Program-made: the position numbers and the translations under genes
Part shown: piece by piece, positions 1-64,000 of the stretch
How positions within the stretch are numbered: position 1 is the stretch's first letter
Layout of the letters: the number at the start of each line of letters is the position of its first letter
Notes under the pieces: model-generated
The model's database searches: none
Told to the model about the DNA's origin: nothing
Seen by the model: only the letters and a program-made list of their open reading frames with translations
Source of the DNA: Acidimicrobiia bacterium
Lineage (GTDB): Bacteria; Actinomycetota; Acidimicrobiia; Spongiisociales; ZC4RG35
Reading direction: 5' to 3'
Assembly (NCBI GenBank): GCA_028284765.1
Contig: JANQRA010000006.1
Coordinates: 1 to 64,000 of the forward strand
DNA: 64,000 nucleotides

Positions 1-132
1 GCCTTTGGTGATGCCTTCGGCGGCGATGGCTTCGATGGCTGGCTCGTGGGGGTTGTTGTCGTCGTCGGTGAACGAACCACCAGGAGGCAACACACCAGCA
101 AACAACACGAGCGCGAGCGCGGCCCACTTCAC
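1..132 (-). CDS. SLH-like domain secreted protein, N-terminal fragment
   Basis: An open minus-strand frame of 44 codons runs from a GTG at 132 off the left edge of the window. Residues 3-17 form a hydrophobic signal-peptide-like stretch, followed by 'FTDDDNN' and 'AIEAIAAEGITKG'. This matches the opening of the SLH-like repeats in the protein at 54229 ('FVDDDGS...IESLAAAGITRGC'), so it is probably the start of a cell-envelope protein built from such repeats. A TTG at 135 is an alternative start; I see no strong ribosome binding site. It is divergent from the subtilase gene. Only the N-terminus is visible, so any enzymatic domain is unknown. Confidence 0.6.
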   Translation of the reverse strand, partial: MKWAALALVLFAGVLPPGGSFTDDDNNPHEPAIEAIAAEGITKG

Positions 133-255
133 CAAATTGGTATCGGGCGGTTGAAGCGATTTCTGAAGTCTCTGACCACGCAACGTGAGATGTGTGTATG
201 GTCGTCATCTCTGCCCAGAGCGCGTCGGGCGAAGTACAACACGGAGGAAGCACAA

Positions 256-3200
256 GTGAAGAGATCGCTGTCAATGCTGGCAGCCATCGCGATGGTTTTC
301 GCGACGGCGTCAGTCGGGCTGGCCTATCAAGAAGAGCCGTCCGAACAGTCAGAGTTCACCTACGAAGCGGTCGATGACGTTCAGGTTCTCAAAGCCGACG
401 CCATCAAGGGGGAGACCGAGGGCTACTGGATCGTCCAACTCGTCGATCCTCCGCTGGCCACCTATGAAGGTGATGTCAACGGTCTGAGTGCGACAAGTCC
501 TCTAGTCACTGGCCAACCGAAGATTGACACCGAGACCGCAGCGGCCCGTCAGTACACCGCGTATCTGGAAGGTGAGCAAGACGCACTGATAGCCGAGATG
601 GAAAGCGCTTTCGGCCGGTCGATGGACGTTCCCTACCGCTACACAAACGCTATCAACGGTCTAACCGTGTGGCTGACGCCATCCGAGGCCAGTGAAGTGC
701 TTCGCATGCGCGGTGTCTCTGACATCGAGAAGAACAAGATCACCAAGCTGACGACCGATCTCGGCCCCGCATTCATCGGCGCGCCAGGGATCTGGGATGG
801 CTCGGCGACGGGGACCGGCACTCAGGGCGAGGGGATCATCGTCGGAATCATTGACTCCGGCATCAACCCCGACAATCCGTCTTTCGCAGCAACCGGTGAC
901 GACGGCTACACCCACACCAATCCGTACGGGTCCGATGTTTACGTCGGCGCTTGTGACCCGTCGAACACCGAACAGTTCCAGGCGGGGTTCACCTGCAACG
1001 ACAAGCTGATCGGCGCCTACGACTTCTTCGCAGACGACGATGCCTCCGGCATCAACAGCCTCGACCACGACGGTCACGGTTCGCATACAGCTTCCACTGC
1101 GGCCGGCAACGTCGTGTTCGGAGCTGGGCCAAACGGTGAGGACATCTCTGGAGTGGCCCCTCACGCCAACATCATTTCTTACCGGACCTGTGGTGATGAG
1201 TCGCTCGGTCAGGGCTACTGCACCACTGCCGGCACGGTTGCGGCAGTCAACGCTGCAATCGCCGACCAGGTTGACGTTCTCAACTACTCGATCGGATCGG
1301 GCTCACCTGGTGACCCATGGTCCGACGCTGACGATCAGGCGTTCCTCGCCGCACGTATCGCTGGCATCTTTGTTGCTCACTCTGCAGGTAACGAGGGCCC
1401 GGGTTCCGCGACCGTCGGTTCGCCAGCCGCTCCGTGGTTGGCACATGTTGCTGCCCTGACCCACGACAGGCCTGCCCTCAACGAGTTGGTCAACATGACC
1501 GGTGGCGGCACGACACCGCCGGCTGACATGTTTGGGCGCTCGGCAACGACCACCGAGTACACCAACGTCGTGGTCTATGCGGGTGACCTTCCGCAGTACA
1601 TCCTTGATAGAGGCGCTGAGAACAACGCACTCTGCGCTGTCGGCGACCCCGATGACGGGGTTTCGGAGTCACCGTGGACACCTGGGACCTTCACTGGCGA
1701 GATCGTGGTCTGTGACCGTGGCTCATATGCCCGTGTCGAGAAGAGTGAAAACGCTGCATTCGCCGGAGCCGGTGGGTTCATCCACGCCGACAACGGTGGT
1801 GGCGAGGTCACCGACTTCCACGTCATTCCCGGCATCCACATTGACCAGTCGGAAGGTGATGAGGTCCGGGCATGGGTCACTTCATGGGACCAAGTCGACA
1901 CCGCGGACCAGCCGGTCGCAACAATCACCGCTGCGACACCCGATCCGGACTCCATGGCGTCCTTCAGCTCGCGTGGTTCCAACCGCTCGACTGGTGGTGA
2001 CACTCTCATGCCGACCGTCGGCGCACCTGGCGTCGGGATCTGGGCGGCACATGGCAAGTACGGCGAGGTGACCTACACATTCCTGAGCGGAACCTCGATG
2101 GCCAGCCCACATGTGGCAGGTGCAGCGGCCCTCCTGATGGATCTCCATCCGACATGGACGCCGGCACAGATTCAGTCAGCCATCGAGACAACTTCGAAGA
2201 GCTCCGGCCTGACGAAAGAAGACAGTGTCACGCCGACGGATCCGTTTGACGTCGGCTCTGGTCGGATCGTCCTGCCAGATGCCGCGAACGCGGGCCTTGT
2301 GTTGGACGAGTCTGCTGACGACTACACCAACGCCGATCCGGCCACTGGTGGTGATCCAACCACCATTAACAATCCGCATCTGGCGAATGGTCAGTGTCTG
2401 TTGCAGTGCTCCTTTGTGAGGACCGTGACGAGCACGGCTTCTGGTTCCGTCACCTGGACACTGTCCGACGACTTCGCTGGCGCAGTCACGATCACCCCGT
2501 CGGTGTTCACGCTGGCGCCTGGAGAGTCACAGGACATCACGTTCGATGTGGACGTGAGCTCGCTGTCGACCAACCGGTATCACTTTGGCGAGATCACCCT
2601 TTCGCCAAGCGACAGCTCGGTTCCGACCGCGCACTTCCCGATGGCGATTCAGCCAAAGACGGGTGAGCTGCCAGGCGAGATCAATCTCGTCACACGTCGT
2701 GACGCCGGCTCCGACCTCGTCAGGAACGTGACCGCGATCGAGATCTTCGAGTTCGTTGCTTCCGTCGACGGCTTGGTCGAGGCGACGCAGAGGACTGAGA
2801 GTCTTCCGCAGGATCCGACCAACGGCGATCCTTACAACGACACCGAGGGTGCATTCACCGAACTGGTGGAGGTCGCGCCCGGGACTACCGAGGCGATCTT
2901 CGAGATTGTGGCCTCCGAGTCGCCCGACGTCGATCTCTTTGTCGGCTTCGACGTCAACGGAGACGGAATAGCGACAGCGGACGAGGAGATTGACTTCTCG
3001 GCTTCGGGAACGGCCTTCGAGAAGGTCGTCCTCACGGCACCCGCTGCGGGCACCTACTGGGCCGTCGTCCAGAACTGGGCCGAATCGACCTCATCGCCTG
3101 ACAACATCACGTTGGCTGTTGCGTTGAAGGACGGCTCGGATGCAGGGAATGCGTCCATCGAAGGCCCTGCCAGCCAGGGCGCCCTTGAGCCGTTTGATCT

Positions 3201-4842
3201 TCGGGTCTTCTGGGACCTCGAGGACGCCGAGGCCGGAGACATCTTCTACGGCACGGCGGCACTCGGCACTTCACCGTCGAATCCCGGCAACATCGGGTCG
3301 ATCCCGGTGAAGCTCACGAGACTCGCCGACGATGTGACCAAGTCGGGTTCGGCTGAGGAGGCCGAGCGTGGGGACACGATCGACTACCAGGTCGTCGTCC
3401 AGCCAAACGCCCTCACTGAGGACCTGGGTTACACGATCACTGACACCCTCCCGGACGGAATGTCGTTCGTCCCCGGCTCGGTGTCAGCGACTTCCGGTGA
3501 TGTGTCAATCTCCGGAAACGAGTTGACGTGGACCGGTGTCATGCCGACTGCGTTTGGAGCTGAGGGCACCTACACGGCCTTCACCAATGCTGAGGATCCG
3601 GCTGCATGCTTCATTCCGTTGAGTGACGGCGGCTATCTCGACCTGGCCGGATTTGGGATCGGCCCCGACCCCGGTGTGACAGGTGATGAAGCTGTGTTCT
3701 CGGCATTCAGCACATCGGCTGCGCCGTTTGAGTACTTCGAGGACCCGTCCTCCGGTATCAACTTCACGGACAACGGCTTTGCGTTCTTCGACAGCACGCC
3801 GGGCCCGTTCATGTTCGCACCTACACCGATCGGAGGTCCGCACTGGGCAACCGGCGCTATCGAAGAACCAAACGACATGCTGGCCCCATATTGGGCTGAT
3901 ATGCAGATCGTCTTCGACGCAGCGGCCGGAAGTGGTGTGTCGCTGGCGACACTTGGTGGTGGTATCGCAGCCGTCATCGAGTACGACGACATGAGGCCAT
4001 GGGATGCCGTAGACGACTCGACGACTCTCGACTTCGAGATCTTCGCCTGGACGTCAATCGACGACACACCCGGTGCGTATGAGTTCGCCTTCGCCTATGA
4101 CAACATCACTGGCGAATTCCCGGCGAGCACGTTCCCGTATGACCTGGTCATTGGGCTCGAGAACGAGACCGGCGATGCCGGCACGGAGATCTTCTCCGGC
4201 TTGTTCGCAGATCCAGTGCCGATCGAGAACGATCTCGTGATCTGCTTCGACTACCAGAGGCCGCAGTTCCCGGCGGTGACGATCAGCTACCAGGCGACTG
4301 TTGACAGCGACACCCTCGGAGGCTCGCTTGCCAACGAGGTCGTCTCAGTGGTTGATAACCCCGGTTCGGATGCAGACACAGTCTCGGTGGCTGTGGAGGT
4401 TCCGGAGTTGAACTCCAACGAGACCGTTGCCCTGGTTCTTGACCAAATCGCCGACTACCCGGACACCGGGAATCGGACAGTCGATAGGGCTCTGAACCGG
4501 GCCGAGAATCGTCTGGAGAAGGCCCTTAGAGACCGCTACTGGAACGACGACGGCAACGTCCGGAACTCCCAGATGTTCCGGTGGATGTCCTTCGCGGCCT
4601 GGTACATCCAGTATGCAGATCGGAACTCATCGGACGACTTCAGCGATTGGAACGACCTCCTCGTCGGAGTTGCCCACGATCAGGCGGCCCGGGCCATCGA
4701 AGAGTCATCGAACCCATATTGGGCGTACTGGTGGTTCGAGAGGGCCGAAAGGACAAGTAGCCCATCGCTGGCGATCTACCTGTACAAGATCGCATGGGAG
4801 CGGGCGACGAATCCGCCACGACCACCGTGGTGGTGGCTCTAA
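256..4842 (+). CDS. Secreted S8 family serine peptidase (subtilase) with PA and DUF11 domains
   Basis: Large extracellular subtilisin-type protease of about 1528 residues. The GTG at 256 is preferred because GGAGG lies 9 nt upstream and the product then begins with a signal peptide (VKRSLSMLAAIAMVFATASV); the frame stays open further upstream but codes for nothing recognisable. An I9-like propeptide spans about residues 40-175. The catalytic triad is visible: Asp200 in 'IIDSG', His277 in 'GHGSHTAS', Ser614 in 'SGTSMASPH'. A protease-associated domain is inserted at about 455-550, a Ca-loop-like 'DVNGDGIATADEE' lies near 899, and a DUF11-type repeat follows at about 1028-1092. The C-terminal third is unassigned, lacks an obvious anchor and ends in a Trp-rich tail (WWWL). 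It stands alone, with a strong inverted repeat after its stop. Confidence 0.93.
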   Translation: MKRSLSMLAAIAMVFATASVGLAYQEEPSEQSEFTYEAVDDVQVLKADAIKGETEGYWIVQLVDPPLATYEGDVNGLSATSPLVTGQPKIDTETAAARQYTAYLEGEQDALIAEMESAFGRSMDVPYRYTNAINGLTVWLTPSEASEVLRMRGVSDIEKNKITKLTTDLGPAFIGAPGIWDGSATGTGTQGEGIIVGIIDSGINPDNPSFAATGDDGYTHTNPYGSDVYVGACDPSNTEQFQAGFTCNDKLIGAYDFFADDDASGINSLDHDGHGSHTASTAAGNVVFGAGPNGEDISGVAPHANIISYRTCGDESLGQGYCTTAGTVAAVNAAIADQVDVLNYSIGSGSPGDPWSDADDQAFLAARIAGIFVAHSAGNEGPGSATVGSPAAPWLAHVAALTHDRPALNELVNMTGGGTTPPADMFGRSATTTEYTNVVVYAGDLPQYILDRGAENNALCAVGDPDDGVSESPWTPGTFTGEIVVCDRGSYARVEKSENAAFAGAGGFIHADNGGGEVTDFHVIPGIHIDQSEGDEVRAWVTSWDQVDTADQPVATITAATPDPDSMASFSSRGSNRSTGGDTLMPTVGAPGVGIWAAHGKYGEVTYTFLSGTSMASPHVAGAAALLMDLHPTWTPAQIQSAIETTSKSSGLTKEDSVTPTDPFDVGSGRIVLPDAANAGLVLDESADDYTNADPATGGDPTTINNPHLANGQCLLQCSFVRTVTSTASGSVTWTLSDDFAGAVTITPSVFTLAPGESQDITFDVDVSSLSTNRYHFGEITLSPSDSSVPTAHFPMAIQPKTGELPGEINLVTRRDAGSDLVRNVTAIEIFEFVASVDGLVEATQRTESLPQDPTNGDPYNDTEGAFTELVEVAPGTTEAIFEIVASESPDVDLFVGFDVNGDGIATADEEIDFSASGTAFEKVVLTAPAAGTYWAVVQNWAESTSSPDNITLAVALKDGSDAGNASIEGPASQGALEPFDLRVFWDLEDAEAGDIFYGTAALGTSPSNPGNIGSIPVKLTRLADDVTKSGSAEEAERGDTIDYQVVVQPNALTEDLGYTITDTLPDGMSFVPGSVSATSGDVSISGNELTWTGVMPTAFGAEGTYTAFTNAEDPAACFIPLSDGGYLDLAGFGIGPDPGVTGDEAVFSAFSTSAAPFEYFEDPSSGINFTDNGFAFFDSTPGPFMFAPTPIGGPHWATGAIEEPNDMLAPYWADMQIVFDAAAGSGVSLATLGGGIAAVIEYDDMRPWDAVDDSTTLDFEIFAWTSIDDTPGAYEFAFAYDNITGEFPASTFPYDLVIGLENETGDAGTEIFSGLFADPVPIENDLVICFDYQRPQFPAVTISYQATVDSDTLGGSLANEVVSVVDNPGSDADTVSVAVEVPELNSNETVALVLDQIADYPDTGNRTVDRALNRAENRLEKALRDRYWNDDGNVRNSQMFRWMSFAAWYIQYADRNSSDDFSDWNDLLVGVAHDQAARAIEESSNPYWAYWWFERAERTSSPSLAIYLYKIAWERATNPPRPPWWWL

Positions 4843-4854
4843 ACCAAACGGTTG

Positions 4855-4891
4855 GTTCCCGGCGGTTGACATGATGTCGGCTGCCGGGAAC
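4855..4891. terminator. 9-bp inverted repeat after the subtilase gene
   Basis: GTTCCCGGC (4855-4863) and GCCGGGAAC (4883-4891) are perfect complements around a 19-nt loop, starting 13 nt after the subtilase stop and ending 8 nt before the next start codon. There is no T tract, and the loop contains TTGACA (4865-4870), a good -35 box. It may therefore be a hairpin terminator, an operator over the promoter of the next gene, or both. Confidence 0.4.
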
Positions 4892-4899
4892 TGAACACA

Positions 4900-5352
4900 A
4901 TGGCGGAACGTCCAATCACCGTGAAGCCTTTAGTCGCGCTGTTGACCGTGCTGGCCGTGGCGGGGTGTGGGGCTGCCTCTGAAGGTGGTGAGACAACCAC
5001 CACTGCTGGTGATTCGCCCACCACCACCTTGGCTGCGCCGTCGACCACACTGGACGACATGACGGAGCCCGAAATGCCAGAGGTCGTAGACCAGGCGATT
5101 GCTGACCTGGCCGAGCTACTGCAAATCGACGCTGAGGCCATCTCCGTCGAACTTCATGAGAACGTCACCTGGCGTGACGGCTCGCTTGGCTGTCCGGTCG
5201 AGGGCAGGTCGTACACCCAAGCCTTGGTTGATGGCCATCGAACGGTCCTAGTCGCCGAAGGCGAGCGCTATCACTTCCATGGTGCGTCTGGTTCCAATGC
5301 GAGCCTCTGTGAGAATCCGCAGGCTCCAGCGTCAGGGTCTGGGGACGCCTGA
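4900..5352 (+). CDS. Small lipoprotein of unknown function
   Basis: 150-residue protein with a lipoprotein signal peptide: hydrophobic residues 10-22 ending in the lipobox 'LAVAGC', with Cys23 as the lipid site. A Thr/Ser-rich spacer follows (about 31-50), then a compact domain with 'WRDGSLGCPVEGRSYTQALVDG' style residues (Cys at about 107 and 144, possibly disulphide-linked). The 'GSLGCP...YTQALVDG' pattern recurs in actinobacterial secreted proteins of unknown function, as far as I recall. It starts only 57 nt after the subtilase stop, with the inverted repeat in between. It is convergent with the DUF4870 gene. I cannot assign a role. Confidence 0.75.
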   Translation: MAERPITVKPLVALLTVLAVAGCGAASEGGETTTTAGDSPTTTLAAPSTTLDDMTEPEMPEVVDQAIADLAELLQIDAEAISVELHENVTWRDGSLGCPVEGRSYTQALVDGHRTVLVAEGERYHFHGASGSNASLCENPQAPASGSGDA

Positions 5353-5356
5353 GCTC

Positions 5357-5740
5357 TCAGTTCAGGAAGCGAATCGTCAAGGGGTACCTGTAGTACTCGC
5401 CATTGCTTGCCTTGACTGTGGCCACGATGACCAGGATGAACCAGGTGAGAAGGACTGCGGGTAGCAAGAGGAGTCCAACCAGGGCCAGGATCAGGACCGC
5501 TGACACGGCCGCATAAAGCAAGAACGAGATATTGAAGTTGACCGCTTCCTTGCCGTGGTAATCGGCGTAGGGGTTCTCGTCCTTCTTGATCAGCCACATC
5601 ACGAGCGGGGCGATGAGCGACGGGATTCCAACGAACATCGAAAAGGCTGAGATGTGTGTCAAGGACGCCCACGTCCTCGATGAGTCATCAATTGTCGCCA
5701 CCTGCGGGGTGGGAGCGGTGGGGTTTTCCGGTTGTGTCAT
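5357..5740 (-). CDS. DUF4870 domain membrane protein
   Basis: Small integral membrane protein, about 127 residues from the ATG at 5740 ('MTQPENP'). After a polar N-terminal tail rich in Pro/Thr come 'SRTWASLTHISAF' and three hydrophobic segments. The loop 'KKDENPYADYHGKEAVNF' between segments one and two is the hallmark of the DUF4870/Tic20-like family (function unknown). An upstream in-frame ATG at 5758 would add six residues. The start at 5740 is preferred because GATAAT lies 6 nt upstream, as expected for a leaderless transcript. It is divergent from the VOC gene; the region between them holds one copy of the GAACCC palindrome element. Confidence 0.8.
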   Translation of the reverse strand: MTQPENPTAPTPQVATIDDSSRTWASLTHISAFSMFVGIPSLIAPLVMWLIKKDENPYADYHGKEAVNFNISFLLYAAVSAVLILALVGLLLLPAVLLTWFILVIVATVKASNGEYYRYPLTIRFLN

Positions 5741-5844
5741 ATCCTCATTATCAGGCATGGCGGTGCCCAAGGATATCGGGGGTGTCCCTAGTCCGACCCT
5801 GATCGTGGTGTCTGGGACCTAGGTGGGTCGATTCTGTGGGCTGT

Positions 5845-5881
5845 GGACTTCGCTATACGAAGGCACGAACCCAGGGTTCGC
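5845..5881. repeat. Dispersed palindromic element, copy A
   Basis: 37-bp element made of a small hairpin (CTTCG 5848-5852, CGAAG 5858-5862) followed by the perfect palindrome CGAACCC-A-GGGTTCG (5866-5880). It is 31/37 identical to 20569-20605, including the shared lead-in GGACTTCGCTAT and the end GAACCCnGGGTTCGC. It lies between the divergent DUF4870 and VOC genes. Confidence 0.6.
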
Positions 5882-5903
5882 ATCAGGCGGGTACGTTGGG
5901 GGT

Positions 5904-6299
5904 GTGGAACTGCAGTTCAGACCGTCGGCTGTCACTCGTCTCTTGGTTGTGAGCGACACCAAAGCAAGCCGTGATTGGTATGTGAACGTCCTCGAGGCTT
6001 CGGTCTACGGCGAGTACGGGACCTCGATCATCCTGGACCTATTCGGGACCTGGGTATTGCTCGTGGAGCAAGGTGACCCGACCGATGACAAACCAACCGT
6101 ATCGATGATCCCACCCGAGGATCCTGACCGGATGAGCACCGAGACCATCTTCCGTGTCGACGACTGTCGAAGTGCTTACGCGATTCTGAAAGCCCGAGGT
6201 GCGGAGTTCCTGACGCCTCCAGTCGATTGGGGGGCCGAGATAAGAGCCTTCTTCAGAGACCCGGACGGCCATCTCTTTGAGATCAGCGAGCTGGCTTGA
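5904..6299 (+). CDS. VOC family (glyoxalase/bleomycin-resistance fold) protein
   Basis: 131-residue single-domain VOC protein starting at the GTG at 5904, which has a G-rich Shine-Dalgarno just upstream. The frame before it contains the repeat element and is not protein-like. The fold is shown by 'TRLLVVSDTKASRDWYVNVL' at the N-terminus and the paired betaalphabetabetabeta pattern ending in 'FFRDPDGHLFEISEL', the usual C-terminal metal-ligand strand (Glu near the end). Family members are lyases, dioxygenases or binding proteins; the substrate cannot be told. The stop codon overlaps the start of the next gene (TGATG), so the two are probably co-translated. Confidence 0.85.
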   Translation: MELQFRPSAVTRLLVVSDTKASRDWYVNVLEASVYGEYGTSIILDLFGTWVLLVEQGDPTDDKPTVSMIPPEDPDRMSTETIFRVDDCRSAYAILKARGAEFLTPPVDWGAEIRAFFRDPDGHLFEISELA

Positions 6300-6742
6300 T
6301 GAAGCCACAGTTTGAGCCTCTGAATCCCAAGTACGAGGCAGTGGTCAAGGAGAGCTTCGCTCGTCAAGCGGCCATGGCAACGCTCGGTGTCAGTCTCCAG
6401 GAGGTCGGTCCCGGATGGGTCCAGTTCTTACTGGAGAAGCGAGAAGAGCTGACCCAGCAACACGGATTCATCCATGCAGGTGTCGTTGCATCGGCGCTGG
6501 ACTCGGCGTGCGGTTACGCCTCATTGTCTTTGATGCCTGAGGGAGCCGCAATTCTCACGGCCGAGTACAAGGTCAATCTCCTTCGACCCGCCGAAGGCTC
6601 GCTCGCGGTCAATGGCTGGGTAGTGAAACCTGGTCGGACCCTGACCGTTGCCCAGGGCGAAGCCATAGATGAAGGCGGCAAGCTGATTGCGAACATGACC
6701 GGCACCCTCATTCAAGTGGTCGATCGAGACCTGGAGTCGTGA
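6299..6742 (+). CDS. PaaI-type hotdog thioesterase
   Basis: 147-residue hotdog-fold protein of the PaaI/YdiI thioesterase family, which hydrolyses acyl- or aryl-CoA thioesters. The signature is 'HGFIHAGVVASALDSACGYAS', where the HGG-like segment and the following Asp/Ser shape the active site, then the strand pattern 'TAEYKVNLLRPAEG' and 'GRTLTVAQGEA'. The ATG at 6299 overlaps the TGA of the VOC gene; an adjacent TTG at 6296 is less likely. Coupling to a VOC protein suggests a shared catabolic or detoxification step, but the substrate is unknown. Confidence 0.88.
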   Translation: MKPQFEPLNPKYEAVVKESFARQAAMATLGVSLQEVGPGWVQFLLEKREELTQQHGFIHAGVVASALDSACGYASLSLMPEGAAILTAEYKVNLLRPAEGSLAVNGWVVKPGRTLTVAQGEAIDEGGKLIANMTGTLIQVVDRDLES

Positions 6743-6772
6743 AGGTCGATTCGGGTGGGTAGGTTCGGTGAC

Positions 6773-7072
6773 ATGAGACGGGCAACGCGTGTGGTACTCC
6801 TCCTGTTGGTTGTGGTCTTGCTGGTCAGCGCATGCACCGCCGGACCAAACCCGGAGGTGGGCATGCCCGACCCAGATGGCGGCACTGCCGGGTTCTTCAT
6901 GGGGCTGTGGCACGGCATCATCGCTCCGGTGACGTTCGTCATCTCGCTGTTCACCGACAACGTGAATCTCTACGAGGTGCACAACAACGGCAATTGGTAT
7001 GACTTCGGCTTTGTTCTTGGGGCCGGGATTCTCTTCGGGGGCGGTGGAGCCGGCTCTCGTATGAAACGTTGA
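6773..7072 (+). CDS. Small conserved lipoprotein
   Basis: 99 residues from the ATG at 6773; a GTG at 6755 would add six. A strongly hydrophobic segment (7-19) ends in the lipobox 'LVSAC' with Cys21. The rest contains 'FFMGLWHGIIAPVTFVISLF' and 'YEVHNNGNWYDFGFVLGAGI', giving two short membrane-associated helices around a Tyr/Asn-rich loop. I recognise this WHGxIAP...NNGxWYxFGF pattern as a widespread but uncharacterised bacterial small protein. It is followed 10 nt later by the metallopeptidase gene, so the two probably form an operon. Confidence 0.8.
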   Translation: MRRATRVVLLLLVVVLLVSACTAGPNPEVGMPDPDGGTAGFFMGLWHGIIAPVTFVISLFTDNVNLYEVHNNGNWYDFGFVLGAGILFGGGGAGSRMKR

Positions 7073-7082
7073 GCACGTAGCG

Positions 7083-7934
7083 ATGGCACGTTGGGAACGC
7101 ATCAGATCTCGTGGCACCGTCGACGATCGACGGGGCATGTCCCGACCCGGTGTAGCGCTCGGCGGTATGGGCGGACTTGGGATCGTGGTGATCCTCCTGT
7201 TTGCCTTCCTGGGCGGGGGCAGCGGCATGGACCAACTCATGGGTCAGTTGGCCCCGGCCTCGGTGGAGACCGGAGAGCAGCCTGCGGAGTTTCAGGGTGA
7301 GGACGACTATGAGGTCTTCGTGTCGACCGTCCTCGGGTCGACAGATGACTACTGGGACGCTGTTTTCACGAGCTCGAACTTGTCGTACGTGCCACCCCAA
7401 CTGGTCCTGTTCCGAGGGTCGACCTCGAGCTCCTGTGGTGGTGCAACGTCAGCAGTCGGACCTCACTACTGCCCTTTGGACGAGACCATCTATATCGATG
7501 AGACCTTCTTTGATGAGTTGAGTGCGAGGTTTGGCGCCCAGGGTGGTGACGTGGCTGAGGCCTACGTCATCGCACATGAAGTGGGGCATCACGTCCAAAA
7601 GCGTCTCGGGATCATGGACGAGGCGAGAAGTCTGCAGGCAGCTTCTTCATCCCAGGCAGAGGTCAATGAGATATCGGTGAGGCTGGAGCTACAGGCAGAT
7701 TGCTTCGCGGGGCTGTGGGCGAATTCGATTCGAGACCTCGGGGTGTTCCTCCCTGGTGAGATCCAGGAGGCACTCGATGCAGCGGCGGCGGTAGGTGACG
7801 ACCGGATCCAAGAGGCCGTTCAGGGTCAGATATCACCCGAAACCTGGACACACGGCTCTTCGGAGCAGAGAGTTTCCTGGTTCACCGTCGGCTGGGACAC
7901 CGGCGATCCGGGTCAATGTGACACATTCGGTTGA
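7083..7934 (+). CDS. Neutral zinc metallopeptidase, YpfJ/KPN_02809 family
   Basis: 283-residue protein of the putative neutral zinc metallopeptidase family. A basic N-terminus (RWERIRSRGTVDDRRG) precedes one transmembrane helix (about 28-45), placing the catalytic domain outside the cytoplasm. The zinc motif 'HEVGHHV' starts at His165 with Glu166 as general base and His169 as second ligand. 'SSSCGGATSAVGPHYCP' upstream (two Cys) and 'RLELQADCFAGLW' downstream (probable third ligand region) are typical of the family. Length fits the usual 280-300. The substrate is unknown for the family. It is convergent with the next gene, 3 nt apart. Confidence 0.9.
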   Translation: MARWERIRSRGTVDDRRGMSRPGVALGGMGGLGIVVILLFAFLGGGSGMDQLMGQLAPASVETGEQPAEFQGEDDYEVFVSTVLGSTDDYWDAVFTSSNLSYVPPQLVLFRGSTSSSCGGATSAVGPHYCPLDETIYIDETFFDELSARFGAQGGDVAEAYVIAHEVGHHVQKRLGIMDEARSLQAASSSQAEVNEISVRLELQADCFAGLWANSIRDLGVFLPGEIQEALDAAAAVGDDRIQEAVQGQISPETWTHGSSEQRVSWFTVGWDTGDPGQCDTFG

Positions 7935-7937
7935 GGG

Positions 7938-8501
7938 CTAGGCCTCCAGGTTCTCGACAGCACGCTTAGCGAGCGCAACCATCAATCGGCCCATATCAGC
8001 GCCCAAGTTCCCGGCAGTGTGATAGACGTTGTTCGCTGCCCTGAAGAACACCACCTCGTCACTGCTTCGAAACGCCCCTTCGGTCAGACCGGACACCGGT
8101 ATCTGGGGGTCCACCTCGGTGACCAGGAATGACCATCGATCATCCGGGTCGTAGAGCTCGCCCGCGGGGGCCTTGCCGTAGCGCAGCTCGAAGTATTGAT
8201 GGTGGTTGCGATCGGAGCATTGAAAGATCGTGCCTGCCCATTCCTCGTCGTTGTGAGGGTGGGACGTGTCGAACGGCATGCCTGTGATCTCGGCGACCTC
8301 TCCGACGGTCAGGGCCGAGGGGACGCCTGCCAGTGGCGCTTGGCCGCTATCGGGGCTTTCCCCCTCCGCAGACGAAGCCGCCGCACGGATCTTCTCTCCA
8401 GCCTCGTTGGCCAGGTCCCCGAGGTCGTCGAGAACGCCGGACTCTTCCAAGGCATCCCTGGCCTTCTTCGCTGATTCGGTCAGCTTGTCGAAAAGTGACA
8501 T
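7938..8501 (-). CDS. Hypothetical protein with charged helical N-terminus
   Basis: 187-residue soluble protein that I do not recognise. Residues 1-45 ('MSLFDKLTESAKKARDALEESG...') look like an amphipathic, possibly coiled, helical segment of the sort seen in antitoxin-like or membrane-surface proteins. After an Ala/Ser/Gly linker comes a folded domain of about 130 residues with 'LTVGEVAEITGMPFD' and 'FQCSDRNHHQYFELRYGK'. The last helix 'MGRLMVALAKRAVENLE' is amphipathic. No signal peptide or membrane segment. It is divergent from the ABC exporter gene with an 80-nt gap. Confidence 0.75.
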   Translation of the reverse strand: MSLFDKLTESAKKARDALEESGVLDDLGDLANEAGEKIRAAASSAEGESPDSGQAPLAGVPSALTVGEVAEITGMPFDTSHPHNDEEWAGTIFQCSDRNHHQYFELRYGKAPAGELYDPDDRWSFLVTEVDPQIPVSGLTEGAFRSSDEVVFFRAANNVYHTAGNLGADMGRLMVALAKRAVENLEA

Positions 8502-8581
8502 GACGGCATCTTACGTTCCGCATATTCGGTCGGATCTGTCGGTGGTTGCCGATAGGGTTGCCGGTTCGATGAGGAATTCAC

Positions 8582-9553
8582 ATGGCAATCGTTGAAGCAA
8601 AGGGACTGGTCAAGCACTACGGAGATGTCGTAGCCCTGGATGGTCTCGACCTGGAGGTACAAGAGGGCCAAATCTTGGGGCTGCTGGGCCCAAACGGGGC
8701 TGGCAAGACTACGGCGGTGTCGATACTGACGACCTTGCTGATCCCGGACGCAGGTAGTGCGATGGTGGCCGGAGTCAACGTTTTGGAAGACCGGATGGAG
8801 GTCAGGCGACGCATCGGCCTCTCAGGCCAGTATGCGGCAGTCGATGAGCACTTGACGGGCTTCGAGAACCTCGACATGGTCGGACGGCTCTACCACCTCG
8901 GCAAGGAGCAGTCCCGCAAGCGTGCTCGCGAGCTTCTGGAGCGGTTCGACCTCGCCTTCGCGGCCGATCGACCGGTCAAGACCTACTCGGGCGGCATGAG
9001 GAGGCGACTCGACCTCGCTGGAGCTCTTGTTGCCAAGTCGCCGGTGTTGTTTCTAGACGAGCCGACGACAGGTCTCGACCCCCGGAGCCGCGTCGAGCTC
9101 TGGGACATCATCAAAGATCTCGTGGCATCCGGCTCGACGTTGTTGCTGACAACCCAGTATCTCGAGGAGGCAGACCTCCTCGCGGACGACATCATGGTCA
9201 TCGACAACGGCCGCGAAATAGCCCACGGCACCTCTGAGCAACTGAAGTCGACCTTTGGTGGTGACACCGTCGAGTTCGTGCTCGACAACTCTGATCAACT
9301 GGGTCGAGCTGTGGAACTGCTGGGAGAAGTGGCGGCGGGAGACATCCGAAGTGCCCAGGAAACTGCGACCGTGAACGTGCCGGTGTCCAACGGGGCAGCA
9401 TCGTTGACTCGCGCTCTCCGCATCCTCGACGATGCGGAGATTCCGTTGAGCGATGTTCAGCTCAGGCGTCCGACGCTCGACGACGTTTTTCTGCAGCTCA
9501 CGGGTCATGTGGCAGAACGCGGAGAGACGACCGATCAGGAGGTCAGCGTATGA
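8582..9553 (+). CDS. ABC exporter ATP-binding protein, DrrA family
   Basis: 323-residue ATPase of the daunorubicin-resistance (DrrA/CcmA) family that drives efflux of drugs or lipids. Walker A 'GPNGAGKTT' lies near residue 38, the Q-loop in 'GLSGQYAAVDEHLTG', the signature as 'YSGGMRRRLDLA', and Walker B 'VLFLDEPTTGLD' before the switch His-equivalent 'TTQYLEEAD' (Gln in place of His, as in the DrrA family). The C-terminal 80 residues are the DUF4162-like tail ending in 'RRPTLDDVFLQLTGH', diagnostic for the family. GAGGA precedes the ATG at 8582. Its stop overlaps the permease start (ATGA), so the pair is co-translated. Confidence 0.93.
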   Translation: MAIVEAKGLVKHYGDVVALDGLDLEVQEGQILGLLGPNGAGKTTAVSILTTLLIPDAGSAMVAGVNVLEDRMEVRRRIGLSGQYAAVDEHLTGFENLDMVGRLYHLGKEQSRKRARELLERFDLAFAADRPVKTYSGGMRRRLDLAGALVAKSPVLFLDEPTTGLDPRSRVELWDIIKDLVASGSTLLLTTQYLEEADLLADDIMVIDNGREIAHGTSEQLKSTFGGDTVEFVLDNSDQLGRAVELLGEVAAGDIRSAQETATVNVPVSNGAASLTRALRILDDAEIPLSDVQLRRPTLDDVFLQLTGHVAERGETTDQEVSV

Positions 9554-10350
9554 GCCTTCGATCTGCGCTCGGCGATGGAATGGTGATCGCGAAGCGAAAC
9601 GTCATCAAAATCAAGCGGGTGCCAGAGGTCTTGGTATTCGTGCTGATCTCGCCAATCATGTTCGTGTTGCTGTTCGCGTACGTGTTCGGCGACTCGATCA
9701 GCGTCCCGGGCCTCTCGTATCGAGAGTTTCTGATGGGTGGCATCTTTGCCCAGACTGTGATCTTCGGTGCGACATTCACCGGTGCTGGACTGGCCGAAGA
9801 CATGCAGAAGGGGATCATCGATCGGTTCCGGTCACTGCCGATGTCGAGGTCTGCAGTGGTGTTCGGTCGAACTGCCTCCGATGTGATTTACAACGTTCTG
9901 AGTCTCATCATCATGGCGCTGACCGGGCTCGTGGTCGGCTGGCGGGTCAACAACGGCATCGGCAGCATGCTGCTTGGGTTCGCATTGCTCCTGCTGTTCG
10001 CGTACGCAGTGTCTTGGGTCATGGCGTTTGTCGGGCTGATCGTCCCGAGTGTGGAAGTGATCAACAACGCTGCGTTCCTGGTCATCTTTCCCTTGACGTT
10101 CATCTCGAACGCGTTTGTCCCGTCGGACAATCTGCCAGGGCCGTTGAAGACCTTCGCTGAGTGGAATCCGGTTTCCTCCCTCACGCAAGCGGCACGGGAA
10201 CTGTTCGGAAACATCCCCGCCGGCGCTCCGGAACCAGATGCGTGGCCACTCCAGAACCCGGTGGTGTACACGCTGATCTGGGTCGGGATCATCCTTGTCG
10301 TTTTCGTACCTTTGTCCGTCAATCAGTACAAGCGGGTGAAGAGTCGATGA
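9550..10350 (+). CDS. ABC exporter permease, DrrB/ABC-2 family
   Basis: 266-residue ABC-2 type permease with six predicted helices; the N-terminal cytoplasmic part ends in 'KRNVIKIKRVPEVLVFVLISPIMF'. The segment 'GGIFAQTVIFGATFTGAGLAEDMQKGIIDRFRSLPMSRSAV' is the conserved coupling region of DrrB proteins, and 'NAFVPSDNLPGPLKTFAEWNPVSSL' is the typical extracellular loop between helices five and six. It overlaps the DrrA-like gene upstream (4 nt) and the acetyltransferase downstream (ATGA at 10347), giving a three-gene transcription unit. The exported molecule is not evident. Confidence 0.92.
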   Translation: MSLRSALGDGMVIAKRNVIKIKRVPEVLVFVLISPIMFVLLFAYVFGDSISVPGLSYREFLMGGIFAQTVIFGATFTGAGLAEDMQKGIIDRFRSLPMSRSAVVFGRTASDVIYNVLSLIIMALTGLVVGWRVNNGIGSMLLGFALLLLFAYAVSWVMAFVGLIVPSVEVINNAAFLVIFPLTFISNAFVPSDNLPGPLKTFAEWNPVSSLTQAARELFGNIPAGAPEPDAWPLQNPVVYTLIWVGIILVVFVPLSVNQYKRVKSR

Positions 10351-11570
10351 GGAACTGGGAGCCTCGTGCGATCACGTCAGATGAGGTCGACATGTTCCGC
10401 ACAAGGGTGGCTCAGGGTTTCGGATCTGATACGTCAGACGAAGATGGTGCCCGCGAGCGGTTCGATCGGATCTTTGAGTTGGAGCGGACGGTCGCCGTCT
10501 TCGACGAAGACAACATGGTGGGTACCGGTGGTGCTTTCTCGTATGAGCTGACGGTCCCAGGCGGGACTATGCCCATGGGTGGAACCACGATCATCACAGT
10601 TCGCCCCACACATCGTCGACAGGGTGTTCTTCGGGCGATGATGGACTATCACCTGGCCGAGGTTGCTGGCAAGGGAGAGCCGATCGCGGGACTGTGGGCC
10701 TCGGAAGGCACCATCTATGGCCGATTCGGATACGGCCTCGCAGTTGAGGGTGTCGACCTGAAGGTCAACACGAGTGGATTCGCCATGAACGATTTGGGGT
10801 CGGGCCTGGAAGTGCACCTGCTCGAGCCCGGGAGCGAGCATGAAGTTCGGTCCGTGTATGAATCAGCACGGTCAGTCACCCCAGGCATGCTTAGCCGGAC
10901 GGATGGCTGGTGGGACAACAGAGTCTTCGGTCCTGACAACCCGAGTGGAGGGTTCTCCAAACGGAGAGTGGCCATAGCGCTAGATGGCGGCGATCCTGTG
11001 GCGTACGCCATCTTCAGGCAAAAGACTAACTGGGCAGGTGCGGACGGACCCGAGGGGGAGTTGCGTATTACGGAGTTGGTTTCGCGGACCGACGCCGGCC
11101 GCGGAGCCATCTGGCGTTTTCTGTGCAATGTCGACCTGTTCGAGACCGTCACGTGGTGGAACATGCCGGTTGACGATCCGATATCGGCGATGGTCGAGGA
11201 TTGGCGGACGATAAAAGGTCGGCGCAAGGACACGCTCTGGATACGGCTTCTCGACATCGCGGCCGCACTTTCCGGCCGGAGTTACGAGGCAGATGGCTCA
11301 GTGTCGATCGGCGTGACTGATCCATTCCGACCAGACAATGACGGGACCTACGAGCTCGAGGTCCGGGACGGCGTAGGTGTCTGCTCCCGATCCGACGACA
11401 CAGCCGATGTCACCTGTGAGGTGGATGTGCTCGGCCACATGTTCCTTGGGGGTGGCAATGCGCTGACGATGGCTAGGGCCGGAAGACTGAAGGGCTCGAC
11501 AGAGCAGGTGCAATTGGTTCATCGCATGTTCTCGACTGCCAAGGCTCCATGGTGTCCGGAAGTCTTCTAG
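10347..11570 (+). CDS. GNAT acetyltransferase, Eis-like
   Basis: 407-residue protein of the Eis (enhanced intracellular survival) acetyltransferase family: an N-terminal GNAT domain, a second GNAT-like domain and a C-terminal sterol-carrier-like fold. The acetyl-CoA motif A is 'ITVRPTHRRQGVLRAMMDYHL' (V-x3-RRxGv), followed by 'IAGLWASEGTIYGRFGYGLA', both characteristic of Eis. The C-terminal 'LGGGNALTMARAGRLKG' is the SCP-like tail. Relatives acetylate aminoglycosides or peptides. The ATG at 10347 overlaps the permease stop; the longer frame upstream is only the shadow of that gene. Co-expression with a DrrAB-type exporter is consistent with a self-protection role, which is inference. Confidence 0.9.
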   Translation: MRNWEPRAITSDEVDMFRTRVAQGFGSDTSDEDGARERFDRIFELERTVAVFDEDNMVGTGGAFSYELTVPGGTMPMGGTTIITVRPTHRRQGVLRAMMDYHLAEVAGKGEPIAGLWASEGTIYGRFGYGLAVEGVDLKVNTSGFAMNDLGSGLEVHLLEPGSEHEVRSVYESARSVTPGMLSRTDGWWDNRVFGPDNPSGGFSKRRVAIALDGGDPVAYAIFRQKTNWAGADGPEGELRITELVSRTDAGRGAIWRFLCNVDLFETVTWWNMPVDDPISAMVEDWRTIKGRRKDTLWIRLLDIAAALSGRSYEADGSVSIGVTDPFRPDNDGTYELEVRDGVGVCSRSDDTADVTCEVDVLGHMFLGGGNALTMARAGRLKGSTEQVQLVHRMFSTAKAPWCPEVF

Positions 11571-12346
11571 ACAGGTTCCGCGCTCTGCATGCGGATGGCC
11601 ATTTCATCATCCCCAATCCCTGGGATGTTGGGTCGGCCCGGGTCCTGGAACAGATGGGGTTTCAGGCGCTTGCGACTACCAGTTCCGGTCTGGGTGCATC
11701 GTTGGGGAAGGCTGATCAGCAGGTCACGCTCGACGAGTTGATTGACCATGTGAGGGACCTGGTTGCCGCAGTCGACATCCCTCTTTCGGTCGATGCGGAG
11801 TTCGGCTTCGCCGATGATGTCAGTGAGCTCCGTGATGCGGTGGAGCGTCTTGTCGAGGCCGGAGCCTCCGGCATGTCAATCGAGGACTACACGCCGGATC
11901 GTGGTCTTCTCGACATGGAAGAGGCCGCTCTTCGGGTTCGCACGGTCGTCGAGGCTGCAGGAGGTGCGCTCGTAGTGACTGCGAGAGCCGAGAATCACCT
12001 ATACGACGTCGACGATTCTGAAGACACCATCGCCCGGCTCCAGGCTTATGCAGACGAGGGTGCTGACGTTCTCTACGCTCCGGGTCTTTCTGAGTTGAAC
12101 GACTTCGCTCGTCTCGCTTCGGAGCTGCCACGGCCGGTGAACGCTCTGCTTGGCAAGAGGACTCCATCGGTGCCCGCATTGGCTGAGGTCGGAGTCAGAC
12201 GCATGTCGGTGGGTGGAGGTTTGGCCTTCTCAGCATATGGCTATCTCGAGAAGGCGGCCCAAGAGCTGCTCGACTCCGGTTCGTCCGATTACCGAGCGAC
12301 GAATGTGTCATCCAACCTCAGCCGGAGAGCCTTCAGGATCAGCTGA
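11549..12346 (+). CDS. Isocitrate lyase/PEP mutase superfamily enzyme
   Basis: 265-residue beta-barrel enzyme of the PEP mutase/isocitrate lyase superfamily. Features are 'IPNPWDVGSARVLEQMGFQALATTS' near the N-terminus, the Mg-binding 'LSVDAEFGF', and 'AGASGMSIEDYTP'. The KKCGH-type catalytic cysteine loop of true isocitrate lyase is absent, so it belongs to the broad group of C-C or P-C bond lyases such as oxaloacetate hydrolase or phosphonopyruvate-type enzymes of unknown substrate. It starts 22 nt inside the acetyltransferase gene (GTG at 11552 is also possible), so it is probably the fourth gene of that operon. Confidence 0.85.
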   Translation: MVSGSLLDRFRALHADGHFIIPNPWDVGSARVLEQMGFQALATTSSGLGASLGKADQQVTLDELIDHVRDLVAAVDIPLSVDAEFGFADDVSELRDAVERLVEAGASGMSIEDYTPDRGLLDMEEAALRVRTVVEAAGGALVVTARAENHLYDVDDSEDTIARLQAYADEGADVLYAPGLSELNDFARLASELPRPVNALLGKRTPSVPALAEVGVRRMSVGGGLAFSAYGYLEKAAQELLDSGSSDYRATNVSSNLSRRAFRIS

Positions 12347-12622
12347 GACCCTGCGTGGGATCCCAGCGGCCGACATACCCGCAGCTGCATCGGAAGTGGA
12401 CCAGCAAACCGGCCTCTTCCCGTCTCAGATCGACGATGTCATCGACGTTCAGGAGGACTCTCGATCGATGCTTCGGACAATACGGCGCGAACATCAGCTG
12501 TCTCCTCGTAACTGGCTATATCTCGTATACCCCTTACTGTACCAGCCTCGACTGTAACGAGTCAACTGCCCTTTGCTCATTACGTTCTCGAGCGCTCTGA
12601 TCCCTGGGCTAGCTTCTCGCCG
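12347..12622. other. Intergenic region before the aconitase X operon
   Basis: 276 bp without a convincing gene. The open frames here are short, lack a ribosome binding site and run on from neighbouring genes in other frames. The segment 12520-12560 is locally AT-richer ('tatatctcgtatacccctta'). A -10-like TAGCTT lies 7 nt before the next gene. No hairpin terminator stands out. Confidence 0.5.
12610..12615 (+). promoter_or_regulatory. Candidate -10 box of a leaderless promoter (aconitase X operon)
   Basis: TAGCTT ends 7 nt before the ATG at 12623 and there is no Shine-Dalgarno, as expected for a transcript that begins at the start codon. I see no clear -35 box at the right distance. Confidence 0.35.
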
Positions 12623-13858
12623 ATGCTGCTGACCGACAAAGACCAAGCGATGCTCGGTGGGGAGTTCGGCTCGGCAACCAAGCTCGCGATGTCGCTTCTC
12701 GTCGATATGGCTGAGATGCAGGATGCCCGGCGATTCATCGATATCACATCTGCACACATCGATGGCTGCCTCTATCACGGACAAGCCGGCCTGGACTTCG
12801 CGCGAAAACTCGTGGACGGAGGAGCACAAGTGGCAGTCCCGACGACTCTCAACGTGTCGTCACTGGATCTTCTTCATCCGGATCGTTTCAAGGGTGATCC
12901 TCTCGAGGCCGAGGCGAGCAGATCCCAGATGAGAGCGTACGAGGCGATGGGTTGTCGCCCGACCTGGACGTGTGCTCCGTATCAGCTCTCACAAAGGCCA
13001 TCACTCGGGGAGCAGGTTGCCTGGGGCGAGTCGAATGCAATTGTGTTCGCCAACTCTGTTCTGGGGGCAAGGACGGAGAGGTATGGCGACTTTCTAGACA
13101 TCTGCTGCGCGATCACAGGAAGGGCGCCGGACGTTGGGCTCCATACCGATAGGGGCCGCGTGGCCTCCAAGGTCATCGAACTGGACGTTGATGAGAGTCT
13201 CTTGGAAGAGGAAGTCCTGTACCCACTCCTCGGAGGTGTCGTCGGCCGCGTCGCCGGTCCGGATGTCGTCGCAATCAACGGACTCGGTAGCGGTGCAGCC
13301 GAGGATCGCTTGAAGGCTCTTGGGGCTGCCGCTGCGTCGACCGGATCTACGGCGATGTTTCATGTGGTCGGCGTGACGCCGGAGGCACCGGATCTCGCGT
13401 CGGCAGCGTCCGGCGATGCCCAAGTCTTGCGGGTTGATCGGACAGATCTGGTCGAGATGTTCAGGAGATTTGACCGTGACACCGGCCCGGTTGGAGCCAT
13501 CAGTATCGGGACTCCCCACTTCAGTCGCGCTGAGTTCGACGAACTGGCGAGGCTCGTGGAAGGTCGTCACACAACTCTTCCCTTTGCCATCAACACCGGT
13601 CGGGATGTTTTGGGTTCACTTGATGGCAGCCGAGCCCTCGAGACTGTTGTTGAGTTCGGCGCACAAATCGTCACTGACACATGCGTCTATCTCACACCGA
13701 TACTTGGGGACTTCGAGGGGCTACTGATGACGAACTCCGGAAAGGCGGCGTTCTACGCACCGGGCAATCTGGGAGTGGGTGTTGCCTTTGGCAGTCTTTC
13801 AGACTGTGTCGAGACGGCGGTGGCAGGCCGGATGGTTAGAACTGGCCCTTGGTCATGA
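12623..13858 (+). CDS. Aconitase X, catalytic (large) subunit
   Basis: 411-residue AcnX/DUF521 protein, the large subunit of the two-subunit form of aconitase X. Known members are dehydratases of cis-3-hydroxy-L-proline in bacteria or of mevalonate 5-phosphate in archaea, and use an iron-sulfur cluster. The three cysteine sites expected as cluster ligands are visible: 'TCAPY' (about 117), 'ICCAITG' (about 161) and 'TDTCVY' (Cys354). 'HIDGCLYHG' near residue 50 and 'INTGRDVLG' are also family motifs. The stop overlaps the small-subunit start (ATGA), and acyl-CoA dehydrogenases follow, so the natural substrate could be something other than hydroxyproline. Confidence 0.92.
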   Translation: MLLTDKDQAMLGGEFGSATKLAMSLLVDMAEMQDARRFIDITSAHIDGCLYHGQAGLDFARKLVDGGAQVAVPTTLNVSSLDLLHPDRFKGDPLEAEASRSQMRAYEAMGCRPTWTCAPYQLSQRPSLGEQVAWGESNAIVFANSVLGARTERYGDFLDICCAITGRAPDVGLHTDRGRVASKVIELDVDESLLEEEVLYPLLGGVVGRVAGPDVVAINGLGSGAAEDRLKALGAAAASTGSTAMFHVVGVTPEAPDLASAASGDAQVLRVDRTDLVEMFRRFDRDTGPVGAISIGTPHFSRAEFDELARLVEGRHTTLPFAINTGRDVLGSLDGSRALETVVEFGAQIVTDTCVYLTPILGDFEGLLMTNSGKAAFYAPGNLGVGVAFGSLSDCVETAVAGRMVRTGPWS

Positions 13859-14238
13859 CATACGAGGTTCTAGTTCCTGGTGAAGCTAGCGGGAAGTTGG
13901 TCATCCTCGACGAACCACTCTCGATGTGGGGCGGATTCGACCCACATACAGGACGAGTGATCGATGTGAGGCACCCCCAACATGGTCGCGTGCTTTCCTC
14001 GCAAGTGGTGGCGATGCCGTCCGGACGAGGGTCGTCCTCCGCCTCGACCGTCCTCGCGGAAGCGATGCGCCGTGGCACGGCACCTGCAGCGTTGATCCTG
14101 TCGCACCCCGATCCAATCCTCGCCATCGGGTCTCTGGTCGGGTCGGAGCTCTACGAGGTTGTCTGCCCGATAGCTGTCGGTCCTACACCCGCATCGCGAC
14201 ATGGCCGGATTGAAGGCACGGGAATAGAAATCTTGTAG
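13855..14238 (+). CDS. Aconitase X swivel (small) subunit, DUF126
   Basis: 127-residue swivelling-domain subunit that pairs with the preceding protein to close the AcnX active site. The sequence opens with 'VLVPGEASGKLVILDEPLSMWGGFDPHTGRVID' features and contains 'MPSGRGSSSASTVLAEAMRRGTAP', whose glycine/serine-rich 'PSGRGSSS' loop carries the catalytic Ser of the family. The ATG at 13855 overlaps the TGA of the large subunit, which fixes the start; the TTG two codons earlier is unlikely. Length matches the usual 125-140 residues. Confidence 0.92.
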   Translation: MTYEVLVPGEASGKLVILDEPLSMWGGFDPHTGRVIDVRHPQHGRVLSSQVVAMPSGRGSSSASTVLAEAMRRGTAPAALILSHPDPILAIGSLVGSELYEVVCPIAVGPTPASRHGRIEGTGIEIL

Positions 14239-14274
14239 CGTTGGCGAACCGAAGAATTCGCTCGAAAGGCCTTT

Positions 14275-15459
14275 ATGTCCCAAGCTGACGAAGCACGTGT
14301 CGATGCCCTTGTCGATGAGTTGATTTCAGAGCACCCACCGCAAGGCACGGACAACGTCGAGTTCTGGGGCGCTCAATATGACAAAGGTCTGGCCTGGGTC
14401 TGGCACCCGGAGGGGTTCGGTGGGCTCGGACTGGCCAGGAAGTACCAGCGTCGGATCAACTCGGCGATTGAGAATGCCGGCGGCACAACTGAGAACCGCT
14501 ATCTGAACCTGCTCGGCATCGCAATGGGCGCCGGAGTGCTCGACGCTCACGCGACCGATGAGCAGAAGACCCGCTGGTTACGTCCGATGTTCACGACCGA
14601 GGAGATTTGGTGCCAGCTCTTCTCCGAACCAGGAGCGGGAAGTGATGTCGCTGGGCTCAGCTCCAGGGCAGTTCGGGATGGGGACGAGTGGGTCGTCAAC
14701 GGGCAGAAAGTCTGGACGACTCTCGCCCACATCTCGAAGTGGGGGATGGTCGTCACGAGGACCGATGCGGAAGCCCCTAAACATCATGGTCTGACTTACT
14801 TCATTGTCGACATGGAGGCCGAAGGCGTCGACGTCAGACCTCTCTATCAGATCACTGGCGAGGCTGAGTTCAACGAAGTCTTCTTCAACGACGTTCGCAT
14901 CCCGGATGCCAACCGCATCGACGCGGTTGGTGCCGGATGGCGGGTGGCCTTGACAACTCTGATGAACGAGCGGGTTGCGATCGGCGGGAACACGGTCCCG
15001 AGGAGCTCTGGCCAGATCGGCCAAGCTCTTGAAGTCTGGAAGTCGTCGAACAGCAACGATGCGGTCCTGAGAGATCAGTTGCTACATCTGTGGGCCGAGA
15101 CCGAAGCGGCCCGACTCACGGCTAATCGGGCCAACGAGATGGCTTCAGCTGGAATCCCCGGCCCCGAAGGGTCAACGGGCAAGCTGGCATGGGCAAACCT
15201 GAACAAGGAGATCGCCGCTTTCACCGTCGACATGATGGGTCTTGAAGGCACGACCTACCCGGATGGCTACGAGCTCACCCGACCGGAAAGCTTCGAACGT
15301 CACGGGCCTCAGAAGTCGTTCCTTCGGACGAGGGCGAACTCCATCGAGGGCGGAACTTCCGAAATCATGCTCAACATCCTGGGCGAACGAGTGCTGGGTC
15401 TTCCCGGAGAGCCGCGCGTTGACAAAGATCTGCCATGGTCGGAGGTGCCCCGTGGCTGA
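14275..15459 (+). CDS. Acyl-CoA dehydrogenase, first subunit of a pair
   Basis: 394-residue acyl-CoA dehydrogenase with N-terminal helical, middle beta and C-terminal helical domains. 'WCQLFSEPGAGSDVAGLSSRA' and 'VNGQKVWTTLAHISKWGMVVTRT' are the FAD/substrate-binding middle-domain motifs, and the C-terminal 'SIEGGTSEIMLNILGERVLGLP' is the family end signature. It is of the type that occurs in adjacent FadE pairs in actinobacteria, forming alpha2beta2 enzymes with one FAD and one catalytic Glu per dimer (established for steroid side-chain FadE pairs). It is 36 nt after the AcnX genes and overlaps the second dehydrogenase by 8 nt. Confidence 0.93.
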   Translation: MSQADEARVDALVDELISEHPPQGTDNVEFWGAQYDKGLAWVWHPEGFGGLGLARKYQRRINSAIENAGGTTENRYLNLLGIAMGAGVLDAHATDEQKTRWLRPMFTTEEIWCQLFSEPGAGSDVAGLSSRAVRDGDEWVVNGQKVWTTLAHISKWGMVVTRTDAEAPKHHGLTYFIVDMEAEGVDVRPLYQITGEAEFNEVFFNDVRIPDANRIDAVGAGWRVALTTLMNERVAIGGNTVPRSSGQIGQALEVWKSSNSNDAVLRDQLLHLWAETEAARLTANRANEMASAGIPGPEGSTGKLAWANLNKEIAAFTVDMMGLEGTTYPDGYELTRPESFERHGPQKSFLRTRANSIEGGTSEIMLNILGERVLGLPGEPRVDKDLPWSEVPRG

Positions 15460-16567
15460 AGCGCCGACAGTTTCCTATGCACCCACCGAGGAGCTCGATC
15501 TGATCCGATCGACAGCTCGCCAGTACCTCGACGACCAGTTCGACTCTGAGACGGTTCGTGAGTTCATGATGAGTGATGACGGATTCGACCGTTCCGCGTG
15601 GAAGGAGCTTGCCGGCATGGGCTGGCTCGGTCTTCTGGTTGGCGAGGCACACGGCGGCGCCGGACTTAGCCCGACGGAGATGGGTGTGTTGATGGAGGAG
15701 ATGGGTCGATCGGTTATGCCCGGCCCGTTCTTCGCAAGTGCAGTGCTTGCCACCTGCCTCATCAATGAGGTCGCCGAAGATGGTGAAGCGGCCGACCTGC
15801 TCGAAAGCCTGGCCAGCGGCGAGATCATTGGAACCGTGGCGGCCTACGAAACGCCACGGGGTTGGAATCTCGATGACGTGGCGACCGCTGCTACCGGGGA
15901 CGCCCGAGTTTCGGGCAAGAAGCGCTATGTCCTGGACGCTCACATGGCTGACCTGATCCTCGTCCTGGCTGACACCGGCGGCGGAGTCGGTCTGTATGCC
16001 GTGTCTCCTGGGGACAGAGGCGTGACCGTCGAACAGGTGCCAGCCCTCGACCCGACCCGTCGCATCGGGAAAGTGAGACTCGACAATGTCTCGGCGAGAC
16101 GCATCGGGTCTGGAGACTCGACCGACGCGATTGAGCGGGCTATCGCTCTTGGCTCTGCGCTGTTGGCCAACGAACAGGTTGGAGGTTGCGCCGCAGCCAT
16201 GGAGATGTCTGTCGACTATGCGAAGACTCGGTATCAGTTTGGCCGTCCCATCGGCTCGTACCAGTCGATCAAACATCGATGCGCGAACATGCTGTTGAAG
16301 CTCGAGCACGCCAAGTCAGCTGCCTACCACGCGGTGAGAGTGACTGATGACGAAATCGAATTCTCGATTGCTGCGCCTTTGGCCGCATCGGTCGCCTCTG
16401 AGGCCTACACATGGGTGGCTGGGGAGAACATCCAGGTCCATGGGGGGATTGGATTCACTTGGGAGCACGATGCACATCTGTATCTGAAACGAGCCAAGGC
16501 TTCTTCTCTGACACTTGGCAGCCCTCAGTTCCAGAGGCATCTGCTCGGCGAGGCGCTCGAGATCTGA
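15452..16567 (+). CDS. Acyl-CoA dehydrogenase, second subunit of a pair
   Basis: 371-residue acyl-CoA dehydrogenase beginning at the GTG at 15452, which has GGAGG 6 nt upstream inside the end of the first dehydrogenase gene; the longer frame is out of register with that protein and meaningless. 'LVGEAHGGAGLSPTEMGVLMEEMGR' is the N-terminal family pattern, 'KTRYQFGRPIGSYQSIKHRCANM' the central dimer region, and 'ENIQVHGGIGFTWEHDAHLYLKRA' the C-terminal motif. The two dehydrogenases are divergent in sequence, as expected for a heteromeric enzyme rather than a recent duplication. Substrate chain is unknown. Confidence 0.93.
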   Translation: MAEAPTVSYAPTEELDLIRSTARQYLDDQFDSETVREFMMSDDGFDRSAWKELAGMGWLGLLVGEAHGGAGLSPTEMGVLMEEMGRSVMPGPFFASAVLATCLINEVAEDGEAADLLESLASGEIIGTVAAYETPRGWNLDDVATAATGDARVSGKKRYVLDAHMADLILVLADTGGGVGLYAVSPGDRGVTVEQVPALDPTRRIGKVRLDNVSARRIGSGDSTDAIERAIALGSALLANEQVGGCAAAMEMSVDYAKTRYQFGRPIGSYQSIKHRCANMLLKLEHAKSAAYHAVRVTDDEIEFSIAAPLAASVASEAYTWVAGENIQVHGGIGFTWEHDAHLYLKRAKASSLTLGSPQFQRHLLGEALEI

Positions 16568-16583
16568 TGGATGGGTTTGGCTC

Positions 16584-17210
16584 ATGACGAGCATTCGCAG
16601 GCTTACTGACTCTTGTGTTCTCGTCACCGAGGACAACGAGGCGACGCTGTTCGACCCTGGGTTCCATACGTTCCTCGAAGGGTTCGACCTCGATTCGATC
16701 GGTGACGTGACCCGCGTTCTGATTACACATGAGCACGGAGACCATGTTCATCCCGACTTCGTGAAGTGGCTCATCGATCGCCGCTCGGACCTGACGGTCT
16801 ACGGGAACGGAGCTGTTGTCGAACTCCTGGCCAAGAACGACATAGAGGCCATTGACGATATGCCCGTGGGGGTTTCGGCAGAAGATGTTCTGCACGGGAT
16901 CATCCCCAACGGAGCACAACCGCCTAATCGGTCGTGGACCATCGATGGTCTCTTCACACATCCCGGCGATAGTCGGGAGCCTGCCGTGTCAGCACCGGTC
17001 TTGGCGCTGCCACTCATGGTTCCCTGGGATTCGGCGACGGGTGCTGTAGAGCATGCCAGAGCTTTGGCCCCCGCCCAGGTCGTGCCGATTCACGACTTCT
17101 ACCTGGCAAATGGCGGTCGCAGTTGGATTCGCGGGATGATCAAGAACGTGCTTGCGCAATCTGACATCGAATTGGTCGATCTCGACTGGGGCGACTCGTA
17201 CACGGTGTGA
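16584..17210 (+). CDS. MBL-fold metallohydrolase
   Basis: 208-residue metallo-beta-lactamase-fold protein. The zinc motif is 'THEHGDHVH' (HxHxDH), preceded by 'TLFDPG' and followed by a late 'FTHPGDS' and 'PIHDFYL', which supply further ligands. The short, lid-less form resembles UlaG-like hydrolases of small lactones, thioesters or phosphodiesters. The ATG at 16584 is chosen because it begins the first beta strand and lies 16 nt after the dehydrogenase stop. Its stop codon overlaps the modA start (GTGA), so it is inside the same operon. Confidence 0.87.
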   Translation: MTSIRRLTDSCVLVTEDNEATLFDPGFHTFLEGFDLDSIGDVTRVLITHEHGDHVHPDFVKWLIDRRSDLTVYGNGAVVELLAKNDIEAIDDMPVGVSAEDVLHGIIPNGAQPPNRSWTIDGLFTHPGDSREPAVSAPVLALPLMVPWDSATGAVEHARALAPAQVVPIHDFYLANGGRSWIRGMIKNVLAQSDIELVDLDWGDSYTV

Positions 17211-17923
17211 ACGCAAGGCGCGGCCTGTACGTGGCGATGGTTGTCGGACTGTTGGTGTCAGGCTGCGGCGCATCCCAAGGGGAACTCCTGGTCTCGGCGG
17301 CGGCTTCGCTCGGTGAGGCGTTCGAAGCCATCGAAGACGAGTTCGAGAGACTTCACCCGGATATTGACGTCGTTCTGAATCTCGCTGGGAGCACCACGCT
17401 CGCAAATCAGATCGTGGAAGGCGCTCCAGTTGACGTTTTTGCGTCAGCTGATGAGATGAGTGTCGCAAACCTCGATCCTGAGATCTTGCACTCAGAGCCA
17501 GCCGTGTTCGCGACGAATCGAATCCAGATCGCCATGCCGGCCGGAAATCCGGGTGAGGTCGTTGGCCTGGATTCTCTCGAAAACAACGATCTCTTGGTTG
17601 GATCTTGCGACGTCTCAGTACCTTGCGGTCTGTTGGCCGCTCAGATCGTTGAGGATGCGGAGCTTCAAGTGGAATTCGACACGTTTGAACCCAATGTGAA
17701 GGCGCTGTTGACGAAGGTCGAGAACGGCGAACTCGATGCCGGACTCGTCTACGTCACCGACACGTTCCCGGGTGTTGAGATAGTGGAAATCGAATCGGAC
17801 CGAACGACCAGCTATCCCATCGCTGCGGTTTCCGCCGACCAGGACGGCACGTTGTTCGTAGATTTTGTTCTCTCGCCGGCGGGTCAGGAAATCCTCGCTG
17901 AGTTTGGTTTCGGTACGCCATGA
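17207..17923 (+). CDS. modA: Molybdate ABC transporter substrate-binding lipoprotein
   Basis: 238-residue periplasmic-type binding protein exported as a lipoprotein: hydrophobic residues 7-19 end in 'LVSGCG' with Cys20. The mature part has the ModA core 'LLVSAAASLGEAFEAI', 'LNLAGSTTLANQIVEGAPVDVFASAD' and 'AGLVYVTDT', the residues that bind the oxyanion and define the family. It starts at a GTG that overlaps the previous stop and is itself coupled to modB. Tungstate binding cannot be excluded from sequence alone. Placement after AcnX, dehydrogenases and a hydrolase is unusual, as no molybdoenzyme is visible nearby. Confidence 0.93.
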   Translation: MNARRGLYVAMVVGLLVSGCGASQGELLVSAAASLGEAFEAIEDEFERLHPDIDVVLNLAGSTTLANQIVEGAPVDVFASADEMSVANLDPEILHSEPAVFATNRIQIAMPAGNPGEVVGLDSLENNDLLVGSCDVSVPCGLLAAQIVEDAELQVEFDTFEPNVKALLTKVENGELDAGLVYVTDTFPGVEIVEIESDRTTSYPIAAVSADQDGTLFVDFVLSPAGQEILAEFGFGTP

Positions 17924-18699
17924 GCAGACAGCCACTCTGGTTGAAGTCTCTGGCCGTGGTGGGTGTGCTCTTCTTTGCCGTGCCCCTTTTGGCTTTGGTC
18001 GTCCGGGTTCCGTGGGGCGATCTGCTTGAGATCATCTCTTCAGAGGAGACGCTTTCTGCGCTCTGGCTATCGATCGTGGCATCGGCAGCGGCTGTCGTTC
18101 TTTCAGTCGTCATCGGTATACCGCTCGCGGTGCTCCTGGCGAGTGCCGAATTCCGCGGAAAGGCCCTCGTTAGGGCCATTGTCCTTCTCCCGTTAGTGCT
18201 GCCGCCAGTGGTCGGCGGTGCAGCACTCCTCTTTGCCTTGGGACGTACGGGGTTGATTGGTGAGCCTCTTTACGACCTGACAGGTTTGGTCTTGCCGTTT
18301 TCGATTTGGGGCGTCGTCATCGCAGTGTCGTTCGTTTCGATTCCGTTCACGGTGATCACGGTCGAAGGAGCGCTTCGAGGCTCGGACAAGCGCTTTGAAG
18401 TGGCGGCCAGGTCATTGGGGGCCGATGCGTGGAAGACGCTCCGGCACGTCACCCTCCCAATGGTCTCTCCTGCGATTTACGCGGGTCTGACGTTGACCTG
18501 GGCTCGCGCGTTCGGAGAGTTCGGGGCAACTGTGGCCTTTGCCGGGAGTCTGGCAGGGAGAACCGAGACCTTGCCACTGGCGATCTTCGTGAATCTCCAG
18601 GGCGACCGTTCGGCCGCGATCGCACTCTCGTTGCTGATGGTCGTTGTGTCCGTGGTCGTTCTGGTGTTGATGCGCGATAGGTGGTTGAACCCCCGATGA
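17920..18699 (+). CDS. modB: Molybdate ABC transporter permease
   Basis: 259-residue permease with about five to six membrane helices. The cytoplasmic coupling (EAA) loop is 'EVAARSLGADAWKTLRHVTLPMVSPAIYAGLTL', and 'ARAFGEFGATVAFAGSLAGRTETLPLAIF' is the ModB/CysTW family signature ('GEFGAT...G..pG.T.TLPLAIY'). It overlaps modA by 4 nt and modC by 4 nt, giving the classic A-B-C order for translation-coupled assembly. Length is typical (220-270). Confidence 0.93.
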   Translation: MSRQPLWLKSLAVVGVLFFAVPLLALVVRVPWGDLLEIISSEETLSALWLSIVASAAAVVLSVVIGIPLAVLLASAEFRGKALVRAIVLLPLVLPPVVGGAALLFALGRTGLIGEPLYDLTGLVLPFSIWGVVIAVSFVSIPFTVITVEGALRGSDKRFEVAARSLGADAWKTLRHVTLPMVSPAIYAGLTLTWARAFGEFGATVAFAGSLAGRTETLPLAIFVNLQGDRSAAIALSLLMVVVSVVVLVLMRDRWLNPR

Positions 18700-19664
18700 G
18701 GTTCGAGCTCAGGGCTCAGCGTGCGGCCGGATTCACGGTCGAGGCAGACATCACGGTTCAACCTGGCGAGATCGTCGCGCTGGTGGGCCCCAACGGTGCA
18801 GGCAAGACCACGGCACTGCTTGCGCTGGCAGGTCTCGTCGATCAATCATCGAACTCAGGGTTTGAGGGTGTGCGCGTTGGTGTTGTGTTTCAAGATGGGT
18901 TGCTGTTCCCACACATGACGGTGCGCGAGAACGTTGAGTTCGGAGCTCTCAGGGACGTCGATGAGGTCATGGACGAGTTTGGAATATCGACGCTGGCTGA
19001 CCAAAGGCCGGGCAGCCTTTCAGGTGGTGAGCAGCAACGCGTGGCCATTGCTCGGACCATGGCTACCGCCCCCGAACTTCTTCTACTTGATGAGCCGATG
19101 TCAGCTCTCGACGTGTCTGCCAAAGCCGAAATGAGACGCTACCTGAGCGCCCTCTTCACGGAACTGGGTTGTGCCGTTCTGCTAGTCGCCCACGATCCTC
19201 TAGATGCGCTGGGGCTCGCTGACCGAGTGTATGTGATGGAAGATGGTCGCATCGTCCAATCCGGCACGCCGTCTGAGTTGAGGTCGAGGCCGGAGACCGA
19301 CTACGTCGCAGATTTGGCCGGTGTCAACCTTTTGAGCGGGGAGTCGTCGGGCAACGAGGTACACATTGGGAACCATGTGATTCGAGTAGTGGCTCTACCG
19401 CGGGATGGAAGTGTCTTGGTACAGATACATCCCAACGCCATCTCGATCCATCTCGATCGTCCGATCGGAAGCGCTCGCAACGTGTGGAAGAGCACCGTGG
19501 CCGCTGTTGAGGTCAAAGGCCCGGTGGCGAGGATCTCATTTGATGAGCCGATTCCGATCACTGCCGAGATCACGTCGGAGGCGGTCGACCAGTTGTCGAT
19601 CTCCGTCGGGTCCGACGTCTATCTAGCAGTCAAGGCCACCGAGATAGACGTCAGACCGGAGTGA
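18696..19664 (+). CDS. modC: Molybdate ABC transporter ATP-binding protein
   Basis: 322-residue ATPase. Walker A 'GPNGAGKTTAL' at about 31, Q-loop 'VVFQDGLLFPHMTVREN', signature '[13 protein letters not shown]', Walker B 'LLLLDEPMSALD', switch His in 'LLVAHDPLDAL'. The C-terminal 110 residues form a TOBE/MOP-like regulatory domain ('VHIGNHVIRVVAL...VQIHPNAISI'), as in ModC proteins that sense molybdate. The ATG at 18696 overlaps the modB stop. It ends the long operon starting at 12623 and is convergent with the MerR gene, 3 nt away, with no visible terminator. Confidence 0.92.
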   Translation: MRFELRAQRAAGFTVEADITVQPGEIVALVGPNGAGKTTALLALAGLVDQSSNSGFEGVRVGVVFQDGLLFPHMTVRENVEFGALRDVDEVMDEFGISTLADQRPGSLSGGEQQRVAIARTMATAPELLLLDEPMSALDVSAKAEMRRYLSALFTELGCAVLLVAHDPLDALGLADRVYVMEDGRIVQSGTPSELRSRPETDYVADLAGVNLLSGESSGNEVHIGNHVIRVVALPRDGSVLVQIHPNAISIHLDRPIGSARNVWKSTVAAVEVKGPVARISFDEPIPITAEITSEAVDQLSISVGSDVYLAVKATEIDVRPE

Positions 19665-19667
19665 GAA

Positions 19668-20495
19668 TCAGGATGCGGGCTTGATTGCCCACATCAGCTC
19701 CGTCAGCTGGTCGCTTTCGGAGACTTCAGATGGATCATTCAGGTACACCTCGGCGGGTGGCGCGGCTGGTTGGTAGCCGTTATCCGACATCCACGAGGAA
19801 ACAGCGTGATAGGCGGCTGAGATCTCGTGGTATGCGCCTTTGTGAAGCGTTGAGGCGACCTCTCCGCCCTCCAGCTTCTTAGAGCTCACGGGTCCGGCGT
19901 CGTCAAACGCTGCGGGGACCGGGATGCACATCTCGATCTTGCCCGGGGTCTCTTCATCGATCACATCGTGGTACACCACGAAAGGCGCTCCGGTCGGAGT
20001 TATACCTGCAGGGCCAATCACTCCCATGATCGCTCCGAAGCCCTCTCCGATAGCAGCGCCAACGCGACCGAGGTCCGTCTCCTTTTCCACGGCGGCGACC
20101 TGGGTGTCCGGTACTTCTTTGATTGATACTTCGTATGGCATGAGTGCCTTCTTTCCTTCAACTAGCTCTGCGAACGCACTCAGCTTCTGTTGCAAGTCAG
20201 TCAAGTTGGTCTCCAGCCGTTTCAGGTGCTGCCCCATGAGCCGGTCCCGGTTCTCCGGGTTGGCGTCGAGGACACGGCCAATCTCCTCGAGAGGCATATC
20301 CATGCCACGAAGGACGCGGATGGCCTCGGCTCTGGGCACCTGTGCTGGGCCGTAGTAGCGGTACCCGTTTGAGGTATCCACGTGTTCCGGAACAAGCAGG
20401 CCCTGCTGGTCATAGAGACGCAACGCCTTCACTGAAAGACGGGTGGTTTCGGAAAACCGCCCGATCGACATCAACTGTGGGTCGCGTTCGCTCAT
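19668..20495 (-). CDS. MerR family regulator with GyrI-like effector domain
   Basis: 275-residue regulator of the BltR/BmrR type. Residues 9-75 are the MerR winged helix: 'MSIGRFSETTRLSVKALRLYDQQGLLVPE...GYRYYGPAQV'. A coiled dimerisation helix follows ('RLMGQHLKRLETNLTDLQQKLSAFAELVEG'), and from about 120 the GyrI-like small-molecule domain ('YEVSIKEVPDTQVAAVEKET', ending 'EVYLNDPSEV'). It should bind hydrophobic or cationic drugs and activate a promoter with a 19-bp spacer. Exactly such a promoter lies directly in front of its own gene, so it is probably autoregulated. The mRNA looks leaderless from the ATG at 20495. No efflux pump adjoins it. Confidence 0.9.
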   Translation of the reverse strand: MSERDPQLMSIGRFSETTRLSVKALRLYDQQGLLVPEHVDTSNGYRYYGPAQVPRAEAIRVLRGMDMPLEEIGRVLDANPENRDRLMGQHLKRLETNLTDLQQKLSAFAELVEGKKALMPYEVSIKEVPDTQVAAVEKETDLGRVGAAIGEGFGAIMGVIGPAGITPTGAPFVVYHDVIDEETPGKIEMCIPVPAAFDDAGPVSSKKLEGGEVASTLHKGAYHEISAAYHAVSSWMSDNGYQPAAPPAEVYLNDPSEVSESDQLTELMWAIKPAS

Positions 20496-20501
20496 GACTT
20501 C

Positions 20502-20532
20502 ATCCTGGGGCCTCCCCTTGGGGGAGAGTCAA
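20502..20532 (-). promoter_or_regulatory. MerR-type promoter/operator with 19-bp spacer
   Basis: On the minus strand, TTGACT (20532-20527) and CAGGAT (20507-20502) are separated by exactly 19 nt, and the spacer holds the dyad CTCCCC-(CAA)-GGGGAG. An over-long spacer with a central dyad is the hallmark of promoters activated by MerR proteins. Six nt separate the -10 from the MerR start codon, so transcription should begin at or next to the ATG. Confidence 0.75.
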
Positions 20533-20554
20533 GGCCTTCTTGGAAAGAATCTAC

Positions 20555-20605
20555 GAACCCTGGGTTCTGGACTTCGCTATCCGGGGGTAGGAACCCTGGG
20601 TTCGC
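20555..20605. repeat. Dispersed palindromic element, copies B and C
   Basis: Two GAACCC-T-GGGTTC palindromes (20555-20567 and 20591-20603) separated by 23 nt. The stretch 20569-20605 is 31/37 identical to 5845-5881. The segment between them can fold (CTATC 20577-20581 with GGTAG 20586-20590). Just upstream, TCAAGGCCTTCT (20529-20540) recurs at 25166-25177 next to copy D. It lies between the MerR gene and the preceding small membrane protein gene. Confidence 0.6.
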
Positions 20606-20617
20606 TAATCCTGGACG

Positions 20618-21136
20618 TTAGGAGTCGAGGTTGAGGCTGGAGAGGTCGAGCTCACAGGCCTGGTCGCGCATCGTGTTGATCGCGTGTTGGGCGAACGCTT
20701 GGGCCTGAAGCTTCCGAGCCTGACCAGCAGCCTGTCCGGCCTGCTGGCCCCAGTCGATCAGCTGACTGTTGAGACTCTCACACCCATCGGCGTTGTCGAT
20801 GTCGACCACTGCGACCGGGAGTTTGGCGTCGACGTCCCATTCAAACGTCGCCTGGACCTGTCTCTCCAGAAGGAAGTCGTCCTCCCAAGTCTCGGTCGGG
20901 AATCCAAACGGCTCGTCGCCTCGCAAGGTCACCTCCACACCCGTCACGTCCTGGAGGACGATGGACCATTCCATCTGTTCAACATCGCTGGGATTGCCTC
21001 CACCGGCGTCGGGAGAGGCATCACTACCGATGATGTTGATGACCACGATCAGAGCAACGAGAGCGAAGATCGCAATCAGGCCCCATGTGATCCACTTGCG
21101 CGTGGGCCATTCAAAGCCCGAGGATCGATCTGTCAT
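20618..21136 (-). CDS. Single-pass membrane protein of unknown function
   Basis: 172-residue protein with a cytoplasmic N-terminus ('MTDRSSGFEWPTRKW'), one membrane helix at about 17-38 ('GLIAIFALVALIVVINII'), and an outside domain rich in acidic residues. The domain contains two Cys ('NADGCESLNSQL' and 'RDQACELDL') that could form a disulphide. It is the last gene of the oligopeptide transporter operon, 9 nt after oppC. I do not recognise the family; a transporter-associated accessory role is a guess from position. Confidence 0.75.
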   Translation of the reverse strand: MTDRSSGFEWPTRKWITWGLIAIFALVALIVVINIIGSDASPDAGGGNPSDVEQMEWSIVLQDVTGVEVTLRGDEPFGFPTETWEDDFLLERQVQATFEWDVDAKLPVAVVDIDNADGCESLNSQLIDWGQQAGQAAGQARKLQAQAFAQHAINTMRDQACELDLSSLNLDS

Positions 21137-21145
21137 GCCCGCTGT

Positions 21146-22084
21146 TTACTTGCTTCTGAGCTTCGGGTCCAGCGCGTCGCGCAGACCATCGCCGATGAAG
21201 TTGACGCTCATCACCGTCAAGGAGATGAGGACACCAGGAGCGATGACTCGCATCGGTGACAGCTGCAGGTAGTTCGCAGCGTCAAAGAGCAAGCGTCCCC
21301 AGGTGGGGAAGTCAGCAGGGAAGCCCAAGCCCAGGAACGAAAGAGCAGACTCGGTGATGATCGCCGCAGCCGTTCCGAGGGCGGCCGAGACCATGACCGG
21401 CGACAGCGTGTTGGGCAGGATGTGCCGCATGATCACGTTGCGTTTCTTGGCTCCGATCGAGTGAGCAGCGAGGACGAACTCCTCCTCCTTGATAGACAGC
21501 ACATCACCCCGGACGATTCGTGCTGTCTGCATCCACGAGGTAACCCCGATGATCACCACCACCAAGATGAAGATGCCCAGCTCTGGACCGAATGCATCCT
21601 TCAGCGGCTCACGGAAGAGCATGATCACGACAAGCAGCAGGGGCAGGATCGGAAGGGCGAGGAACAGGTCAGTGACACGCATCATCGGCCCATCAAGTCG
21701 TTTGAAGAATCCAGAGAGAATCCCGATGAGCGTGCCCAGAACCGTGCCCAGGATCATCGCTGCGAATCCCACAGCGAGAGAGATCCGGCCGCCGATGAGA
21801 ACCCGGGCAAGCACGTCACGGCCGAGGTTGTCAGTACCGAGAGGATTGTCTGCACTCGGTCCTTGGTTGGCGTTGGGAATGTCGAGCTCGAACGGGTCGG
21901 GACCGTAGATGATGGGGCCGAAGACGGTTGCGAACACGATGATGGCCAGCAGGACGAGTCCGACCATCGCTCCTTTGTGACGTTTGAACTGTCGCCAGAC
22001 ATCCTGGCGGAGAGATCGGTGCTTCTCTACCAACTCGTCAGTAGCTGTCGTCGTCTCGTCTATTCGGTCTTGGGTCGTCGCCAT
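21146..22084 (-). CDS. Oligopeptide/dipeptide ABC transporter permease, DppC/OppC type
   Basis: 312-residue permease. The N-terminal OppC segment ('LRQDVWRQFKRHKGAMVGLVLLAIIVFATVFGPII') is followed by the BPD_transp_1 domain with 'HPLGTDNLGRDVLARVLIGGRISLAVG'-like residues, and the EAA loop 'VLAAHSIGAKKRNVIMRHILPNTLSPVMV'. The end 'GVLISLTVMSVNFIGDGLRDALDPKLR' is the family C-terminus. It forms the membrane channel with the DppB-type protein encoded 18 nt upstream. Imported peptides could be the substrates of the two M20 peptidases encoded in the same operon. Confidence 0.93.
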   Translation of the reverse strand: MATTQDRIDETTTATDELVEKHRSLRQDVWRQFKRHKGAMVGLVLLAIIVFATVFGPIIYGPDPFELDIPNANQGPSADNPLGTDNLGRDVLARVLIGGRISLAVGFAAMILGTVLGTLIGILSGFFKRLDGPMMRVTDLFLALPILPLLLVVIMLFREPLKDAFGPELGIFILVVVIIGVTSWMQTARIVRGDVLSIKEEEFVLAAHSIGAKKRNVIMRHILPNTLSPVMVSAALGTAAAIITESALSFLGLGFPADFPTWGRLLFDAANYLQLSPMRVIAPGVLISLTVMSVNFIGDGLRDALDPKLRSK

Positions 22085-22102
22085 CGTTTAGCTCCGGTCC
22101 GT

Positions 22103-23122
22103 TCAGTCGTATCTGATTCGTGGGTCCAGCAGTCCGTACGTGATATCAGCCACCAGGTTGAACACCACGATCAGGAAGGCAAACATGAATGTGAGGGTCT
22201 GAACCATGGGAACGTCACCTTGTCCGATGGCCGTGATCAGCAGAGCGCCGAGGCCGTTGATCCTGAAGATCTGCTCGGTGATGATCGCTCCAGCGAAGAT
22301 GCCGGGGATCGACAGCGCGATGAGCGTGATCACCGGGATCATCGAGTTTCTCATGACGTGGGTCATGACGACTTTGCGCTCGCCGAGACCCTTTGACCGT
22401 GCGGTGCGGACATAGTCCTCGTGCAGGTTGTCGAGCACCGAAGCTCTGGTGAACCGGCTGAGGGCGGCGGCGTTGAACAGCGTTAGCACCGAGACCGGCA
22501 TGATCATCTGCTCGATCTGGATCCAGATGCTGTCCCAGCTGGTCCAGTCGACCACATGGGTCGTGTCATAGAACGACGGGAACCACCCGAGCCAAACCGA
22601 GAAGATCACAATCGCCAGCAGGCCGGTGAAGAAAGTCGGGACCGAGTATCCGACCATCGTGACGAAGGTTCCGATGTTGTCGAAAGCCGAGTACTGCTTG
22701 TAAGCGGAGATGACGCCGACCGGGATGGCGATCAGGGTGCCAAAGACAAATGCCAGGCCCAGAACCCAGAGGGTTTGGGGAAGACGCTGGTAGATGATGT
22801 CGACGGCTGGTGCCCGAGATGACCATGAGATGATCCGTGCCCGGTTTTCGCAGTCACCGATGCAGGTGCCGAAGATCGAGTCGATCAAGTTGAGTGGCTC
22901 GTTGATGAACATCAACTGCATCCACTTGACCCATTTGACGAGGAAGGGGTCGTTGAATCCGAGGGATTCACGGATGGCTTCCTTGACTTCGTCGGGGAGT
23001 GTCAGCGGGAGCTGAGAGGTTGGGTCGCCGGGGGCGAGGTCGAGAATCGCGAAGATGATCAGGCTGATGATCACCAGCGTTGGAATAGCGAAGAGGGTCC
23101 TTCTCAGGACGTATGTGCCCAC
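22103..23122 (-). CDS. Oligopeptide/dipeptide ABC transporter permease, DppB/OppB type
   Basis: 339-residue permease starting with the DppB signature 'YVLRRTLFAIPTLVIISLIIFAILDLAPGDP'. The EAA loop is 'YVRTARSKGLGERKVVMTHVMRNSMIPVITL', followed by 'FAGAIITEQIFRINGLGALLITAI', and the end 'LVADITYGLLDPRIRYD' is typical. A longer periplasmic loop after helix one (residues 60-110) includes two cysteines ('GTCIGDCENRA'), which is less usual. It follows the binding-protein gene after a hairpin that may lower transcription into the permease genes. Confidence 0.93.
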   Translation of the reverse strand: MGTYVLRRTLFAIPTLVIISLIIFAILDLAPGDPTSQLPLTLPDEVKEAIRESLGFNDPFLVKWVKWMQLMFINEPLNLIDSIFGTCIGDCENRARIISWSSRAPAVDIIYQRLPQTLWVLGLAFVFGTLIAIPVGVISAYKQYSAFDNIGTFVTMVGYSVPTFFTGLLAIVIFSVWLGWFPSFYDTTHVVDWTSWDSIWIQIEQMIMPVSVLTLFNAAALSRFTRASVLDNLHEDYVRTARSKGLGERKVVMTHVMRNSMIPVITLIALSIPGIFAGAIITEQIFRINGLGALLITAIGQGDVPMVQTLTFMFAFLIVVFNLVADITYGLLDPRIRYD

Positions 23123-23163
23123 GTATTCACTTCTTTCCCAGGTTCAAGACCTCAGAATAACGC

Positions 23164-23197
23164 AAAGTGCCCCTCAGATGTCACTGAGGGGCACTTT
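23164..23197. terminator. 13-bp perfect hairpin between binding protein and permease genes
   Basis: AAAGTGCCCCTCA (23164-23176) and TGAGGGGCACTTT (23185-23197) pair perfectly around an 8-nt loop. On the minus strand it lies 25 nt after the stop of the binding-protein gene and 40 nt before the oppB-type start. Such intra-operon hairpins usually stabilise or attenuate, giving more binding protein than permease. The plus-strand side has a T-rich tail (CTTTTA). Confidence 0.75.
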
Positions 23198-23222
23198 CTT
23201 TTACTAAGAGGTTTCGTGCGGA

Positions 23223-25040
23223 TTAACCCTCGCTACGGTACCAGTCCTGGATGTTCCAGTACTCCGAGCTCCAACCGTTGGGATCGCCGAATCCTTCGAT
23301 CGTGTTGCTGATACCGGACACGTTGCCTCGGTGGATGAGCGGAATGATCGCGCCCTTCTCTACGAGGATGTCCTGCATCTGCTGCACGATGCCGTTGAAT
23401 GCGGGATCGCTGGAGGCCGTCGAGTTGGCCGTCACGGCAAGCTCGTCGTACTCCGAGTCAGAGAACCGTGGCATGTTGTCACTGGCGGGCCAGCCAAGTG
23501 CCGCGGTCGGAATCTGATCTGTGATCCATCCGTCCAGGTAGCCAGCGGCGTCAGGTGCGGTAGCACCGTTCGTGAACATCTCCATGTCTGAGAAGAACTT
23601 CCAGATGGAGAAGTCGGATGCGCTGGTCCCGTCGAAGAAGAGGGAGGCGTCCTGGTTGCTCATTTCAGCAACGACACCGATCTCTTCCCAGTTGGACTTG
23701 ATGATGTCCTGGTTCGACTGACGCACTGCGTTGGTCGAGGTGACATACGTGAACACGAGCGGTCCGAAGGTCGGGTGCTCGCGGACGCCGTCGTCATCCG
23801 TATCCAGATAACCGAGGTCATCGAGGATCTGGTTGGCGGCGGCAACGTCACGTGTCAGACACCAGTTCTGGTTGGTCGTGGCCTGATCACCGACGGGCCA
23901 GATGGTGCACGTAGGCACACCAGTCGGGCCGTAACCGACAGCCACAAGGGCGTCACGGTCGATGGCCAGAGACAGGGCCCGGGCAAACTCACCGTTCTGG
24001 TACAGCACGGGGTGCTGTGCCGGGAACTCTGATGGTGGGTCTGCGGCTGGGTCAGTCTGGTTCAGGTTGATGTGCTCGACGTTCGCAGTGAACGAAGTCA
24101 CGATCCGGCCGAATCCAGCAGCCTCCATCGGCTGCAGAATCTCAGGAGCAACCTGAAGGTTCCACGCGTAGTCGGCTTCACCGATTTCGAGGACGGAACG
24201 GGCGGATGCCTCAGCATCGCCACCACCCTTGATCTCGACCGTGGTGAAGAACGGCTTGCCGTCCTCGACTTCACGGTAGAGAGGGTTGTACTCGTAGCTG
24301 ACAACGTCCTCAGGGCGGAGGTCGGTCACCATGTAGGGACCGGTTCCGATGGGGGCGAAGTTCTGCTCGGTGCAAGCGCTCGCACCTTCACCAACGCAGT
24401 CTTGGAACTGAGCACGCTGAATGATGGGCGATGTATAGCCAACAAACGAGATGTACGGGTAGGGCTGGGGGTTGGTGAAGTTGACTGTGACAGTCAGATC
24501 ATCAACGGCCACAACGTCCTCAACCGTGGAGAAGTCTGCCGAGCAACCGGTGAGCTCGTCCGCGCAGTATTCCCACGTGAACAGAACGTCGTCGGCAGTG
24601 AACGGTGTTCCGTCGGACCAGACCACGCCCTCCTTGAGGGTGTAGGTGATCGACGTGAAGTCTTCAGCGACTCCACCGTTCTCGACAGTTGGTACTTCAG
24701 CTGCCAGGTCGGGAACCAGACTTCCGTCGGGCGCCACGTCGAGCAGCGGCTCGTTTACTAGCGATGCAGCAAGGATGTCCTTCGTGCCTGACGACAGGTT
24801 GCCGTTGGCCTGTGAAGGAGCCTGCCACTGGAGTATTTGCAGGGGTCCACCAGAACCGGCCTCCATGCCCGTATCGGGCGGCTCGGTCGTGTCTGGAGTA
24901 TCCCCGCCATCCGCGGTGGTGGTAGTCGCATCACCGCCGCCGTCGGCCGTGGTGGTCGTATCATCACCTTCGCTGGGGCTACATGCCGCGACGATCATCG
25001 CCAGGACGGCAAGCAACGCCAGCAGTCGGGTTCTCTTCAT
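23223..25040 (-). CDS. Oligopeptide ABC transporter substrate-binding lipoprotein
   Basis: 605-residue family 5 extracellular solute-binding protein. The ATG at 25040 is chosen because GGAGGAAA lies 7 nt upstream and the product starts with a lipoprotein signal 'MKRTRLLALLAVLAMIVAAC' (Cys20). A Thr/Asp/Gly-rich linker (about 22-55) leads to the SBP_bac_5 domain: 'VPTVENGGVAEDFTSITYTLKEGVVWSDGTPFTADDVLFTW' carries the family motif, followed by 'GTGPYMVTD' and 'FARALSLAIDRDALVAVGYG'. It delivers peptides to the permeases encoded downstream. It is transcribed after dppDF-type ATPase genes, with repeat copies D and E in between. Confidence 0.93.
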   Translation of the reverse strand: MKRTRLLALLAVLAMIVAACSPSEGDDTTTTADGGGDATTTTADGGDTPDTTEPPDTGMEAGSGGPLQILQWQAPSQANGNLSSGTKDILAASLVNEPLLDVAPDGSLVPDLAAEVPTVENGGVAEDFTSITYTLKEGVVWSDGTPFTADDVLFTWEYCADELTGCSADFSTVEDVVAVDDLTVTVNFTNPQPYPYISFVGYTSPIIQRAQFQDCVGEGASACTEQNFAPIGTGPYMVTDLRPEDVVSYEYNPLYREVEDGKPFFTTVEIKGGGDAEASARSVLEIGEADYAWNLQVAPEILQPMEAAGFGRIVTSFTANVEHINLNQTDPAADPPSEFPAQHPVLYQNGEFARALSLAIDRDALVAVGYGPTGVPTCTIWPVGDQATTNQNWCLTRDVAAANQILDDLGYLDTDDDGVREHPTFGPLVFTYVTSTNAVRQSNQDIIKSNWEEIGVVAEMSNQDASLFFDGTSASDFSIWKFFSDMEMFTNGATAPDAAGYLDGWITDQIPTAALGWPASDNMPRFSDSEYDELAVTANSTASSDPAFNGIVQQMQDILVEKGAIIPLIHRGNVSGISNTIEGFGDPNGWSSEYWNIQDWYRSEG

Positions 25041-25194
25041 TACTTGTTTCCTCCATATGCCGGAACGATCGCCCGGCATCGGGGGGAACGCTAACACCGT
25101 GTTGGAGGATTGGCGCAAGTAACCGCGCGGTAAAGAACCGGTGAATCTCCGAATGTCCAGCTAGATCAAGGCCTTCTGCGGAAAAGTCAAGCAA

Positions 25195-25224
25195 CCGCCA
25201 TTTGGCGGGTGGAACCCGGGGTTG
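25195..25224. repeat. Dispersed palindromic element, copy D
   Basis: Hairpin CCGCCA-TT-TGGCGG (25195-25208) followed after 3 nt by GAACCC-G-GGGTTG (25212-25224), the same hairpin-plus-palindrome plan as copies A, C and E. It is followed by 'atatcgccgtatgcgg', resembling the TCGC..TAT..GG segment after copy B. Confidence 0.5.
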
Positions 25225-25300
25225 ATATCGCCGTATGCGGCTCGAATCAGCTCATCTTGGTGAGAGCGCGACTCGCGTGATGCGCGTACTTGAGCCGATC

Positions 25301-25333
25301 GCAGCCGTATCTGGCTGCAGGAACCCGGGGTTT
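25301..25333. repeat. Dispersed palindromic element, copy E
   Basis: Hairpin GCAGCC-gtatct-GGCTGC (25301-25318), two bases, then GAACCC-G-GGGTTT (25321-25333). It ends 6 nt before the stop codon of the OppF-type gene, so on the minus strand it could act as that gene's terminator-like structure. Confidence 0.5.
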
Positions 25334-25338
25334 GGGAG

Positions 25339-26331
25339 TTACTCGGCGAAGTGGCAGGCCACCCACTGGCCGCCACCGAGGTCGCGCCATTCAGGGACCT
25401 GCTCGGAGCAGATGTCCTGGGCGATGGGGCAGCGGGTATTGAAAGGACAACCCGGCGGTGGGTTCGATGGGCTCGGGATGTCGCCTTCAAGGATGACGCG
25501 TTCGCGGGTTGCTTCGATCACCGGGTCCGGGACGGGAACGGCCGAAAGCAGCGCTTGGGTGTATGGGTGCTTGGGCGTGTCATACAGCTGGTCGACGTGG
25601 GCGAGCTCCATGATCCGGCCGAGGTACATGACCGCAACTCTGTCGGCAATGTGGCGAACCATCGAGAGGTCGTGGCTTATGAACAGGTAGGTGAGGTCCA
25701 GCTCGTCCTGAATCTCCTCCAGAAGGTTGACGACCTGAGCCTGGATAGACACGTCAAGAGCTGCGATCGGCTCGTCGGCGACGATGAAGTCGGGGTTGAG
25801 GGCGATGGCCCTGGCTATCCCGATTCGCTGACGCTGGCCACCTGAGAACTCGTGGGGATAGCGGTTGGCATGCTTCGGTTGAAGGCCAACCAAAGTCAAC
25901 AGCTCGTCAACGCGTTGCTGTCTGGCGGCGCCTTTCTCAGAGCGGTGTTCGGTGAGGGGCTCGGCGATGATCGAACCGACTGTCATCCGGGGATTCAGGG
26001 ATGCGTGCGGGTTCTGGAAGATCATCTGCATCCGCGGGCGGAGTGACCGCACTTTGCCGTCGGACATTTCAGTCAGCTCTTCCCCTTCGAACTTGACTTC
26101 ACCCTCGGTAGCTTCATCGAGCTGCAGGATCACTCGCCCGCAGGTCGACTTGCCTGATCCCGATTCACCCACGAGACCAAGAGTCTCACCTCGGAAGATG
26201 TCGAAGGTCACACCATCCACGGCCCTAACTGCTCCGACCTGACGTCTGAATAGCCCCTTCATGATCGGGAAGTGCTTCTTGAGGTCCTTAACGCTGACGA
26301 TCACCTCTCTGGTCTCGGGTGTCTCGGACAT
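25339..26331 (-). CDS. Oligopeptide ABC transporter ATP-binding protein, OppF/DppF type
   Basis: About 331 residues from the ATG at 26331 ('MSETPETREVIVSVKDLKKHF'). An ATG at 26376 would overlap the end of the previous gene and add 15 residues; neither has a strong Shine-Dalgarno. Walker A '[12 protein letters not shown]', Q-loop 'MIFQNPHASLNPRMTVGSII', signature 'FSGGQRQRIGIARAIA', Walker B 'FIVADEPIAALD', switch His in 'LFISHDLSMVRHIADRV'. The C-terminal 'PGCPFNTRCPIAQDICSEQVPEW' is the four-cysteine oligopeptide-transporter tail, which binds an iron-sulfur cluster in some relatives. It pairs with the OppD-type ATPase. Confidence 0.93.
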   Translation of the reverse strand: MSETPETREVIVSVKDLKKHFPIMKGLFRRQVGAVRAVDGVTFDIFRGETLGLVGESGSGKSTCGRVILQLDEATEGEVKFEGEELTEMSDGKVRSLRPRMQMIFQNPHASLNPRMTVGSIIAEPLTEHRSEKGAARQQRVDELLTLVGLQPKHANRYPHEFSGGQRQRIGIARAIALNPDFIVADEPIAALDVSIQAQVVNLLEEIQDELDLTYLFISHDLSMVRHIADRVAVMYLGRIMELAHVDQLYDTPKHPYTQALLSAVPVPDPVIEATRERVILEGDIPSPSNPPPGCPFNTRCPIAQDICSEQVPEWRDLGGGQWVACHFAE

Positions 26332-26350
26332 CGGCGACTCGGGAGGCGTT

Positions 26351-27358
26351 TCAACTGCCAAAACGTGGCCTCTCATTCTCGATGTCCCACCAGCAGGCGA
26401 CCTTTCGGCCGTTTTCAATGGCAATGAGCGGTGGGTTCTCGGCGTGGCACTTGTCGTATACATACGGGCAACGCGGCGCAAACGGGCACGACGACGGGAA
26501 CTCGTAGAGGTTGGGGGGCTGGCCCTTGATGTTCACCAGCTCCTGGCCTTTCTGATCGAGCCGGGGGAGAGAGCCCAACAGGCCATGGGTGTAGGGATGC
26601 TTCGGGTCTCCATACAGATCGCCGACCAATGCTTCCTCGACGATCTGACCGCCGTACATGACGAGTACACGGTCAGCGATACCGGCGACAACTCCGAGGT
26701 CGTGGGTGATCCAGATCACCGCGGTGCCGAGTTTCTCTCGCAGGTCTTTGATGATCTCGATGATCTGAGCCTGGATCGTCACATCGAGAGCTGTGGTCGG
26801 CTCGTCGGCGATGAGAACTTGTGGGTCACATGCGAGAGCCACAGCGATCATCACCCGTTGCCGCATTCCGCCCGATAGCTCGTGTGGGTAGTTGTCGAGT
26901 CGGGAGGCGGCATCGGGGATACCAACGAGGTCTATCAGGTCGATTGCTCTCTGCTCGAGTTGCTTCTCCGGAGTATCGGTATGAAGACGCAGAGACTCGG
27001 TGAGCTGGAATCCGACGGTGAGCACGGGATTCAATGAGGTCATCGGATCCTGGAATATGAATCCGATCTTTCCGCCACGGACATCCCGCAGATCGTCAAT
27101 CTCGAGTTGCAGTAAGTCTGTTTCGCCGAAGTTGGCTTCACCGGAGACGATCTCACCGGGTGGCATATCGATCAGCCTGAGCAGCGACATCATCGTCACG
27201 CTCTTCCCGGAGCCGGACTCACCGACGACCGCGAGGAACTCTCCACGCTTGAGATCGAAGCTGACCCCGTTGACGGCATGGACCATGCCATCTTGGGTGT
27301 CGAACTGGGTCATGAGGTCCTTGACCTCAAGGACGGTGGGTGCAGTTTCTTGGGTCAT
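26351..27358 (-). CDS. Oligopeptide ABC transporter ATP-binding protein, OppD/DppD type
   Basis: 335-residue ATPase from the ATG at 27358. Walker A '[18 protein letters not shown]' (the KSV form typical of OppD), Q-loop '[19 protein letters not shown]', signature '[16 protein letters not shown]', Walker B '[14 protein letters not shown]', switch '[17 protein letters not shown]'. The C-terminal cysteine motif '[20 protein letters not shown]' matches the oligopeptide group. It is the first transporter gene of the operon, 57 nt after the second M20 peptidase, and supplies one nucleotide-binding half of the importer. Confidence 0.94.
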
Positions 27359-27415
27359 AGGCTCTCCACTGACGGGCAGCGTAACTCAGATTTCGCGATC
27401 GTGGCTTGTGAAGTC

Positions 27416-28558
27416 CTAGAGATCGTTCCAGACATCGTTGCCTGCCATGTCGATGATCGTGTGCGCCATGGCCAGTGCTCCGTCCCTGATCGCCGCTTTT
27501 CCGGACTCGGTGACAGTGGACGCAGCAAACTCCTTTTGATGGTTCACAGAGCCTTGGCTATCGATCCCAACCATCGGGTGGATCGATGGCACGACATGGC
27601 TGACGTTGCCCATGTCTGAAGAGCCGCCACCGGGCCCGCCGAGCTCTTCCTCGGTCGGCATCGGTCTGCCAAGTCCTTCCGAGTTCGCCTTGAACAGCGA
27701 GGCCATCGTCTGGTTGTTGTTCATCGTGGCGTAGGGATAGTCGTTTGGTGTGACCTCGAGCCGACATCCAGTTGCGGTTGCGGCAGCTTCCCAGCACGCT
27801 CTCACCTTGGCGATCAACTCGTCGAGCCTCGCGTCGGTCAGGGCGCGGATTCCCCACGCTGACCTCGTGTAGGCGGGGATGATGTTCGAAGCGTCCCCAC
27901 CGTGCTCGATGATGTTGTGGACAGTGTCTCCCGCCATCAGTTGCTGCCGAAGCGTCGACACGTTCATGTATGCCTGGACGTACGCGTCAAGTGCGTTGAT
28001 TCCGTGGGAGGGCGCGAACGCGGCATGGGTCTCCTTGCCAAAGAACTCCACCTTGAAGCTGGCCCGCGCTTGGAAGGCAGGATCGAGCATGTCCTCCGGA
28101 GACGGGTGAATCATCATCGATGCCGCGGCGTCTTCGAAAGCGCCAGCCTCGATCAGAGCCACCTTCCCGCCACCACCTTCCTCGGCCGGAGTTCCTAGGA
28201 CGGTGACTCGTATTCCAAGCTCGTCGGCCATCTCAGCAACTGCGATGCCAGCACCCATTGCCGCAGTGGCGATGATGTTGTGGCCGCAAGCCTGGCCTAC
28301 TTCGGGAAGGGCGTCGTATTCACAACAGATGACAACACGTGGTCCTGAAGTGCCGGCGTTGGCTTCGAAGGCTGTATCCAGCCCGTGGGTCGGATAGTTG
28401 ACGTCGAAGCCGTGGTCGGCGAGGTACCGAGCGATCTTCGCCGACGACTCGAACTCCTTGTACGCCGTCTCCGGGTTGTCGTAGAGCCATTGCGAGATCC
28501 CTTGCAGGTCGGTCTCGACGTTTTCGAATGCCTGGGTAGCCCGTTCCTTGTGGTCCAT
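27416..28558 (-). CDS. M20 family metallopeptidase, copy 2
   Basis: 380-residue M20D-type amidohydrolase, related to AbgB and PM20D2 dipeptidases, which cleave N-acyl amino acids or small dipeptides. The di-metal centre residues are seen in 'EYDALPEVGQACGHNIIAT' (Asp and His), 'TPAEEGGGGK' (catalytic and bridging Glu) and 'SVNHQKEFA' (C-terminal His). The lid domain is about 170-290 ('FGKETHAAFAPSHGINALDAYVQAY'). The ATG at 28558 replaces one six codons earlier. It is 10 nt after its paralogue and precedes the peptide importer, which suggests uptake and cleavage of the same small peptides. Confidence 0.92.
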   Translation of the reverse strand: MDHKERATQAFENVETDLQGISQWLYDNPETAYKEFESSAKIARYLADHGFDVNYPTHGLDTAFEANAGTSGPRVVICCEYDALPEVGQACGHNIIATAAMGAGIAVAEMADELGIRVTVLGTPAEEGGGGKVALIEAGAFEDAAASMMIHPSPEDMLDPAFQARASFKVEFFGKETHAAFAPSHGINALDAYVQAYMNVSTLRQQLMAGDTVHNIIEHGGDASNIIPAYTRSAWGIRALTDARLDELIAKVRACWEAAATATGCRLEVTPNDYPYATMNNNQTMASLFKANSEGLGRPMPTEEELGGPGGGSSDMGNVSHVVPSIHPMVGIDSQGSVNHQKEFAASTVTESGKAAIRDGALAMAHTIIDMAGNDVWNDL

Positions 28559-28568
28559 GCCCGGAAAC

Positions 28569-29717
28569 CTAACCAACCCTCGGATCGGTCAGCTGATCCC
28601 ATAGGTCGCGTTCGGCGAGATCAATGATCGTGTGGGCCATCCCCAAGGCACCGTCCCGCAGGGCTCTGTTGCCTGACGGAGTGATTGTGGATGCGGCGAA
28701 CTCGGGCTGATGGTTGACCGAGGTGGTCTCGATGGCCACCGAAGGATGGATCGAGGGGACCACGTGCGAAACGTTGCCCATATCGGTCGAGGCCATTGCT
28801 GGCTCGACCTCGATCGGCATCCTTCGTCCCAGTGGCTCGCAATTCGCACTGAACAGCTCAGCCATCAGTTGATCGCTGACCAAGTCCTGGTACGCCTCGC
28901 TCTCGTATTCGAAGTCGACACTGCACCCGGTGGCGACCGCGGCCGCCTCGAAGCACGCCATCACCTTTCGCTCCAGTTCCTCGAATCTCGCGGCGGTCTC
29001 CGCACGGATGATCCATCTCGACGACGTGATCGCCGGAGTGATGTTCGGCGCGACGCCACCTTCATCGATCACTCCGTGCACGCGGTCGCCAGCTTGGAAC
29101 TGCTGTCGCATCGCCGAGATGCCGTTGTAGGCCTGAACGAATGCGTCCAACGCGTTGATTCCGGCATGAGGTGCAGCGGCAGCGTGAGCCTCCCGGCCCG
29201 TGAATCGCACTGTCACCCCGCGTGCGGCCAGGGTCAGCGGGTTGGCGATGTCGACAGGGCTCGGGTGAACGAGCATCGAGGCAGCAGCGTCTTCGAAGGC
29301 CCCGGCGTGCAGAAGGTCGATCTTCCCGCCACCACCTTCCTCGGCCGGGGTTCCGAGAACCGTGACTCGGATTCCAAGCTCGTCGGTCAGACCAGCGACA
29401 GCTACCCCGGCTCCCAGAGATGACGTGGCGATGATGTTGTGTCCGCAGGCATGGCCAACTTCGGGGAGAGCGTCGTACTCGGCACAGATCACAACTCTCG
29501 GCCCCGTTGTCCCTGCGTTGGCTTCGAAGGCCGTGTCCAGCCCGTACGCCGGGAATGTGACTTCGAATCCGTTCTCAGAAAGAAATGTGGCGAGGCGTCG
29601 CGCGGAGTTGTGCTCTTGGTATGCGAGCTCAGGGTTGTCGTACATCCATCTCGAGATGTCCTGTAGTTCGGCTTCAACTCGATCGAATGCTTCAGTTGCG
29701 GTGGCTTTCGAAGTCAT
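28569..29717 (-). CDS. M20 family metallopeptidase, copy 1
   Basis: 382-residue paralogue of the next gene, sharing long identical stretches ('HPSPxDxxxP', 'GTPAEEGGGGK', 'DALPEVGxACGHNIIAT'). Metal-ligand motifs are complete: 'ACGHN', 'EEGGGG', 'SVNHQPEFA'. The lid differs ('FTGREAHAAAAPHAGINALDAFVQAY'), so the two may have different specificities. It is the first gene of the minus-strand oligopeptide operon. A -10-like TATTGT lies 6 nt before its ATG, and its start is only 14 nt from that of the divergent DUF885 gene. Confidence 0.92.
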   Translation of the reverse strand: MTSKATATEAFDRVEAELQDISRWMYDNPELAYQEHNSARRLATFLSENGFEVTFPAYGLDTAFEANAGTTGPRVVICAEYDALPEVGHACGHNIIATSSLGAGVAVAGLTDELGIRVTVLGTPAEEGGGGKIDLLHAGAFEDAAASMLVHPSPVDIANPLTLAARGVTVRFTGREAHAAAAPHAGINALDAFVQAYNGISAMRQQFQAGDRVHGVIDEGGVAPNITPAITSSRWIIRAETAARFEELERKVMACFEAAAVATGCSVDFEYESEAYQDLVSDQLMAELFSANCEPLGRRMPIEVEPAMASTDMGNVSHVVPSIHPSVAIETTSVNHQPEFAASTITPSGNRALRDGALGMAHTIIDLAERDLWDQLTDPRVG

Positions 29718-29723
29718 GACCTC

Positions 29724-29729
29724 ACAATA
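29724..29729 (-). promoter_or_regulatory. Candidate -10 box of a leaderless promoter (M20/peptide-uptake operon)
   Basis: TATTGT on the minus strand ends 6 nt before the ATG at 29717. It would start transcription at the start codon, inside the very short divergent region shared with the DUF885 gene. Confidence 0.35.
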
Positions 29730-29731
29730 CG

Positions 29732-31408
29732 ATGAACCCCGAGCCTGGACTGAGGAAGGTCAAGATCTCCAATGCTGCTGAGCAGATGAGCCGAACATTC
29801 GAACTGGCGTCGCACTACGTCGATGACGCCTGCGCTCAGAGTCCTCTCCTCGCATCCGCGCTCGGCGTGTCGCTGAGTCCAGAATGGGATGACTTCGGAC
29901 CCGAAGGCGTCGAACAGTCACGCGAACTGCGACTCCGCTATCAGCAAGAACTGGCATCTCTCCGGACCGAGAACGAAGACGATCATTTGGCCCGTCGGGT
30001 CATGGAGACCGACTTCATGAACGCCGAGGCCCGCTATCAGAACGGTGATCACTTCCTCGAATTGCGCCACATGGCATCGAGGATTCAGCAGGTGAGATCG
30101 TCCTTTCAGATGCTGCCAGACGACACGGCTGAGGGTGTTCAGGTGATGACTGAACGTCTGAGAACTATCGACCAACCGCTTCAGGATCTCATCGACCTCT
30201 ATCGGGAAGGCATCGATAGGGGCCTCGTGGTTTCCCAGCGCCAGGTTCTGTCCGCCATCAGGCAGGCCCGACTCCTCGCATCCGAGGAATCGTCTCTGTT
30301 CGAGATTCCTGTCGACGGCGGTATCGACGATGCACGAGATGCCTATGGGCGGTTCGCCGATTGGCTGGAGAAGAACTACCTACCGAAGGCCCTTGCTACC
30401 GACGGTGTCGGGCGCGAGGTCTATGAACGCTCGGCGGACGCGATGGTGGGCCGCCAGATCGACGCCATCGAGACGTACCAGTGGGGGTGGGAGGAGTTCC
30501 ATCGGCTCAAGGATGAGATGACTCGGGTCGCAGATCAGGTGGTAAGCGGCGCCTCGGTGTTAGAAGCCAAAGAGCACCTCGAGACGCATCCGTCGGCGGT
30601 CGTCGAAGGAGAGGAGGCCTTGCTCGCGTTCGTGGCCGGCGTTCTGTCGGACGCCAAGGACCGGCTCGCAGGAGTTCACTTCGATCTGCACTCTGAGATT
30701 CACCCGCTCACAGTTCAGATGGCTCCTCGAGGCGGACCGCTCGGTGTGTACTACATGCGCCCATCAGAGGACTTCCAGCGACCCGGCGGTGTTTGGTACT
30801 CGACTGGCGACCAAACCACATTCCCTCTGTATCAGCACCGCTCGACCGCCTACCACGAAGGCTCTCCTGGCCATCATCTCCAGATAGCTTCGATGATGCT
30901 CAATGCCGATCGACTGAGTCGATACCAGCGTCTCATGACGTGGTGCCCTGGCTACGGCGAAGGTTGGGGTATGTATGCCGAGGTGCTGATGGGGGAGCTG
31001 GGGTTCCTGGAGAAACCAGGGGACTACTTCGGGATGCTTGCCAAGCAGATGTACCGAGCGGCTCGCGTAGTCGTAGACATAGGCCTTCATCTCAACCTGG
31101 ACATCGATGGTCAGTCTCCGCTGAACCCTGGAGAGCGGTGGACATATGAAAACGCATCTGAGTTCATGGAGACCTATGGGTTTCGAACCGAGTCTCAGGC
31201 GAAAGACGAGGTATTGCGATACCTCGGTTGGCCTGGACAGGCCATTGCCTACAAGATCGGAGAACGTGAGATTCTCCGAATCCGTGAAGACGCGCGTTCT
31301 CGGCTCGGCAGTCGTTTCAACCTCAAACAATTCCACGAGGCTGTGATCGGCACCGGCACTGTTCGTATCGACATTCTCGAAGAGACCATCTCAGAAAGCC
31401 TGGGCTGA
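29732..31408 (+). CDS. DUF885 family protein (putative metallo-carboxypeptidase)
   Basis: 558-residue soluble DUF885 protein. The core motif 'AYHEGSPGHHLQIASM' (HExxxGHH) is the putative zinc-binding helix, followed by 'CPGYGEGWGMYAEVLMGELGF', the conserved GEGWxxYxE segment of the family. Other markers are 'GGPLGVYYMRPSEDFQRPG' before it and 'ENASEFMETYGFRTESQAKDEVLRYLGWPGQAIAYKIG' near the end. Some relatives act as peptidases. An ATG at 29786 ('MSRTFEL') is an alternative start. It is divergent from a peptide uptake/hydrolysis operon, which fits a peptidase role by context. Its stop overlaps the next start (TGATG). Confidence 0.88.
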   Translation: MNPEPGLRKVKISNAAEQMSRTFELASHYVDDACAQSPLLASALGVSLSPEWDDFGPEGVEQSRELRLRYQQELASLRTENEDDHLARRVMETDFMNAEARYQNGDHFLELRHMASRIQQVRSSFQMLPDDTAEGVQVMTERLRTIDQPLQDLIDLYREGIDRGLVVSQRQVLSAIRQARLLASEESSLFEIPVDGGIDDARDAYGRFADWLEKNYLPKALATDGVGREVYERSADAMVGRQIDAIETYQWGWEEFHRLKDEMTRVADQVVSGASVLEAKEHLETHPSAVVEGEEALLAFVAGVLSDAKDRLAGVHFDLHSEIHPLTVQMAPRGGPLGVYYMRPSEDFQRPGGVWYSTGDQTTFPLYQHRSTAYHEGSPGHHLQIASMMLNADRLSRYQRLMTWCPGYGEGWGMYAEVLMGELGFLEKPGDYFGMLAKQMYRAARVVVDIGLHLNLDIDGQSPLNPGERWTYENASEFMETYGFRTESQAKDEVLRYLGWPGQAIAYKIGEREILRIREDARSRLGSRFNLKQFHEAVIGTGTVRIDILEETISESLG

Positions 31409-31827
31409 TGCGTGACTTCTCGGTCAAGCTCCTCTCAGCTTTCCACTCGAAGCTGTTTCGACTGACTGGCGGTCGGGTTGGGTCTCGCCTCGTTGACAAC
31501 GACATGCTGTTGCTGACGACGGTCGGCTCGGTGACAGGCCGGTCCCACACCGTTCCGCTTCTCTATCTCGCCGACGGCGAATCTCTGATCTTGATTGCCT
31601 CGTATGGCGGTCGACCTGACCATCCACAGTGGTACAAGAATCTCGTGGCCAACCCCGAGGTTGTCGTGCAAACGTCTGGGGGTTTGGGCAACTACCTGGC
31701 GAGAACCGCCGATGAGGATGAGCGTCGGTCGTGGTGGCCGAGGATCGTTGAGGCCTACGACGGATATGCGGTGTATGCGACTCGCACCGGCCGAGAGATC
31801 CCCGTGGTGATCCTCGATCCTATGTGA
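31408..31827 (+). CDS. Ddn-type F420H2-dependent nitroreductase/quinone reductase family protein
   Basis: 139-residue protein of the DUF385/deazaflavin-dependent nitroreductase family, whose members use F420H2. Motifs: 'DNDMLLLTTVGSVTGRSHTVPLLYLADGESLILIASYGG' (split beta barrel, with the TGR-x-H/R phosphate-binding turn), 'HPQWYKNLVANPEVVVQ' and 'DEDERRSWWPRIVEAYDGYAVY'. Length is typical of Ddn proteins (about 140-150). The ATG overlaps the DUF885 stop, so the two are co-translated. Physiological substrate is unknown; quinone reduction is the best-supported role in relatives. Confidence 0.9.
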   Translation: MRDFSVKLLSAFHSKLFRLTGGRVGSRLVDNDMLLLTTVGSVTGRSHTVPLLYLADGESLILIASYGGRPDHPQWYKNLVANPEVVVQTSGGLGNYLARTADEDERRSWWPRIVEAYDGYAVYATRTGREIPVVILDPM

Positions 31828-31884
31828 CACTGCCTTTCCTTCACCCGCTTGCGGAATCCTCCGATAAGATATGCCGCAAGGAAA

Positions 31885-31971
31885 CGCTCATATAGAGCGG
31901 CTGAGGGACAGGCCCTTTGAAGCCGCGGCAACCGACCAACGTGCACGGTGCCAATGCCTGGATTATGAGTG
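31885..31971 (+). ncRNA. SAM-I (S-box) riboswitch upstream of metH
   Basis: The conserved core 'GAGGGACAGGCCC..TGAAGCC' followed by 'GCGGCAACC' and 'GGTGCCAATGCC' is the S-adenosylmethionine class I aptamer. Helix P1 is CGCTCAT (31885-31891) with ATGAGTG (31965-31971), one wobble pair. The following 58 nt contain GGTTGC (31978-31983), complementary to GCAACC (32023-32028) just after the AAAGGAG Shine-Dalgarno of metH. This suggests translational control: high SAM would close the start region. Upstream, CTTGCGG (31848-31854) and CCGCAAG (31874-31880) form an inverted repeat around the likely promoter. Confidence 0.92.
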
Positions 31972-32029
31972 ACCGAGGGTTGCAGGACTCTGGTGCTCAA
32001 GCGTTTCGATAGAGACAAAGGAGCAACCG

Positions 32030-35000
32030 ATGAGGCAACCTGATACCTATCTCGAAGCAATCAAACGCGGCGTTGTCGTCTTTGACGGTGCCACAGGCAC
32101 CAATCTCCAGACTGTCGGTCTGACTGCGGACGACTTTGGCGGACCACAGTTCGAGGGCTGCAACGAGCTGCTGAGCCTCACCCGACCAGATGTCGTCAAG
32201 AACCTGCATCGGTCGTTTCTCGATGTCGATGTCGATGTCATCGAGACCAACACTTTTGGATCGTTCTCGATACCGCTGTCCGAGTACGGAATTGAAGAGA
32301 AGGCATACGAGATCTCGGCGACGTCCGCAGCTCTGGCTCGAGCCGTGGCCGACGAGTACACCGACCGGCGAAGATTCGTTGCTGGCTCGGTCGGGCCGGG
32401 AACGAAGTTCGCCACGCTCGGGCAGGTCAGTTTCGATCAACTGAGCGATGCATACGAGGAGCAGGGTGCCGGGCTCATCGACGGCGGAGTCGATCTGGTC
32501 ATCGTCGAAACCCAGTTCGATCTTCTTGGTTTGAAGGCTGCCGTTGCTGGAGTCAGGAGGGCCATGAAGATCTCGGGTACCGAGTTGCCCCTTCAGCTTC
32601 AGGTGACGATCGAGCTGACCGGGCGAATGCTGCCGGGAACCGAGATCGGCGCCGCTCTCACTGCTATCGAGGCGCTCGGCCCCGACGTGATAGGTCTCAA
32701 CTGCGCGACCGGCCCGCAAGAGATGTGGGAGCCCCTTCGCCACCTTTCTCGTCACTCACCGGTGCCGGTCTCTGCCATTCCCAACGCCGGGCTTCCGAAA
32801 GTCGAGGCAGGCGAGATGGTGTACGACCTGGGGCCGGAAGGTCTGGCCAGTCATCTTGGCGACTTCGTGGAGGAGCTGGGGGTCGGGGTGGTCGGTGGGT
32901 GCTGCGGCACGAGTCCCGAGCATCTCGCCGCCGTTGTCGAACGAGTGAAGAGTGCTGAGCCGAAGCCCAGATCTCCGAGCAACGTGCCTTCGGCATCGTC
33001 GATCTACTCACAGGTTCCATTTGATCAGGACACCTCGTTCCTGATGATTGGGGAGAGGGCCAACACCAACGGCTCCAGGGCGTTTCGAGATGCCCTTCTC
33101 GCCGGTGACGTCGAGGGTTGCGTGGCAATCGGTCAGTCCCAGCTTCAAGAGGGAGCACACATGGTCGACTTGTGCGTCGACTACGTGGGTCGCGACGGGG
33201 TTGAAGATATCGACGTCCTTGCCGCCGCATTTGCAACTGATGTCGCTGCACCGGTCGTAATCGACTCGACCGAACCAGAGGTCATGGAGGCTGCGTTGAA
33301 ACGGCTCGGCGGACGAAGCTTGCTCAACAGCGCCAACCTGGAGGATGGCGATGCCGATGGTTCTCGGGCGGACCGGGTCTTTTCGCTTGCCGCCCAATAC
33401 GGCTCTGCTGTGATCTGTCTTCTCATCGATGAGCGGGGTCAGGCGCGGGACGCTGATTGGAAATTGGAGATCGCCCACCGCCTCCACGAGATGGCTACTC
33501 AACGGTATGGCCTGAAGACGTCTGACTTGGTTTTCGACGCTTTGACTTTCCCGCTGTCGACCGGTGATGACGATCTGCGTCGAGACGCAATCGAAACCCT
33601 CGAGGCAATTCGTCGTATCAAACGCGAGCTTCCGGGGGCACGCACGGTGCTCGGCGTGAGCAATGTTTCCTTCGGTCTCAATCCCGCGGCACGCAGAGTC
33701 CTGAATTCGGTATTCCTCGCAGAAGCTGTCGACGTCGGCCTGGATGCCGCGATCGTCCATGCGGGAAAGATCGAGCCACTCAGCCGGATCGACGCCGAGC
33801 AGCGACAGGCTTGTCTCGATCTGATCCACGATCGGCGCACGGAGGACTACGACCCGCTGGAGAAGATCCTCGAACTGTTCGCCGATGTGAAAGCCGCGGA
33901 CGACTCGATCGACAGCTATGAGGGGCTAACGCTGTCCGAGCGGCTGCCTAAGCGAATCGTGGACGGTGACCAGAAGAACATCATCACTGATCTAGACGAG
34001 GCTCTGGCCAGTGGTCAGCGACCGCTTCAGATCATCAACGATCACTTGCTCGGTGGCATGAAGGTGGTCGGCGACCTATTTGCCAGCGGAGAGATGCAGT
34101 TGCCTTTCGTCCTGAAGTCGGCCGAGACAATGAAGAAGGCGGTCGGCTATCTCGAACCGCTCATGGAGAAGAGCGAAGTGTCCCGTCGCGGTTCGGTGGT
34201 ATTGGCCACCGTCTCAGGCGATGTCCATGACATCGGCAAGAACCTGGTCGACATCATCTTGCGCAACAACGGCTATGAGGTCCACAACCTCGGGATCAAG
34301 GTGGGCATCAACGAGATGATCCAGGCTTTCGAGGAGCACCAGGCTGATGCAATTGGGATGAGTGGCCTCCTGGTGAAGAGCACTCTCATCATGAGAGACA
34401 ACCTCGATGAGTTGGAACGCCGGGGTCTGGGGCACGTTCCGGTGCTCTTGGGCGGAGCGGCATTAACCCGGAGTTACGTCGAATCGGATCTGAGGTCTCG
34501 CTACGGCGGAGCCGTGTACTACGGAAAGAACGCTTTTGCGGGGCTAGACGCGATGGGCGCCATTACATCCAAGGAGCCAGCACCCGCCCCGACCGCAGCA
34601 CGACGTCGGCACGAAACCGGGCAAGTCGAGTACCCGTTGCCTGCCCGATCGCCGAGTGTCTCGACCGACAACCATGTCTTCGAGCCGCCGTTTCTCGGTA
34701 GCCGGATCGTGAAGGGCGTGTCAATTGATGAGATCGTCCCGTTTCTCAACCTGACCGCACTCTTCCGGAACCAATGGCAATTCCGACCGGAGGCCGGTGA
34801 GAGGGATGAGGACTTCAAGGAGCGCTTGAAGCCGCTGCTGTTGAGTCAGCTCGCCGAGGCCAGGTCACAGGACCTCCTCACGCCACAGGTTGTATACGGG
34901 TACTTCCCGGTGAATGCAGACGGTGATGACCTCATTGTTTGGAAGGACGAGCGACGCAACGAGCAGCTTTCCCGGTTCTCGTTCCCCCGTCAGCCGGAAG

Positions 35001-35500
35001 ATCCGTTCTACTGCATTTCGGACTTCTTCCGGCCAGTCGACTCAGGTCAGATCGACTTCGCAGCCTTCCACATCGTGAGCATGGGATCGCAGGTCTCCGA
35101 AAGAACCGCCGAGCTATTCGAGTCCGATCAATACCAGGAGTACCTGATGCTGCACGGTCTCGGAGTCGAAATGGCGGAAGCCCTCGCTGAGTTCTGGCAT
35201 CACCGGATCCGAACCGAGTGGGGGTTCGTCGATGAAGATGGTCCAACTCTCACCGGGCTGTTCCGACAGAAGTATCGAGGTGGTCGTTATTCGTGGGGCT
35301 ACCCGGCCTGTCCGGATCTTGAAGACAACCTGACGGTGGCCGAGTTGCTTGGGGCGAAACGCCTGGGAATCGAGGTCGGCCCGGAGACGGGGTACCAGTA
35401 TCAGCCGGAGCAGACGACTTCGGCGATCATCTGTCACCACCCACAGGCCAAGTACTTCATCGCTCGGAAGCCCAAGGAGGCCCGACTTGCTGACGCATGA
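32030..35500 (+). CDS. metH: Cobalamin-dependent methionine synthase
   Basis: 1156-residue MetH with all four modules: homocysteine-binding barrel (1-320) with the zinc ligands 'GGCCGT' (Cys291, Cys292); methyltetrahydrofolate pterin-binding barrel (about 335-620, 'MIGERANTNGSRAF'); B12 cap and cobalamin domain (about 640-850) with the base-off motif 'DVHDIGKN', His733 being the lower axial ligand; and the SAM-binding reactivation domain (about 900-1150, 'RYSWGYPACPDLEDN'). It transfers the methyl group of 5-methyl-THF to homocysteine. Control by the SAM-I riboswitch fits feedback by SAM. It overlaps the MTHFR gene by 14 nt. Confidence 0.96.
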   Translation: MRQPDTYLEAIKRGVVVFDGATGTNLQTVGLTADDFGGPQFEGCNELLSLTRPDVVKNLHRSFLDVDVDVIETNTFGSFSIPLSEYGIEEKAYEISATSAALARAVADEYTDRRRFVAGSVGPGTKFATLGQVSFDQLSDAYEEQGAGLIDGGVDLVIVETQFDLLGLKAAVAGVRRAMKISGTELPLQLQVTIELTGRMLPGTEIGAALTAIEALGPDVIGLNCATGPQEMWEPLRHLSRHSPVPVSAIPNAGLPKVEAGEMVYDLGPEGLASHLGDFVEELGVGVVGGCCGTSPEHLAAVVERVKSAEPKPRSPSNVPSASSIYSQVPFDQDTSFLMIGERANTNGSRAFRDALLAGDVEGCVAIGQSQLQEGAHMVDLCVDYVGRDGVEDIDVLAAAFATDVAAPVVIDSTEPEVMEAALKRLGGRSLLNSANLEDGDADGSRADRVFSLAAQYGSAVICLLIDERGQARDADWKLEIAHRLHEMATQRYGLKTSDLVFDALTFPLSTGDDDLRRDAIETLEAIRRIKRELPGARTVLGVSNVSFGLNPAARRVLNSVFLAEAVDVGLDAAIVHAGKIEPLSRIDAEQRQACLDLIHDRRTEDYDPLEKILELFADVKAADDSIDSYEGLTLSERLPKRIVDGDQKNIITDLDEALASGQRPLQIINDHLLGGMKVVGDLFASGEMQLPFVLKSAETMKKAVGYLEPLMEKSEVSRRGSVVLATVSGDVHDIGKNLVDIILRNNGYEVHNLGIKVGINEMIQAFEEHQADAIGMSGLLVKSTLIMRDNLDELERRGLGHVPVLLGGAALTRSYVESDLRSRYGGAVYYGKNAFAGLDAMGAITSKEPAPAPTAARRRHETGQVEYPLPARSPSVSTDNHVFEPPFLGSRIVKGVSIDEIVPFLNLTALFRNQWQFRPEAGERDEDFKERLKPLLLSQLAEARSQDLLTPQVVYGYFPVNADGDDLIVWKDERRNEQLSRFSFPRQPEDPFYCISDFFRPVDSGQIDFAAFHIVSMGSQVSERTAELFESDQYQEYLMLHGLGVEMAEALAEFWHHRIRTEWGFVDEDGPTLTGLFRQKYRGGRYSWGYPACPDLEDNLTVAELLGAKRLGIEVGPETGYQYQPEQTTSAIICHHPQAKYFIARKPKEARLADA

Positions 35501-36275
35501 AAAGGGTTGGACCCGTATCGCTGAGGTCAATCCGCCTGAACTGCCCGAGGCACGCCACCACGACCTGTTCCCAGCGTGGCGAAACGTGTTGGTCACCGAC
35601 AACGTGTTCGGTCGGATCCGGCTGTCTCCGTATGCGTTCTCAGCGCGTATCACGCACGACGTGCCACATGTCCATCCCACGGTTGTCGTGTCGACCAGAG
35701 ACCGGAACATCCTCGCTATCGAGTCGGAAGTTCGGGGCGCATTGATGAACGGAGTCGACTCCTTTCTGGTTGTGATCGGGGACACAGTGCCCCATGTCGA
35801 TCACCTCGCTCATCACCACGAGATCGTTGATCACTTGACCAACCTTCAGAAGGAACTACCGAGCTTCGAGGTGGGAATGCCCACCAGGTTCCGTGAGTGG
35901 CAGTTCCGCCGACGGATCGACCTCGGCACACAGTTCTTCGTCGCGGGCCCGGTGCTAGATCCCGACACGGTCGAGCCCCAGGTGGCAAAGCTGGGCCTCA
36001 AAGACGGAGACCCGCCGCTTTTCCTCATGGCCATCCCACCGTTCTCGTCGGAGTGGGTGGATCGCATGGAATCGATTGGTGCCGTACCCACCGAGGATGG
36101 GTTCAAAGAGAAGCTGGGCGATGTTCCCGCGGATGTGAGGCGCAAGGCCGGTTGGGCGATGATTTCCGAGGTGGAGCGCCGGGCCAAGGATGCAGGGTGT
36201 GCCGGCGTGGTCCTTATGGGGTTGAAATTCGACTCTGTGGTCCGTGAGGCCCCAAGCGCTTGGCCAGAAATCTGA
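35487..36275 (+). CDS. metF: Methylenetetrahydrofolate reductase family protein
   Basis: 262-residue member of the MTHFR (PF02219) flavin-barrel family, shorter and more divergent than E. coli MetF (296). It should make 5-methyl-THF for the adjacent MetH. The N-terminal 'TRIAEVNPPELPE' corresponds to the FExxPPK catalytic-Glu strand; 'IGDTVPH' matches the flavin-phosphate strand; 'EVGMPTRF' and 'QFFVAGPVLDPDTV' resemble the folate-binding 'Q..fD' region, although the usual Gln-Phe-Phe-Asp ligand reads 'TQFFVAGPV'. The start is a TTG at 35487, set by AAGGAGG 6 nt upstream. Symbol is by family and context; biochemical identity is likely but unproven. Confidence 0.8.
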   Translation: MLTHEKGWTRIAEVNPPELPEARHHDLFPAWRNVLVTDNVFGRIRLSPYAFSARITHDVPHVHPTVVVSTRDRNILAIESEVRGALMNGVDSFLVVIGDTVPHVDHLAHHHEIVDHLTNLQKELPSFEVGMPTRFREWQFRRRIDLGTQFFVAGPVLDPDTVEPQVAKLGLKDGDPPLFLMAIPPFSSEWVDRMESIGAVPTEDGFKEKLGDVPADVRRKAGWAMISEVERRAKDAGCAGVVLMGLKFDSVVREAPSAWPEI

Positions 36276-36334
36276 CCGACAGGATGCCGGCCGCGTAGGG
36301 CTGACGGCCTATCTGAGTTTGGTCGCTTCTTGAC

Positions 36335-36350
36335 GACATATAGATATGTC
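36335..36350. promoter_or_regulatory. Palindrome across the histidine kinase start codon
   Basis: GACATAT-AG-ATATGTC is a perfect palindrome (7-bp arms) that includes the ATG at 36346. No Shine-Dalgarno is visible, so either the mRNA is leaderless or the palindrome is part of an operator/RNA structure controlling the kinase gene. Confidence 0.35.
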
Positions 36351-37740
36351 AGAAGGGGCGAGATCCCGTGGTGCCAGCAAGCGCCGCACCGTTATGTATG
36401 CGGTCGGCTCCGCCGTGCTGGTCTTGTTGCTCATTGCCGGACTGGCGTTTGCCAACTCGATAAGCGTCACTCGGGTGACCAACAACGCACGCTCTCTCCA
36501 CTGGACGAATGCAACCATGGGAACATCAGCCCTCGCCCGGGCCGGACTGGTGCAAGCGGTTACCTACTTCGAGCTTCAGGGGTCAACTGCGGTCGACGCC
36601 GATGATCTGGCCTTTGCAATGGATCAAGTCAGGTCTTCCGTCGCTGAGCTCGACCACCTATTCGACCTCGGAGAAGGTCAGGACTCTTATGCGGCACTTG
36701 CCCAGTATCGAGCACAGGTGGAGCGAGCCGTCTCTGAACTGGAGGCGGGAGATGTCGCAACCGCCAAGTCCGTTGTTGCCACCGACGTCGAATCGACCTA
36801 CATCGACCTGTCCAACTCTCTGAGCGTTGAACAAGACGCAATTCAGGCCGCCATCCAGGAAAACAGTGAAGCCGGTAGGGCGCTCAACGGGTGGGTGGTC
36901 TTTGTTCTAACTCTGGCTGTTCCAGGCTCCGCCGTCGCCGTGTACTTCGTAATCGCCCGCAGACAGATGAAGTCGGTCAGGGAGAGAACGAGATTGGAGA
37001 TTGAGGCCGAACGGCAAATCTCCTCAGCGAAGGATGAGTTCATCGCCGGGCTCTCCCATGAGCTGCGGACCCCGCTGACCTCGATATATGGGTTTGCTGA
37101 GATCCTCACCGACGGTGGCGTCCAGGGTGCAGAGGCCACTCAAGAGACGGCACAGATCATCGCCAACGAAGCCGCCGAGATGACTCGCATGGTCGATGAT
37201 CTCCTGGCCGCTTCGCGAATCGAGAGCACCGGCGTTGAGATCGAGGTGGCCCCCACTCCACTGCAGGATGTGGTCGAAGCGGCGATCACCCCGTTCGAAC
37301 GGGCTGGCATGGAGATTTCGAGGGAACCAACAGGGGTGATTGCGGTGACCGATGCTGCTCGGCTCCGACACGCCATCATCAATCTTCTGTCCAATGCCGC
37401 TCGTCACGGTGGCCCCACTGTTGGGGTCGAAGTCGTCGCGGGTGATGAATTCGTGGACATCGAGGTGTGGGACGACGGCCCGGGTGTCCCTGCCGATCAG
37501 GAGGAGAGGCTCTTCGAGAGGTTTGTCCATGCGGGCAGCCAGCCGCTGCTCACCGGCAGCATCGGTCTCGGACTCGCGGTGGCATCCAGGCTGGTCAGTC
37601 TGATGGAAGGGAAGCTCCAATACCAAAGGTTCTCGGGCCGCACCTACTTCACGATCACCATCCCGATTGGTGACACGTCCGAGCAAGTCGACGACTCTCC
37701 GGCGTCGGTCGCCCAGGTGATCAGGGCGTTGTCTTCGTGA
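36346..37740 (+). CDS. Membrane sensor histidine kinase, orphan
   Basis: 464-residue sensor kinase. Two transmembrane helices (about 16-40 and 182-203) bracket an extracellular four-helix-type sensor region (45-180) rich in Ala, Glu and Gln. The HisKA domain has the H-box 'GLSHELRTPLTSIYGFAEIL' (His238); the ATPase domain has 'HAIINLLSNAARHGG' (N-box), 'DDGPGVP' (G1) and 'GSIGLGLAVASRLV' (G2). No response regulator gene is adjacent. Its stop overlaps the start of a secreted Thr-rich protein (GTGA), an uncommon pairing that suggests the two work together at the envelope. Confidence 0.93.
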   Translation: MSEGARSRGASKRRTVMYAVGSAVLVLLLIAGLAFANSISVTRVTNNARSLHWTNATMGTSALARAGLVQAVTYFELQGSTAVDADDLAFAMDQVRSSVAELDHLFDLGEGQDSYAALAQYRAQVERAVSELEAGDVATAKSVVATDVESTYIDLSNSLSVEQDAIQAAIQENSEAGRALNGWVVFVLTLAVPGSAVAVYFVIARRQMKSVRERTRLEIEAERQISSAKDEFIAGLSHELRTPLTSIYGFAEILTDGGVQGAEATQETAQIIANEAAEMTRMVDDLLAASRIESTGVEIEVAPTPLQDVVEAAITPFERAGMEISREPTGVIAVTDAARLRHAIINLLSNAARHGGPTVGVEVVAGDEFVDIEVWDDGPGVPADQEERLFERFVHAGSQPLLTGSIGLGLAVASRLVSLMEGKLQYQRFSGRTYFTITIPIGDTSEQVDDSPASVAQVIRALSS

Positions 37741-38798
37741 GACGCTTCGCCGCGATCCTCACCGTTGCCGCAATGATGATCCCCGCCGTCGCTGCGATGG
37801 CAGGTGAATACGGCGAGTACCGCGACGACTTCAAAGACATCAGCTACTCGGGCAATGACGGCAGTCTCAACTGGAACGGGCCCTGGTACGACAGTGAGGA
37901 CCAGAACCCGAGCACGGGAGTGATCCATGTTGGCGATGGCCTTTGTCAGGGCAATAAGTGTCTTCACATCGATTCCGAAGCAGGTGAACCGGTCGACTAC
38001 TACATCAAGCGCCAAGCTGACCTGTCGGTGTTCTCGTCGCCGGAGCTTTGCTTTGAGATGATGATCGACAATGAGAAGCAGTACGGAGATGCAACGCTCA
38101 CCGTCGACATCGTGACCGGTGGCAACGAGTGGCATACCATCTCCAGCTATCACCTCGATGACATGCGCGGCGGGTATCACAAGGTGATAGAAGACCTGTC
38201 AGACTTCTCAGGGCAGAATGTCTACCTTGCCTTCACCATTTCCGGTGAACTGAGCTCGGCGATCTATATCGACAATGTCGAAATCAAGGGCCAGTTCGGC
38301 CAGGGCACCTCGACGACCTCGACCTCGTCAACATCATCCTCAACCACCTCGAGCACCTCGTCGACCTCAACGACCTCAACAACCGCTCCAACCACAACGT
38401 CCTCGACGTCGGCGACCACATCAACGACTGAGGCGACCACCACGACCTCCCAATCCGAGACGACGACAACCACCGGATCCTCGGAGACGACGACCACAGT
38501 GGCATCGACCACCACGACCTCAGCTCCTGACGGGGCCGCGATACCAGGGGAGCCACCCTTCAAGTCCGGGCTACACGACCCCGGTCAAGGCTTGATGGCC
38601 GACTATGGCGACGAAATGATGGGCGAGATGAGCATGGAAGACGTCGAGGTTCTCGGGGCGGAGGTGACAGCTGACTTCTCTATGGCCGTCGAGGTCTTCG
38701 AATCAGCGAAGGTGTGGGTTGCCCTACTCGCATTGATGATCACAGCAGCCATCGTGAGCGGAATGGACACTCGAAGGGCCAGGCGCCTCGGTCGCTAA
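37737..38798 (+). CDS. Surface protein with Thr-rich stalk and C-terminal membrane anchor
   Basis: 353 residues from a GTG overlapping the kinase stop. A signal peptide (1-22, 'RRFAAILTVAAMMIPAVAAMAG') is followed by a beta-rich domain of about 160 residues ('YRDDFKDISYSGNDGSLNW...GPWYDSED' to 'IYIDNVEIKGQF') that looks like a carbohydrate-binding/jelly-roll module. Then comes a low-complexity Ser/Thr stalk (about 190-263), a short linker, and a C-terminal helix ('VWVALLALMITAAIVSGMD') with a basic tail (RRARRLGR), so it is probably anchored in the membrane. Possibly an adhesin or ligand sensor for the co-translated kinase; this is inference. Confidence 0.8.
   Translation: MRRFAAILTVAAMMIPAVAAMAGEYGEYRDDFKDISYSGNDGSLNWNGPWYDSEDQNPSTGVIHVGDGLCQGNKCLHIDSEAGEPVDYYIKRQADLSVFSSPELCFEMMIDNEKQYGDATLTVDIVTGGNEWHTISSYHLDDMRGGYHKVIEDLSDFSGQNVYLAFTISGELSSAIYIDNVEIKGQFGQGTSTTSTSSTSSSTTSSTSSTSTTSTTAPTTTSSTSATTSTTEATTTTSQSETTTTTGSSETTTTVASTTTTSAPDGAAIPGEPPFKSGLHDPGQGLMADYGDEMMGEMSMEDVEVLGAEVTADFSMAVEVFESAKVWVALLALMITAAIVSGMDTRRARRLGR
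38307..38526 (+). repeat. Low-complexity Ser/Thr-coding repeat
   Basis: About 220 bp of imperfect 'acctcgacgacctcgtca'-like repeats coding for the Thr/Ser stalk of the surface protein. Such tracts vary in length between strains in many bacteria. Confidence 0.7.
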
Positions 38799-40576
38799 GG
38801 ACCGCTCCAATCGATTGGCTCTGAGGCTCCTATCAACGCCCGATCTCCAATCGGCTCGCTCAATAGAACTGTCAGTTGGACGATGGTCCCCAGACTGCAG
38901 CTCAGCTCTCGGAATACTTCCGGGGATCCGGGAGGTGGGGGCGGCGGATTCCTTGCCTGCCACACGGTGATCTCGACCTCGTCTGTCGCGAACTCCGCCA
39001 CTGCCAGCATCTCGTGGCCATACTCAGTCGTCGAACCGCATCTGTCGTTGACAACGAGTTCAAGGGTGTCGCCCTCGGGATCGACTTCCGAGTCAGGGTT
39101 CAGGGCCCAATCCGTCTTCTCATACCCGTCATCAGACCAGTGGCAGCCACCCCAACCGGTCGGTGACCATTTGCCGTCTTTCCTCTCGAATGCGGCATCG
39201 GAGTACTCACCCGAGTCTGAGATCCCGAGCAGAACCAGGTAGTCGCTCGTCTTCTCGAACACCCAATACTCGTAGTTCTCTACGAAGTTGCTTCCTTCGG
39301 GGTTGTCTCTGAGCGCGTCAATTGCCTGCCGGGCGTCGTCATCCAACGGCCCGGAAGTGGGAATTGGCACGCCGGCATCGATCCGTGCGTGTCCGCACGC
39401 CTTTCCTGGCTCAAACTCGTCAATGGCCCTCACCGCGATCCTGAGTTCAGCTGTCGAGCCGAGGATTGACCTGTCGAACTCGGACCCTTCCTCGAGATCG
39501 CTGATGAAGAAGCTGCGAGATTGAGTCCGAACGTGTCTCGGATGGCCAAGTACCGGGTGGAAAGAGACATCCGTTACCAGGCCGCTTTCTTCGATGAATT
39601 GGAACATGTCAAACATCGTGAGTGGATCAGTATCGAGGTCCTCGGTCTGCTCAGCCGTCCTTATTGCATAGACGTCCGTGGTGGAACTCTCGGTGACAAC
39701 GACTATGTAGGACTCGTGGGATCGGACCTGAGATGTGTCGCTGACCGCCAATTGGTAGTGGTAGGTCTCGTATCCGTAGTTGGACCACCTGCCCTCGTGA
39801 TATGAAATGTCGTTCGGACTACCAGGGGAAGAGCCCCACGTCGACAGGTGCCCGCACACTTCTGAGTGAGCTGCCAGCTTCCTAGACGCTGCGACAAGAT
39901 GTTGTTCGGCTTCCTCGGCAGCTTGGACGATCTGGAGTGACCTGTATTTGTCTGAGTAGACCCGGAGGTCGTCGGTTCCCTCGGCGACGCCGCTGGCCTC
40001 GAGGGTTGCGATCAGCTCGTCGGTGAGGTCAGCGATCGCCACTCCGATCTCGGCGCCTGACGTCCGGATATCGAGCCAGCCGTGCATTGTCTGAACGAAC
40101 ACATCACAGGCTTTGTCAATCGAGCCATCCTCATACACGGAAACGATGTTGAGCGCGGGAGGTGTGTCCCAACCCGGACCCGGCGGTGCCGGCATGAATC
40201 CGAGATTGCGTGAGAGCTCCTCGCAGATGGTGCCCTCATCGCTGGCGAACAGGGCGCCGACCTCATCAAACGCGTCGAGATCGTCGATGTCCGGCTCGCC
40301 GTATCCGACGTCTTCGAGCGACATCATCGTCTCCTGTGACAGCTCGATCTCGAGGCCCCACACGTACTCGACAAGCGGAAGCGACGCCGCCCTCAAGACT
40401 TCGACATACCCGTAATAGTCGTCTTGTTCTCGCAGTTGTTCGGTCTCGTCGATGAATGCCTGACACATTCTCTCGCTCGCCGGATCTTCGACGCGAAGGT
40501 CCCCGGCTGAGTCCGGTGCGACCCCACACGCAGCCACGACAAGGGCAAATGCCACGAAGGGTCGGATCCCCCTCAT
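38795..40576 (-). CDS. Large secreted lipoprotein of unknown function
   Basis: 593 residues. The signal peptide 'MRGIRPFVAFALVVAACG' ends in a lipobox with Cys17, so the protein is lipid-anchored outside. An all-helical segment (about 30-250) containing repeated Cys residues is followed by beta-rich stretches with 'YEYWVFEKTSDYLVLLGISDSGEYSDAAFERKDGKWSPTGWGGCHWSDDG', a pattern I recognise only as common in secreted actinobacterial proteins of unknown role. The gene overlaps the end of the preceding plus-strand gene by 4 nt (convergent) and has a TAGCCT box 7 nt before its ATG. No function is assigned. Confidence 0.8.
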   Translation of the reverse strand: MRGIRPFVAFALVVAACGVAPDSAGDLRVEDPASERMCQAFIDETEQLREQDDYYGYVEVLRAASLPLVEYVWGLEIELSQETMMSLEDVGYGEPDIDDLDAFDEVGALFASDEGTICEELSRNLGFMPAPPGPGWDTPPALNIVSVYEDGSIDKACDVFVQTMHGWLDIRTSGAEIGVAIADLTDELIATLEASGVAEGTDDLRVYSDKYRSLQIVQAAEEAEQHLVAASRKLAAHSEVCGHLSTWGSSPGSPNDISYHEGRWSNYGYETYHYQLAVSDTSQVRSHESYIVVVTESSTTDVYAIRTAEQTEDLDTDPLTMFDMFQFIEESGLVTDVSFHPVLGHPRHVRTQSRSFFISDLEEGSEFDRSILGSTAELRIAVRAIDEFEPGKACGHARIDAGVPIPTSGPLDDDARQAIDALRDNPEGSNFVENYEYWVFEKTSDYLVLLGISDSGEYSDAAFERKDGKWSPTGWGGCHWSDDGYEKTDWALNPDSEVDPEGDTLELVVNDRCGSTTEYGHEMLAVAEFATDEVEITVWQARNPPPPPPGSPEVFRELSCSLGTIVQLTVLLSEPIGDRALIGASEPIDWSGP

Positions 40577-40583
40577 GGCCCTA

Positions 40584-40589
40584 AGGCTA
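40584..40589 (-). promoter_or_regulatory. Candidate -10 box of a leaderless promoter (lipoprotein gene)
   Basis: TAGCCT on the minus strand ends 7 nt before the ATG at 40576, with no Shine-Dalgarno in between. Confidence 0.35.
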
Positions 40590-40632
40590 GTTCGCCGAGT
40601 CCTCTCGTTCGATGACGTGGTTAGCTAGCTCC

Positions 40633-41055
40633 ATGATCACTCAACATGAAGGATTGGCTGAGGCGCTCGACGAAGACCTGATCGGGTTCGTCACCGCGGT
40701 AAACCCGAAAGGCCAGCCTCAAACATCACCGGTTTGGTTCATCCGCGACGGTGAGGACCTTCTGGTCTACAACCGGACCGATGCCCAGAGACTGCGGTCG
40801 ATAGTGAAGAACCCACTGGTGGCCTTCAATCTACGCGCGGACCGGTTCGGACGGTCCGGCATATCCCTTGAAGCAAAGGCAGCGGTGGACGAGTCCCTTC
40901 CACCGGCCAAGGACTTTCCTGGATACGTCGACAAATACGGAGCAGACATAGAGCGGTTGGGCTGGACACCAGAGTCGTTTTCAAACGATTACCCGGTTGG
41001 GATCAGGCTCAAAGTCTCTCGCGTACGAGTGTGGGGAATCGACCGGGGAATGTAG
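40633..41055 (+). CDS. PPOX-class F420-type split-barrel oxidoreductase
   Basis: 140-residue protein of the pyridoxamine-phosphate-oxidase-like split barrel superfamily, close to the F420-dependent TIGR03667/Rv3369-type group. Evidence: 'LIGFVTAVNPKGQPQTSPVWFIRDGEDLLVYNR' (first beta hairpin and Pro-Val-Trp/Phe motif), 'RLRSIVKNPLVAFNLRAD' and the late 'YPVGIRLKVSRVRVWG'. The start at 40633 ('MITQHEGLAEAL') is preferred to an ATG seven codons earlier, because TAGCTA lies just upstream as a possible -10 of a leaderless mRNA. The substrate is unknown. Confidence 0.88.
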   Translation: MITQHEGLAEALDEDLIGFVTAVNPKGQPQTSPVWFIRDGEDLLVYNRTDAQRLRSIVKNPLVAFNLRADRFGRSGISLEAKAAVDESLPPAKDFPGYVDKYGADIERLGWTPESFSNDYPVGIRLKVSRVRVWGIDRGM

Positions 41056-41098
41056 GGGCCGAGCGGCGTCTCTATGGGCGAGCTACCAGGAGAGCCGT

Positions 41099-41524
41099 TT
41101 GCGACAACGAAAAGCCATCCTCCTGAGTCTGGTCATGGCCCTGTTTGCCGCCTTTCCGCTATCTGCGGTTGCTGGCGACAGGGTCACGGACCGACCCGGA
41201 GGAGACGAGAGACACCGCCCCGCTGACGAGGCAACCGATGAAGTGGTGACCGAAGCCGACCATTCGGATCACAAAGTGAGTGACCGGAAAGTGACGGATC
41301 GGAAGGTCACCGATCGCAAGGTCACGGATCGGCCTGTCGACGAGGTTCGTCCCAAAGATCATCGGCCCCTCGATAGATGCCTGCACTATGCCGATAATCC
41401 CCGTAGGTGTGTAGATCACGAAACCGACGACCCGGTCAACGTCAGACATCTTCTCTGGCGCTTGTTCAAGGCGCAGGAGTGGGAGAAGCTGGTGCGTCTC
41501 CTGCTGAGGCTCGGCCTCCTCTAG
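41099..41524 (+). CDS. Secreted protein with KVTDR tandem repeats
   Basis: 141 residues from a TTG at 41099, set by AGGAG 6 nt upstream and by the signal peptide that follows ('LRQRKAILLSLVMALFAAFPLSAVAG'). The mature protein is extremely polar: four tandem copies of K-V-(S/T)-D-R (residues 59-78) within a run of Asp, Arg, His and Glu. The end contains 'RCLHYADNPRRCVDHETDDPVNVRHLLWRLFKAQEWEKLVRLLLRLGLL', with two Cys and a hydrophobic amphipathic helix. I know no family for it. It precedes the sigma factor gene by about 43 nt and is probably in the same operon. Confidence 0.65.
   Translation: MRQRKAILLSLVMALFAAFPLSAVAGDRVTDRPGGDERHRPADEATDEVVTEADHSDHKVSDRKVTDRKVTDRKVTDRPVDEVRPKDHRPLDRCLHYADNPRRCVDHETDDPVNVRHLLWRLFKAQEWEKLVRLLLRLGLL
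41273..41332 (+). repeat. Four 15-bp coding tandem repeats (KVTDR)
   Basis: Four adjacent 15-bp units encode KVSDR, KVTDR, KVTDR, KVTDR, with synonymous differences between copies (gatcgg, gatcgc). The codon changes show that the peptide repeat, not only the DNA, has been kept. Confidence 0.8.
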
Positions 41525-41567
41525 CCGGAGCTATGTGGGACGGGCGGCCGCGCCAACAGTCTGGGGG

Positions 41568-42137
41568 GTGCCGATCAGCCAGGTGACTTCCACTGATTCG
41601 CACCCCCTCGACCGGTACATGGACGGACTGAGGGCGAGGGAGAACGAGTCGTTCCGGATGGTCTATCAGGAGACCGCCGACGACTTGCTCTCCTTTGCCT
41701 TTGGCATGGTGAGCGATCTGAAAACGGCGGAGGACATCGTTCAGCAGTCTTTCGTCGAGCTGGTCAAGGCTGCTCCGAAGATTCGTGGTGATGGGCGGTC
41801 ACTGAGAGCGTGGTTGTTTCGGAGTGTCCGCTTCGGATGCCTTGACGAATACCGGCGGCGAAGCCGTCGTCCCGAGCATCCCGTCGACACGATTCCCGAC
41901 CTCGCATCAGATGTCGATCCCGACCCCTTGATGATGCACATGACCCCTGAGCTCGAAACCGCCCTTGCTTCCCTCTCCAAGCGCCACCGCACCGCCGTGG
42001 TGCTACGACACGTGGCCGGCCTGTCCGGTGAGGAGATCGCAGGGGTGCTCGGAGTCTCGAGAAGGGCTGCCTATTCGATCCTGCAGAGAGCCGAAGAAAA
42101 GCTTCGGACCGTGATGGGGGTCAACGATGAGTCGTGA
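41568..42137 (+). CDS. RNA polymerase sigma factor, ECF-like
   Basis: 189 residues from the GTG at 41568 (G-rich ribosome binding site just upstream). Region 2: 'FRMVYQETADDLLSFAFGMVSDLKTAEDIVQQSFVELVKAAPKIRGDGRSLRAWLFRSVRFGCLDEYRRRSRR', with the typical DxxQxxF core. Region 4: 'ALASLSKRHRTAVVLRHVAGLSGEEIAGVLGVSRRAAYSILQRAEEKLR', the helix-turn-helix for the -35 box. The next gene overlaps by 11 nt and has the layout of an anti-sigma/membrane partner. What stress it answers is unknown. Confidence 0.9.
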   Translation: MPISQVTSTDSHPLDRYMDGLRARENESFRMVYQETADDLLSFAFGMVSDLKTAEDIVQQSFVELVKAAPKIRGDGRSLRAWLFRSVRFGCLDEYRRRSRRPEHPVDTIPDLASDVDPDPLMMHMTPELETALASLSKRHRTAVVLRHVAGLSGEEIAGVLGVSRRAAYSILQRAEEKLRTVMGVNDES

Positions 42138-42645
42138 ATTCCCTCAGTTGGACGTTCTCAGGGTTGAAGTGAGACCCGAAGTGCGCGAGCGACACCTAGC
42201 TGCCATCGCAACCGCAGTCGCCGACGCAAAGCCCAGAAGGCCGCGATATCGATTGCTGGCGGTTGCAATAGCCGTGGTTTTCCTGCTCCCGGTGATCGCC
42301 CTCGCGGCGGACAACGCCCAGCCAGGCGACCTCCTCTATCCCATCCGGGAGGCGATGGGCTGGGTCGAACAAGATCGAAGCGATTCTTCGGTCGATCTAG
42401 AGGTTCCCCGTCTCGCCGACCGAACAGACCCAACAGTGCCACCAGATCGAGCTAGTTCCGTGCCGAATGTCGTACCCACAACTCGAGCAACCGAACCTGA
42501 GGGCACCGTCCCGACACGTTCTCCTGACGAACGGGAACGAGACCGCTCCGGCGAGAAGGATCGGGAGGAGGATTCGACCCGTGACGGGCACCATGACCGA
42601 CCACCCAATGACACGAAACCGCCGCGGCGGGGGGATCGCCCCTGA
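42127..42645 (+). CDS. DUF5667-type membrane protein, probable sigma-factor partner
   Basis: 172-residue single-pass protein. A basic cytoplasmic N-terminus of about 40 residues is followed by one membrane helix (43-60, 'LLAVAIAVVFLLPVIALA') and directly by 'ADNAQPGDLLYPIREAMGWVEQ', the signature of DUF5667 domains found in actinobacterial anti-sigma-like proteins. The external C-terminus is disordered and charged (Pro/Arg/Asp-rich). It overlaps the sigma factor gene by 11 nt. A role in holding or sensing for the sigma factor is inferred from position; no zinc anti-sigma motif is visible. Confidence 0.78.
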   Translation: MSREFPQLDVLRVEVRPEVRERHLAAIATAVADAKPRRPRYRLLAVAIAVVFLLPVIALAADNAQPGDLLYPIREAMGWVEQDRSDSSVDLEVPRLADRTDPTVPPDRASSVPNVVPTTRATEPEGTVPTRSPDERERDRSGEKDREEDSTRDGHHDRPPNDTKPPRRGDRP

Positions 42646-42693
42646 ACGACCGCTCGTTACGATGCGGACAGACATCGAACGAAAGGTCAACTG

Positions 42694-43122
42694 ATGGCAC
42701 TCGAAAGCACTGGTCGCACCCACTGGGAAGGCGATCTCTTCAACGGTTCCGGCACAGCCAGCCTCGACAGTGGCGCCGCCGAGCCGATGAGGGTCACGTG
42801 GAAGGCCCGGTCCGAGGATCACGGTGGCCTGACCAGCCCAGAGGAGCTGATTGCGGCTGCTCACTCATCTTGCTACTCCATGGCGTTCTCCAACATTCTG
42901 GCCAAGAACGACACGCCGCCCACCGCTCTGGACGTCACCGCAACGGCCACGTTTGTGCCGGGGGAGGGCATCACCAAGATGGACCTCACGGTTGTGGGTC
43001 AGGTCGAAGGAATCTCTGGGGAGACTTTCGGAGAGCTCGCCGAGACCGCCAAGAACGGCTGCCCCGTTTCACAGGCCCTGGCTGGGAACGTAGAGATCAA
43101 CCTCGAGGCGTCACTGGGCTGA
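42694..43122 (+). CDS. OsmC family peroxiredoxin
   Basis: 142-residue OsmC/Ohr-fold thiol peroxidase. The two catalytic cysteines are in 'AHSSCYSMAFSNIL' (about 56) and 'NGCPVSQALAGNVEI' (about 123), the usual OsmC spacing, with an N-terminal 'GTASLDSGAAEP' strand. It reduces organic hydroperoxides. GAAAGG 6 nt upstream supports the ATG at 42694. It follows the DUF5667 gene by 48 nt and could be co-transcribed with the sigma factor operon, hinting at an oxidative stress link, which is inference. Confidence 0.93.
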   Translation: MALESTGRTHWEGDLFNGSGTASLDSGAAEPMRVTWKARSEDHGGLTSPEELIAAAHSSCYSMAFSNILAKNDTPPTALDVTATATFVPGEGITKMDLTVVGQVEGISGETFGELAETAKNGCPVSQALAGNVEINLEASLG

Positions 43123-43142
43123 TCTGCCAGGAGTTGTAGTCG

Positions 43143-43694
43143 CTAGGCCTCTTCGCTTTTTCGCGCCCGGTAGGCCGCCACGGCCTCGCGGGTCGAGCAG
43201 GTGTTTGAGCAGTGGCGGCGCGACTTGTTGCGCGACGTGTCGATGTAGACGTCCCTGCAGCTATCAGAGCAGCACATGCCAAATCGTTCGACACCATGTT
43301 CCACGATGACGCTGGCGAGGCCCATTGAAGTCACGGCGCCCAGCCACGAGACCATCGAGGAGTCGAGGGGTTCGAAGTGGAGGTGAGGCTCACCGCTGTG
43401 GGTCGAGACCCGGGGGGTTGCTCCGTACTCGGCCAACATGATGTTGACCCGCTTGGCTGCCAGATCCTCCTCGTCCGACCCGATCAACTCGCGGAGCGAC
43501 GATCTCAGCTGGTGGATGGCCTTCAAGTCGGAGGTTTTCGCCGGTTTGGCAGCACCCTCCCAGAGGTCCCGGTACTCATCCAGGAATTCGGTCATCTGTT
43601 CGACGGTGCTGAGCGAATCTTCTTTGATTCCCTCGGTGTTGACGAGGGAGACAGCCATTTCGACTGGTTTGGTTGTGTAATGAGAGAAATTCAT
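43143..43694 (-). CDS. CGNR zinc-finger (ABATE domain) regulator
   Basis: 183-residue putative transcriptional regulator. The N-terminal ABATE (stress-response ligand) domain covers about 1-125 ('AVSLVNTEGIKEDSLSTVEQMTEFL...LKAIHQLRSSLRELI'). The C-terminal zinc finger is 'FGMCCSDSCRDVYIDTSRNKSRRHCSNTCSTREAVAAYRAR': its position and the DTSRN helix are typical, but the motif that names the family reads CSTR rather than CGNR. It is divergent from a 45-residue reading frame; a palindrome between them could be its operator. Confidence 0.88.
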   Translation of the reverse strand: MNFSHYTTKPVEMAVSLVNTEGIKEDSLSTVEQMTEFLDEYRDLWEGAAKPAKTSDLKAIHQLRSSLRELIGSDEEDLAAKRVNIMLAEYGATPRVSTHSGEPHLHFEPLDSSMVSWLGAVTSMGLASVIVEHGVERFGMCCSDSCRDVYIDTSRNKSRRHCSNTCSTREAVAAYRARKSEEA

Positions 43695-43702
43695 TTGACT
43701 GG

Positions 43703-43718
43703 TTACACGAATGTGTTA
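43703..43718. promoter_or_regulatory. Imperfect palindrome in the CGNR/small-protein divergent region
   Basis: TTACAC-GAAT-GTGTTA (5 of 6 arm pairs) lies 9 nt upstream of the CGNR gene and overlaps a candidate plus-strand promoter (TTGACT 43695-43700, TACTGT 43718-43723, 17-nt spacer). It is a plausible operator for the CGNR protein acting on both directions. Confidence 0.4.
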
Positions 43719-43783
43719 CTGTAATAAGTGTAAGCAGAAATGGTTCTTACAGTCAAGAGCCGATTGAATAGGAAGGATATGCC

Positions 43784-43921
43784 ATGATCGACGTTGCAAA
43801 CGCGATACTCAACGAGCGTCGGCGCGAGGCATGCAGAGAGCGGCAGGCTCATGATCTGCCTCGTAGACGATCTTTGTCTGTGGGCCGATATAGGTTCACA
43901 ATGACAAGAGACGGCCGCTAG
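43784..43921 (+). CDS. 45-residue basic protein
   Basis: ATG at 43784 with GGAAGGA 6 nt upstream gives a 45-residue protein beginning 'MIDVANAILNERRREACRER', then basic residues ('LPRRRSL') and one Cys. It is helical and positively charged in its first half. I have seen short actinobacterial proteins of the kind 'xDLAxxLxxERRREA', but this is recollection. A good ribosome binding site and a plausible promoter at 43695-43723 support it as real; the small size keeps confidence moderate. Confidence 0.5.
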   Translation: MIDVANAILNERRREACRERQAHDLPRRRSLSVGRYRFTMTRDGR

Positions 43922-43994
43922 CGGTCGTACTTGGCGAATGGAAGGCTGACTCCCAGGTCAGAAATACGTACCCACGTTCCAGAAATTCGCGAGA

Positions 43995-44033
43995 AAAGGG
44001 CCGGTAGTCTGCCTCCATGACTACCGGCCCTTT
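43995..44033 (+). promoter_or_regulatory. 14-bp hairpin with a start codon in its loop
   Basis: AAAGGGCCGGTAGT (43995-44008) and ACTACCGGCCCTTT (44020-44033) pair perfectly. The 11-nt loop (44009-44019) ends with the ATG of the DUF1992 gene. The right arm is part of the coding sequence (codons 2-6). It could control translation of that gene, or act as a terminator for upstream transcription. Confidence 0.6.
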
Positions 44034-44250
44034 CAATTCTGGGGAGTCCACAGCCGATCGGCTGATCAGAGAGGCAATCGAATCAGGAGACTTTGACGAT
44101 CTGCCGGGCGTGGGGAAACCAATCCCTGGCGCCGGACAGCACGACGATGAGGGATGGTGGATAAGAGAATGGGTCAAACGCAATCGTGACCCTGAAGAGT
44201 CGAGCGGAGGTCCCGAAGCCCCACACCACGGGACCCCCGATCAGCTTTAG
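44017..44250 (+). CDS. DUF1992 (DnaJ-homologue-like) small protein
   Basis: 77 residues with the DUF1992 core 'ADRLIREAIESGDFDDLPGVGKPIPG', whose 'aIe.GefdnLpGaGKPl' pattern defines the family; function is unknown even though it is called DnaJ-like in databases. The rest ('WWIREWVKRNRDPEE') is also typical, but the protein is truncated relative to 100-200-residue members. The ATG sits in the loop of a perfect hairpin and there is no free Shine-Dalgarno. It is convergent with the next gene, overlapping by 4 nt. Confidence 0.82.
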   Translation: MTTGPFNSGESTADRLIREAIESGDFDDLPGVGKPIPGAGQHDDEGWWIREWVKRNRDPEESSGGPEAPHHGTPDQL

Positions 44251-44477
44251 CGGAGGCTTGCGTCTTCCCGTTCGATCTCCCGACCGAACTGACTTCTCTC
44301 CGCGGTCCCCGACAACCCCTCTGTGGCGTGAAAGCTCACGTGCCCACAGTCTTCGCAAACGGTTCTTTGAATCCCTGAGTTGGTCACCCCGACGCTTCTC
44401 GTATGGCTGCATCGCGCTTGGGCTGACCGCGCCCTCTTGGCAAACACTTTGAAATAGCCTCCCATGGCTTCGTACAC
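44247..44477 (-). CDS. Small zinc-site protein, paralogue 1
   Basis: 76 residues. The centre 'CSHTRSVGVTNSGIQRTVC' followed by 'EDCGHVSFH' gives a C-x-H ... C-x2-C-G-H-V-S-x-H pattern that should bind zinc. The same arrangement is seen in the divergent protein at 44637. A basic helix ('FKVFAKRARSAQAR') precedes it and a charged tail follows. Other frames over this stretch are longer but show no such similarity. The family is unknown to me. Confidence 0.6.
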   Translation of the reverse strand: MYEAMGGYFKVFAKRARSAQARCSHTRSVGVTNSGIQRTVCEDCGHVSFHATEGLSGTAERSQFGREIEREDASLR

Positions 44478-44636
44478 AACGAGTATGGAGGCGGCGGGGG
44501 CAGATTCCCATGAGTCGGGAGACTCACTCTGCGTGAGAAATTGTCACTATGTCTTGGTGGCGCGACCGCTCTCCGTGGGCTAGGTTTGACGTCAGGGAAA
44601 TCCTGTTGGGAGGCAGTGATTCGGAGGCGGAAGATC

Positions 44637-44969
44637 ATGGGGTGCAACCACAAGGACACGGTGACGACCGTGACAGCTGGTCTCGCCCGTCAAGTATGTG
44701 AAGCCTGCGGCCACGTGAGCGTTCACTACGTTGAGTCGGCAGTCCAGATCTATCCAAGCGCCGGCCCACTGATCGACCGTCCCGGCCCGCAAATCGATCT
44801 CACCAAGGTCGAAGCTCTTCAATCTTGTGATCTCTGCAGTCAACTCGCCTTGTACCGGGTCCCTGCAGGTCTCGTCTGCGACGAACATGCGTGGCAGGCT
44901 GCCGCTCGGATCAAATGGGACGAGTCCGAACCCTGGGTCCCGATCCGCATCGATCGATCCAACGCTTGA
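44637..44969 (+). CDS. Small zinc-site protein, paralogue 2
   Basis: 110 residues from the ATG at 44637 (GGAGG 9 nt upstream). Residues 3-30 form 'CNHKDTVTTVTAGLARQVC' plus 'EACGHVSVH', matching paralogue 1. A second cysteine pair 'SCDLCSQLALYRVPAGLVCDEHAW' (C-x2-C...C-x2-H) follows, so this protein likely holds two zinc sites. The C-terminus is acidic with Trp. Possibly a nucleic-acid or protein-binding zinc ribbon; no family recognised. Confidence 0.72.
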   Translation: MGCNHKDTVTTVTAGLARQVCEACGHVSVHYVESAVQIYPSAGPLIDRPGPQIDLTKVEALQSCDLCSQLALYRVPAGLVCDEHAWQAAARIKWDESEPWVPIRIDRSNA

Positions 44970-44995
44970 TCTGACGACGTTCAGCCCTTCCTGGG

Positions 44996-45001
44996 TATCG
45001 T
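44996..45001 (+). promoter_or_regulatory. Candidate -10 box of a leaderless promoter (mmsA)
   Basis: TATCGT ends 7 nt before the ATG at 45009 and no Shine-Dalgarno is present. Confidence 0.35.
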
Positions 45002-45008
45002 CAGCACT

Positions 45009-46502
45009 ATGAGGCAGATTCACCACTGGATCAACGGTTCGTTCACCGGCGGCAGCAGTACCCGCACCGGTCCGGTGTTCAACCCGGCCACCGGAATTCA
45101 AACGGGTGAGGTGTCCATGGCATCGAGCTCGGATGTCGATGACGCTGTCTCTTCAGCAAGAGCCGCATTTGAGTCTTGGCGCTATTCACCACTGACCCAG
45201 CGTCAGAACGTCATGTTCTCGTTTCGCGAGATGGTCTCCGCCCGTCGTTTGGAGATCGCCAAGACTCTGACCTCTGAACACGGAAAGACCGTGGACGACG
45301 CACTTGGTGAGGTGCAGCGAGGGCTCGAGGTGATTGAGTTCGCATGCAATATCGCGCATCTGCTCAAGGGCGACTACTCGGAGCAGGTCTCGACCGGAGT
45401 GGACACCTACACGATTCGACAGCCGCTCGGCGTTGTGGCCGGTATCACGCCATTCAATTTCCCCGCGATGGTCCCGATGTGGATGTACCCGATTGCAATC
45501 GCCAGTGGGAACACCTTCGTCCTCAAACCCTCGGAGAAGGATCCATCGACCTCGCAGCTCGCCGCGGAGATGCTTGCTGAGGCTGGTCTCCCTGACGGTG
45601 TGTTCAACGTCGTCCACGGAGACAAAGAAGCTGTTGACGCACTCATCACCCATCCCGATGTTGCCGCGATCTCATTTGTCGGGTCCACACCCATTGCCAA
45701 GTACATCTACGAGACGGGTACTCAGCACGGAAAGCGGGTTCAGGCGTTGGGAGGAGCGAAGAACCACATGATCGTGCTCCCTGACGCTGACATCGACCTT
45801 GCCGCCGATGCCGCGGTCAGTGCCGGGTACGGGTCGGCAGGGGAGCGATGCATGGCCATTTCTGCCGTCGTGGCTGTCGGTGACGCCGGCGACCGCCTCA
45901 TCGACGGTGTTCAGGCTCGGATCGAGAAACTGAATGTCGGTCCCGGCGATCAGCCCGGGGTCGAGATGGGACCGCTGGTGACGAAGCAGCATCTCGATCG
46001 GGTTCGGGGATACGTCGATGCTGGCGAGTCCGAAGGGGCTTTGCTGGTGGCCGATGGGAGAAACTTCGTCGTCGATGGCTACGAAGAGGGCTACTTCCTC
46101 GGTCCAACGCTCTTCGACAATGTCACGAAGGACATGTCGATCTACACAGACGAGATTTTTGGTCCGGTTCTGTCGACCGTGCGTATGGAGCACTACGAAG
46201 AGGCGATCGAACTCATCAACGCCAATCCATATGGGAACGGCACAGCAGTCTTCACCAACGACGGTGGCGCCGCTCGCAAGTTCCAACAGGAGATACAGGT
46301 CGGCATGGTCGGGATCAACGTTCCGATTCCGGTTCCGCTGTCGTTCTATAGCTTCGGCGGATGGAAGGACTCGATCTTCGGGTCTCACGCCATCTACGGG
46401 CCTGAAGGCGTTCACTTCTACACCCGACAGAAGGTCGTCATCTCCCGTTGGGCCGACCCCATCCACAGAGGCGTCGATCTCGGTTTCCCAACCCACGGCT
46501 GA
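45009..46502 (+). CDS. mmsA: CoA-acylating methylmalonate-semialdehyde dehydrogenase
   Basis: 497-residue aldehyde dehydrogenase of the CoA-acylating type that converts methylmalonate or malonate semialdehyde to propionyl- or acetyl-CoA. Diagnostic: 'IRQPLGVVAGITPFNFPAMVPMWMYPIAIA', 'LKPSEKDPSTS', 'SFVGSTPIAKYIYETG', and the catalytic 'GSAGERCMAIS' with Cys281 (GERCMA is typical of MMSDH, lacking the general-base Glu of hydrolytic ALDHs). Besides valine breakdown, it would finish beta-alanine breakdown, matching the aminotransferase and dihydropyrimidinase genes downstream. Confidence 0.94.
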   Translation: MRQIHHWINGSFTGGSSTRTGPVFNPATGIQTGEVSMASSSDVDDAVSSARAAFESWRYSPLTQRQNVMFSFREMVSARRLEIAKTLTSEHGKTVDDALGEVQRGLEVIEFACNIAHLLKGDYSEQVSTGVDTYTIRQPLGVVAGITPFNFPAMVPMWMYPIAIASGNTFVLKPSEKDPSTSQLAAEMLAEAGLPDGVFNVVHGDKEAVDALITHPDVAAISFVGSTPIAKYIYETGTQHGKRVQALGGAKNHMIVLPDADIDLAADAAVSAGYGSAGERCMAISAVVAVGDAGDRLIDGVQARIEKLNVGPGDQPGVEMGPLVTKQHLDRVRGYVDAGESEGALLVADGRNFVVDGYEEGYFLGPTLFDNVTKDMSIYTDEIFGPVLSTVRMEHYEEAIELINANPYGNGTAVFTNDGGAARKFQQEIQVGMVGINVPIPVPLSFYSFGGWKDSIFGSHAIYGPEGVHFYTRQKVVISRWADPIHRGVDLGFPTHG

Positions 46503-46511
46503 TAATCGTTT

Positions 46512-46540
46512 CCTCAGGTTGTAGGTCCCATATATGGGAC
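46512..46540. promoter_or_regulatory. Palindromic element upstream of the NMT1-type importer (copy 1)
   Basis: 29-bp segment starting CCTCAGGTTGTAGG and ending in the perfect 16-bp palindrome GTCCCATATATGGGAC (46525-46540). It matches 50304-50332 at 25 of 29 positions. It lies 40 nt before the importer's first gene, overlapping the probable promoter region, and is a good candidate operator. Confidence 0.6.
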
Positions 46541-46566
46541 GCTGCGCAGGAAGAAAGACGTTTGCC

Positions 46567-46572
46567 TAGGCT
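46567..46572 (+). promoter_or_regulatory. Candidate -10 box of a leaderless promoter (importer operon)
   Basis: TAGGCT ends 8 nt before the ATG at 46581, with no Shine-Dalgarno. The 29-bp palindromic element would lie at about -40 to -70 relative to the start. Confidence 0.35.
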
Positions 46573-46580
46573 CGCCGCCG

Positions 46581-47492
46581 ATGACGGACGGCGTTGCGCG
46601 TAAGACGGGTCGGTGGGCATTGCTCAGTCCGCGGACGCGTAAGAACCTCTCGGTGGCCGGTGTCGTCCTGACGCTGATCTTGGCCTGGGAGCTCTACAAG
46701 CTGATCTGGTCATCGCTCGGATGGATTCGACCGGTTCGTCCCGACGACGTGGTGATGCCGCACGTTTGGGACATGGTCATCGAACTGTTCCGACCGGTGC
46801 GTCGAGGCGGCAACCTTCTGATCCTCGATCTTCTCGTGCGATCGCTGTGGACGTTGCGCGAGGCCGTCGCGGGGTTTGTCGTCGGAGGGCTCATCGGGTT
46901 CGGACTGGGAGTCCTTTTTGTGAGGTCGAGACTCGCCGAGCGTGCCTTTATGCCGTACGTGGTGGCCAGTCAGACGGTCCCGATTCTCGCCATCGCTCCC
47001 ATGGTTGTGGTCTGGGGCGGGGCGATCGGCCTCCCGCAGTGGATGGCTGTGGCGGTCATCGCCGCGTACCTGACCTTTTTCCCGGTCGCGATCAACACCC
47101 TCAGGGGGCTTCGGTCGCCCGACCCAAACAGTCTCGAGCTGATGAGGTCTTATGCAGCCGATCCGAGCGCCGTTCTTTGGAAACTGCAGGTTCCTTCCGC
47201 TCTGCCATACATCTTCACTGCACTGAAGGTGTCGGCCACCGCGGCAATCGTTGGCGCCTTGATCGGCGAGCTGCCAGCGGGATTCCAAAACGGGCTCGGA
47301 AGGGCGCTCCTCACTTTCTCACAACAGTTCGCCGTCCAGTCAAAGAAGCTGTACGCCACGGTGATCATCTGCGCAGCTGTCGGGATTTTCTTCGTTGGAA
47401 TGGTGACATTGGCCGAGAGGAAATTCGTCCCTCACCGAGAGACCCTCGAACCGGAAGGTGAAATGTTGGCGAGAGCGAGCGCAGGCGGATGA
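46581..47492 (+). CDS. ABC transporter permease, NMT1/SsuC type
   Basis: 303-residue BPD_transp_1 permease with about six helices, of the group serving NMT1/THI5-like and sulfonate/taurine-like binding proteins. The EAA loop is 'PNSLELMRSYAADPSAVLWKLQVPSALPYIFTALKVSATAAIVGALIGEL', and 'LPQWMAVAVIAAYLTFFPVAINTLRGL' is the family coupling region. It overlaps the ATPase gene by 4 nt. Together with the second permease it forms a heteromeric channel. Context suggests uptake of a pyrimidine or ureide. Confidence 0.92.
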   Translation: MTDGVARKTGRWALLSPRTRKNLSVAGVVLTLILAWELYKLIWSSLGWIRPVRPDDVVMPHVWDMVIELFRPVRRGGNLLILDLLVRSLWTLREAVAGFVVGGLIGFGLGVLFVRSRLAERAFMPYVVASQTVPILAIAPMVVVWGGAIGLPQWMAVAVIAAYLTFFPVAINTLRGLRSPDPNSLELMRSYAADPSAVLWKLQVPSALPYIFTALKVSATAAIVGALIGELPAGFQNGLGRALLTFSQQFAVQSKKLYATVIICAAVGIFFVGMVTLAERKFVPHRETLEPEGEMLARASAGG

Positions 47493-48253
47493 GAGTGGTT
47501 GACGCGAAAGGCGTTGGAAAGACCTTCGGCACAGGCTCCGAGAGCGTCGAGGCCCTGAGGGACATCAACCTGACCATCGACCCAGGTGAGTTCATTTCTC
47601 TCATCGGTCCTTCGGGATGTGGGAAGAGCACCCTGCTTCGCTTGGTCGGTGATCTGACCGGTCCTACCTCCGGTGAGTTGTCGATCAACGGCAAACCGGC
47701 TTCACAAGCCCGTTCGAATCGTGACTACGGCATTGTCTTCCAGAAGGCCACTCTCCTCGACTGGCGCACCGTCAAGAAGAACGTCGAGCTGCCGTTGGAG
47801 ATCATGGATATCGAAGACTCGGCAGCCGCGGACGAGATGCTCGATCTAGTCCAGCTTGGCGACTTCAAGGAGCACTACCCATGGCAGCTCTCAGGTGGCA
47901 TGCAACAGAGGGTGGCCATCGCGAGGGCGCTTACCTTCAACCCATCTCTGCTTCTCATGGATGAACCTTTTGGAGCTCTCGATGAGATGACTCGCGAGCA
48001 AATGCAGCAGGAGGTCCTTCGAATCTGGGACGAGACCGAAACGACGGTCGTATTCGTCACCCACTCCATCCCTGAGGCGGTGTTCCTTTCGACGCGAATC
48101 GTCGTCATGTCACCCCGCCCCGGTCAGATCAGTGACGTGATCGAGACCGGACTCGACCACCCGAGAGATGTCGAGACTCGTGAGTCTCCGGAGTACTACC
48201 GGAAGGTGACCGAGGTCCGAGAAGCGCTGCGTCGTCAGGAAGGTCATGGCTGA
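47489..48253 (+). CDS. ABC transporter ATP-binding protein, NMT1/SsuB type
   Basis: 254-residue ATPase. Walker A 'GPSGCGKSTLLRLVGDL', Q-loop 'IVFQKATLLDWRTVKKNVELPLEI' (LLxWRTVxxNV is typical of this importer group), signature '[15 protein letters not shown]', Walker B 'LLLMDEPFGALDEMTRE', switch His 'VFVTHSIPEAVFLSTRIVVMSPRPG'. Overlaps the upstream permease by 4 nt and the downstream permease by 8 nt. It powers both permeases. Confidence 0.94.
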   Translation: MRVVDAKGVGKTFGTGSESVEALRDINLTIDPGEFISLIGPSGCGKSTLLRLVGDLTGPTSGELSINGKPASQARSNRDYGIVFQKATLLDWRTVKKNVELPLEIMDIEDSAAADEMLDLVQLGDFKEHYPWQLSGGMQQRVAIARALTFNPSLLLMDEPFGALDEMTREQMQQEVLRIWDETETTVVFVTHSIPEAVFLSTRIVVMSPRPGQISDVIETGLDHPRDVETRESPEYYRKVTEVREALRRQEGHG

Positions 48254-49094
48254 AACCGACTTCGCATCGGCCTTCGAGGGTGATGTCCCCGTTGGGACCA
48301 AGACGCCCTCGGCGCTGAGAAACCGGGTGCAGGACTGGATTCCTGCAACGGTGGCATTCATCGCGGTCATCGGGGTGTGGGAGGGTGCAATCCGAGCCTT
48401 TGACATTCAGGCCTTCGTTCTCCCGGCACCGAGTGTCATCATCCAGCGATTCGTAGAAACATCAGATGTCATCTGGTCGGCAGGTTTGAACACGCTCATC
48501 GAAGCGGTTGGCGGGTTGGTGCTGGGAACTGTGCTGGCCGTATTGGTGGCAGCCATGACGGTGCGCTGGGCGCCGGTCCGGGAAGGTCTGATGCCCTTTG
48601 CGATCGCGGCCAATTCGGTCCCGATCATCGCTCTCGCACCTATCGCCAATGGCATGTTCTCGATCACGAGCCCCGTGCCCAAGATGGTCGTGGTTGCGAT
48701 TGTGGTGTTCTTTCCGGTGATGGTGAACACCGCCCGCGGACTCATCGAAGTCGACTCAGCCGAGTTGGAGCTGATGAGGTCTTATGCGGCGACGCCGGGC
48801 GAAATCATGTGGCGAGTCAGGGTTCCCCACGCCCTCCCGTACTTCTTCAGCGCCCTCAAGGTGGTTTCAGTGCTCTCGATCGTGTTCGCAATCGTCGCTG
48901 AGTATTTCGGCGGACCACAGGACGTACTTGGGCAATACATCCTCACCAAGGCCAACCTGTTCGTCTATCCCGACGCCTGGGCGGGCATCCTGGTTGCGTC
49001 CATTTTGGGCGTGGCTCTGTACGCGCTGACTCTCCTGAGCGAACGGCTCTTCATGCCGTGGCATGTCTCATTCCGAGCAAGCGACGCTTCCTGA
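48246..49094 (+). CDS. ABC transporter permease, NMT1/SsuC type (second)
   Basis: 282-residue permease homologous to the first: 'FVLPAPSVIIQRFVETSDVIWSAGLNTLIEAVGGLVLG' at the N-terminus, EAA loop 'AELELMRSYAATPGEIMWRVRVPHALPYFFSALKVVSVLSIVFAIVAEYFGG', and the end 'LYALTLLSERLFMPWH'. Two distinct permease genes around one ATPase are characteristic of the pyrimidine/thiamine-precursor-like importer clusters. It ends 66 nt before the binding-protein gene. Confidence 0.92.
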   Translation: MAETDFASAFEGDVPVGTKTPSALRNRVQDWIPATVAFIAVIGVWEGAIRAFDIQAFVLPAPSVIIQRFVETSDVIWSAGLNTLIEAVGGLVLGTVLAVLVAAMTVRWAPVREGLMPFAIAANSVPIIALAPIANGMFSITSPVPKMVVVAIVVFFPVMVNTARGLIEVDSAELELMRSYAATPGEIMWRVRVPHALPYFFSALKVVSVLSIVFAIVAEYFGGPQDVLGQYILTKANLFVYPDAWAGILVASILGVALYALTLLSERLFMPWHVSFRASDAS

Positions 49095-49160
49095 CGACAT
49101 CACACGTTTGTCTTCGATAGGGTCGCCAGACTGACCCCGAGGTGCAACTAGGAGGACTTC

Positions 49161-50288
49161 ATGAAGGGCAGATCGCGTTGGATGATGGCGTTGATCATCG
49201 GCGCTCTGGTACTTGCAGCATGCGGTGACGGAGACGGCGACGGCGACGGCGGAGACGGTGGGGAGGCCGTCGAGTGTGAGTCTGTTGACGAGGTTCGTCT
49301 CCAGCTGCAGTGGGTCGCTCAGGCCCAGTTCGCCGGCTACTACGTTGCCAATGACCTCGGTTTCTACGACGAGCAGTGTCTCGATGTGACGATTCTCGAG
49401 GGTGCGGTTGAGATCGTCCCTCAGACAGTTCTAGCTACGGGGGGAGCCGAGTTCGGTCTGGCCTGGGTACCAAAGGCTCTTGTGTCTCGCAATGAGGGTG
49501 CGGACATCGTGAACATTGCTCAAGTCTTTGAGCGCTCGGGAACACTGATGGTCTCGTTCGCAGATCAGGGCATCAACTCAGTGGCTGACTTTGCAGGCAG
49601 GACGGTCGGAAACTGGGGCTTCGGAAACGAGTACGAGCTGACCGCTGCGATCGAGCAGGAAGGCATCGCAGCAGATGTCGAGTTGGTTGCACAGTCCTTC
49701 GACATGCTGGCATTGCTCAACGGTGATATCGATGTCGCCGAAGCAATGATCTACAACGAGTACGCCCAGGTTCTGGAAGCAGTTAACCCGGACACCGGCG
49801 AGTTGTATCAGCCAGATGACCTCAGCGTTATCGACTTCAACGATGTCGGTACCGCCATGCTGCAGGACGCTGTCTGGGTGAACGCTGATTGGATCGCAGA
49901 CGACGCCAATGTGGACATCGCAGAGAGATTCCTCACGGCTTCATTCCAGGGTTGGATCCACTGCCTCGACAACTTCGACGAGTGTGTACAGGTCGTCCTG
50001 GACAACGGGTCGACTCTCGGCGAGAGCCATCAGCAGTGGCAGCTCAATGAGATTCTCGGCCTGGTTTTCCCTGCGACCAATGGCATTGGAGTCATGAATG
50101 AGTCGCTGTGGGACCAGACCGTTGAGGTCGCGACGTCACAGATCCCGGAACTCGACGGTGTCGAGATCTCAGACGACGCATATCGGACGGATATCGCCGA
50201 GGCAGCCATCGCCAACCTCGACGGCGAGGACACCGACGGCGACGGATACGAGCGTCGCGACATCGAGCTTCGAGAGGGCGGCGAGTAG
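49161..50288 (+). CDS. NMT1/THI5-like substrate-binding lipoprotein
   Basis: 375-residue binding protein. Signal peptide with lipobox 'LVLAAC' (Cys21), then an unusual Asp-Gly linker (22-34). The NMT1 core follows: 'EVRLQLQWVAQAQFAGYYVANDLGFYDEQCLDVTILEGA', 'GAEFGLAWVPKALVSRNEGADIVNIAQVF', 'GRTVGNWGFGNEYEL'. This fold binds pyrimidine-like rings such as hydroxymethylpyrimidine precursors and riboflavin. Near the end 'DGEDTDGDGYERRD' resembles a calcium loop. GGAGGA 7 nt upstream supports the ATG at 49161. It ends at a 15-bp hairpin. Confidence 0.92.
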   Translation: MKGRSRWMMALIIGALVLAACGDGDGDGDGGDGGEAVECESVDEVRLQLQWVAQAQFAGYYVANDLGFYDEQCLDVTILEGAVEIVPQTVLATGGAEFGLAWVPKALVSRNEGADIVNIAQVFERSGTLMVSFADQGINSVADFAGRTVGNWGFGNEYELTAAIEQEGIAADVELVAQSFDMLALLNGDIDVAEAMIYNEYAQVLEAVNPDTGELYQPDDLSVIDFNDVGTAMLQDAVWVNADWIADDANVDIAERFLTASFQGWIHCLDNFDECVQVVLDNGSTLGESHQQWQLNEILGLVFPATNGIGVMNESLWDQTVEVATSQIPELDGVEISDDAYRTDIAEAAIANLDGEDTDGDGYERRDIELREGGE

Positions 50289-50302
50289 AAGCGGTTCTAG
50301 AT

Positions 50303-50346
50303 ACCTCAGGTTGTGGGCCCCATATGTGGCACCCACAACCTGAGGT
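50303..50346. promoter_or_regulatory. 15-bp hairpin / palindromic element between importer and hydrolase genes (copy 2)
   Basis: ACCTCAGGTTGTGGG (50303-50317) pairs perfectly with CCCACAACCTGAGGT (50332-50346), followed by a T-rich stretch. Its first 29 bases match copy 1 at 46512-46540 (25/29), including the inner CCCATAT palindrome. It could be a terminator after the binding protein, an operator in front of the hydrolase gene, or both. Confidence 0.65.
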
Positions 50347-50400
50347 TTGTCGTTTTGGAGTAGGTTTGGGGGCCTGCAGCTGAGCCAGAGGAGGATTTGA

Positions 50401-51243
50401 ATGGCCAACATCGTGCGTGCCGCACTCGTTCAGACCGAGTGGACGGGCGACAAGGAATCGATGGTTGAGAAGCATGTGAAATACGCACATGAGGCGGCCG
50501 AGCAAGGCGCCCAGGTGATGTGCTTTCAGGAGATGTTCAATGCTCCGTACTTCTGCCAGGTCCAGGACGACGAGCACAAGGACACTGCGGAGTTGATTCC
50601 TGACGGACCGACCACCCAACGCATGATTGAGGTAGCCAAAGAGACTGGGATGGTCCTGGTCGTTCCCATTTATGAGAAGGAGGACGACGGCTTCCTCTAC
50701 AACACAGCCGCTGTCATCGATGCAGACGGAACCTATCTCGGCAAGTACCGCAAGACCCATATCCCACACGTCAATGGGTTCTGGGAGAAGTTCTACTTCC
50801 GGCCAGGCAACACTGGTTATCCGGTGTTTGATACCGCCGTTGGCCGCATCGGCGTCTATATCTGTTACGACCGCCACTTTCCCGAGGGCTGGCGTGCGCT
50901 CGGTCTCGCTGGCGCGAAGATCGTCTTCAACCCGTCTGCTACCAGCAGGGGGCTTTCGATGTACCTGTGGGGTCTGGAGCAGCCGGCTAGCGCCGTTGCG
51001 AACGAGTACTTCATCGGTGCGATCAACCGAGTCGGCAAAGAGCCCCTCGGGGACAACGACTTTTACGGGTCCTCATACTTCGTCGATCCTCGAGGTCAGT
51101 TTGTCGGCGAGCAGGCGAGTGACACTGAAGAAGAGCTGGTGGTCCGTGACCTCGACATGGACATGATTGATGAGGTTCGCAAGGTGTGGGCCTTCTATCG
51201 GGATCGTCGCCCCGACGCGTACGAGAGTCTCGTAGCTCCCTGA
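50401..51243 (+). CDS. Carbon-nitrogen hydrolase (N-carbamoyl-beta-alanine/N-carbamoylputrescine amidase type)
   Basis: 280-residue nitrilase-superfamily enzyme. The catalytic triad is Glu44 ('CFQEMFNAPYFCQ'), Lys118 ('YRKTHIP') and Cys155 ('ICYDRHFPEG'). The family resembles N-carbamoylputrescine amidase; in this context, next to dihydropyrimidinase, hydrolysis of N-carbamoyl-beta-alanine to beta-alanine, CO2 and ammonia is the best guess. AGGAGGA precedes the ATG. It is followed 3 nt later by the aminotransferase gene, giving a coupled three-gene catabolic operon. Confidence 0.92.
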   Translation: MANIVRAALVQTEWTGDKESMVEKHVKYAHEAAEQGAQVMCFQEMFNAPYFCQVQDDEHKDTAELIPDGPTTQRMIEVAKETGMVLVVPIYEKEDDGFLYNTAAVIDADGTYLGKYRKTHIPHVNGFWEKFYFRPGNTGYPVFDTAVGRIGVYICYDRHFPEGWRALGLAGAKIVFNPSATSRGLSMYLWGLEQPASAVANEYFIGAINRVGKEPLGDNDFYGSSYFVDPRGQFVGEQASDTEEELVVRDLDMDMIDEVRKVWAFYRDRRPDAYESLVAP

Positions 51244-51246
51244 GAA

Positions 51247-52539
51247 GTGGGTAAACACAGCGATCTGCTCGGTAGGCACCAGGAGGTTCTCCCCTCCTGG
51301 ATGGCCCTGTATTACGAAGACCCGATATCACTCGTTGATGGTGAGGGTCGTCGGGTAACGGATGCCGAAGGCAACACCTATCTGGATTTCTTCGGCGGGA
51401 TCCTGACAACTATGTCGGGCTATCGGGTGCCAGAGGTCGTGAACGCCATCAAGGCGCAAGCCGACAAGATGCTTCACACCTCCACCCTTTACCTGATCGA
51501 ATCCCAGATCGAGCTGGCCGAGAAGATATCGGAGCTCAGCGGTATTCCCGACGCGAAGGTGTTCTTCACCAATTCCGGGACCGAGGCCAACGACGCGGCC
51601 CTCATGCTTGCGACCCAGTATCGGAAGTCGAATCAGATCCTTGCGATCAGAGGTAGCTATCACGGTAAGTCGCATTCGGCTGTGGCAATCACGGGGCAAA
51701 AGGCCTGGTCGGCAACCAGTCTCTATCCGTTCAATGTGACCTATGTGCATGGCGGCTACAAACTGCGCAGTCCGTTTGGCCACCTCCCCGATGACGAGTT
51801 CACCCAGGCCTGCGTTGACGACCTGACGGACCTACTAGGCATCGCCACAGCTGGTGATGTCGCCGCGATGATCGCCGAGCCGATTCAGGGTGTTGGCGGT
51901 TTCGCCACTCCACCTGATGGGTTCTTCGGTGAGATGAAGAAAGTCCTGGACGAGCACGGGATTCTGTTCATCACCGACGAGGTCCAGACCGGTTGGGGGC
52001 GAACCGGGGAACACTTCTGGGGTTACCAAGCGCACGGGATCACACCCGACATCCTCACCTTCGCCAAAGGACTCGGAAACGGGCTGGCAATGGCCGGTGT
52101 TGTAGCCCGGCCCGAAATCATGGACTGTCTCCAGGCCAACTCCATTTCCACGTTTGGAGGCAACCCACTTGCCACCGCGGGAGCCCTCGCCAACCTCAAC
52201 TACGTGTTGGACAACGACCTTCAGACCAACGCTCTCAAGACCGGCAATCAGCTGAAGAACGGTGTGCACCGCATCGCAGATGACACTCCGGAGATCATCG
52301 AGGTTCGAGGCAAAGGACTGATGGTCGGCATCGAGTTTGGCCATGAAGATGGCTCTCCTGACACCGATCTCACAGGTTCGGTGATGGAGGAAGCCAAAGC
52401 GGAGGGGCTCCTCATCGGAAAGGGCGGACTCCACGGCAACACCCTCCGCATCGCACCGGCGCTATCGGTCACCGAGGAAGAGATTGAAGAAGGTTTGGAC
52501 AAGTTGAACACGGCAATACAACGGGCACGAACGGAGTAG
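51247..52539 (+). CDS. Class III aminotransferase (AGXT2/beta-alanine-type)
   Basis: 430-residue PLP-dependent aminotransferase. 'LDFFGGILTTMSGYRVPEV' is the N-terminal substrate loop; 'TNSGTEANDAALMLA' and 'AMIAEPIQGVGGF' bind PLP; the Schiff-base Lys is Lys274 in 'LTFAKGLGNGLAMAG'. The sequence resembles alanine-glyoxylate aminotransferase 2 and beta-alanine:pyruvate aminotransferases. Here it should convert beta-alanine to malonate semialdehyde, which the mmsA product then oxidises. Start is a GTG, 3 nt after the previous stop. Confidence 0.93.
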   Translation: MGKHSDLLGRHQEVLPSWMALYYEDPISLVDGEGRRVTDAEGNTYLDFFGGILTTMSGYRVPEVVNAIKAQADKMLHTSTLYLIESQIELAEKISELSGIPDAKVFFTNSGTEANDAALMLATQYRKSNQILAIRGSYHGKSHSAVAITGQKAWSATSLYPFNVTYVHGGYKLRSPFGHLPDDEFTQACVDDLTDLLGIATAGDVAAMIAEPIQGVGGFATPPDGFFGEMKKVLDEHGILFITDEVQTGWGRTGEHFWGYQAHGITPDILTFAKGLGNGLAMAGVVARPEIMDCLQANSISTFGGNPLATAGALANLNYVLDNDLQTNALKTGNQLKNGVHRIADDTPEIIEVRGKGLMVGIEFGHEDGSPDTDLTGSVMEEAKAEGLLIGKGGLHGNTLRIAPALSVTEEEIEEGLDKLNTAIQRARTE

Positions 52540-52544
52540 ATCAT

Positions 52545-53957
52545 ATGGCCAAGAAACTCATCAAAGGCGGGACAGTCGTCACCGCTATCGATCAGATGGA
52601 TGCGGATGTCCTCATCGACGGAGATCAGGTAGTGGGCTTGTTGGGCAGAGATCACTCAGTCGAAGACGTGGAGGTCATCGACGCCACAGGAATGCTCGTG
52701 CTCCCCGGTGGCATCGACGTGCACACCCACATGGAGCTGCCCTTCGGTGGCACTAAGGCAGCAGACACATTCGAGACAGGCACCCGTGCTGCGGCTTGGG
52801 GTGGCACAACGACCATCGTCGACTTCGCCGTTCAGACTGTTGGTGAGTCAGCGATGGACGGCTGGGAAGCCTGGATGGAGAAGGCCAGGGGCAACTGCGC
52901 CATCGATTACGGATTCCACATGATCACGGGCGATATCAACGACCAGACCCTCAAGGAGATGGAGCTCCTCAGCAGGGAGGGCGTGACCTCTTTCAAGATG
53001 TTCATGGCGTACCCGGGGGTCTTCTACTCCGACGATGGTCAGATCCTGAGGGCCATGCAGAAGGCAGCTGAGGACGGTTCGACGATCTGTATGCACGCCG
53101 AGAATGGGATCGCCATCGATGTGCTCGTTGAGCAGGCGCTGGAGCGAGGGGAAACCGATCCGATCTATCACGGCATCGTGCGCAAGTCGATTCTCGAAGG
53201 CGAGGCGACCCATCGCGCGATCAAACTGGCTGAGTTGACTGGTGTGCAGCTCTACATCGTCCACTTGTCGGCACAGGAAGCTCTGGACGAGGTGATCCAG
53301 GCGAGAGATCAGGGCCTAAACGTCTATGCAGAGACATGCCCGCAGTACCTCTTCCTATCGCTTGAGAACCTCGGCAATGGCTTCGACGGCGCCAAGTACG
53401 TTTGCTCGCCGCCGCTGCGAGACGAGGAAGCAGGTCACCAAGAGCGGCTCTGGCAGGGTCTGCGGACCAACGATCTGCAGATCGTCTCCACGGATCATTG
53501 CCCGTTCTGCATGGGAGACCATCACACGTTCGGCACGCAGAAGCAGCTCGGTCAGGGCGATTTCTCGAAGATCCCGAACGGAATGCCTGGTGTCGAACCG
53601 AGGATGGGTCTCATGTACAACGGCGGAGTGGTGGAAGGCCGTATCAGCCTCAACCGTTTCGTTGAGATCACGGCCACGACTCCGGCGAAGATGTTCGGCA
53701 TGTACCCCAAGAAGGGGACCATCGCTGTTGGTTCCGACGCCGACATCGTGATCTTCGACCCAAATGGTTCACACACCATCTCAGTCGACACCCATCACAT
53801 GGACGTCGACTACTCCGCCTATGAGGGATGGGAGATGCGAGGCAAGGTGGAGACGGTCCTTTCCAAGGGCAAGGTCATCATCTCGGACGACCAGTACCAC
53901 GGCTCTCCAGGAGATGGGGAATACCTGGCACGGGGCACCAGCCAGTATGTGATCTAG
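52545..53957 (+). CDS. hydA: Dihydropyrimidinase
   Basis: 470-residue cyclic amidohydrolase of the dihydropyrimidinase/D-hydantoinase type. Metal ligands: 'DVHTHMELPFGG' (His60, His62), carbamylated Lys151 in 'TSFKMFMAYPG', later His in 'HAENG' and 'VHLS', and Asp in 'STDHCPF'. 'CPQYLFLS' and 'NGMPGVEPRMGLMYNGGV' are family-specific. It opens dihydrouracil or dihydrothymine to N-carbamoyl amino acids, the substrate of the upstream hydrolase. It lies 5 nt after the aminotransferase gene. Confidence 0.94.
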   Translation: MAKKLIKGGTVVTAIDQMDADVLIDGDQVVGLLGRDHSVEDVEVIDATGMLVLPGGIDVHTHMELPFGGTKAADTFETGTRAAAWGGTTTIVDFAVQTVGESAMDGWEAWMEKARGNCAIDYGFHMITGDINDQTLKEMELLSREGVTSFKMFMAYPGVFYSDDGQILRAMQKAAEDGSTICMHAENGIAIDVLVEQALERGETDPIYHGIVRKSILEGEATHRAIKLAELTGVQLYIVHLSAQEALDEVIQARDQGLNVYAETCPQYLFLSLENLGNGFDGAKYVCSPPLRDEEAGHQERLWQGLRTNDLQIVSTDHCPFCMGDHHTFGTQKQLGQGDFSKIPNGMPGVEPRMGLMYNGGVVEGRISLNRFVEITATTPAKMFGMYPKKGTIAVGSDADIVIFDPNGSHTISVDTHHMDVDYSAYEGWEMRGKVETVLSKGKVIISDDQYHGSPGDGEYLARGTSQYVI

Positions 53958-53978
53958 GCGGTCACTACCCACCTTGTC

Positions 53979-54137
53979 TCACAAGAAGGCCAGGCCAACG
54001 GCTCCGGCGTAGACGGCTATCAGCATGACCAGCATCATGTATCCGAGTTCGCCTCGTCTGCCGAAGTCTTCACTGAGTTTGTGTGCCGTGAGCCCGACCG
54101 CGGCCAGGAACAAGACCGATCCGATCCATTCCGGCAT
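53979..54137 (-). CDS. 52-residue two-helix membrane protein
   Basis: A short minus-strand frame from an ATG at 54137 encodes 'MPEWIGSVLFLAAVGLTAHK', a polar turn ('LSEDFGRRGELG'), then 'YMMLVMLIAVYAGAVGLAFL': two membrane helices in 52 residues. A GAAGGG ribosome binding site lies about 9 nt upstream. The longer frame starting at 54272 gains only Arg-rich, non-protein-like sequence. Clean helix-turn-helix hydrophobicity supports a real small membrane protein; family unknown. Confidence 0.55.
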   Translation of the reverse strand: MPEWIGSVLFLAAVGLTAHKLSEDFGRRGELGYMMLVMLIAVYAGAVGLAFL

Positions 54138-54228
54138 TGGTTGACCGCCCTTCAGATAGCCTCCGATCTGGAACCTACGCGACTCTGAGCGTCGACAACG
54201 CAGACGTGGGGCGCTAGAAACCCTTCGA

Positions 54229-55554
54229 ATGTCAGGCCGACGGGTCCTTCTCGCTCTCTTTGTCAGCTTCATCCAGGTGGTGTTTGTGGTTGGAGTGCCG
54301 GTTGCGGCTGAGTTCAGCGATCCAGATGCAGGCTCGCCTGATGTCGTTCTCTACTCGCCAGCTTTCGCAGATGTCGAAGACGGCTATCTCTTTGCGGCCT
54401 CAATACGGGCTCTTTTCGAGTCCGGGATCACCGTTGGGTGCAACGCCGAGTCGACCCACTTTTGCCCTGAAGATGTGGTCACTAGAGAGCAGATGGCCGC
54501 TTTCTTCACCCGGGCGCTTGACCTTCCTCCGGCTGACGATTCGCTGGATTTCGTCGACGACGACGGGAGCATCTTCGAGAGCGACATCGAGAGTCTCGCC
54601 GCTGCGGGGATCACGAGGGGATGCAACCCACCAATCAACGATCGGTTCTGTCCCAAGGATGTAGTCACGAGAGATCAGATGGCTGCTTTCTTCGTGAGGG
54701 CACTCAACCTCCCTGATGAGCATCCTGTCGACTTCGTGGACGATGACGGGAATCGATTTGAGAGCGAGATCGAGAGGCTGGCGGCGGCCGACATCACCCG
54801 GGGCTGCAACCCTCCGCTGAACAATCGATTCTGTCCGACGAACGAAGTAACTCGAGGGCAGATGGCGGCCTTCTTCACCCGAGCTCTGGACTTGCCTATC
54901 CCGGCTGTTTCCCCGGAGGATGTCACGCTCACCAGGACCCAAAGCGGGGTCGACCCTGCGGTGGAGATCGAGCTGGAAGTTTGCCGTGACTCGGAAGTTT
55001 CGGTGATGACCCGGTCCGCTGTCACGGGTTCTTCACTAAAGGCATTTGGATGGGCTCCGACCGGCTCAGCGTTGTCAGCAGGAGAACTGGACTCTGCGAG
55101 CGACCGCTGGTTCCTTCCGACAGGTGAAGGTTGTGAGACCCTCGCTATGGGTTGGGACCCGAGAGCCAATCAAATCGAGGACCCGCTTGATGTGATGGAC
55201 ATCGTGTCTGGCTTTGGGCCACGTCTTCATCCGATCCTTGGCTACGTCAGGCTGCATGCCGGCATCGACCTCGACGGGGAGATTGGCGATCCCATCTACG
55301 CCGTCGCCGACGGTGTGGTGGTGGATGCACGCAGTCGAGGCGGATACGGGTTGCTGGTTGATATCCACCATCCAGGTGGGCTCCTTACCCGATATGCGCA
55401 TATGTCACAGCTGTTGGTGTCGGCGGGGGACGAGGTGCAGCAGGGAGACGTCATCGGGCTCATGGGGTCGACGGGCCTCAGCACGGGCCCACATCTGCAC
55501 TTCGAGACTCGGGAGTGGGACGTCCCGGTCGATCCGATCGGCTATCTGCCGTGA
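54229..55554 (+). CDS. SLH-like repeat protein with M23 peptidase domain
   Basis: 441-residue secreted protein. A signal peptide (1-27) is followed by three SLH-like repeats of about 58 residues (40-210), each with 'FCP.dVVTR.QMAAFF.RAL.LP' and 'DDDG..FES.IE.LAAA.ITRGC', which bind cell-wall polymer. A linker leads to an M23/LytM zinc endopeptidase (about 315-441): 'GFGPRLHPILGYVRLHAGIDLDG' (first His and Asp ligands) and 'GPHLHFETRE' (HxH). It should cut peptide cross-links in peptidoglycan. It sits between hydA and the luciferase-like gene without evident metabolic link. Confidence 0.92.
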   Translation: MSGRRVLLALFVSFIQVVFVVGVPVAAEFSDPDAGSPDVVLYSPAFADVEDGYLFAASIRALFESGITVGCNAESTHFCPEDVVTREQMAAFFTRALDLPPADDSLDFVDDDGSIFESDIESLAAAGITRGCNPPINDRFCPKDVVTRDQMAAFFVRALNLPDEHPVDFVDDDGNRFESEIERLAAADITRGCNPPLNNRFCPTNEVTRGQMAAFFTRALDLPIPAVSPEDVTLTRTQSGVDPAVEIELEVCRDSEVSVMTRSAVTGSSLKAFGWAPTGSALSAGELDSASDRWFLPTGEGCETLAMGWDPRANQIEDPLDVMDIVSGFGPRLHPILGYVRLHAGIDLDGEIGDPIYAVADGVVVDARSRGGYGLLVDIHHPGGLLTRYAHMSQLLVSAGDEVQQGDVIGLMGSTGLSTGPHLHFETREWDVPVDPIGYLP

Positions 55555-55580
55555 TCGAGGACGATCCGGGTCTTTCTCAC

Positions 55581-55586
55581 TAGCTT
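55581..55586 (+). promoter_or_regulatory. Candidate -10 box of a leaderless promoter (LLM oxidoreductase)
   Basis: TAGCTT ends 6 nt before the ATG at 55593; no Shine-Dalgarno is visible. Confidence 0.35.
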
Positions 55587-55592
55587 GGCGTC

Positions 55593-56597
55593 ATGGATTT
55601 TGGCGTCGTTCTACAAACGGACCCTCCGGCGAGCCGTGTTCTCGAATTGACCCGGCTGGCCGAGTCGCAGGGATTCACCTACGGGTGGACCTTCGATAGT
55701 CACGTTCTCTGGCAGGAGCCCTTTGTCATCTATTCGAGGATGCTGGGCGAAACGGAGAACATGATCGTCGGGCCGATGGTGACGAACCCGGGCACTCGGG
55801 ATTGGACGGTCATCGCCTCACTCTTTGCCACCCTGAATGACATGTACGACGGTCGCACAATTTGCGGCATGGGTCGTGGAGACTCGGCACTCAGATACAT
55901 AGGTGACAAACCTCGCACCCTGGCGACGATGGTGGAGTCGATGGAAGTCATCAAAGGCCTTGTCGCCGGTAAGGAAGTCGAGTTCAACGGCAAGACGATC
56001 TCGATTCCATGGATCGACCAAGGTTGGGACCTCCCGATGTGGGGAGCGGGATACGGCCCCAAGGCGCTGGCGACGATCGGCGCCCATTCCGACGGCTTCA
56101 TCCTCCAGCTTGCGGACCCTCAGGTCCTGGAATGGACGATGGCGGCGGTCCGCTCAGCAGCCTCGGACGCAGGTCGGAACCCTGATGACATCGATATCTG
56201 TGTTGTCGCACCGGCCTATGTCGGTGATGACATTGCCCACCAACGTGATCAGCTCAGATGGTTCGGCGGAATGGTCGGCAACCACGTCCACGACATGGTG
56301 AAGCGGTACGGACACGACGAGTCAAAGGTTCCCCAGGTGCTCTCGGACTACATCAAAGCCCGTGAGGGATATGACTACGACAATCATGGCAAGGCCGAGA
56401 ATCGTTCGACGGACTTCGTACCCGACGAGATCGTGGACCGCTTCTGTGTGTTGGGGACTGCCGACGATCACATCGAGAAGCTGGAGCTCTTGCGGGACAT
56501 GGGGGTTGACCAGTTCGGCATCTACCTGATGCACGACGACCAGGAAGGCACGCTGAGGGCCTACGGCGAGTCGGTAATCCCTGCGATCAACGGCTGA
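55593..56597 (+). CDS. LLM-class F420-dependent oxidoreductase, TIGR03842-like
   Basis: 334-residue luciferase-like barrel enzyme of the group related to methylene-tetrahydromethanopterin reductase. 'MDFGVVLQTDPPASRVLELTRLAESQGFTYGWTFDSHVLWQEP' is the family N-terminus, with 'GPMVTNPGTRDWTVIASLFATLNDMYDGRTICGMGRGDSALRYIG' forming the cofactor site. It should transfer hydride between F420 (or flavin) and a small substrate. It lies 1.6 kb after hydA on the same strand; as far as I recall this subfamily often neighbours dihydropyrimidinase genes. It may therefore act on pyrimidines. Confidence 0.9.
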   Translation: MDFGVVLQTDPPASRVLELTRLAESQGFTYGWTFDSHVLWQEPFVIYSRMLGETENMIVGPMVTNPGTRDWTVIASLFATLNDMYDGRTICGMGRGDSALRYIGDKPRTLATMVESMEVIKGLVAGKEVEFNGKTISIPWIDQGWDLPMWGAGYGPKALATIGAHSDGFILQLADPQVLEWTMAAVRSAASDAGRNPDDIDICVVAPAYVGDDIAHQRDQLRWFGGMVGNHVHDMVKRYGHDESKVPQVLSDYIKAREGYDYDNHGKAENRSTDFVPDEIVDRFCVLGTADDHIEKLELLRDMGVDQFGIYLMHDDQEGTLRAYGESVIPAING

Positions 56598-56602
56598 ACC
56601 AA

Positions 56603-56620
56603 CCGTTCTTCACAGAACGG
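56603..56620. terminator. Bidirectional hairpin between convergent genes
   Basis: CCGTTCT-TCAC-AGAACGG is a perfect 7-bp stem with a tetraloop, placed 5 nt after the LLM gene stop and 3 nt after the stop of the convergent lipoprotein gene. It lacks a T run. Confidence 0.6.
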
Positions 56621-56623
56621 GGA

Positions 56624-57925
56624 CTAGTTGCCGGGGGATGAGTGAAACGCCATCAAAGCCGCGTGGCCTATCAGCGAGATGGAGGTGAAAGCCACGTTTC
56701 CTGCCAACGATCGGGTGGCTGTGTCGACGACATCGATGTTGGTCCCCAACTCGCTCATGGACATGACATAGATCTCGCCGACATCGGGGGAGTACTGAAC
56801 CTCGACGATGTCTCCCGAGTTGCCTTCAAAGCCCACGATGGGCTCTCCGGTCTCGGTATCTAGGAGAAAGACCGGACCCTGAGACGTCGTATTCTCTCCA
56901 GCTGAATTCCAGGCTGCGGTTAGGCCGATTCCGGTCAAAGTCGAGCCATCTCGACTCGGATACAGAGTGCTTAGCGTCACATCTTGGGTGGCCGAGGATC
57001 CGTCGTCCAGATCGACAACCACCAATTGCTGGGGGGTTTCCGTCGCTGTCCAGTCTGTCTCACGATCAACCACCTCGAGCGCCGACGTGGCGATGAAGAG
57101 GAGTCCGGTCGGAGCGGCCCACGCTGACCTCTGTACCGGGTTCTCGAAAGGTTCGTCACTTCCGATGAATTCGGTGTCGGCTTGAGCTCCGGTTGCTAGA
57201 TCGACCACGGTCATGGCGTTGGTCTCTGCGCTGACGACGTATGCGGTCTCGGATGTCCAGGCGACCGCTGGCACCACATTGGCGCGATGGGGGAGACGAT
57301 CGTCTGCGACACCTGGTCCGGCCGCCCGGGCTACTCCGAAGAGGCTGACAACGCCAGAGTCGGCAGCGACGACCACGTCCACGTTCGATCGCTCCGACTC
57401 GGAGGCGCTCAGGTAGCCGACCCGCCCCTCACCGAGGTCGGCCAGAGTGGGCTGCAGAAAGAAAGGCGAGTCCGGAGCATCAACTGCGGCCAACACTCCA
57501 TCGATGCCAAGGGTCGTGAGGGCCGAGTCGACGAAGAAGAAAGCTCGGCCGTCGTCGTTCACCACGACGGATGATGGATCCACATCAGCGGCGGCCATCA
57601 CCTCGAGAGACGTCAGATCCACGATCGAAAGCTTGGCGCCGACCGGCCCAGATCCAACCGCAGTCACGATCGCCGCCCACCGCCCGCTAGGAGAGACCAC
57701 CCCTCTGTGTGCCAACCCAACCACAACCGGCTCGGCGTTTTGGAGGGGAACCAGAGTCGGTGGGTCGGTGGGGACCAGGCCACCGTCGACCAGTTGTGCC
57801 CCTGCCGTCGTGGTTGTTGCCTCAACGACTGTTGTGGAAGTGGTTGTCGTCGACACCGCAGTTGTCTCACAAGCGACAAGGAGCAAGGCGAGGGCGACCA
57901 GGAGCCGGTTCACAGGCGAGACCAT
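56624..57925 (-). CDS. Secreted lipoprotein with beta-propeller-like repeats
   Basis: 433 residues from the ATG at 57925, which starts a lipoprotein signal peptide ('MVSPVNRLLVALALLLVAC', Cys19). A Thr-rich spacer follows (20-45), then repeated beta-sheet blades with 'LSIVDLTSLEVMAAADV', 'MTVVDLATGAQAD', 'VVDLDDGSSA', 'FLLDTETGEPIVGF' and 'IDVVDTATRSLAGNV', the recurring 'vvDl.tg' pattern of seven-bladed WD40/YVTN-like propellers. It probably binds a ligand or partner outside the cell. The longer upstream frame runs antisense through the divergent LLM gene and is not real. Confidence 0.82.
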   Translation of the reverse strand: MVSPVNRLLVALALLLVACETTAVSTTTTSTTVVEATTTTAGAQLVDGGLVPTDPPTLVPLQNAEPVVVGLAHRGVVSPSGRWAAIVTAVGSGPVGAKLSIVDLTSLEVMAAADVDPSSVVVNDDGRAFFFVDSALTTLGIDGVLAAVDAPDSPFFLQPTLADLGEGRVGYLSASESERSNVDVVVAADSGVVSLFGVARAAGPGVADDRLPHRANVVPAVAWTSETAYVVSAETNAMTVVDLATGAQADTEFIGSDEPFENPVQRSAWAAPTGLLFIATSALEVVDRETDWTATETPQQLVVVDLDDGSSATQDVTLSTLYPSRDGSTLTGIGLTAAWNSAGENTTSQGPVFLLDTETGEPIVGFEGNSGDIVEVQYSPDVGEIYVMSMSELGTNIDVVDTATRSLAGNVAFTSISLIGHAALMAFHSSPGN

Positions 57926-58001
57926 AAGGCTGAGACAGAACAAAACCAGGTATCGGGTGGTCTCGGGAAGTACCGGGCATGACCGGTTGTTGCCCATGCA
58001 T

Positions 58002-59018
58002 ATGGAACTTGGAATCACGAGCTTTGCCGAAACAATCAAGGGTCTCGGCGGGCCGGAAGTCACCCACGCAGATCGCCTGAGGCAGGTCGTCGACGAGGTG
58101 GTCACCGCTGAGGCGTCTGGGCTCGACGTCTATGGGCTTGGTGAACACCACCGACCGGACTTCGCCTCATCCTCACCTGCCGTTGCCTTGGCTGCGGCGG
58201 CCGGCAAGACAAACCGCATTCGACTCTTCCCAGCGGTTTCCGTGCTGAGCACCGACGACCCGGTCCGGGTCTTCCAGCAGTACGCAACGCTTGACGCGGT
58301 TTCGGGGGGACGGGCCGAGCTCCTCGTGGGTCGAGGATCTTTCATTGAGTCCTTTCCGCTCTTCGGGTACTCGTTGGATGACTACAACGAGCTGTTCTCC
58401 GAGAAGCTCGACCTGCTGTTGAAGATCAGAGACAACGACGGCCCGTTTGATTGGTCCGGGGGGTTCAGGTCGCCGATCAAAGGCCAAGGCGTGTACCCAC
58501 GGCCGGATCGGCCCCTTCCAATAAGAGTGGGAGTAGGCGGAACCCCTCAATCGATCATTCGTGCAGCGGAGAGGGGATTGCCCGTTGCGCTAGCGATCAT
58601 TGGCGGTGCCCCCGAGAGATTCAAAGTGCTTGCAGACCTGCATCGCAAGACGCTGATCGACTCAGGCTACGACCCAACGGATGCCCCCCTTTCGGTTCAT
58701 GCCCATGGGTACATCGCCGACGACAACGACACAGCGGCCAATGACTACTACCCGTCTTACGCCGCAGCGATGACACGCTTGGGCCGCGAGCGAGGCTGGG
58801 GGCCGATGACCAAAGACCAGTTCGACATGATGCGCGCCCCTGAGGGCTCACTCGTGCTTGGAGACGTCGAGACGGTCGCGGCAAAGATCGCGAAATGGCG
58901 AGAGATCCTTGGAGTCAACCGGTTTGAGCTGCACGTCAGCGTCGGGACCATCCCTCACGATCAAGTCCTTCGCAGTATCGAACTCTTGGGCACGAAGGTT
59001 GCCCCGCTGATCACATAG
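58002..59018 (+). CDS. LLM-class flavin-dependent oxidoreductase
   Basis: About 338 residues starting at the ATG at 58002 ('MELGITSFAETIKG'), with an ATG two codons earlier as alternative; the open frame before it lies antisense to the lipoprotein gene. Family motifs: 'VTAEASGLDVYGLGEHHRPDF', 'LFPAVSVLSTDDPVRVFQQYATLDAVSGGRAELLVGRGSF', 'YPRPDRPLPIRVGVGGTPQSIIRAAERGLPVALAIIGG'. It is a different luciferase-like subfamily from the 55593 protein and more likely FMN-dependent. It is convergent with the ABC ATPase gene, 2 nt apart. Confidence 0.9.
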   Translation: MELGITSFAETIKGLGGPEVTHADRLRQVVDEVVTAEASGLDVYGLGEHHRPDFASSSPAVALAAAAGKTNRIRLFPAVSVLSTDDPVRVFQQYATLDAVSGGRAELLVGRGSFIESFPLFGYSLDDYNELFSEKLDLLLKIRDNDGPFDWSGGFRSPIKGQGVYPRPDRPLPIRVGVGGTPQSIIRAAERGLPVALAIIGGAPERFKVLADLHRKTLIDSGYDPTDAPLSVHAHGYIADDNDTAANDYYPSYAAAMTRLGRERGWGPMTKDQFDMMRAPEGSLVLGDVETVAAKIAKWREILGVNRFELHVSVGTIPHDQVLRSIELLGTKVAPLIT

Positions 59019-59020
59019 CC

Positions 59021-59722
59021 CTAGCTCGAGCCGGACACGACCTTCCCGTCGCTGAGTTCGATGACCCGATCGGCGATTCGCAACGGCGCTGGGTCGTGAG
59101 TCGCCATTACCGCTGCGACTCCTTCTGAGTGGACCAGTGCTGCGATCAGCTCGACGATGCTCCTGCCTGTACGTGAGTCGAGCTGACCTGTCGGCTCGTC
59201 GGCGATGAGCAGTCTGGGTTCGTTGGCTAATGCGCGGGCAATCGCGACCCGTTGTTGCTCACCTCCAGACAGTTCTTCCGGCCTATGCCCGACGCGATCC
59301 CCCAGGCCTACGAGGTCCAGCAGAAGCCTCGAACGTCTTCGTCGCTCAGCAGCTTTCGTGTTCACGAGGCGTAGGGGGACTTCGACATTCTCAGCAGCTG
59401 TGAGAATGGGGATCAGGCCGAACGCTTGAAAGATGAATCCGACCTTGCTTCGCCGCAACTCGGCGAGGCTCGGCTCGTTCATCGCTGTCACGTCCTCGCC
59501 GTCGAGGAGAACCTTGCCCGTTGTCGGTTGATCGAGCCCGCCCAGCATGTTGAGAAGTGTTGTCTTGCCGCTGCCGGACCGCCCCCGTATGACGACCAGC
59601 GACCCTGGTTCCACCTGAAGGTCGAGGGCCTTGACAGCTTCTACCTCACTTGAGCCCGTTGTGTAGGTGCGGCTGAGATTCCGAGCCTCGAGAAGGTGGG
59701 TTCGAGTACGCATGTCACTCAT
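59021..59722 (-). CDS. ABC transporter ATP-binding protein, MacB/LolD type (1)
   Basis: 233-residue ATPase from the ATG at 59722, which overlaps the stop of the preceding ATPase gene (ATGAGTGA). Walker A '[17 protein letters not shown]', Q-loop '[22 protein letters not shown]', signature '[16 protein letters not shown]', Walker B '[13 protein letters not shown]', switch '[19 protein letters not shown]'. This is the LolD/MacB/FtsE-like group, which powers FtsX-type permeases without moving substrate through the membrane in the usual way. It is the last gene of a four-gene unit. Confidence 0.93.
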
Positions 59723-60674
59723 TGTCAGTTTCCTTCTCGGTCTCACCGTCAGGCCATACGTTGATGTGGTCAGAATCCAGAGTGAGCCGCACTCTGCGCT
59801 CCAGCTCCAACGCGTCGACGTACTCATATGGCAACTGGAGCCGTCCGACCCGATCGAGCACTGCAAATTCTTCGGCGATCGTCCGATGTTCGCCTGCTTC
59901 GTCAACCTCAGTTCGGCGAAGCACCTCACTGCTGGTCCGCCCGTCACGTATGGCCACTGTTCTGTTGACGTGTTCGGCAACCAGGGGATCGTGGGTGACC
60001 ACGACGATGGTGACGCCCTCAGACTCGTTCATGTTCCGGAGGACTTCGAAGATCTCCGATGAGGTGGCAGTGTCGAGTTCACCGGTTGGCTCATCGGCGA
60101 AGACCACTCTTGGGCGGTTGGCGACGGCAGTTGCGATGGCGACTCTCTGCTGTTCGCCACCGGAAAGAGCCGATGGGAGGTGGTCCGCACGATGGCCAAG
60201 TCCGACCTGCTCCAGAAGCTCGTGAGCTCGCTCTTTGCGGTACCGACCTGCAGCTCCGTCCAGGGTCATTGGCATCATCACGTTTTCCAACGCTGTGAGG
60301 TATGGCAGCAGATTCTTGGCTGTCTGTTGCCACACAAAGCCGATCATCTGTCGGCGGTAGACCGTGCGCTGGCTGGCCGTCATGTTGAGCAGCTCGAACC
60401 CGGCAACTGTCGCCTCGCCCGCTGAAGGCGCATCTAGGCCACCGAGGATGTTCAGGAGGGTGGACTTCCCTGAGCCGGAGGCCCCCACAATGGCAATGAA
60501 CTCACCTTCATCTACGAGAAGATCCAAACCCTGCAGGGCGACGACTTCCAGTTCGGCGATCTTGTAGATCTTGACAAGGTTGTCGCAGACGATGAGCGCA
60601 TCGCCTCCAAAGCGTGGCTTCTCGGCGACCGAGGCCTCGTGTTCCAACTGTCTGAAGTCACGTATCTCTGACAT
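59715..60674 (-). CDS. ABC transporter ATP-binding protein, MacB/LolD type, with AbrB-like tail (2)
   Basis: 319 residues from the ATG at 60674. Walker A 'GASGSGKSTLLNILGGL', Q-loop 'FVWQQTAKNLLPYLTALENVMMPM', signature '[16 protein letters not shown]', Walker B 'VVFADEPTGELDT', switch 'VVTHDPLVAEHVNRT'. After about residue 245 there is an extra segment ending 'VLDRVGRLQLPYEYVDALEL' then 'RRVRLTLDSDHINVWPD', which looks like an AbrB-type swapped-hairpin. I recall such tails in actinobacterial ATPases of FtsX-linked systems. Overlaps the permease stop and the next ATPase start. Confidence 0.9.
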   Translation of the reverse strand: MSEIRDFRQLEHEASVAEKPRFGGDALIVCDNLVKIYKIAELEVVALQGLDLLVDEGEFIAIVGASGSGKSTLLNILGGLDAPSAGEATVAGFELLNMTASQRTVYRRQMIGFVWQQTAKNLLPYLTALENVMMPMTLDGAAGRYRKERAHELLEQVGLGHRADHLPSALSGGEQQRVAIATAVANRPRVVFADEPTGELDTATSSEIFEVLRNMNESEGVTIVVVTHDPLVAEHVNRTVAIRDGRTSSEVLRRTEVDEAGEHRTIAEEFAVLDRVGRLQLPYEYVDALELERRVRLTLDSDHINVWPDGETEKETDNE

Positions 60675-63604
60675 CACTCATCTCCCACTCTCAGAGTCTT
60701 TCCGATGTCCTGGCTTCGAGTGGCCAGAACAAAGATAACGATGGCTGCGCTAAGGGCGGCAAATAGCGCGACTGCGAGGAGCACAATCGAAAGCCAGTCG
60801 ATTGTCACGGCTGTCGGCACGAGGTTGCCGGTGAACGCGTCCAAGTCGATCGCCGAGTCCAGCGCGACTGCGATCCCCACGCCGGTCAATGCTCCGATCG
60901 CGGTGGCGGCGAGCACAACTGGGACCTGTTCGAGAATCGTCAACACCGTTGCCTGGGAGTTGTTGAGCCCCAGGGTCTTCAAATAGGCGAAGTCGATTCT
61001 GCGCTGAGATGACGCCAACACCAGCGACGAGACAGCTGCGACGACCGCCAGCACACCTGCGAACACAAAAACGGTGAAGAATCCCCGTTCGACCCAGTCG
61101 ACGAATGGGTCGGCGGAGAGGTCGTCGATGACGGCAAACCTTGACCTGAGTTCGGCGAATTCCGTCTGGGCGACAAGGTCGGCTCTAAGGGAGTCGCCAT
61201 TGCTCTCCTCGGCTTTCAGGTATTGAGCCGTTGCAGGGATCGCGATATCGCTGAAGGCGATGAGGGCGGCTCGGTTGAAGACGACAAACGGACGAGCGGT
61301 CGGGAGATCAGGGAATCGGGGCCGAACCTCGACGACCTCGATGGTCGGCTGGACACTTCCCAAGTCGATCGTGAAGACTTCCCCAACTTGCGGTGCAAAG
61401 CCGGCAGGCCAGTCCTCGGCAACAATTGCCGGGATTGGGGTCTCTTCAGATCCTTCGCCTGGCCGGGGTATTCCGGTGAGTTCTCCCGGGAGGACGAACT
61501 CGCCAGCCGTTCCGGATCGCACCTCCTGATACGCAGCCGCGTCGATTGCCATTACTTCGGTGCTGAGGTCGAGAACATCCCTTTGGAGTCTTGCCCGGTC
61601 GAAGGTTGTGGCCAGGGCTGACACCTCGACACCATCTGACCCGCTCAGGTCAACACCGCTTGGCAGATTTGCATGGCGCAGATTCGCCGTGACGCTGTAG
61701 TCGGCTCCGACTGCCTGGAACGAAGAAACGTCTTGGCCCTCGTCGACAGAAGTGCCAGCGATCGAAGCGAACACCGCTGTCGCGATGCAGATGAGGACGA
61801 CGCCTATCGCCATAGATGCACCGGAGTTCTGGTTGAGCAGGCGCTTGAAGCCGATGAACCCGAGCAGGCCTCTGAGCTGTGCCGCCAGCCAAGACAGGAG
61901 CCTGATGACTAGCGGGAACAGCCACACGGTGATGAAGGCGACCGAGATGCTGATCAGGGCCGGTGCGGCGGCCAACAGCCAATCAAAAGCGGCCTGTTCC
62001 ACACCTGGTTCGTCAATGGAACCCCGCCTTCGAAGTAGCACCACCGAACCCGCGGCAACGGTGATCATGAGGATCTCCGCAACCAAGAGTCGGGTCGAGG
62101 TGGGACGTCCGTAGAGAGTCTCCTTCTGGAGTTGTCCCAGCGGCGCAGTCAGGACCCTGAGCGATGCCACCACGACCATCGTGACTGAGCCGGCGGCCAG
62201 TCCGACGACGATTCGGTATGCGATCAGGTCTTCGGTGCCTGGATAGACCAAGCCGGCAACCAGATATCCAAGGACTGCTGCGGGCACCGTCAGCACAATC
62301 CCCTCGTAGATGCGAGTGAGGGTCATCTGGGAGCGGGAGGCACCGCGATTTCTGCTGTAGACGAGACCAGATCGTTGGCGATTGGTCATCAGGACTGCCA
62401 GCAAGAGAATCACCGCCAAGGAGACGACGAACAGTGATGCGACGGTCGTCGACATGACCGAGATCGTTTCGCTTCTCTGCTCCAGGTGGGCATCCAACAG
62501 ATCTGGAAGCTGTGTGATCACCCTGGGGCGAGTGGGGATCGCAGCAACCGGTGTCCAGAGGTTTTGGAACTCGCGCAGATCGGCCACCAGCGTGTCGAGA
62601 TCTGACCCCTGGATCAGCTCCGGAGACACGAAGTGGCGATAGATGTACCGGATGTTGGCCTGTCCAATGTCGGAGAAGAGGTCGGCGTATGCGTCGGGAT
62701 TCATCAACCCAGTCGCGAAAACGAAGCGGAAGTCTGGGTTCTCCTCAATCGTGGGTTGGTGGAGGTTGCTCCGTCCGTACCAGTACTCAGATTCAGGGTC
62801 GCTGAACTCAACGATGCCGGAAATCGACATCACCAGGCCATAGGTGAGGTCCTCGAGCGGGAGCCCGAAGAACAGAGAGTCCGTCGTATCCGGTGTGAGG
62901 AGGATCTCTTGGTCGACTGCCAAGTCGAGAGCAGCGGCTGTGGGCGCAGAGACGGCGATCTCATAGTGGCTGATCTCCCCGATCTCACAGTCCACTGGAA
63001 TCCCGCTGTCGTCCGTCAGCGGTTCTCCAGTCTCTTCGAGCATCTCGAAGAGAGAGATCTGCAGGTCCGGATCGGTCGGGCACGCAGACCCAACCAGGAA
63101 GGGCACCGGTTCTCGCAACCCCGGTAGGTCGCCTTCGACTATCTGCATCTCACCTTCGATGTTCTCGAGGTAGGTGAAACGCATGAACAGATCGAAGGCG
63201 TTGGGCGGGTCTTCGCCGGGCAGTGGGCCGATTGTGAATTGGGGAGACTCGTAGAGGAAGTACCAGTCCGAGATGATCTCTTGCACGGAGGCTGGTACCT
63301 CGTTCTCGAGGAAGCGCTCGCCGAACTCCCGCATCCTCCGCAGAGGGTCGCCATCTGGACCCGGGGCGAATCTGCCCAGACGCTCGACGGCGATGTTGCG
63401 ATTGGCTGCGGCCGGTTGGGACACGGTGGCAGCGAGATCCTCGGCTGATACCTCCTCCAGAAGCCTGGGTGTCGCTCCCAGTAGGAATGCGGCGACGAGC
63501 ACCGACACGAACAGGGTGGCGACGACCGCTGGTTGTGAACTCAGCTGACGTCTCACCTGGGTCAAACCAAGGCTCAGCGCACCCCTGCGGTCCCGATCTG
63601 ACAT
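60674..63604 (-). CDS. FtsX-type ABC permease, large (MacB/LolCE-like)
   Basis: 976-residue permease. One membrane helix at about 25-45 ('VVATLFVSVLVAAFLLGATP') is followed by a large outside domain (50-385) containing MacB-like periplasmic core features. Then come helix groups near 390-560 ('VASLFVVSLAVILLLAVLMTNRQRSGLVYSRNRGASRSQMTLTRIYEGIV', the FtsX coupling region) and at 860-970, with another outside domain between. Two FtsX domains on one chain resemble the long LolCE/devC-like permeases that act on lipoproteins or lipids at the membrane face. It overlaps the neighbouring genes by ATGA at both ends. Confidence 0.9.
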   Translation of the reverse strand: MSDRDRRGALSLGLTQVRRQLSSQPAVVATLFVSVLVAAFLLGATPRLLEEVSAEDLAATVSQPAAANRNIAVERLGRFAPGPDGDPLRRMREFGERFLENEVPASVQEIISDWYFLYESPQFTIGPLPGEDPPNAFDLFMRFTYLENIEGEMQIVEGDLPGLREPVPFLVGSACPTDPDLQISLFEMLEETGEPLTDDSGIPVDCEIGEISHYEIAVSAPTAAALDLAVDQEILLTPDTTDSLFFGLPLEDLTYGLVMSISGIVEFSDPESEYWYGRSNLHQPTIEENPDFRFVFATGLMNPDAYADLFSDIGQANIRYIYRHFVSPELIQGSDLDTLVADLREFQNLWTPVAAIPTRPRVITQLPDLLDAHLEQRSETISVMSTTVASLFVVSLAVILLLAVLMTNRQRSGLVYSRNRGASRSQMTLTRIYEGIVLTVPAAVLGYLVAGLVYPGTEDLIAYRIVVGLAAGSVTMVVVASLRVLTAPLGQLQKETLYGRPTSTRLLVAEILMITVAAGSVVLLRRRGSIDEPGVEQAAFDWLLAAAPALISISVAFITVWLFPLVIRLLSWLAAQLRGLLGFIGFKRLLNQNSGASMAIGVVLICIATAVFASIAGTSVDEGQDVSSFQAVGADYSVTANLRHANLPSGVDLSGSDGVEVSALATTFDRARLQRDVLDLSTEVMAIDAAAYQEVRSGTAGEFVLPGELTGIPRPGEGSEETPIPAIVAEDWPAGFAPQVGEVFTIDLGSVQPTIEVVEVRPRFPDLPTARPFVVFNRAALIAFSDIAIPATAQYLKAEESNGDSLRADLVAQTEFAELRSRFAVIDDLSADPFVDWVERGFFTVFVFAGVLAVVAAVSSLVLASSQRRIDFAYLKTLGLNNSQATVLTILEQVPVVLAATAIGALTGVGIAVALDSAIDLDAFTGNLVPTAVTIDWLSIVLLAVALFAALSAAIVIFVLATRSQDIGKTLRVGDE

Positions 63605-64000
63605 CAGTCTTCACCCATCCGGAGCAGACCACCAAGCCCGACCCGTCTCAGGGCACCCGTCAGCAGGGTTACGATCACGCCGAGCACGAGTACAACTATC
63701 AGTTCCAGAGCGAGAACTGTCGGCCACGGGAATTCCACGATCACTTCTGGGAATGCCGTGGATCCGTCCTGAGTCAGTGTGATCAACGGAAGGATCGTCG
63801 AGGTCAACACAACTCCGATGAGCGTGCCGAGCACCAACGAGATGACCACCAGCGCTCCCTGCTCCAAGAACAACCATGCGGCTAGCTGACGCGGGGCGAG
63901 TCCGAGAGCCCTCAGGAGACCGAACTCGACCAGACGCTCACGCGCCGAGACTGTCGCACTCACCGCAAATCCGACCGCAGCGAACACGGCTGCGGCCACG
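63604..64000 (-). CDS. FtsX-type ABC permease, C-terminal fragment
   Basis: The last about 131 residues of a second permease; the gene continues past the right edge. 'AAAVFAAVGFAVSATVSARERLVEFGLLRALGLAPRQLAAWLFLEQGALVVISLVLGTLIGVVL' is the FtsX coupling region ('R..e.glLralG.s..ql...l..E...l') followed by two helices. Its stop overlaps the start of the 976-residue permease (TGATG). It completes the two-permease, two-ATPase export unit. Confidence 0.88.
   Translation of the reverse strand, partial: VAAAVFAAVGFAVSATVSARERLVEFGLLRALGLAPRQLAAWLFLEQGALVVISLVLGTLIGVVLTSTILPLITLTQDGSTAFPEVIVEFPWPTVLALELIVVLVLGVIVTLLTGALRRVGLGGLLRMGED

Follow-up and report, generated by a model that had tools for sequence, protein, structure and literature searches.

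The locus analysed here raises the question of why a gene should begin inside a strong secondary structure. The start codon of a short DUF1992 gene lies at the loop of a perfect hairpin, and a preliminary description of this DNA had proposed that the structure either gates the translation of the gene or ends transcripts arriving from upstream. We examined the hairpin and its surroundings within the window, that is, the whole 64-kb stretch of DNA under analysis, and compared them with related loci.

A start codon at the loop of a perfect hairpin

The hairpin occupies positions 43995-44033, as originally located, and lies between two co-directional genes:

43143..43694, minus strand: divergent gene encoding an ABATE and a CGNR zinc-finger domain (domain matches), a putative regulator upstream of the small gene
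43784..43921, plus strand: upstream small gene, 45 amino acids, core ERRREA...GRYRxTV, placed in tandem before DUF1992 in 10 of 24 loci of the family
43995..44009, plus strand: hairpin left arm, AAAGGGCCGGTAGTC, non-coding, predicted to be absent from the DUF1992 mRNA
44010..44018, plus strand: hairpin loop, TGCCTCCAT, containing the A and T of the start codon
44019..44033, plus strand: hairpin right arm, GACTACCGGCCCTTT, from the G of the start codon as far as base 2 of codon 6
44017..44250, plus strand: short DUF1992/DJC28_CD (PF09350) gene, 77 amino acids, Pfam match with E 1.2e-12 over residues 13-55

We take PF09350 (DJC28_CD) to be the former DUF1992. The two arms are 100% complementary and form an inverted repeat around a 9-nt loop. 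The stem is as perfect as first described, with a length of 15 bp instead of 14, and its right arm, given earlier as codons 2-6, begins one base before codon 2 and stops one base short of the end of codon 6. The ATG (44017-44019) does lie at the end of the loop, its A and T being the final loop bases and its G forming the innermost stem pair.

Folding of the 111-nt region yields -46.3 kcal/mol (z -4.38), a value that none of 200 shuffles equalled. The window contains three perfect inverted repeats of at least 14 bp (loop 3-20), this one among them, and the longest perfect repeat in ten first-order Markov shuffles of the window measured 12 bp. The hairpin is real and well above chance, a chance origin being ruled out by both the shuffled folds and the shuffled windows. 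The two other repeats, at 23164-23197 (14 bp) and 50303-50346 (15 bp), are terminator-like and lie 25 and 14 nt, respectively, behind stop codons. The two arms, allowed a spacing of 3-30 nt, occur together a single time in the 2.9-Mb genome, at this locus. A dispersed repeat is also ruled out, as the arms are paired nowhere else in the genome and the related palindrome GGTTATCCGG-N9/10-CCGGATAACC has a single occurrence in each of 4 among 34 family genomes, always upstream of DUF1992; this search listed no other genome from the genus to which the DNA belongs. Searching positions 43000-45000 with the covariance models of Rfam 15 gave no match above the gathering score and five weak ones; the best of these over the hairpin reached 23.2 bits, where the gathering score is 70.

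The TAG at 44005-44007 closes the DUF1992 frame upstream, so that there is no earlier in-frame ATG, GTG or TTG. Inspection by eye of 43995-44019 revealed no Shine-Dalgarno sequence at the usual spacing before the ATG, in keeping with the earlier remark that none was free. In an alignment with 15 relatives the DUF1992 domain is well conserved and the first nine residues, encoded in the right-arm region, align in few of them, so that the right arm seems little constrained by the protein sequence. The small gene has no match in Pfam or NCBIfam.

A predicted leaderless promoter within the palindrome

Two further features could be assigned to the same few nucleotides:

44005..44010, plus strand: predicted promoter -10 box TAGTCT, preceded by CGG and ending 6 nt before the ATG (TANNNT as defined in PMC3160421 and PMC3898074)
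44017, plus strand: predicted transcription start, identical with the A of the start codon (leaderless mRNA), from motif statistics

Leaderless genes with a TANNNT box about 12 bp before the start codon have been described in Actinobacteria (Zheng et al. 2011, PMC3160421; Cortes et al. 2013, PMC3898074), and in M. tuberculosis 26% of the genes that have a primary start are transcribed from the annotated start codon itself (Cortes et al. 2013, PMC3898074). According to the latter study, 49% of TANNNT promoters have an SRN triplet before the box, CGN being the triplet in 45% of the cases, and the -35 region shows no conserved motif (PMC3898074). The DUF1992 locus fits this pattern. TAGTCT straddles the junction of left arm and loop, taking in the first loop base, starts 12 nt upstream of the ATG and is followed by GCCTCC and then the ATG; the CGG before it and the C-A-T at the start agree with what is published for actinobacterial leaderless genes, namely CGN before a box placed about 12 bp upstream, a purine at the start that is preceded by C and followed by T, and the lack of a Shine-Dalgarno sequence (PMC3160421, PMC3898074). 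No -35 box could be established at the DUF1992 promoter. Unlike the published leaderless genes, the box and the start codon fall here within a 15-bp palindrome, and the start is predicted from sequence.

Because the box ends 6 nt before the ATG, we infer that transcription starts at the ATG and leaves out the left arm. The arrangement recurs across the family: 19 of the 24 DUF1992 loci (all family genomes with a DUF1992 match) have TANNNT 6-8 nt upstream of an in-frame start, whereas the 59 motifs obtained by rearranging the two T and one A are found on average in 1.37 of the same loci and never in more than 7. The five loci without it are L013, L028, L029, L187 and L190. For the 19 loci fetched first the count is 16, and a scan of all spacers from 0 to 24 in these places 8, 3 and 5 loci at 6, 7 and 8 nt and at most two at any other spacer. 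Elsewhere in the same order, the layout is present in 1 of 11 loci from other families. Within the window, 9 of the 58 called genes have TANNNT 6-7 nt before their start (permuted motifs: mean 2.56, maximum 7). On these statistics the DUF1992 message is very probably leaderless, beginning at its ATG. The preliminary description had offered leaderless initiation past the left arm as one way in which the hairpin might gate translation; its leaderless part is well supported by TAGTCT and the 19 loci, and its gating part is not.

Recurrence of the hairpin behind a small upstream gene

Perfect hairpins of at least 10 bp beside the start were found in six of the 24 family loci (the window, L005, L006, L009, L013 and L016). 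All six belong to the 10 loci in which the small gene lies directly upstream in tandem on the same strand, against 0 of the 14 others (Fisher p 0.0016, a value to be taken as a guide only, the threshold having been set after looking and the loci being related). The remaining tandem loci carry less regular structures: L003 and L004 fold into imperfect hairpins with a GTG start at the loop, and L008 and L011 into weaker ones. Folding z-scores differ between the tandem and non-tandem groups (p 0.006, first 19 loci) and span -4.98 to +0.72 within the tandem group. The hairpin core begins shortly after the stop codon of the small gene in L005 (7 nt), L006 (10), L009 (9), L013 (11) and L016 (14), compared with 73 nt in the window. 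Where the hairpin exists, the two arms covary and the left one is conserved, as the check suggested in the preliminary description had envisaged; most DUF1992 loci examined have no such hairpin.

That most of the DUF1992 loci examined are without it also rules out a general feature of DUF1992 genes. Among the matches listed (at least 80), perfect repeats of at least 10 bp lie near DUF1992 in 7 of the 79 loci that could be placed (L068 was left out, the motif used for placing being absent from it): L036, L039, L073, L078, L086, L099 and L106. The hairpin sequences of L036 and L039 are those of L013 and L016, and the repeats of L078 and L099 lie inside the coding region. In Amycolatopsis arida (L073) a 17-bp perfect palindrome (CGTGATACG...CGTATCACG) is located about 60-100 nt upstream of the DUF1992 domain, possibly as an operator of another kind, and in Prauserella endophytica (L087) a shorter TGATAC..GTATCA repeat accompanies the DUF1992 gene. 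L012 has, by eye, a 16-bp perfect palindrome, GAGACGATATCGTCTC, across its predicted -10 box just before the DUF1992 start.

Strong matches to the small gene occur beside DUF1992 in 10 family genomes. Away from DUF1992, G029 has one more copy (L183), and weaker matches occur in G007 and G021. Of the five copies not beside DUF1992 in these three genomes, four were retrieved (L167, L168, L183 and L184) and the first three judged: the next 120 nt contain no strong repeat in L168 and L183 and a 9-bp repeat in L167. The idea that the small gene is always accompanied by such a hairpin is unsupported by these copies.

RNA structure or DNA operator

A palindrome of this kind could act as folded RNA or as a binding site in DNA, and the changes among relatives bear on the choice. 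The window and L005 share GGGCCGGTAG and CCTCCATG; compared with the 15 pairs of the window, L005 keeps 10 unchanged, alters two on both sides (A-U to C-G and A-U to U-A), turns one into G-U and loses two. Joint pairing of the two sequences amounts to 93% and drops to at most 47% of the cells when the partner is slid by 1-3 columns; the corresponding shuffle control (117/500) carries no information when two sequences are compared. In its best fold, L005 departs from the window-type pairing at its inner end. In L006, L009, L013 and L016 a 10-bp core is identical and the outer stem differs yet still pairs, with G-U pairs in L009 and L013 and a one-nucleotide bulge in L006 and L016. Arms and loop of these four relatives are more conserved than the flanking DNA, the core shared by L006 and L016 being 100% identical in 30-nt windows against mostly 60-90% nearby. 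The -10 box lies on the left-arm and loop side in the window and L005, and in the right arm in L006, L009 and L016. Given the compensatory and G-U changes, the bulge, the variable outer pairs and the shifting register of the -10 box, the data favour an RNA hairpin over a fixed DNA operator.

The opposite view would have a dimeric regulator bind both arms across the leaderless promoter and repress DUF1992. It draws on the fact that in five strong hairpins out of six the palindrome overlaps the predicted -10 box, on L013, where it overlaps a TAACCT 10 nt before the start, on the single occurrence of GGTTATCCGG-N9/10-CCGGATAACC upstream of DUF1992 in each of the four genomes that have it, on the palindrome being the best conserved patch around DUF1992 in the pairs compared, and on the putative regulator gene nearby. 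Against it, the register to the promoter varies among loci, and G-U pairs, a bulge and differing outer pairs suit RNA; moreover, none of the 14 family loci that lack the tandem small gene showed the palindrome. We consider this operator unlikely.

A probable terminator-like hairpin reaching into the next gene

Rho-independent (intrinsic) terminators consist of a GC-rich stem and a U-rich tract. The hairpin resembles them in its perfect, GC-rich stem, flanked by AAA on the 5' side and TTT on the 3' side, and in its place behind a co-directional gene. It differs in that the U-tract is weak, CAATTCT following the TTT, and that a U-run after the stem is absent in L005, L006, L009, L013 and L016; besides, the stem enters the codons of the next gene and the loop is conserved. 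A terminator scan, which admits loops of 3-8 nt only, returned none; the loop here has 9 nt.

The rest of the genome offers a comparison. In 397 kb of sampled sequence (the window and 18 further stretches) there are nine perfect hairpins of at least 12 bp; apart from the one studied here, five start 3-25 nt downstream of a called stop codon, two fall within called reading frames and one precedes a divergent start. One stretch of the same genome (L142:19380-19422) has the same layout, with a stop codon, a 13-bp hairpin, TACCCT and an ATG. Since five of the eight other hairpins sampled follow stop codons and L142 shares this architecture, a terminator-like role that insulates the upstream transcript appears the most economical reading. 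That the hairpin ends upstream transcripts, the second proposal of the preliminary description, fits its association with the small gene, and we judge it somewhat better than an even bet. Against this reading, arms and loop are more conserved than a plain terminator needs, and the distance to the stop codon of the small gene is 73 nt here instead of about 10. The weak U-tracts and the conservation of the CCTCC loop and the arms would also suit an operator or RNA-binding role.

A proposed role between two transcripts

Taken as a whole, we favour, with a probability of roughly 0.6, a terminator-like, insulating hairpin of the upstream transcript that is nested in the leaderless promoter of DUF1992. 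DUF1992 would be transcribed from its own promoter, with the -10 TAGTCT at the passage from left arm to loop and the start at the A of the ATG. Lacking the left arm, this leaderless mRNA would be unable to form the full hairpin, which would instead form in RNA arriving from the small gene (43784-43921) and end or stabilise the 3' end of its transcript. On read-through RNA the hairpin would hide the ATG, which no Shine-Dalgarno sequence is there to rescue, so that DUF1992 would be made solely from its own mRNA. Of this scheme, the hairpin, its recurrence between the two genes and the promoter-like motif are observed, and the start point, termination and masking are inferred from them.

Hairpins that mask start codons are known from RNA thermometers and attenuated leaders. 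Any read-through RNA would resemble them in holding the start codon within the hairpin; the predicted main mRNA differs from them in being devoid of the left arm, and there is no Shine-Dalgarno sequence to mask. A true gate of this type would require DUF1992 to be translated mainly from a longer mRNA, the hairpin being opened by a factor, by temperature or by the ribosome finishing the small gene. The tandem order of the two genes, the ATG at the loop in the window and L005, the GTG likewise placed in L003 and L004, and the stem extending to the A of the ATG in L006 and L016 are all compatible with it. Nevertheless, the -10 box that recurs 6-8 nt upstream of the start predicts an mRNA that lacks the left arm, there is no Shine-Dalgarno sequence to be released, and the start lies outside the stem in L009 and L013. 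Gating of DUF1992's own translation, as first proposed, is unlikely: the -10 box predicts a start at the ATG and, if this is right, the message begins past the left arm and beyond 44009, the point from which the preliminary description had regarded the idea as refuted.

The least probable alternative, and a highly improbable one, would make the hairpin the 3' end of a regulatory RNA derived from the small gene, whose C/U-rich CCTCC loop pairs with the Shine-Dalgarno regions of other mRNAs; CCTCC does stand between the arms of all six strong hairpins although the arms differ, and loop and arms are more conserved than their surroundings, yet in the window and L005 it lies between the -10 box and the ATG, where the promoter could explain it, the best fold of L005 pairs part of it, the loops of L003 and L004 lack it, and Rfam gave no match above the gathering score.

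A bolder version of these ideas, which we regard as quite improbable, is a two-way switch packed into 39 bp. Upstream RNA would fold into a hairpin that ends transcription and hides the start, the DNA would act as a leaderless promoter, and the conserved CCUCC loop would be recognised by a partner (the ribosome, a protein or a Shine-Dalgarno target), tying the small gene to the chaperone-like DUF1992 gene.

Literature searches that combined leaderless genes with terminators over start codons yielded, judged by the listings, general transcriptome studies, and nothing for the narrowest combination. If the nested, terminator-like hairpin is the correct explanation, the tightly packed genes of this Acidimicrobiia-like genome may be separated in this way, the leaderless layout letting a terminator-like hairpin enter the first codons of the next gene with translation unhindered. 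In leaderless-rich genomes, a hairpin at a start codon should not be taken for a translation gate until the transcription start has been determined.
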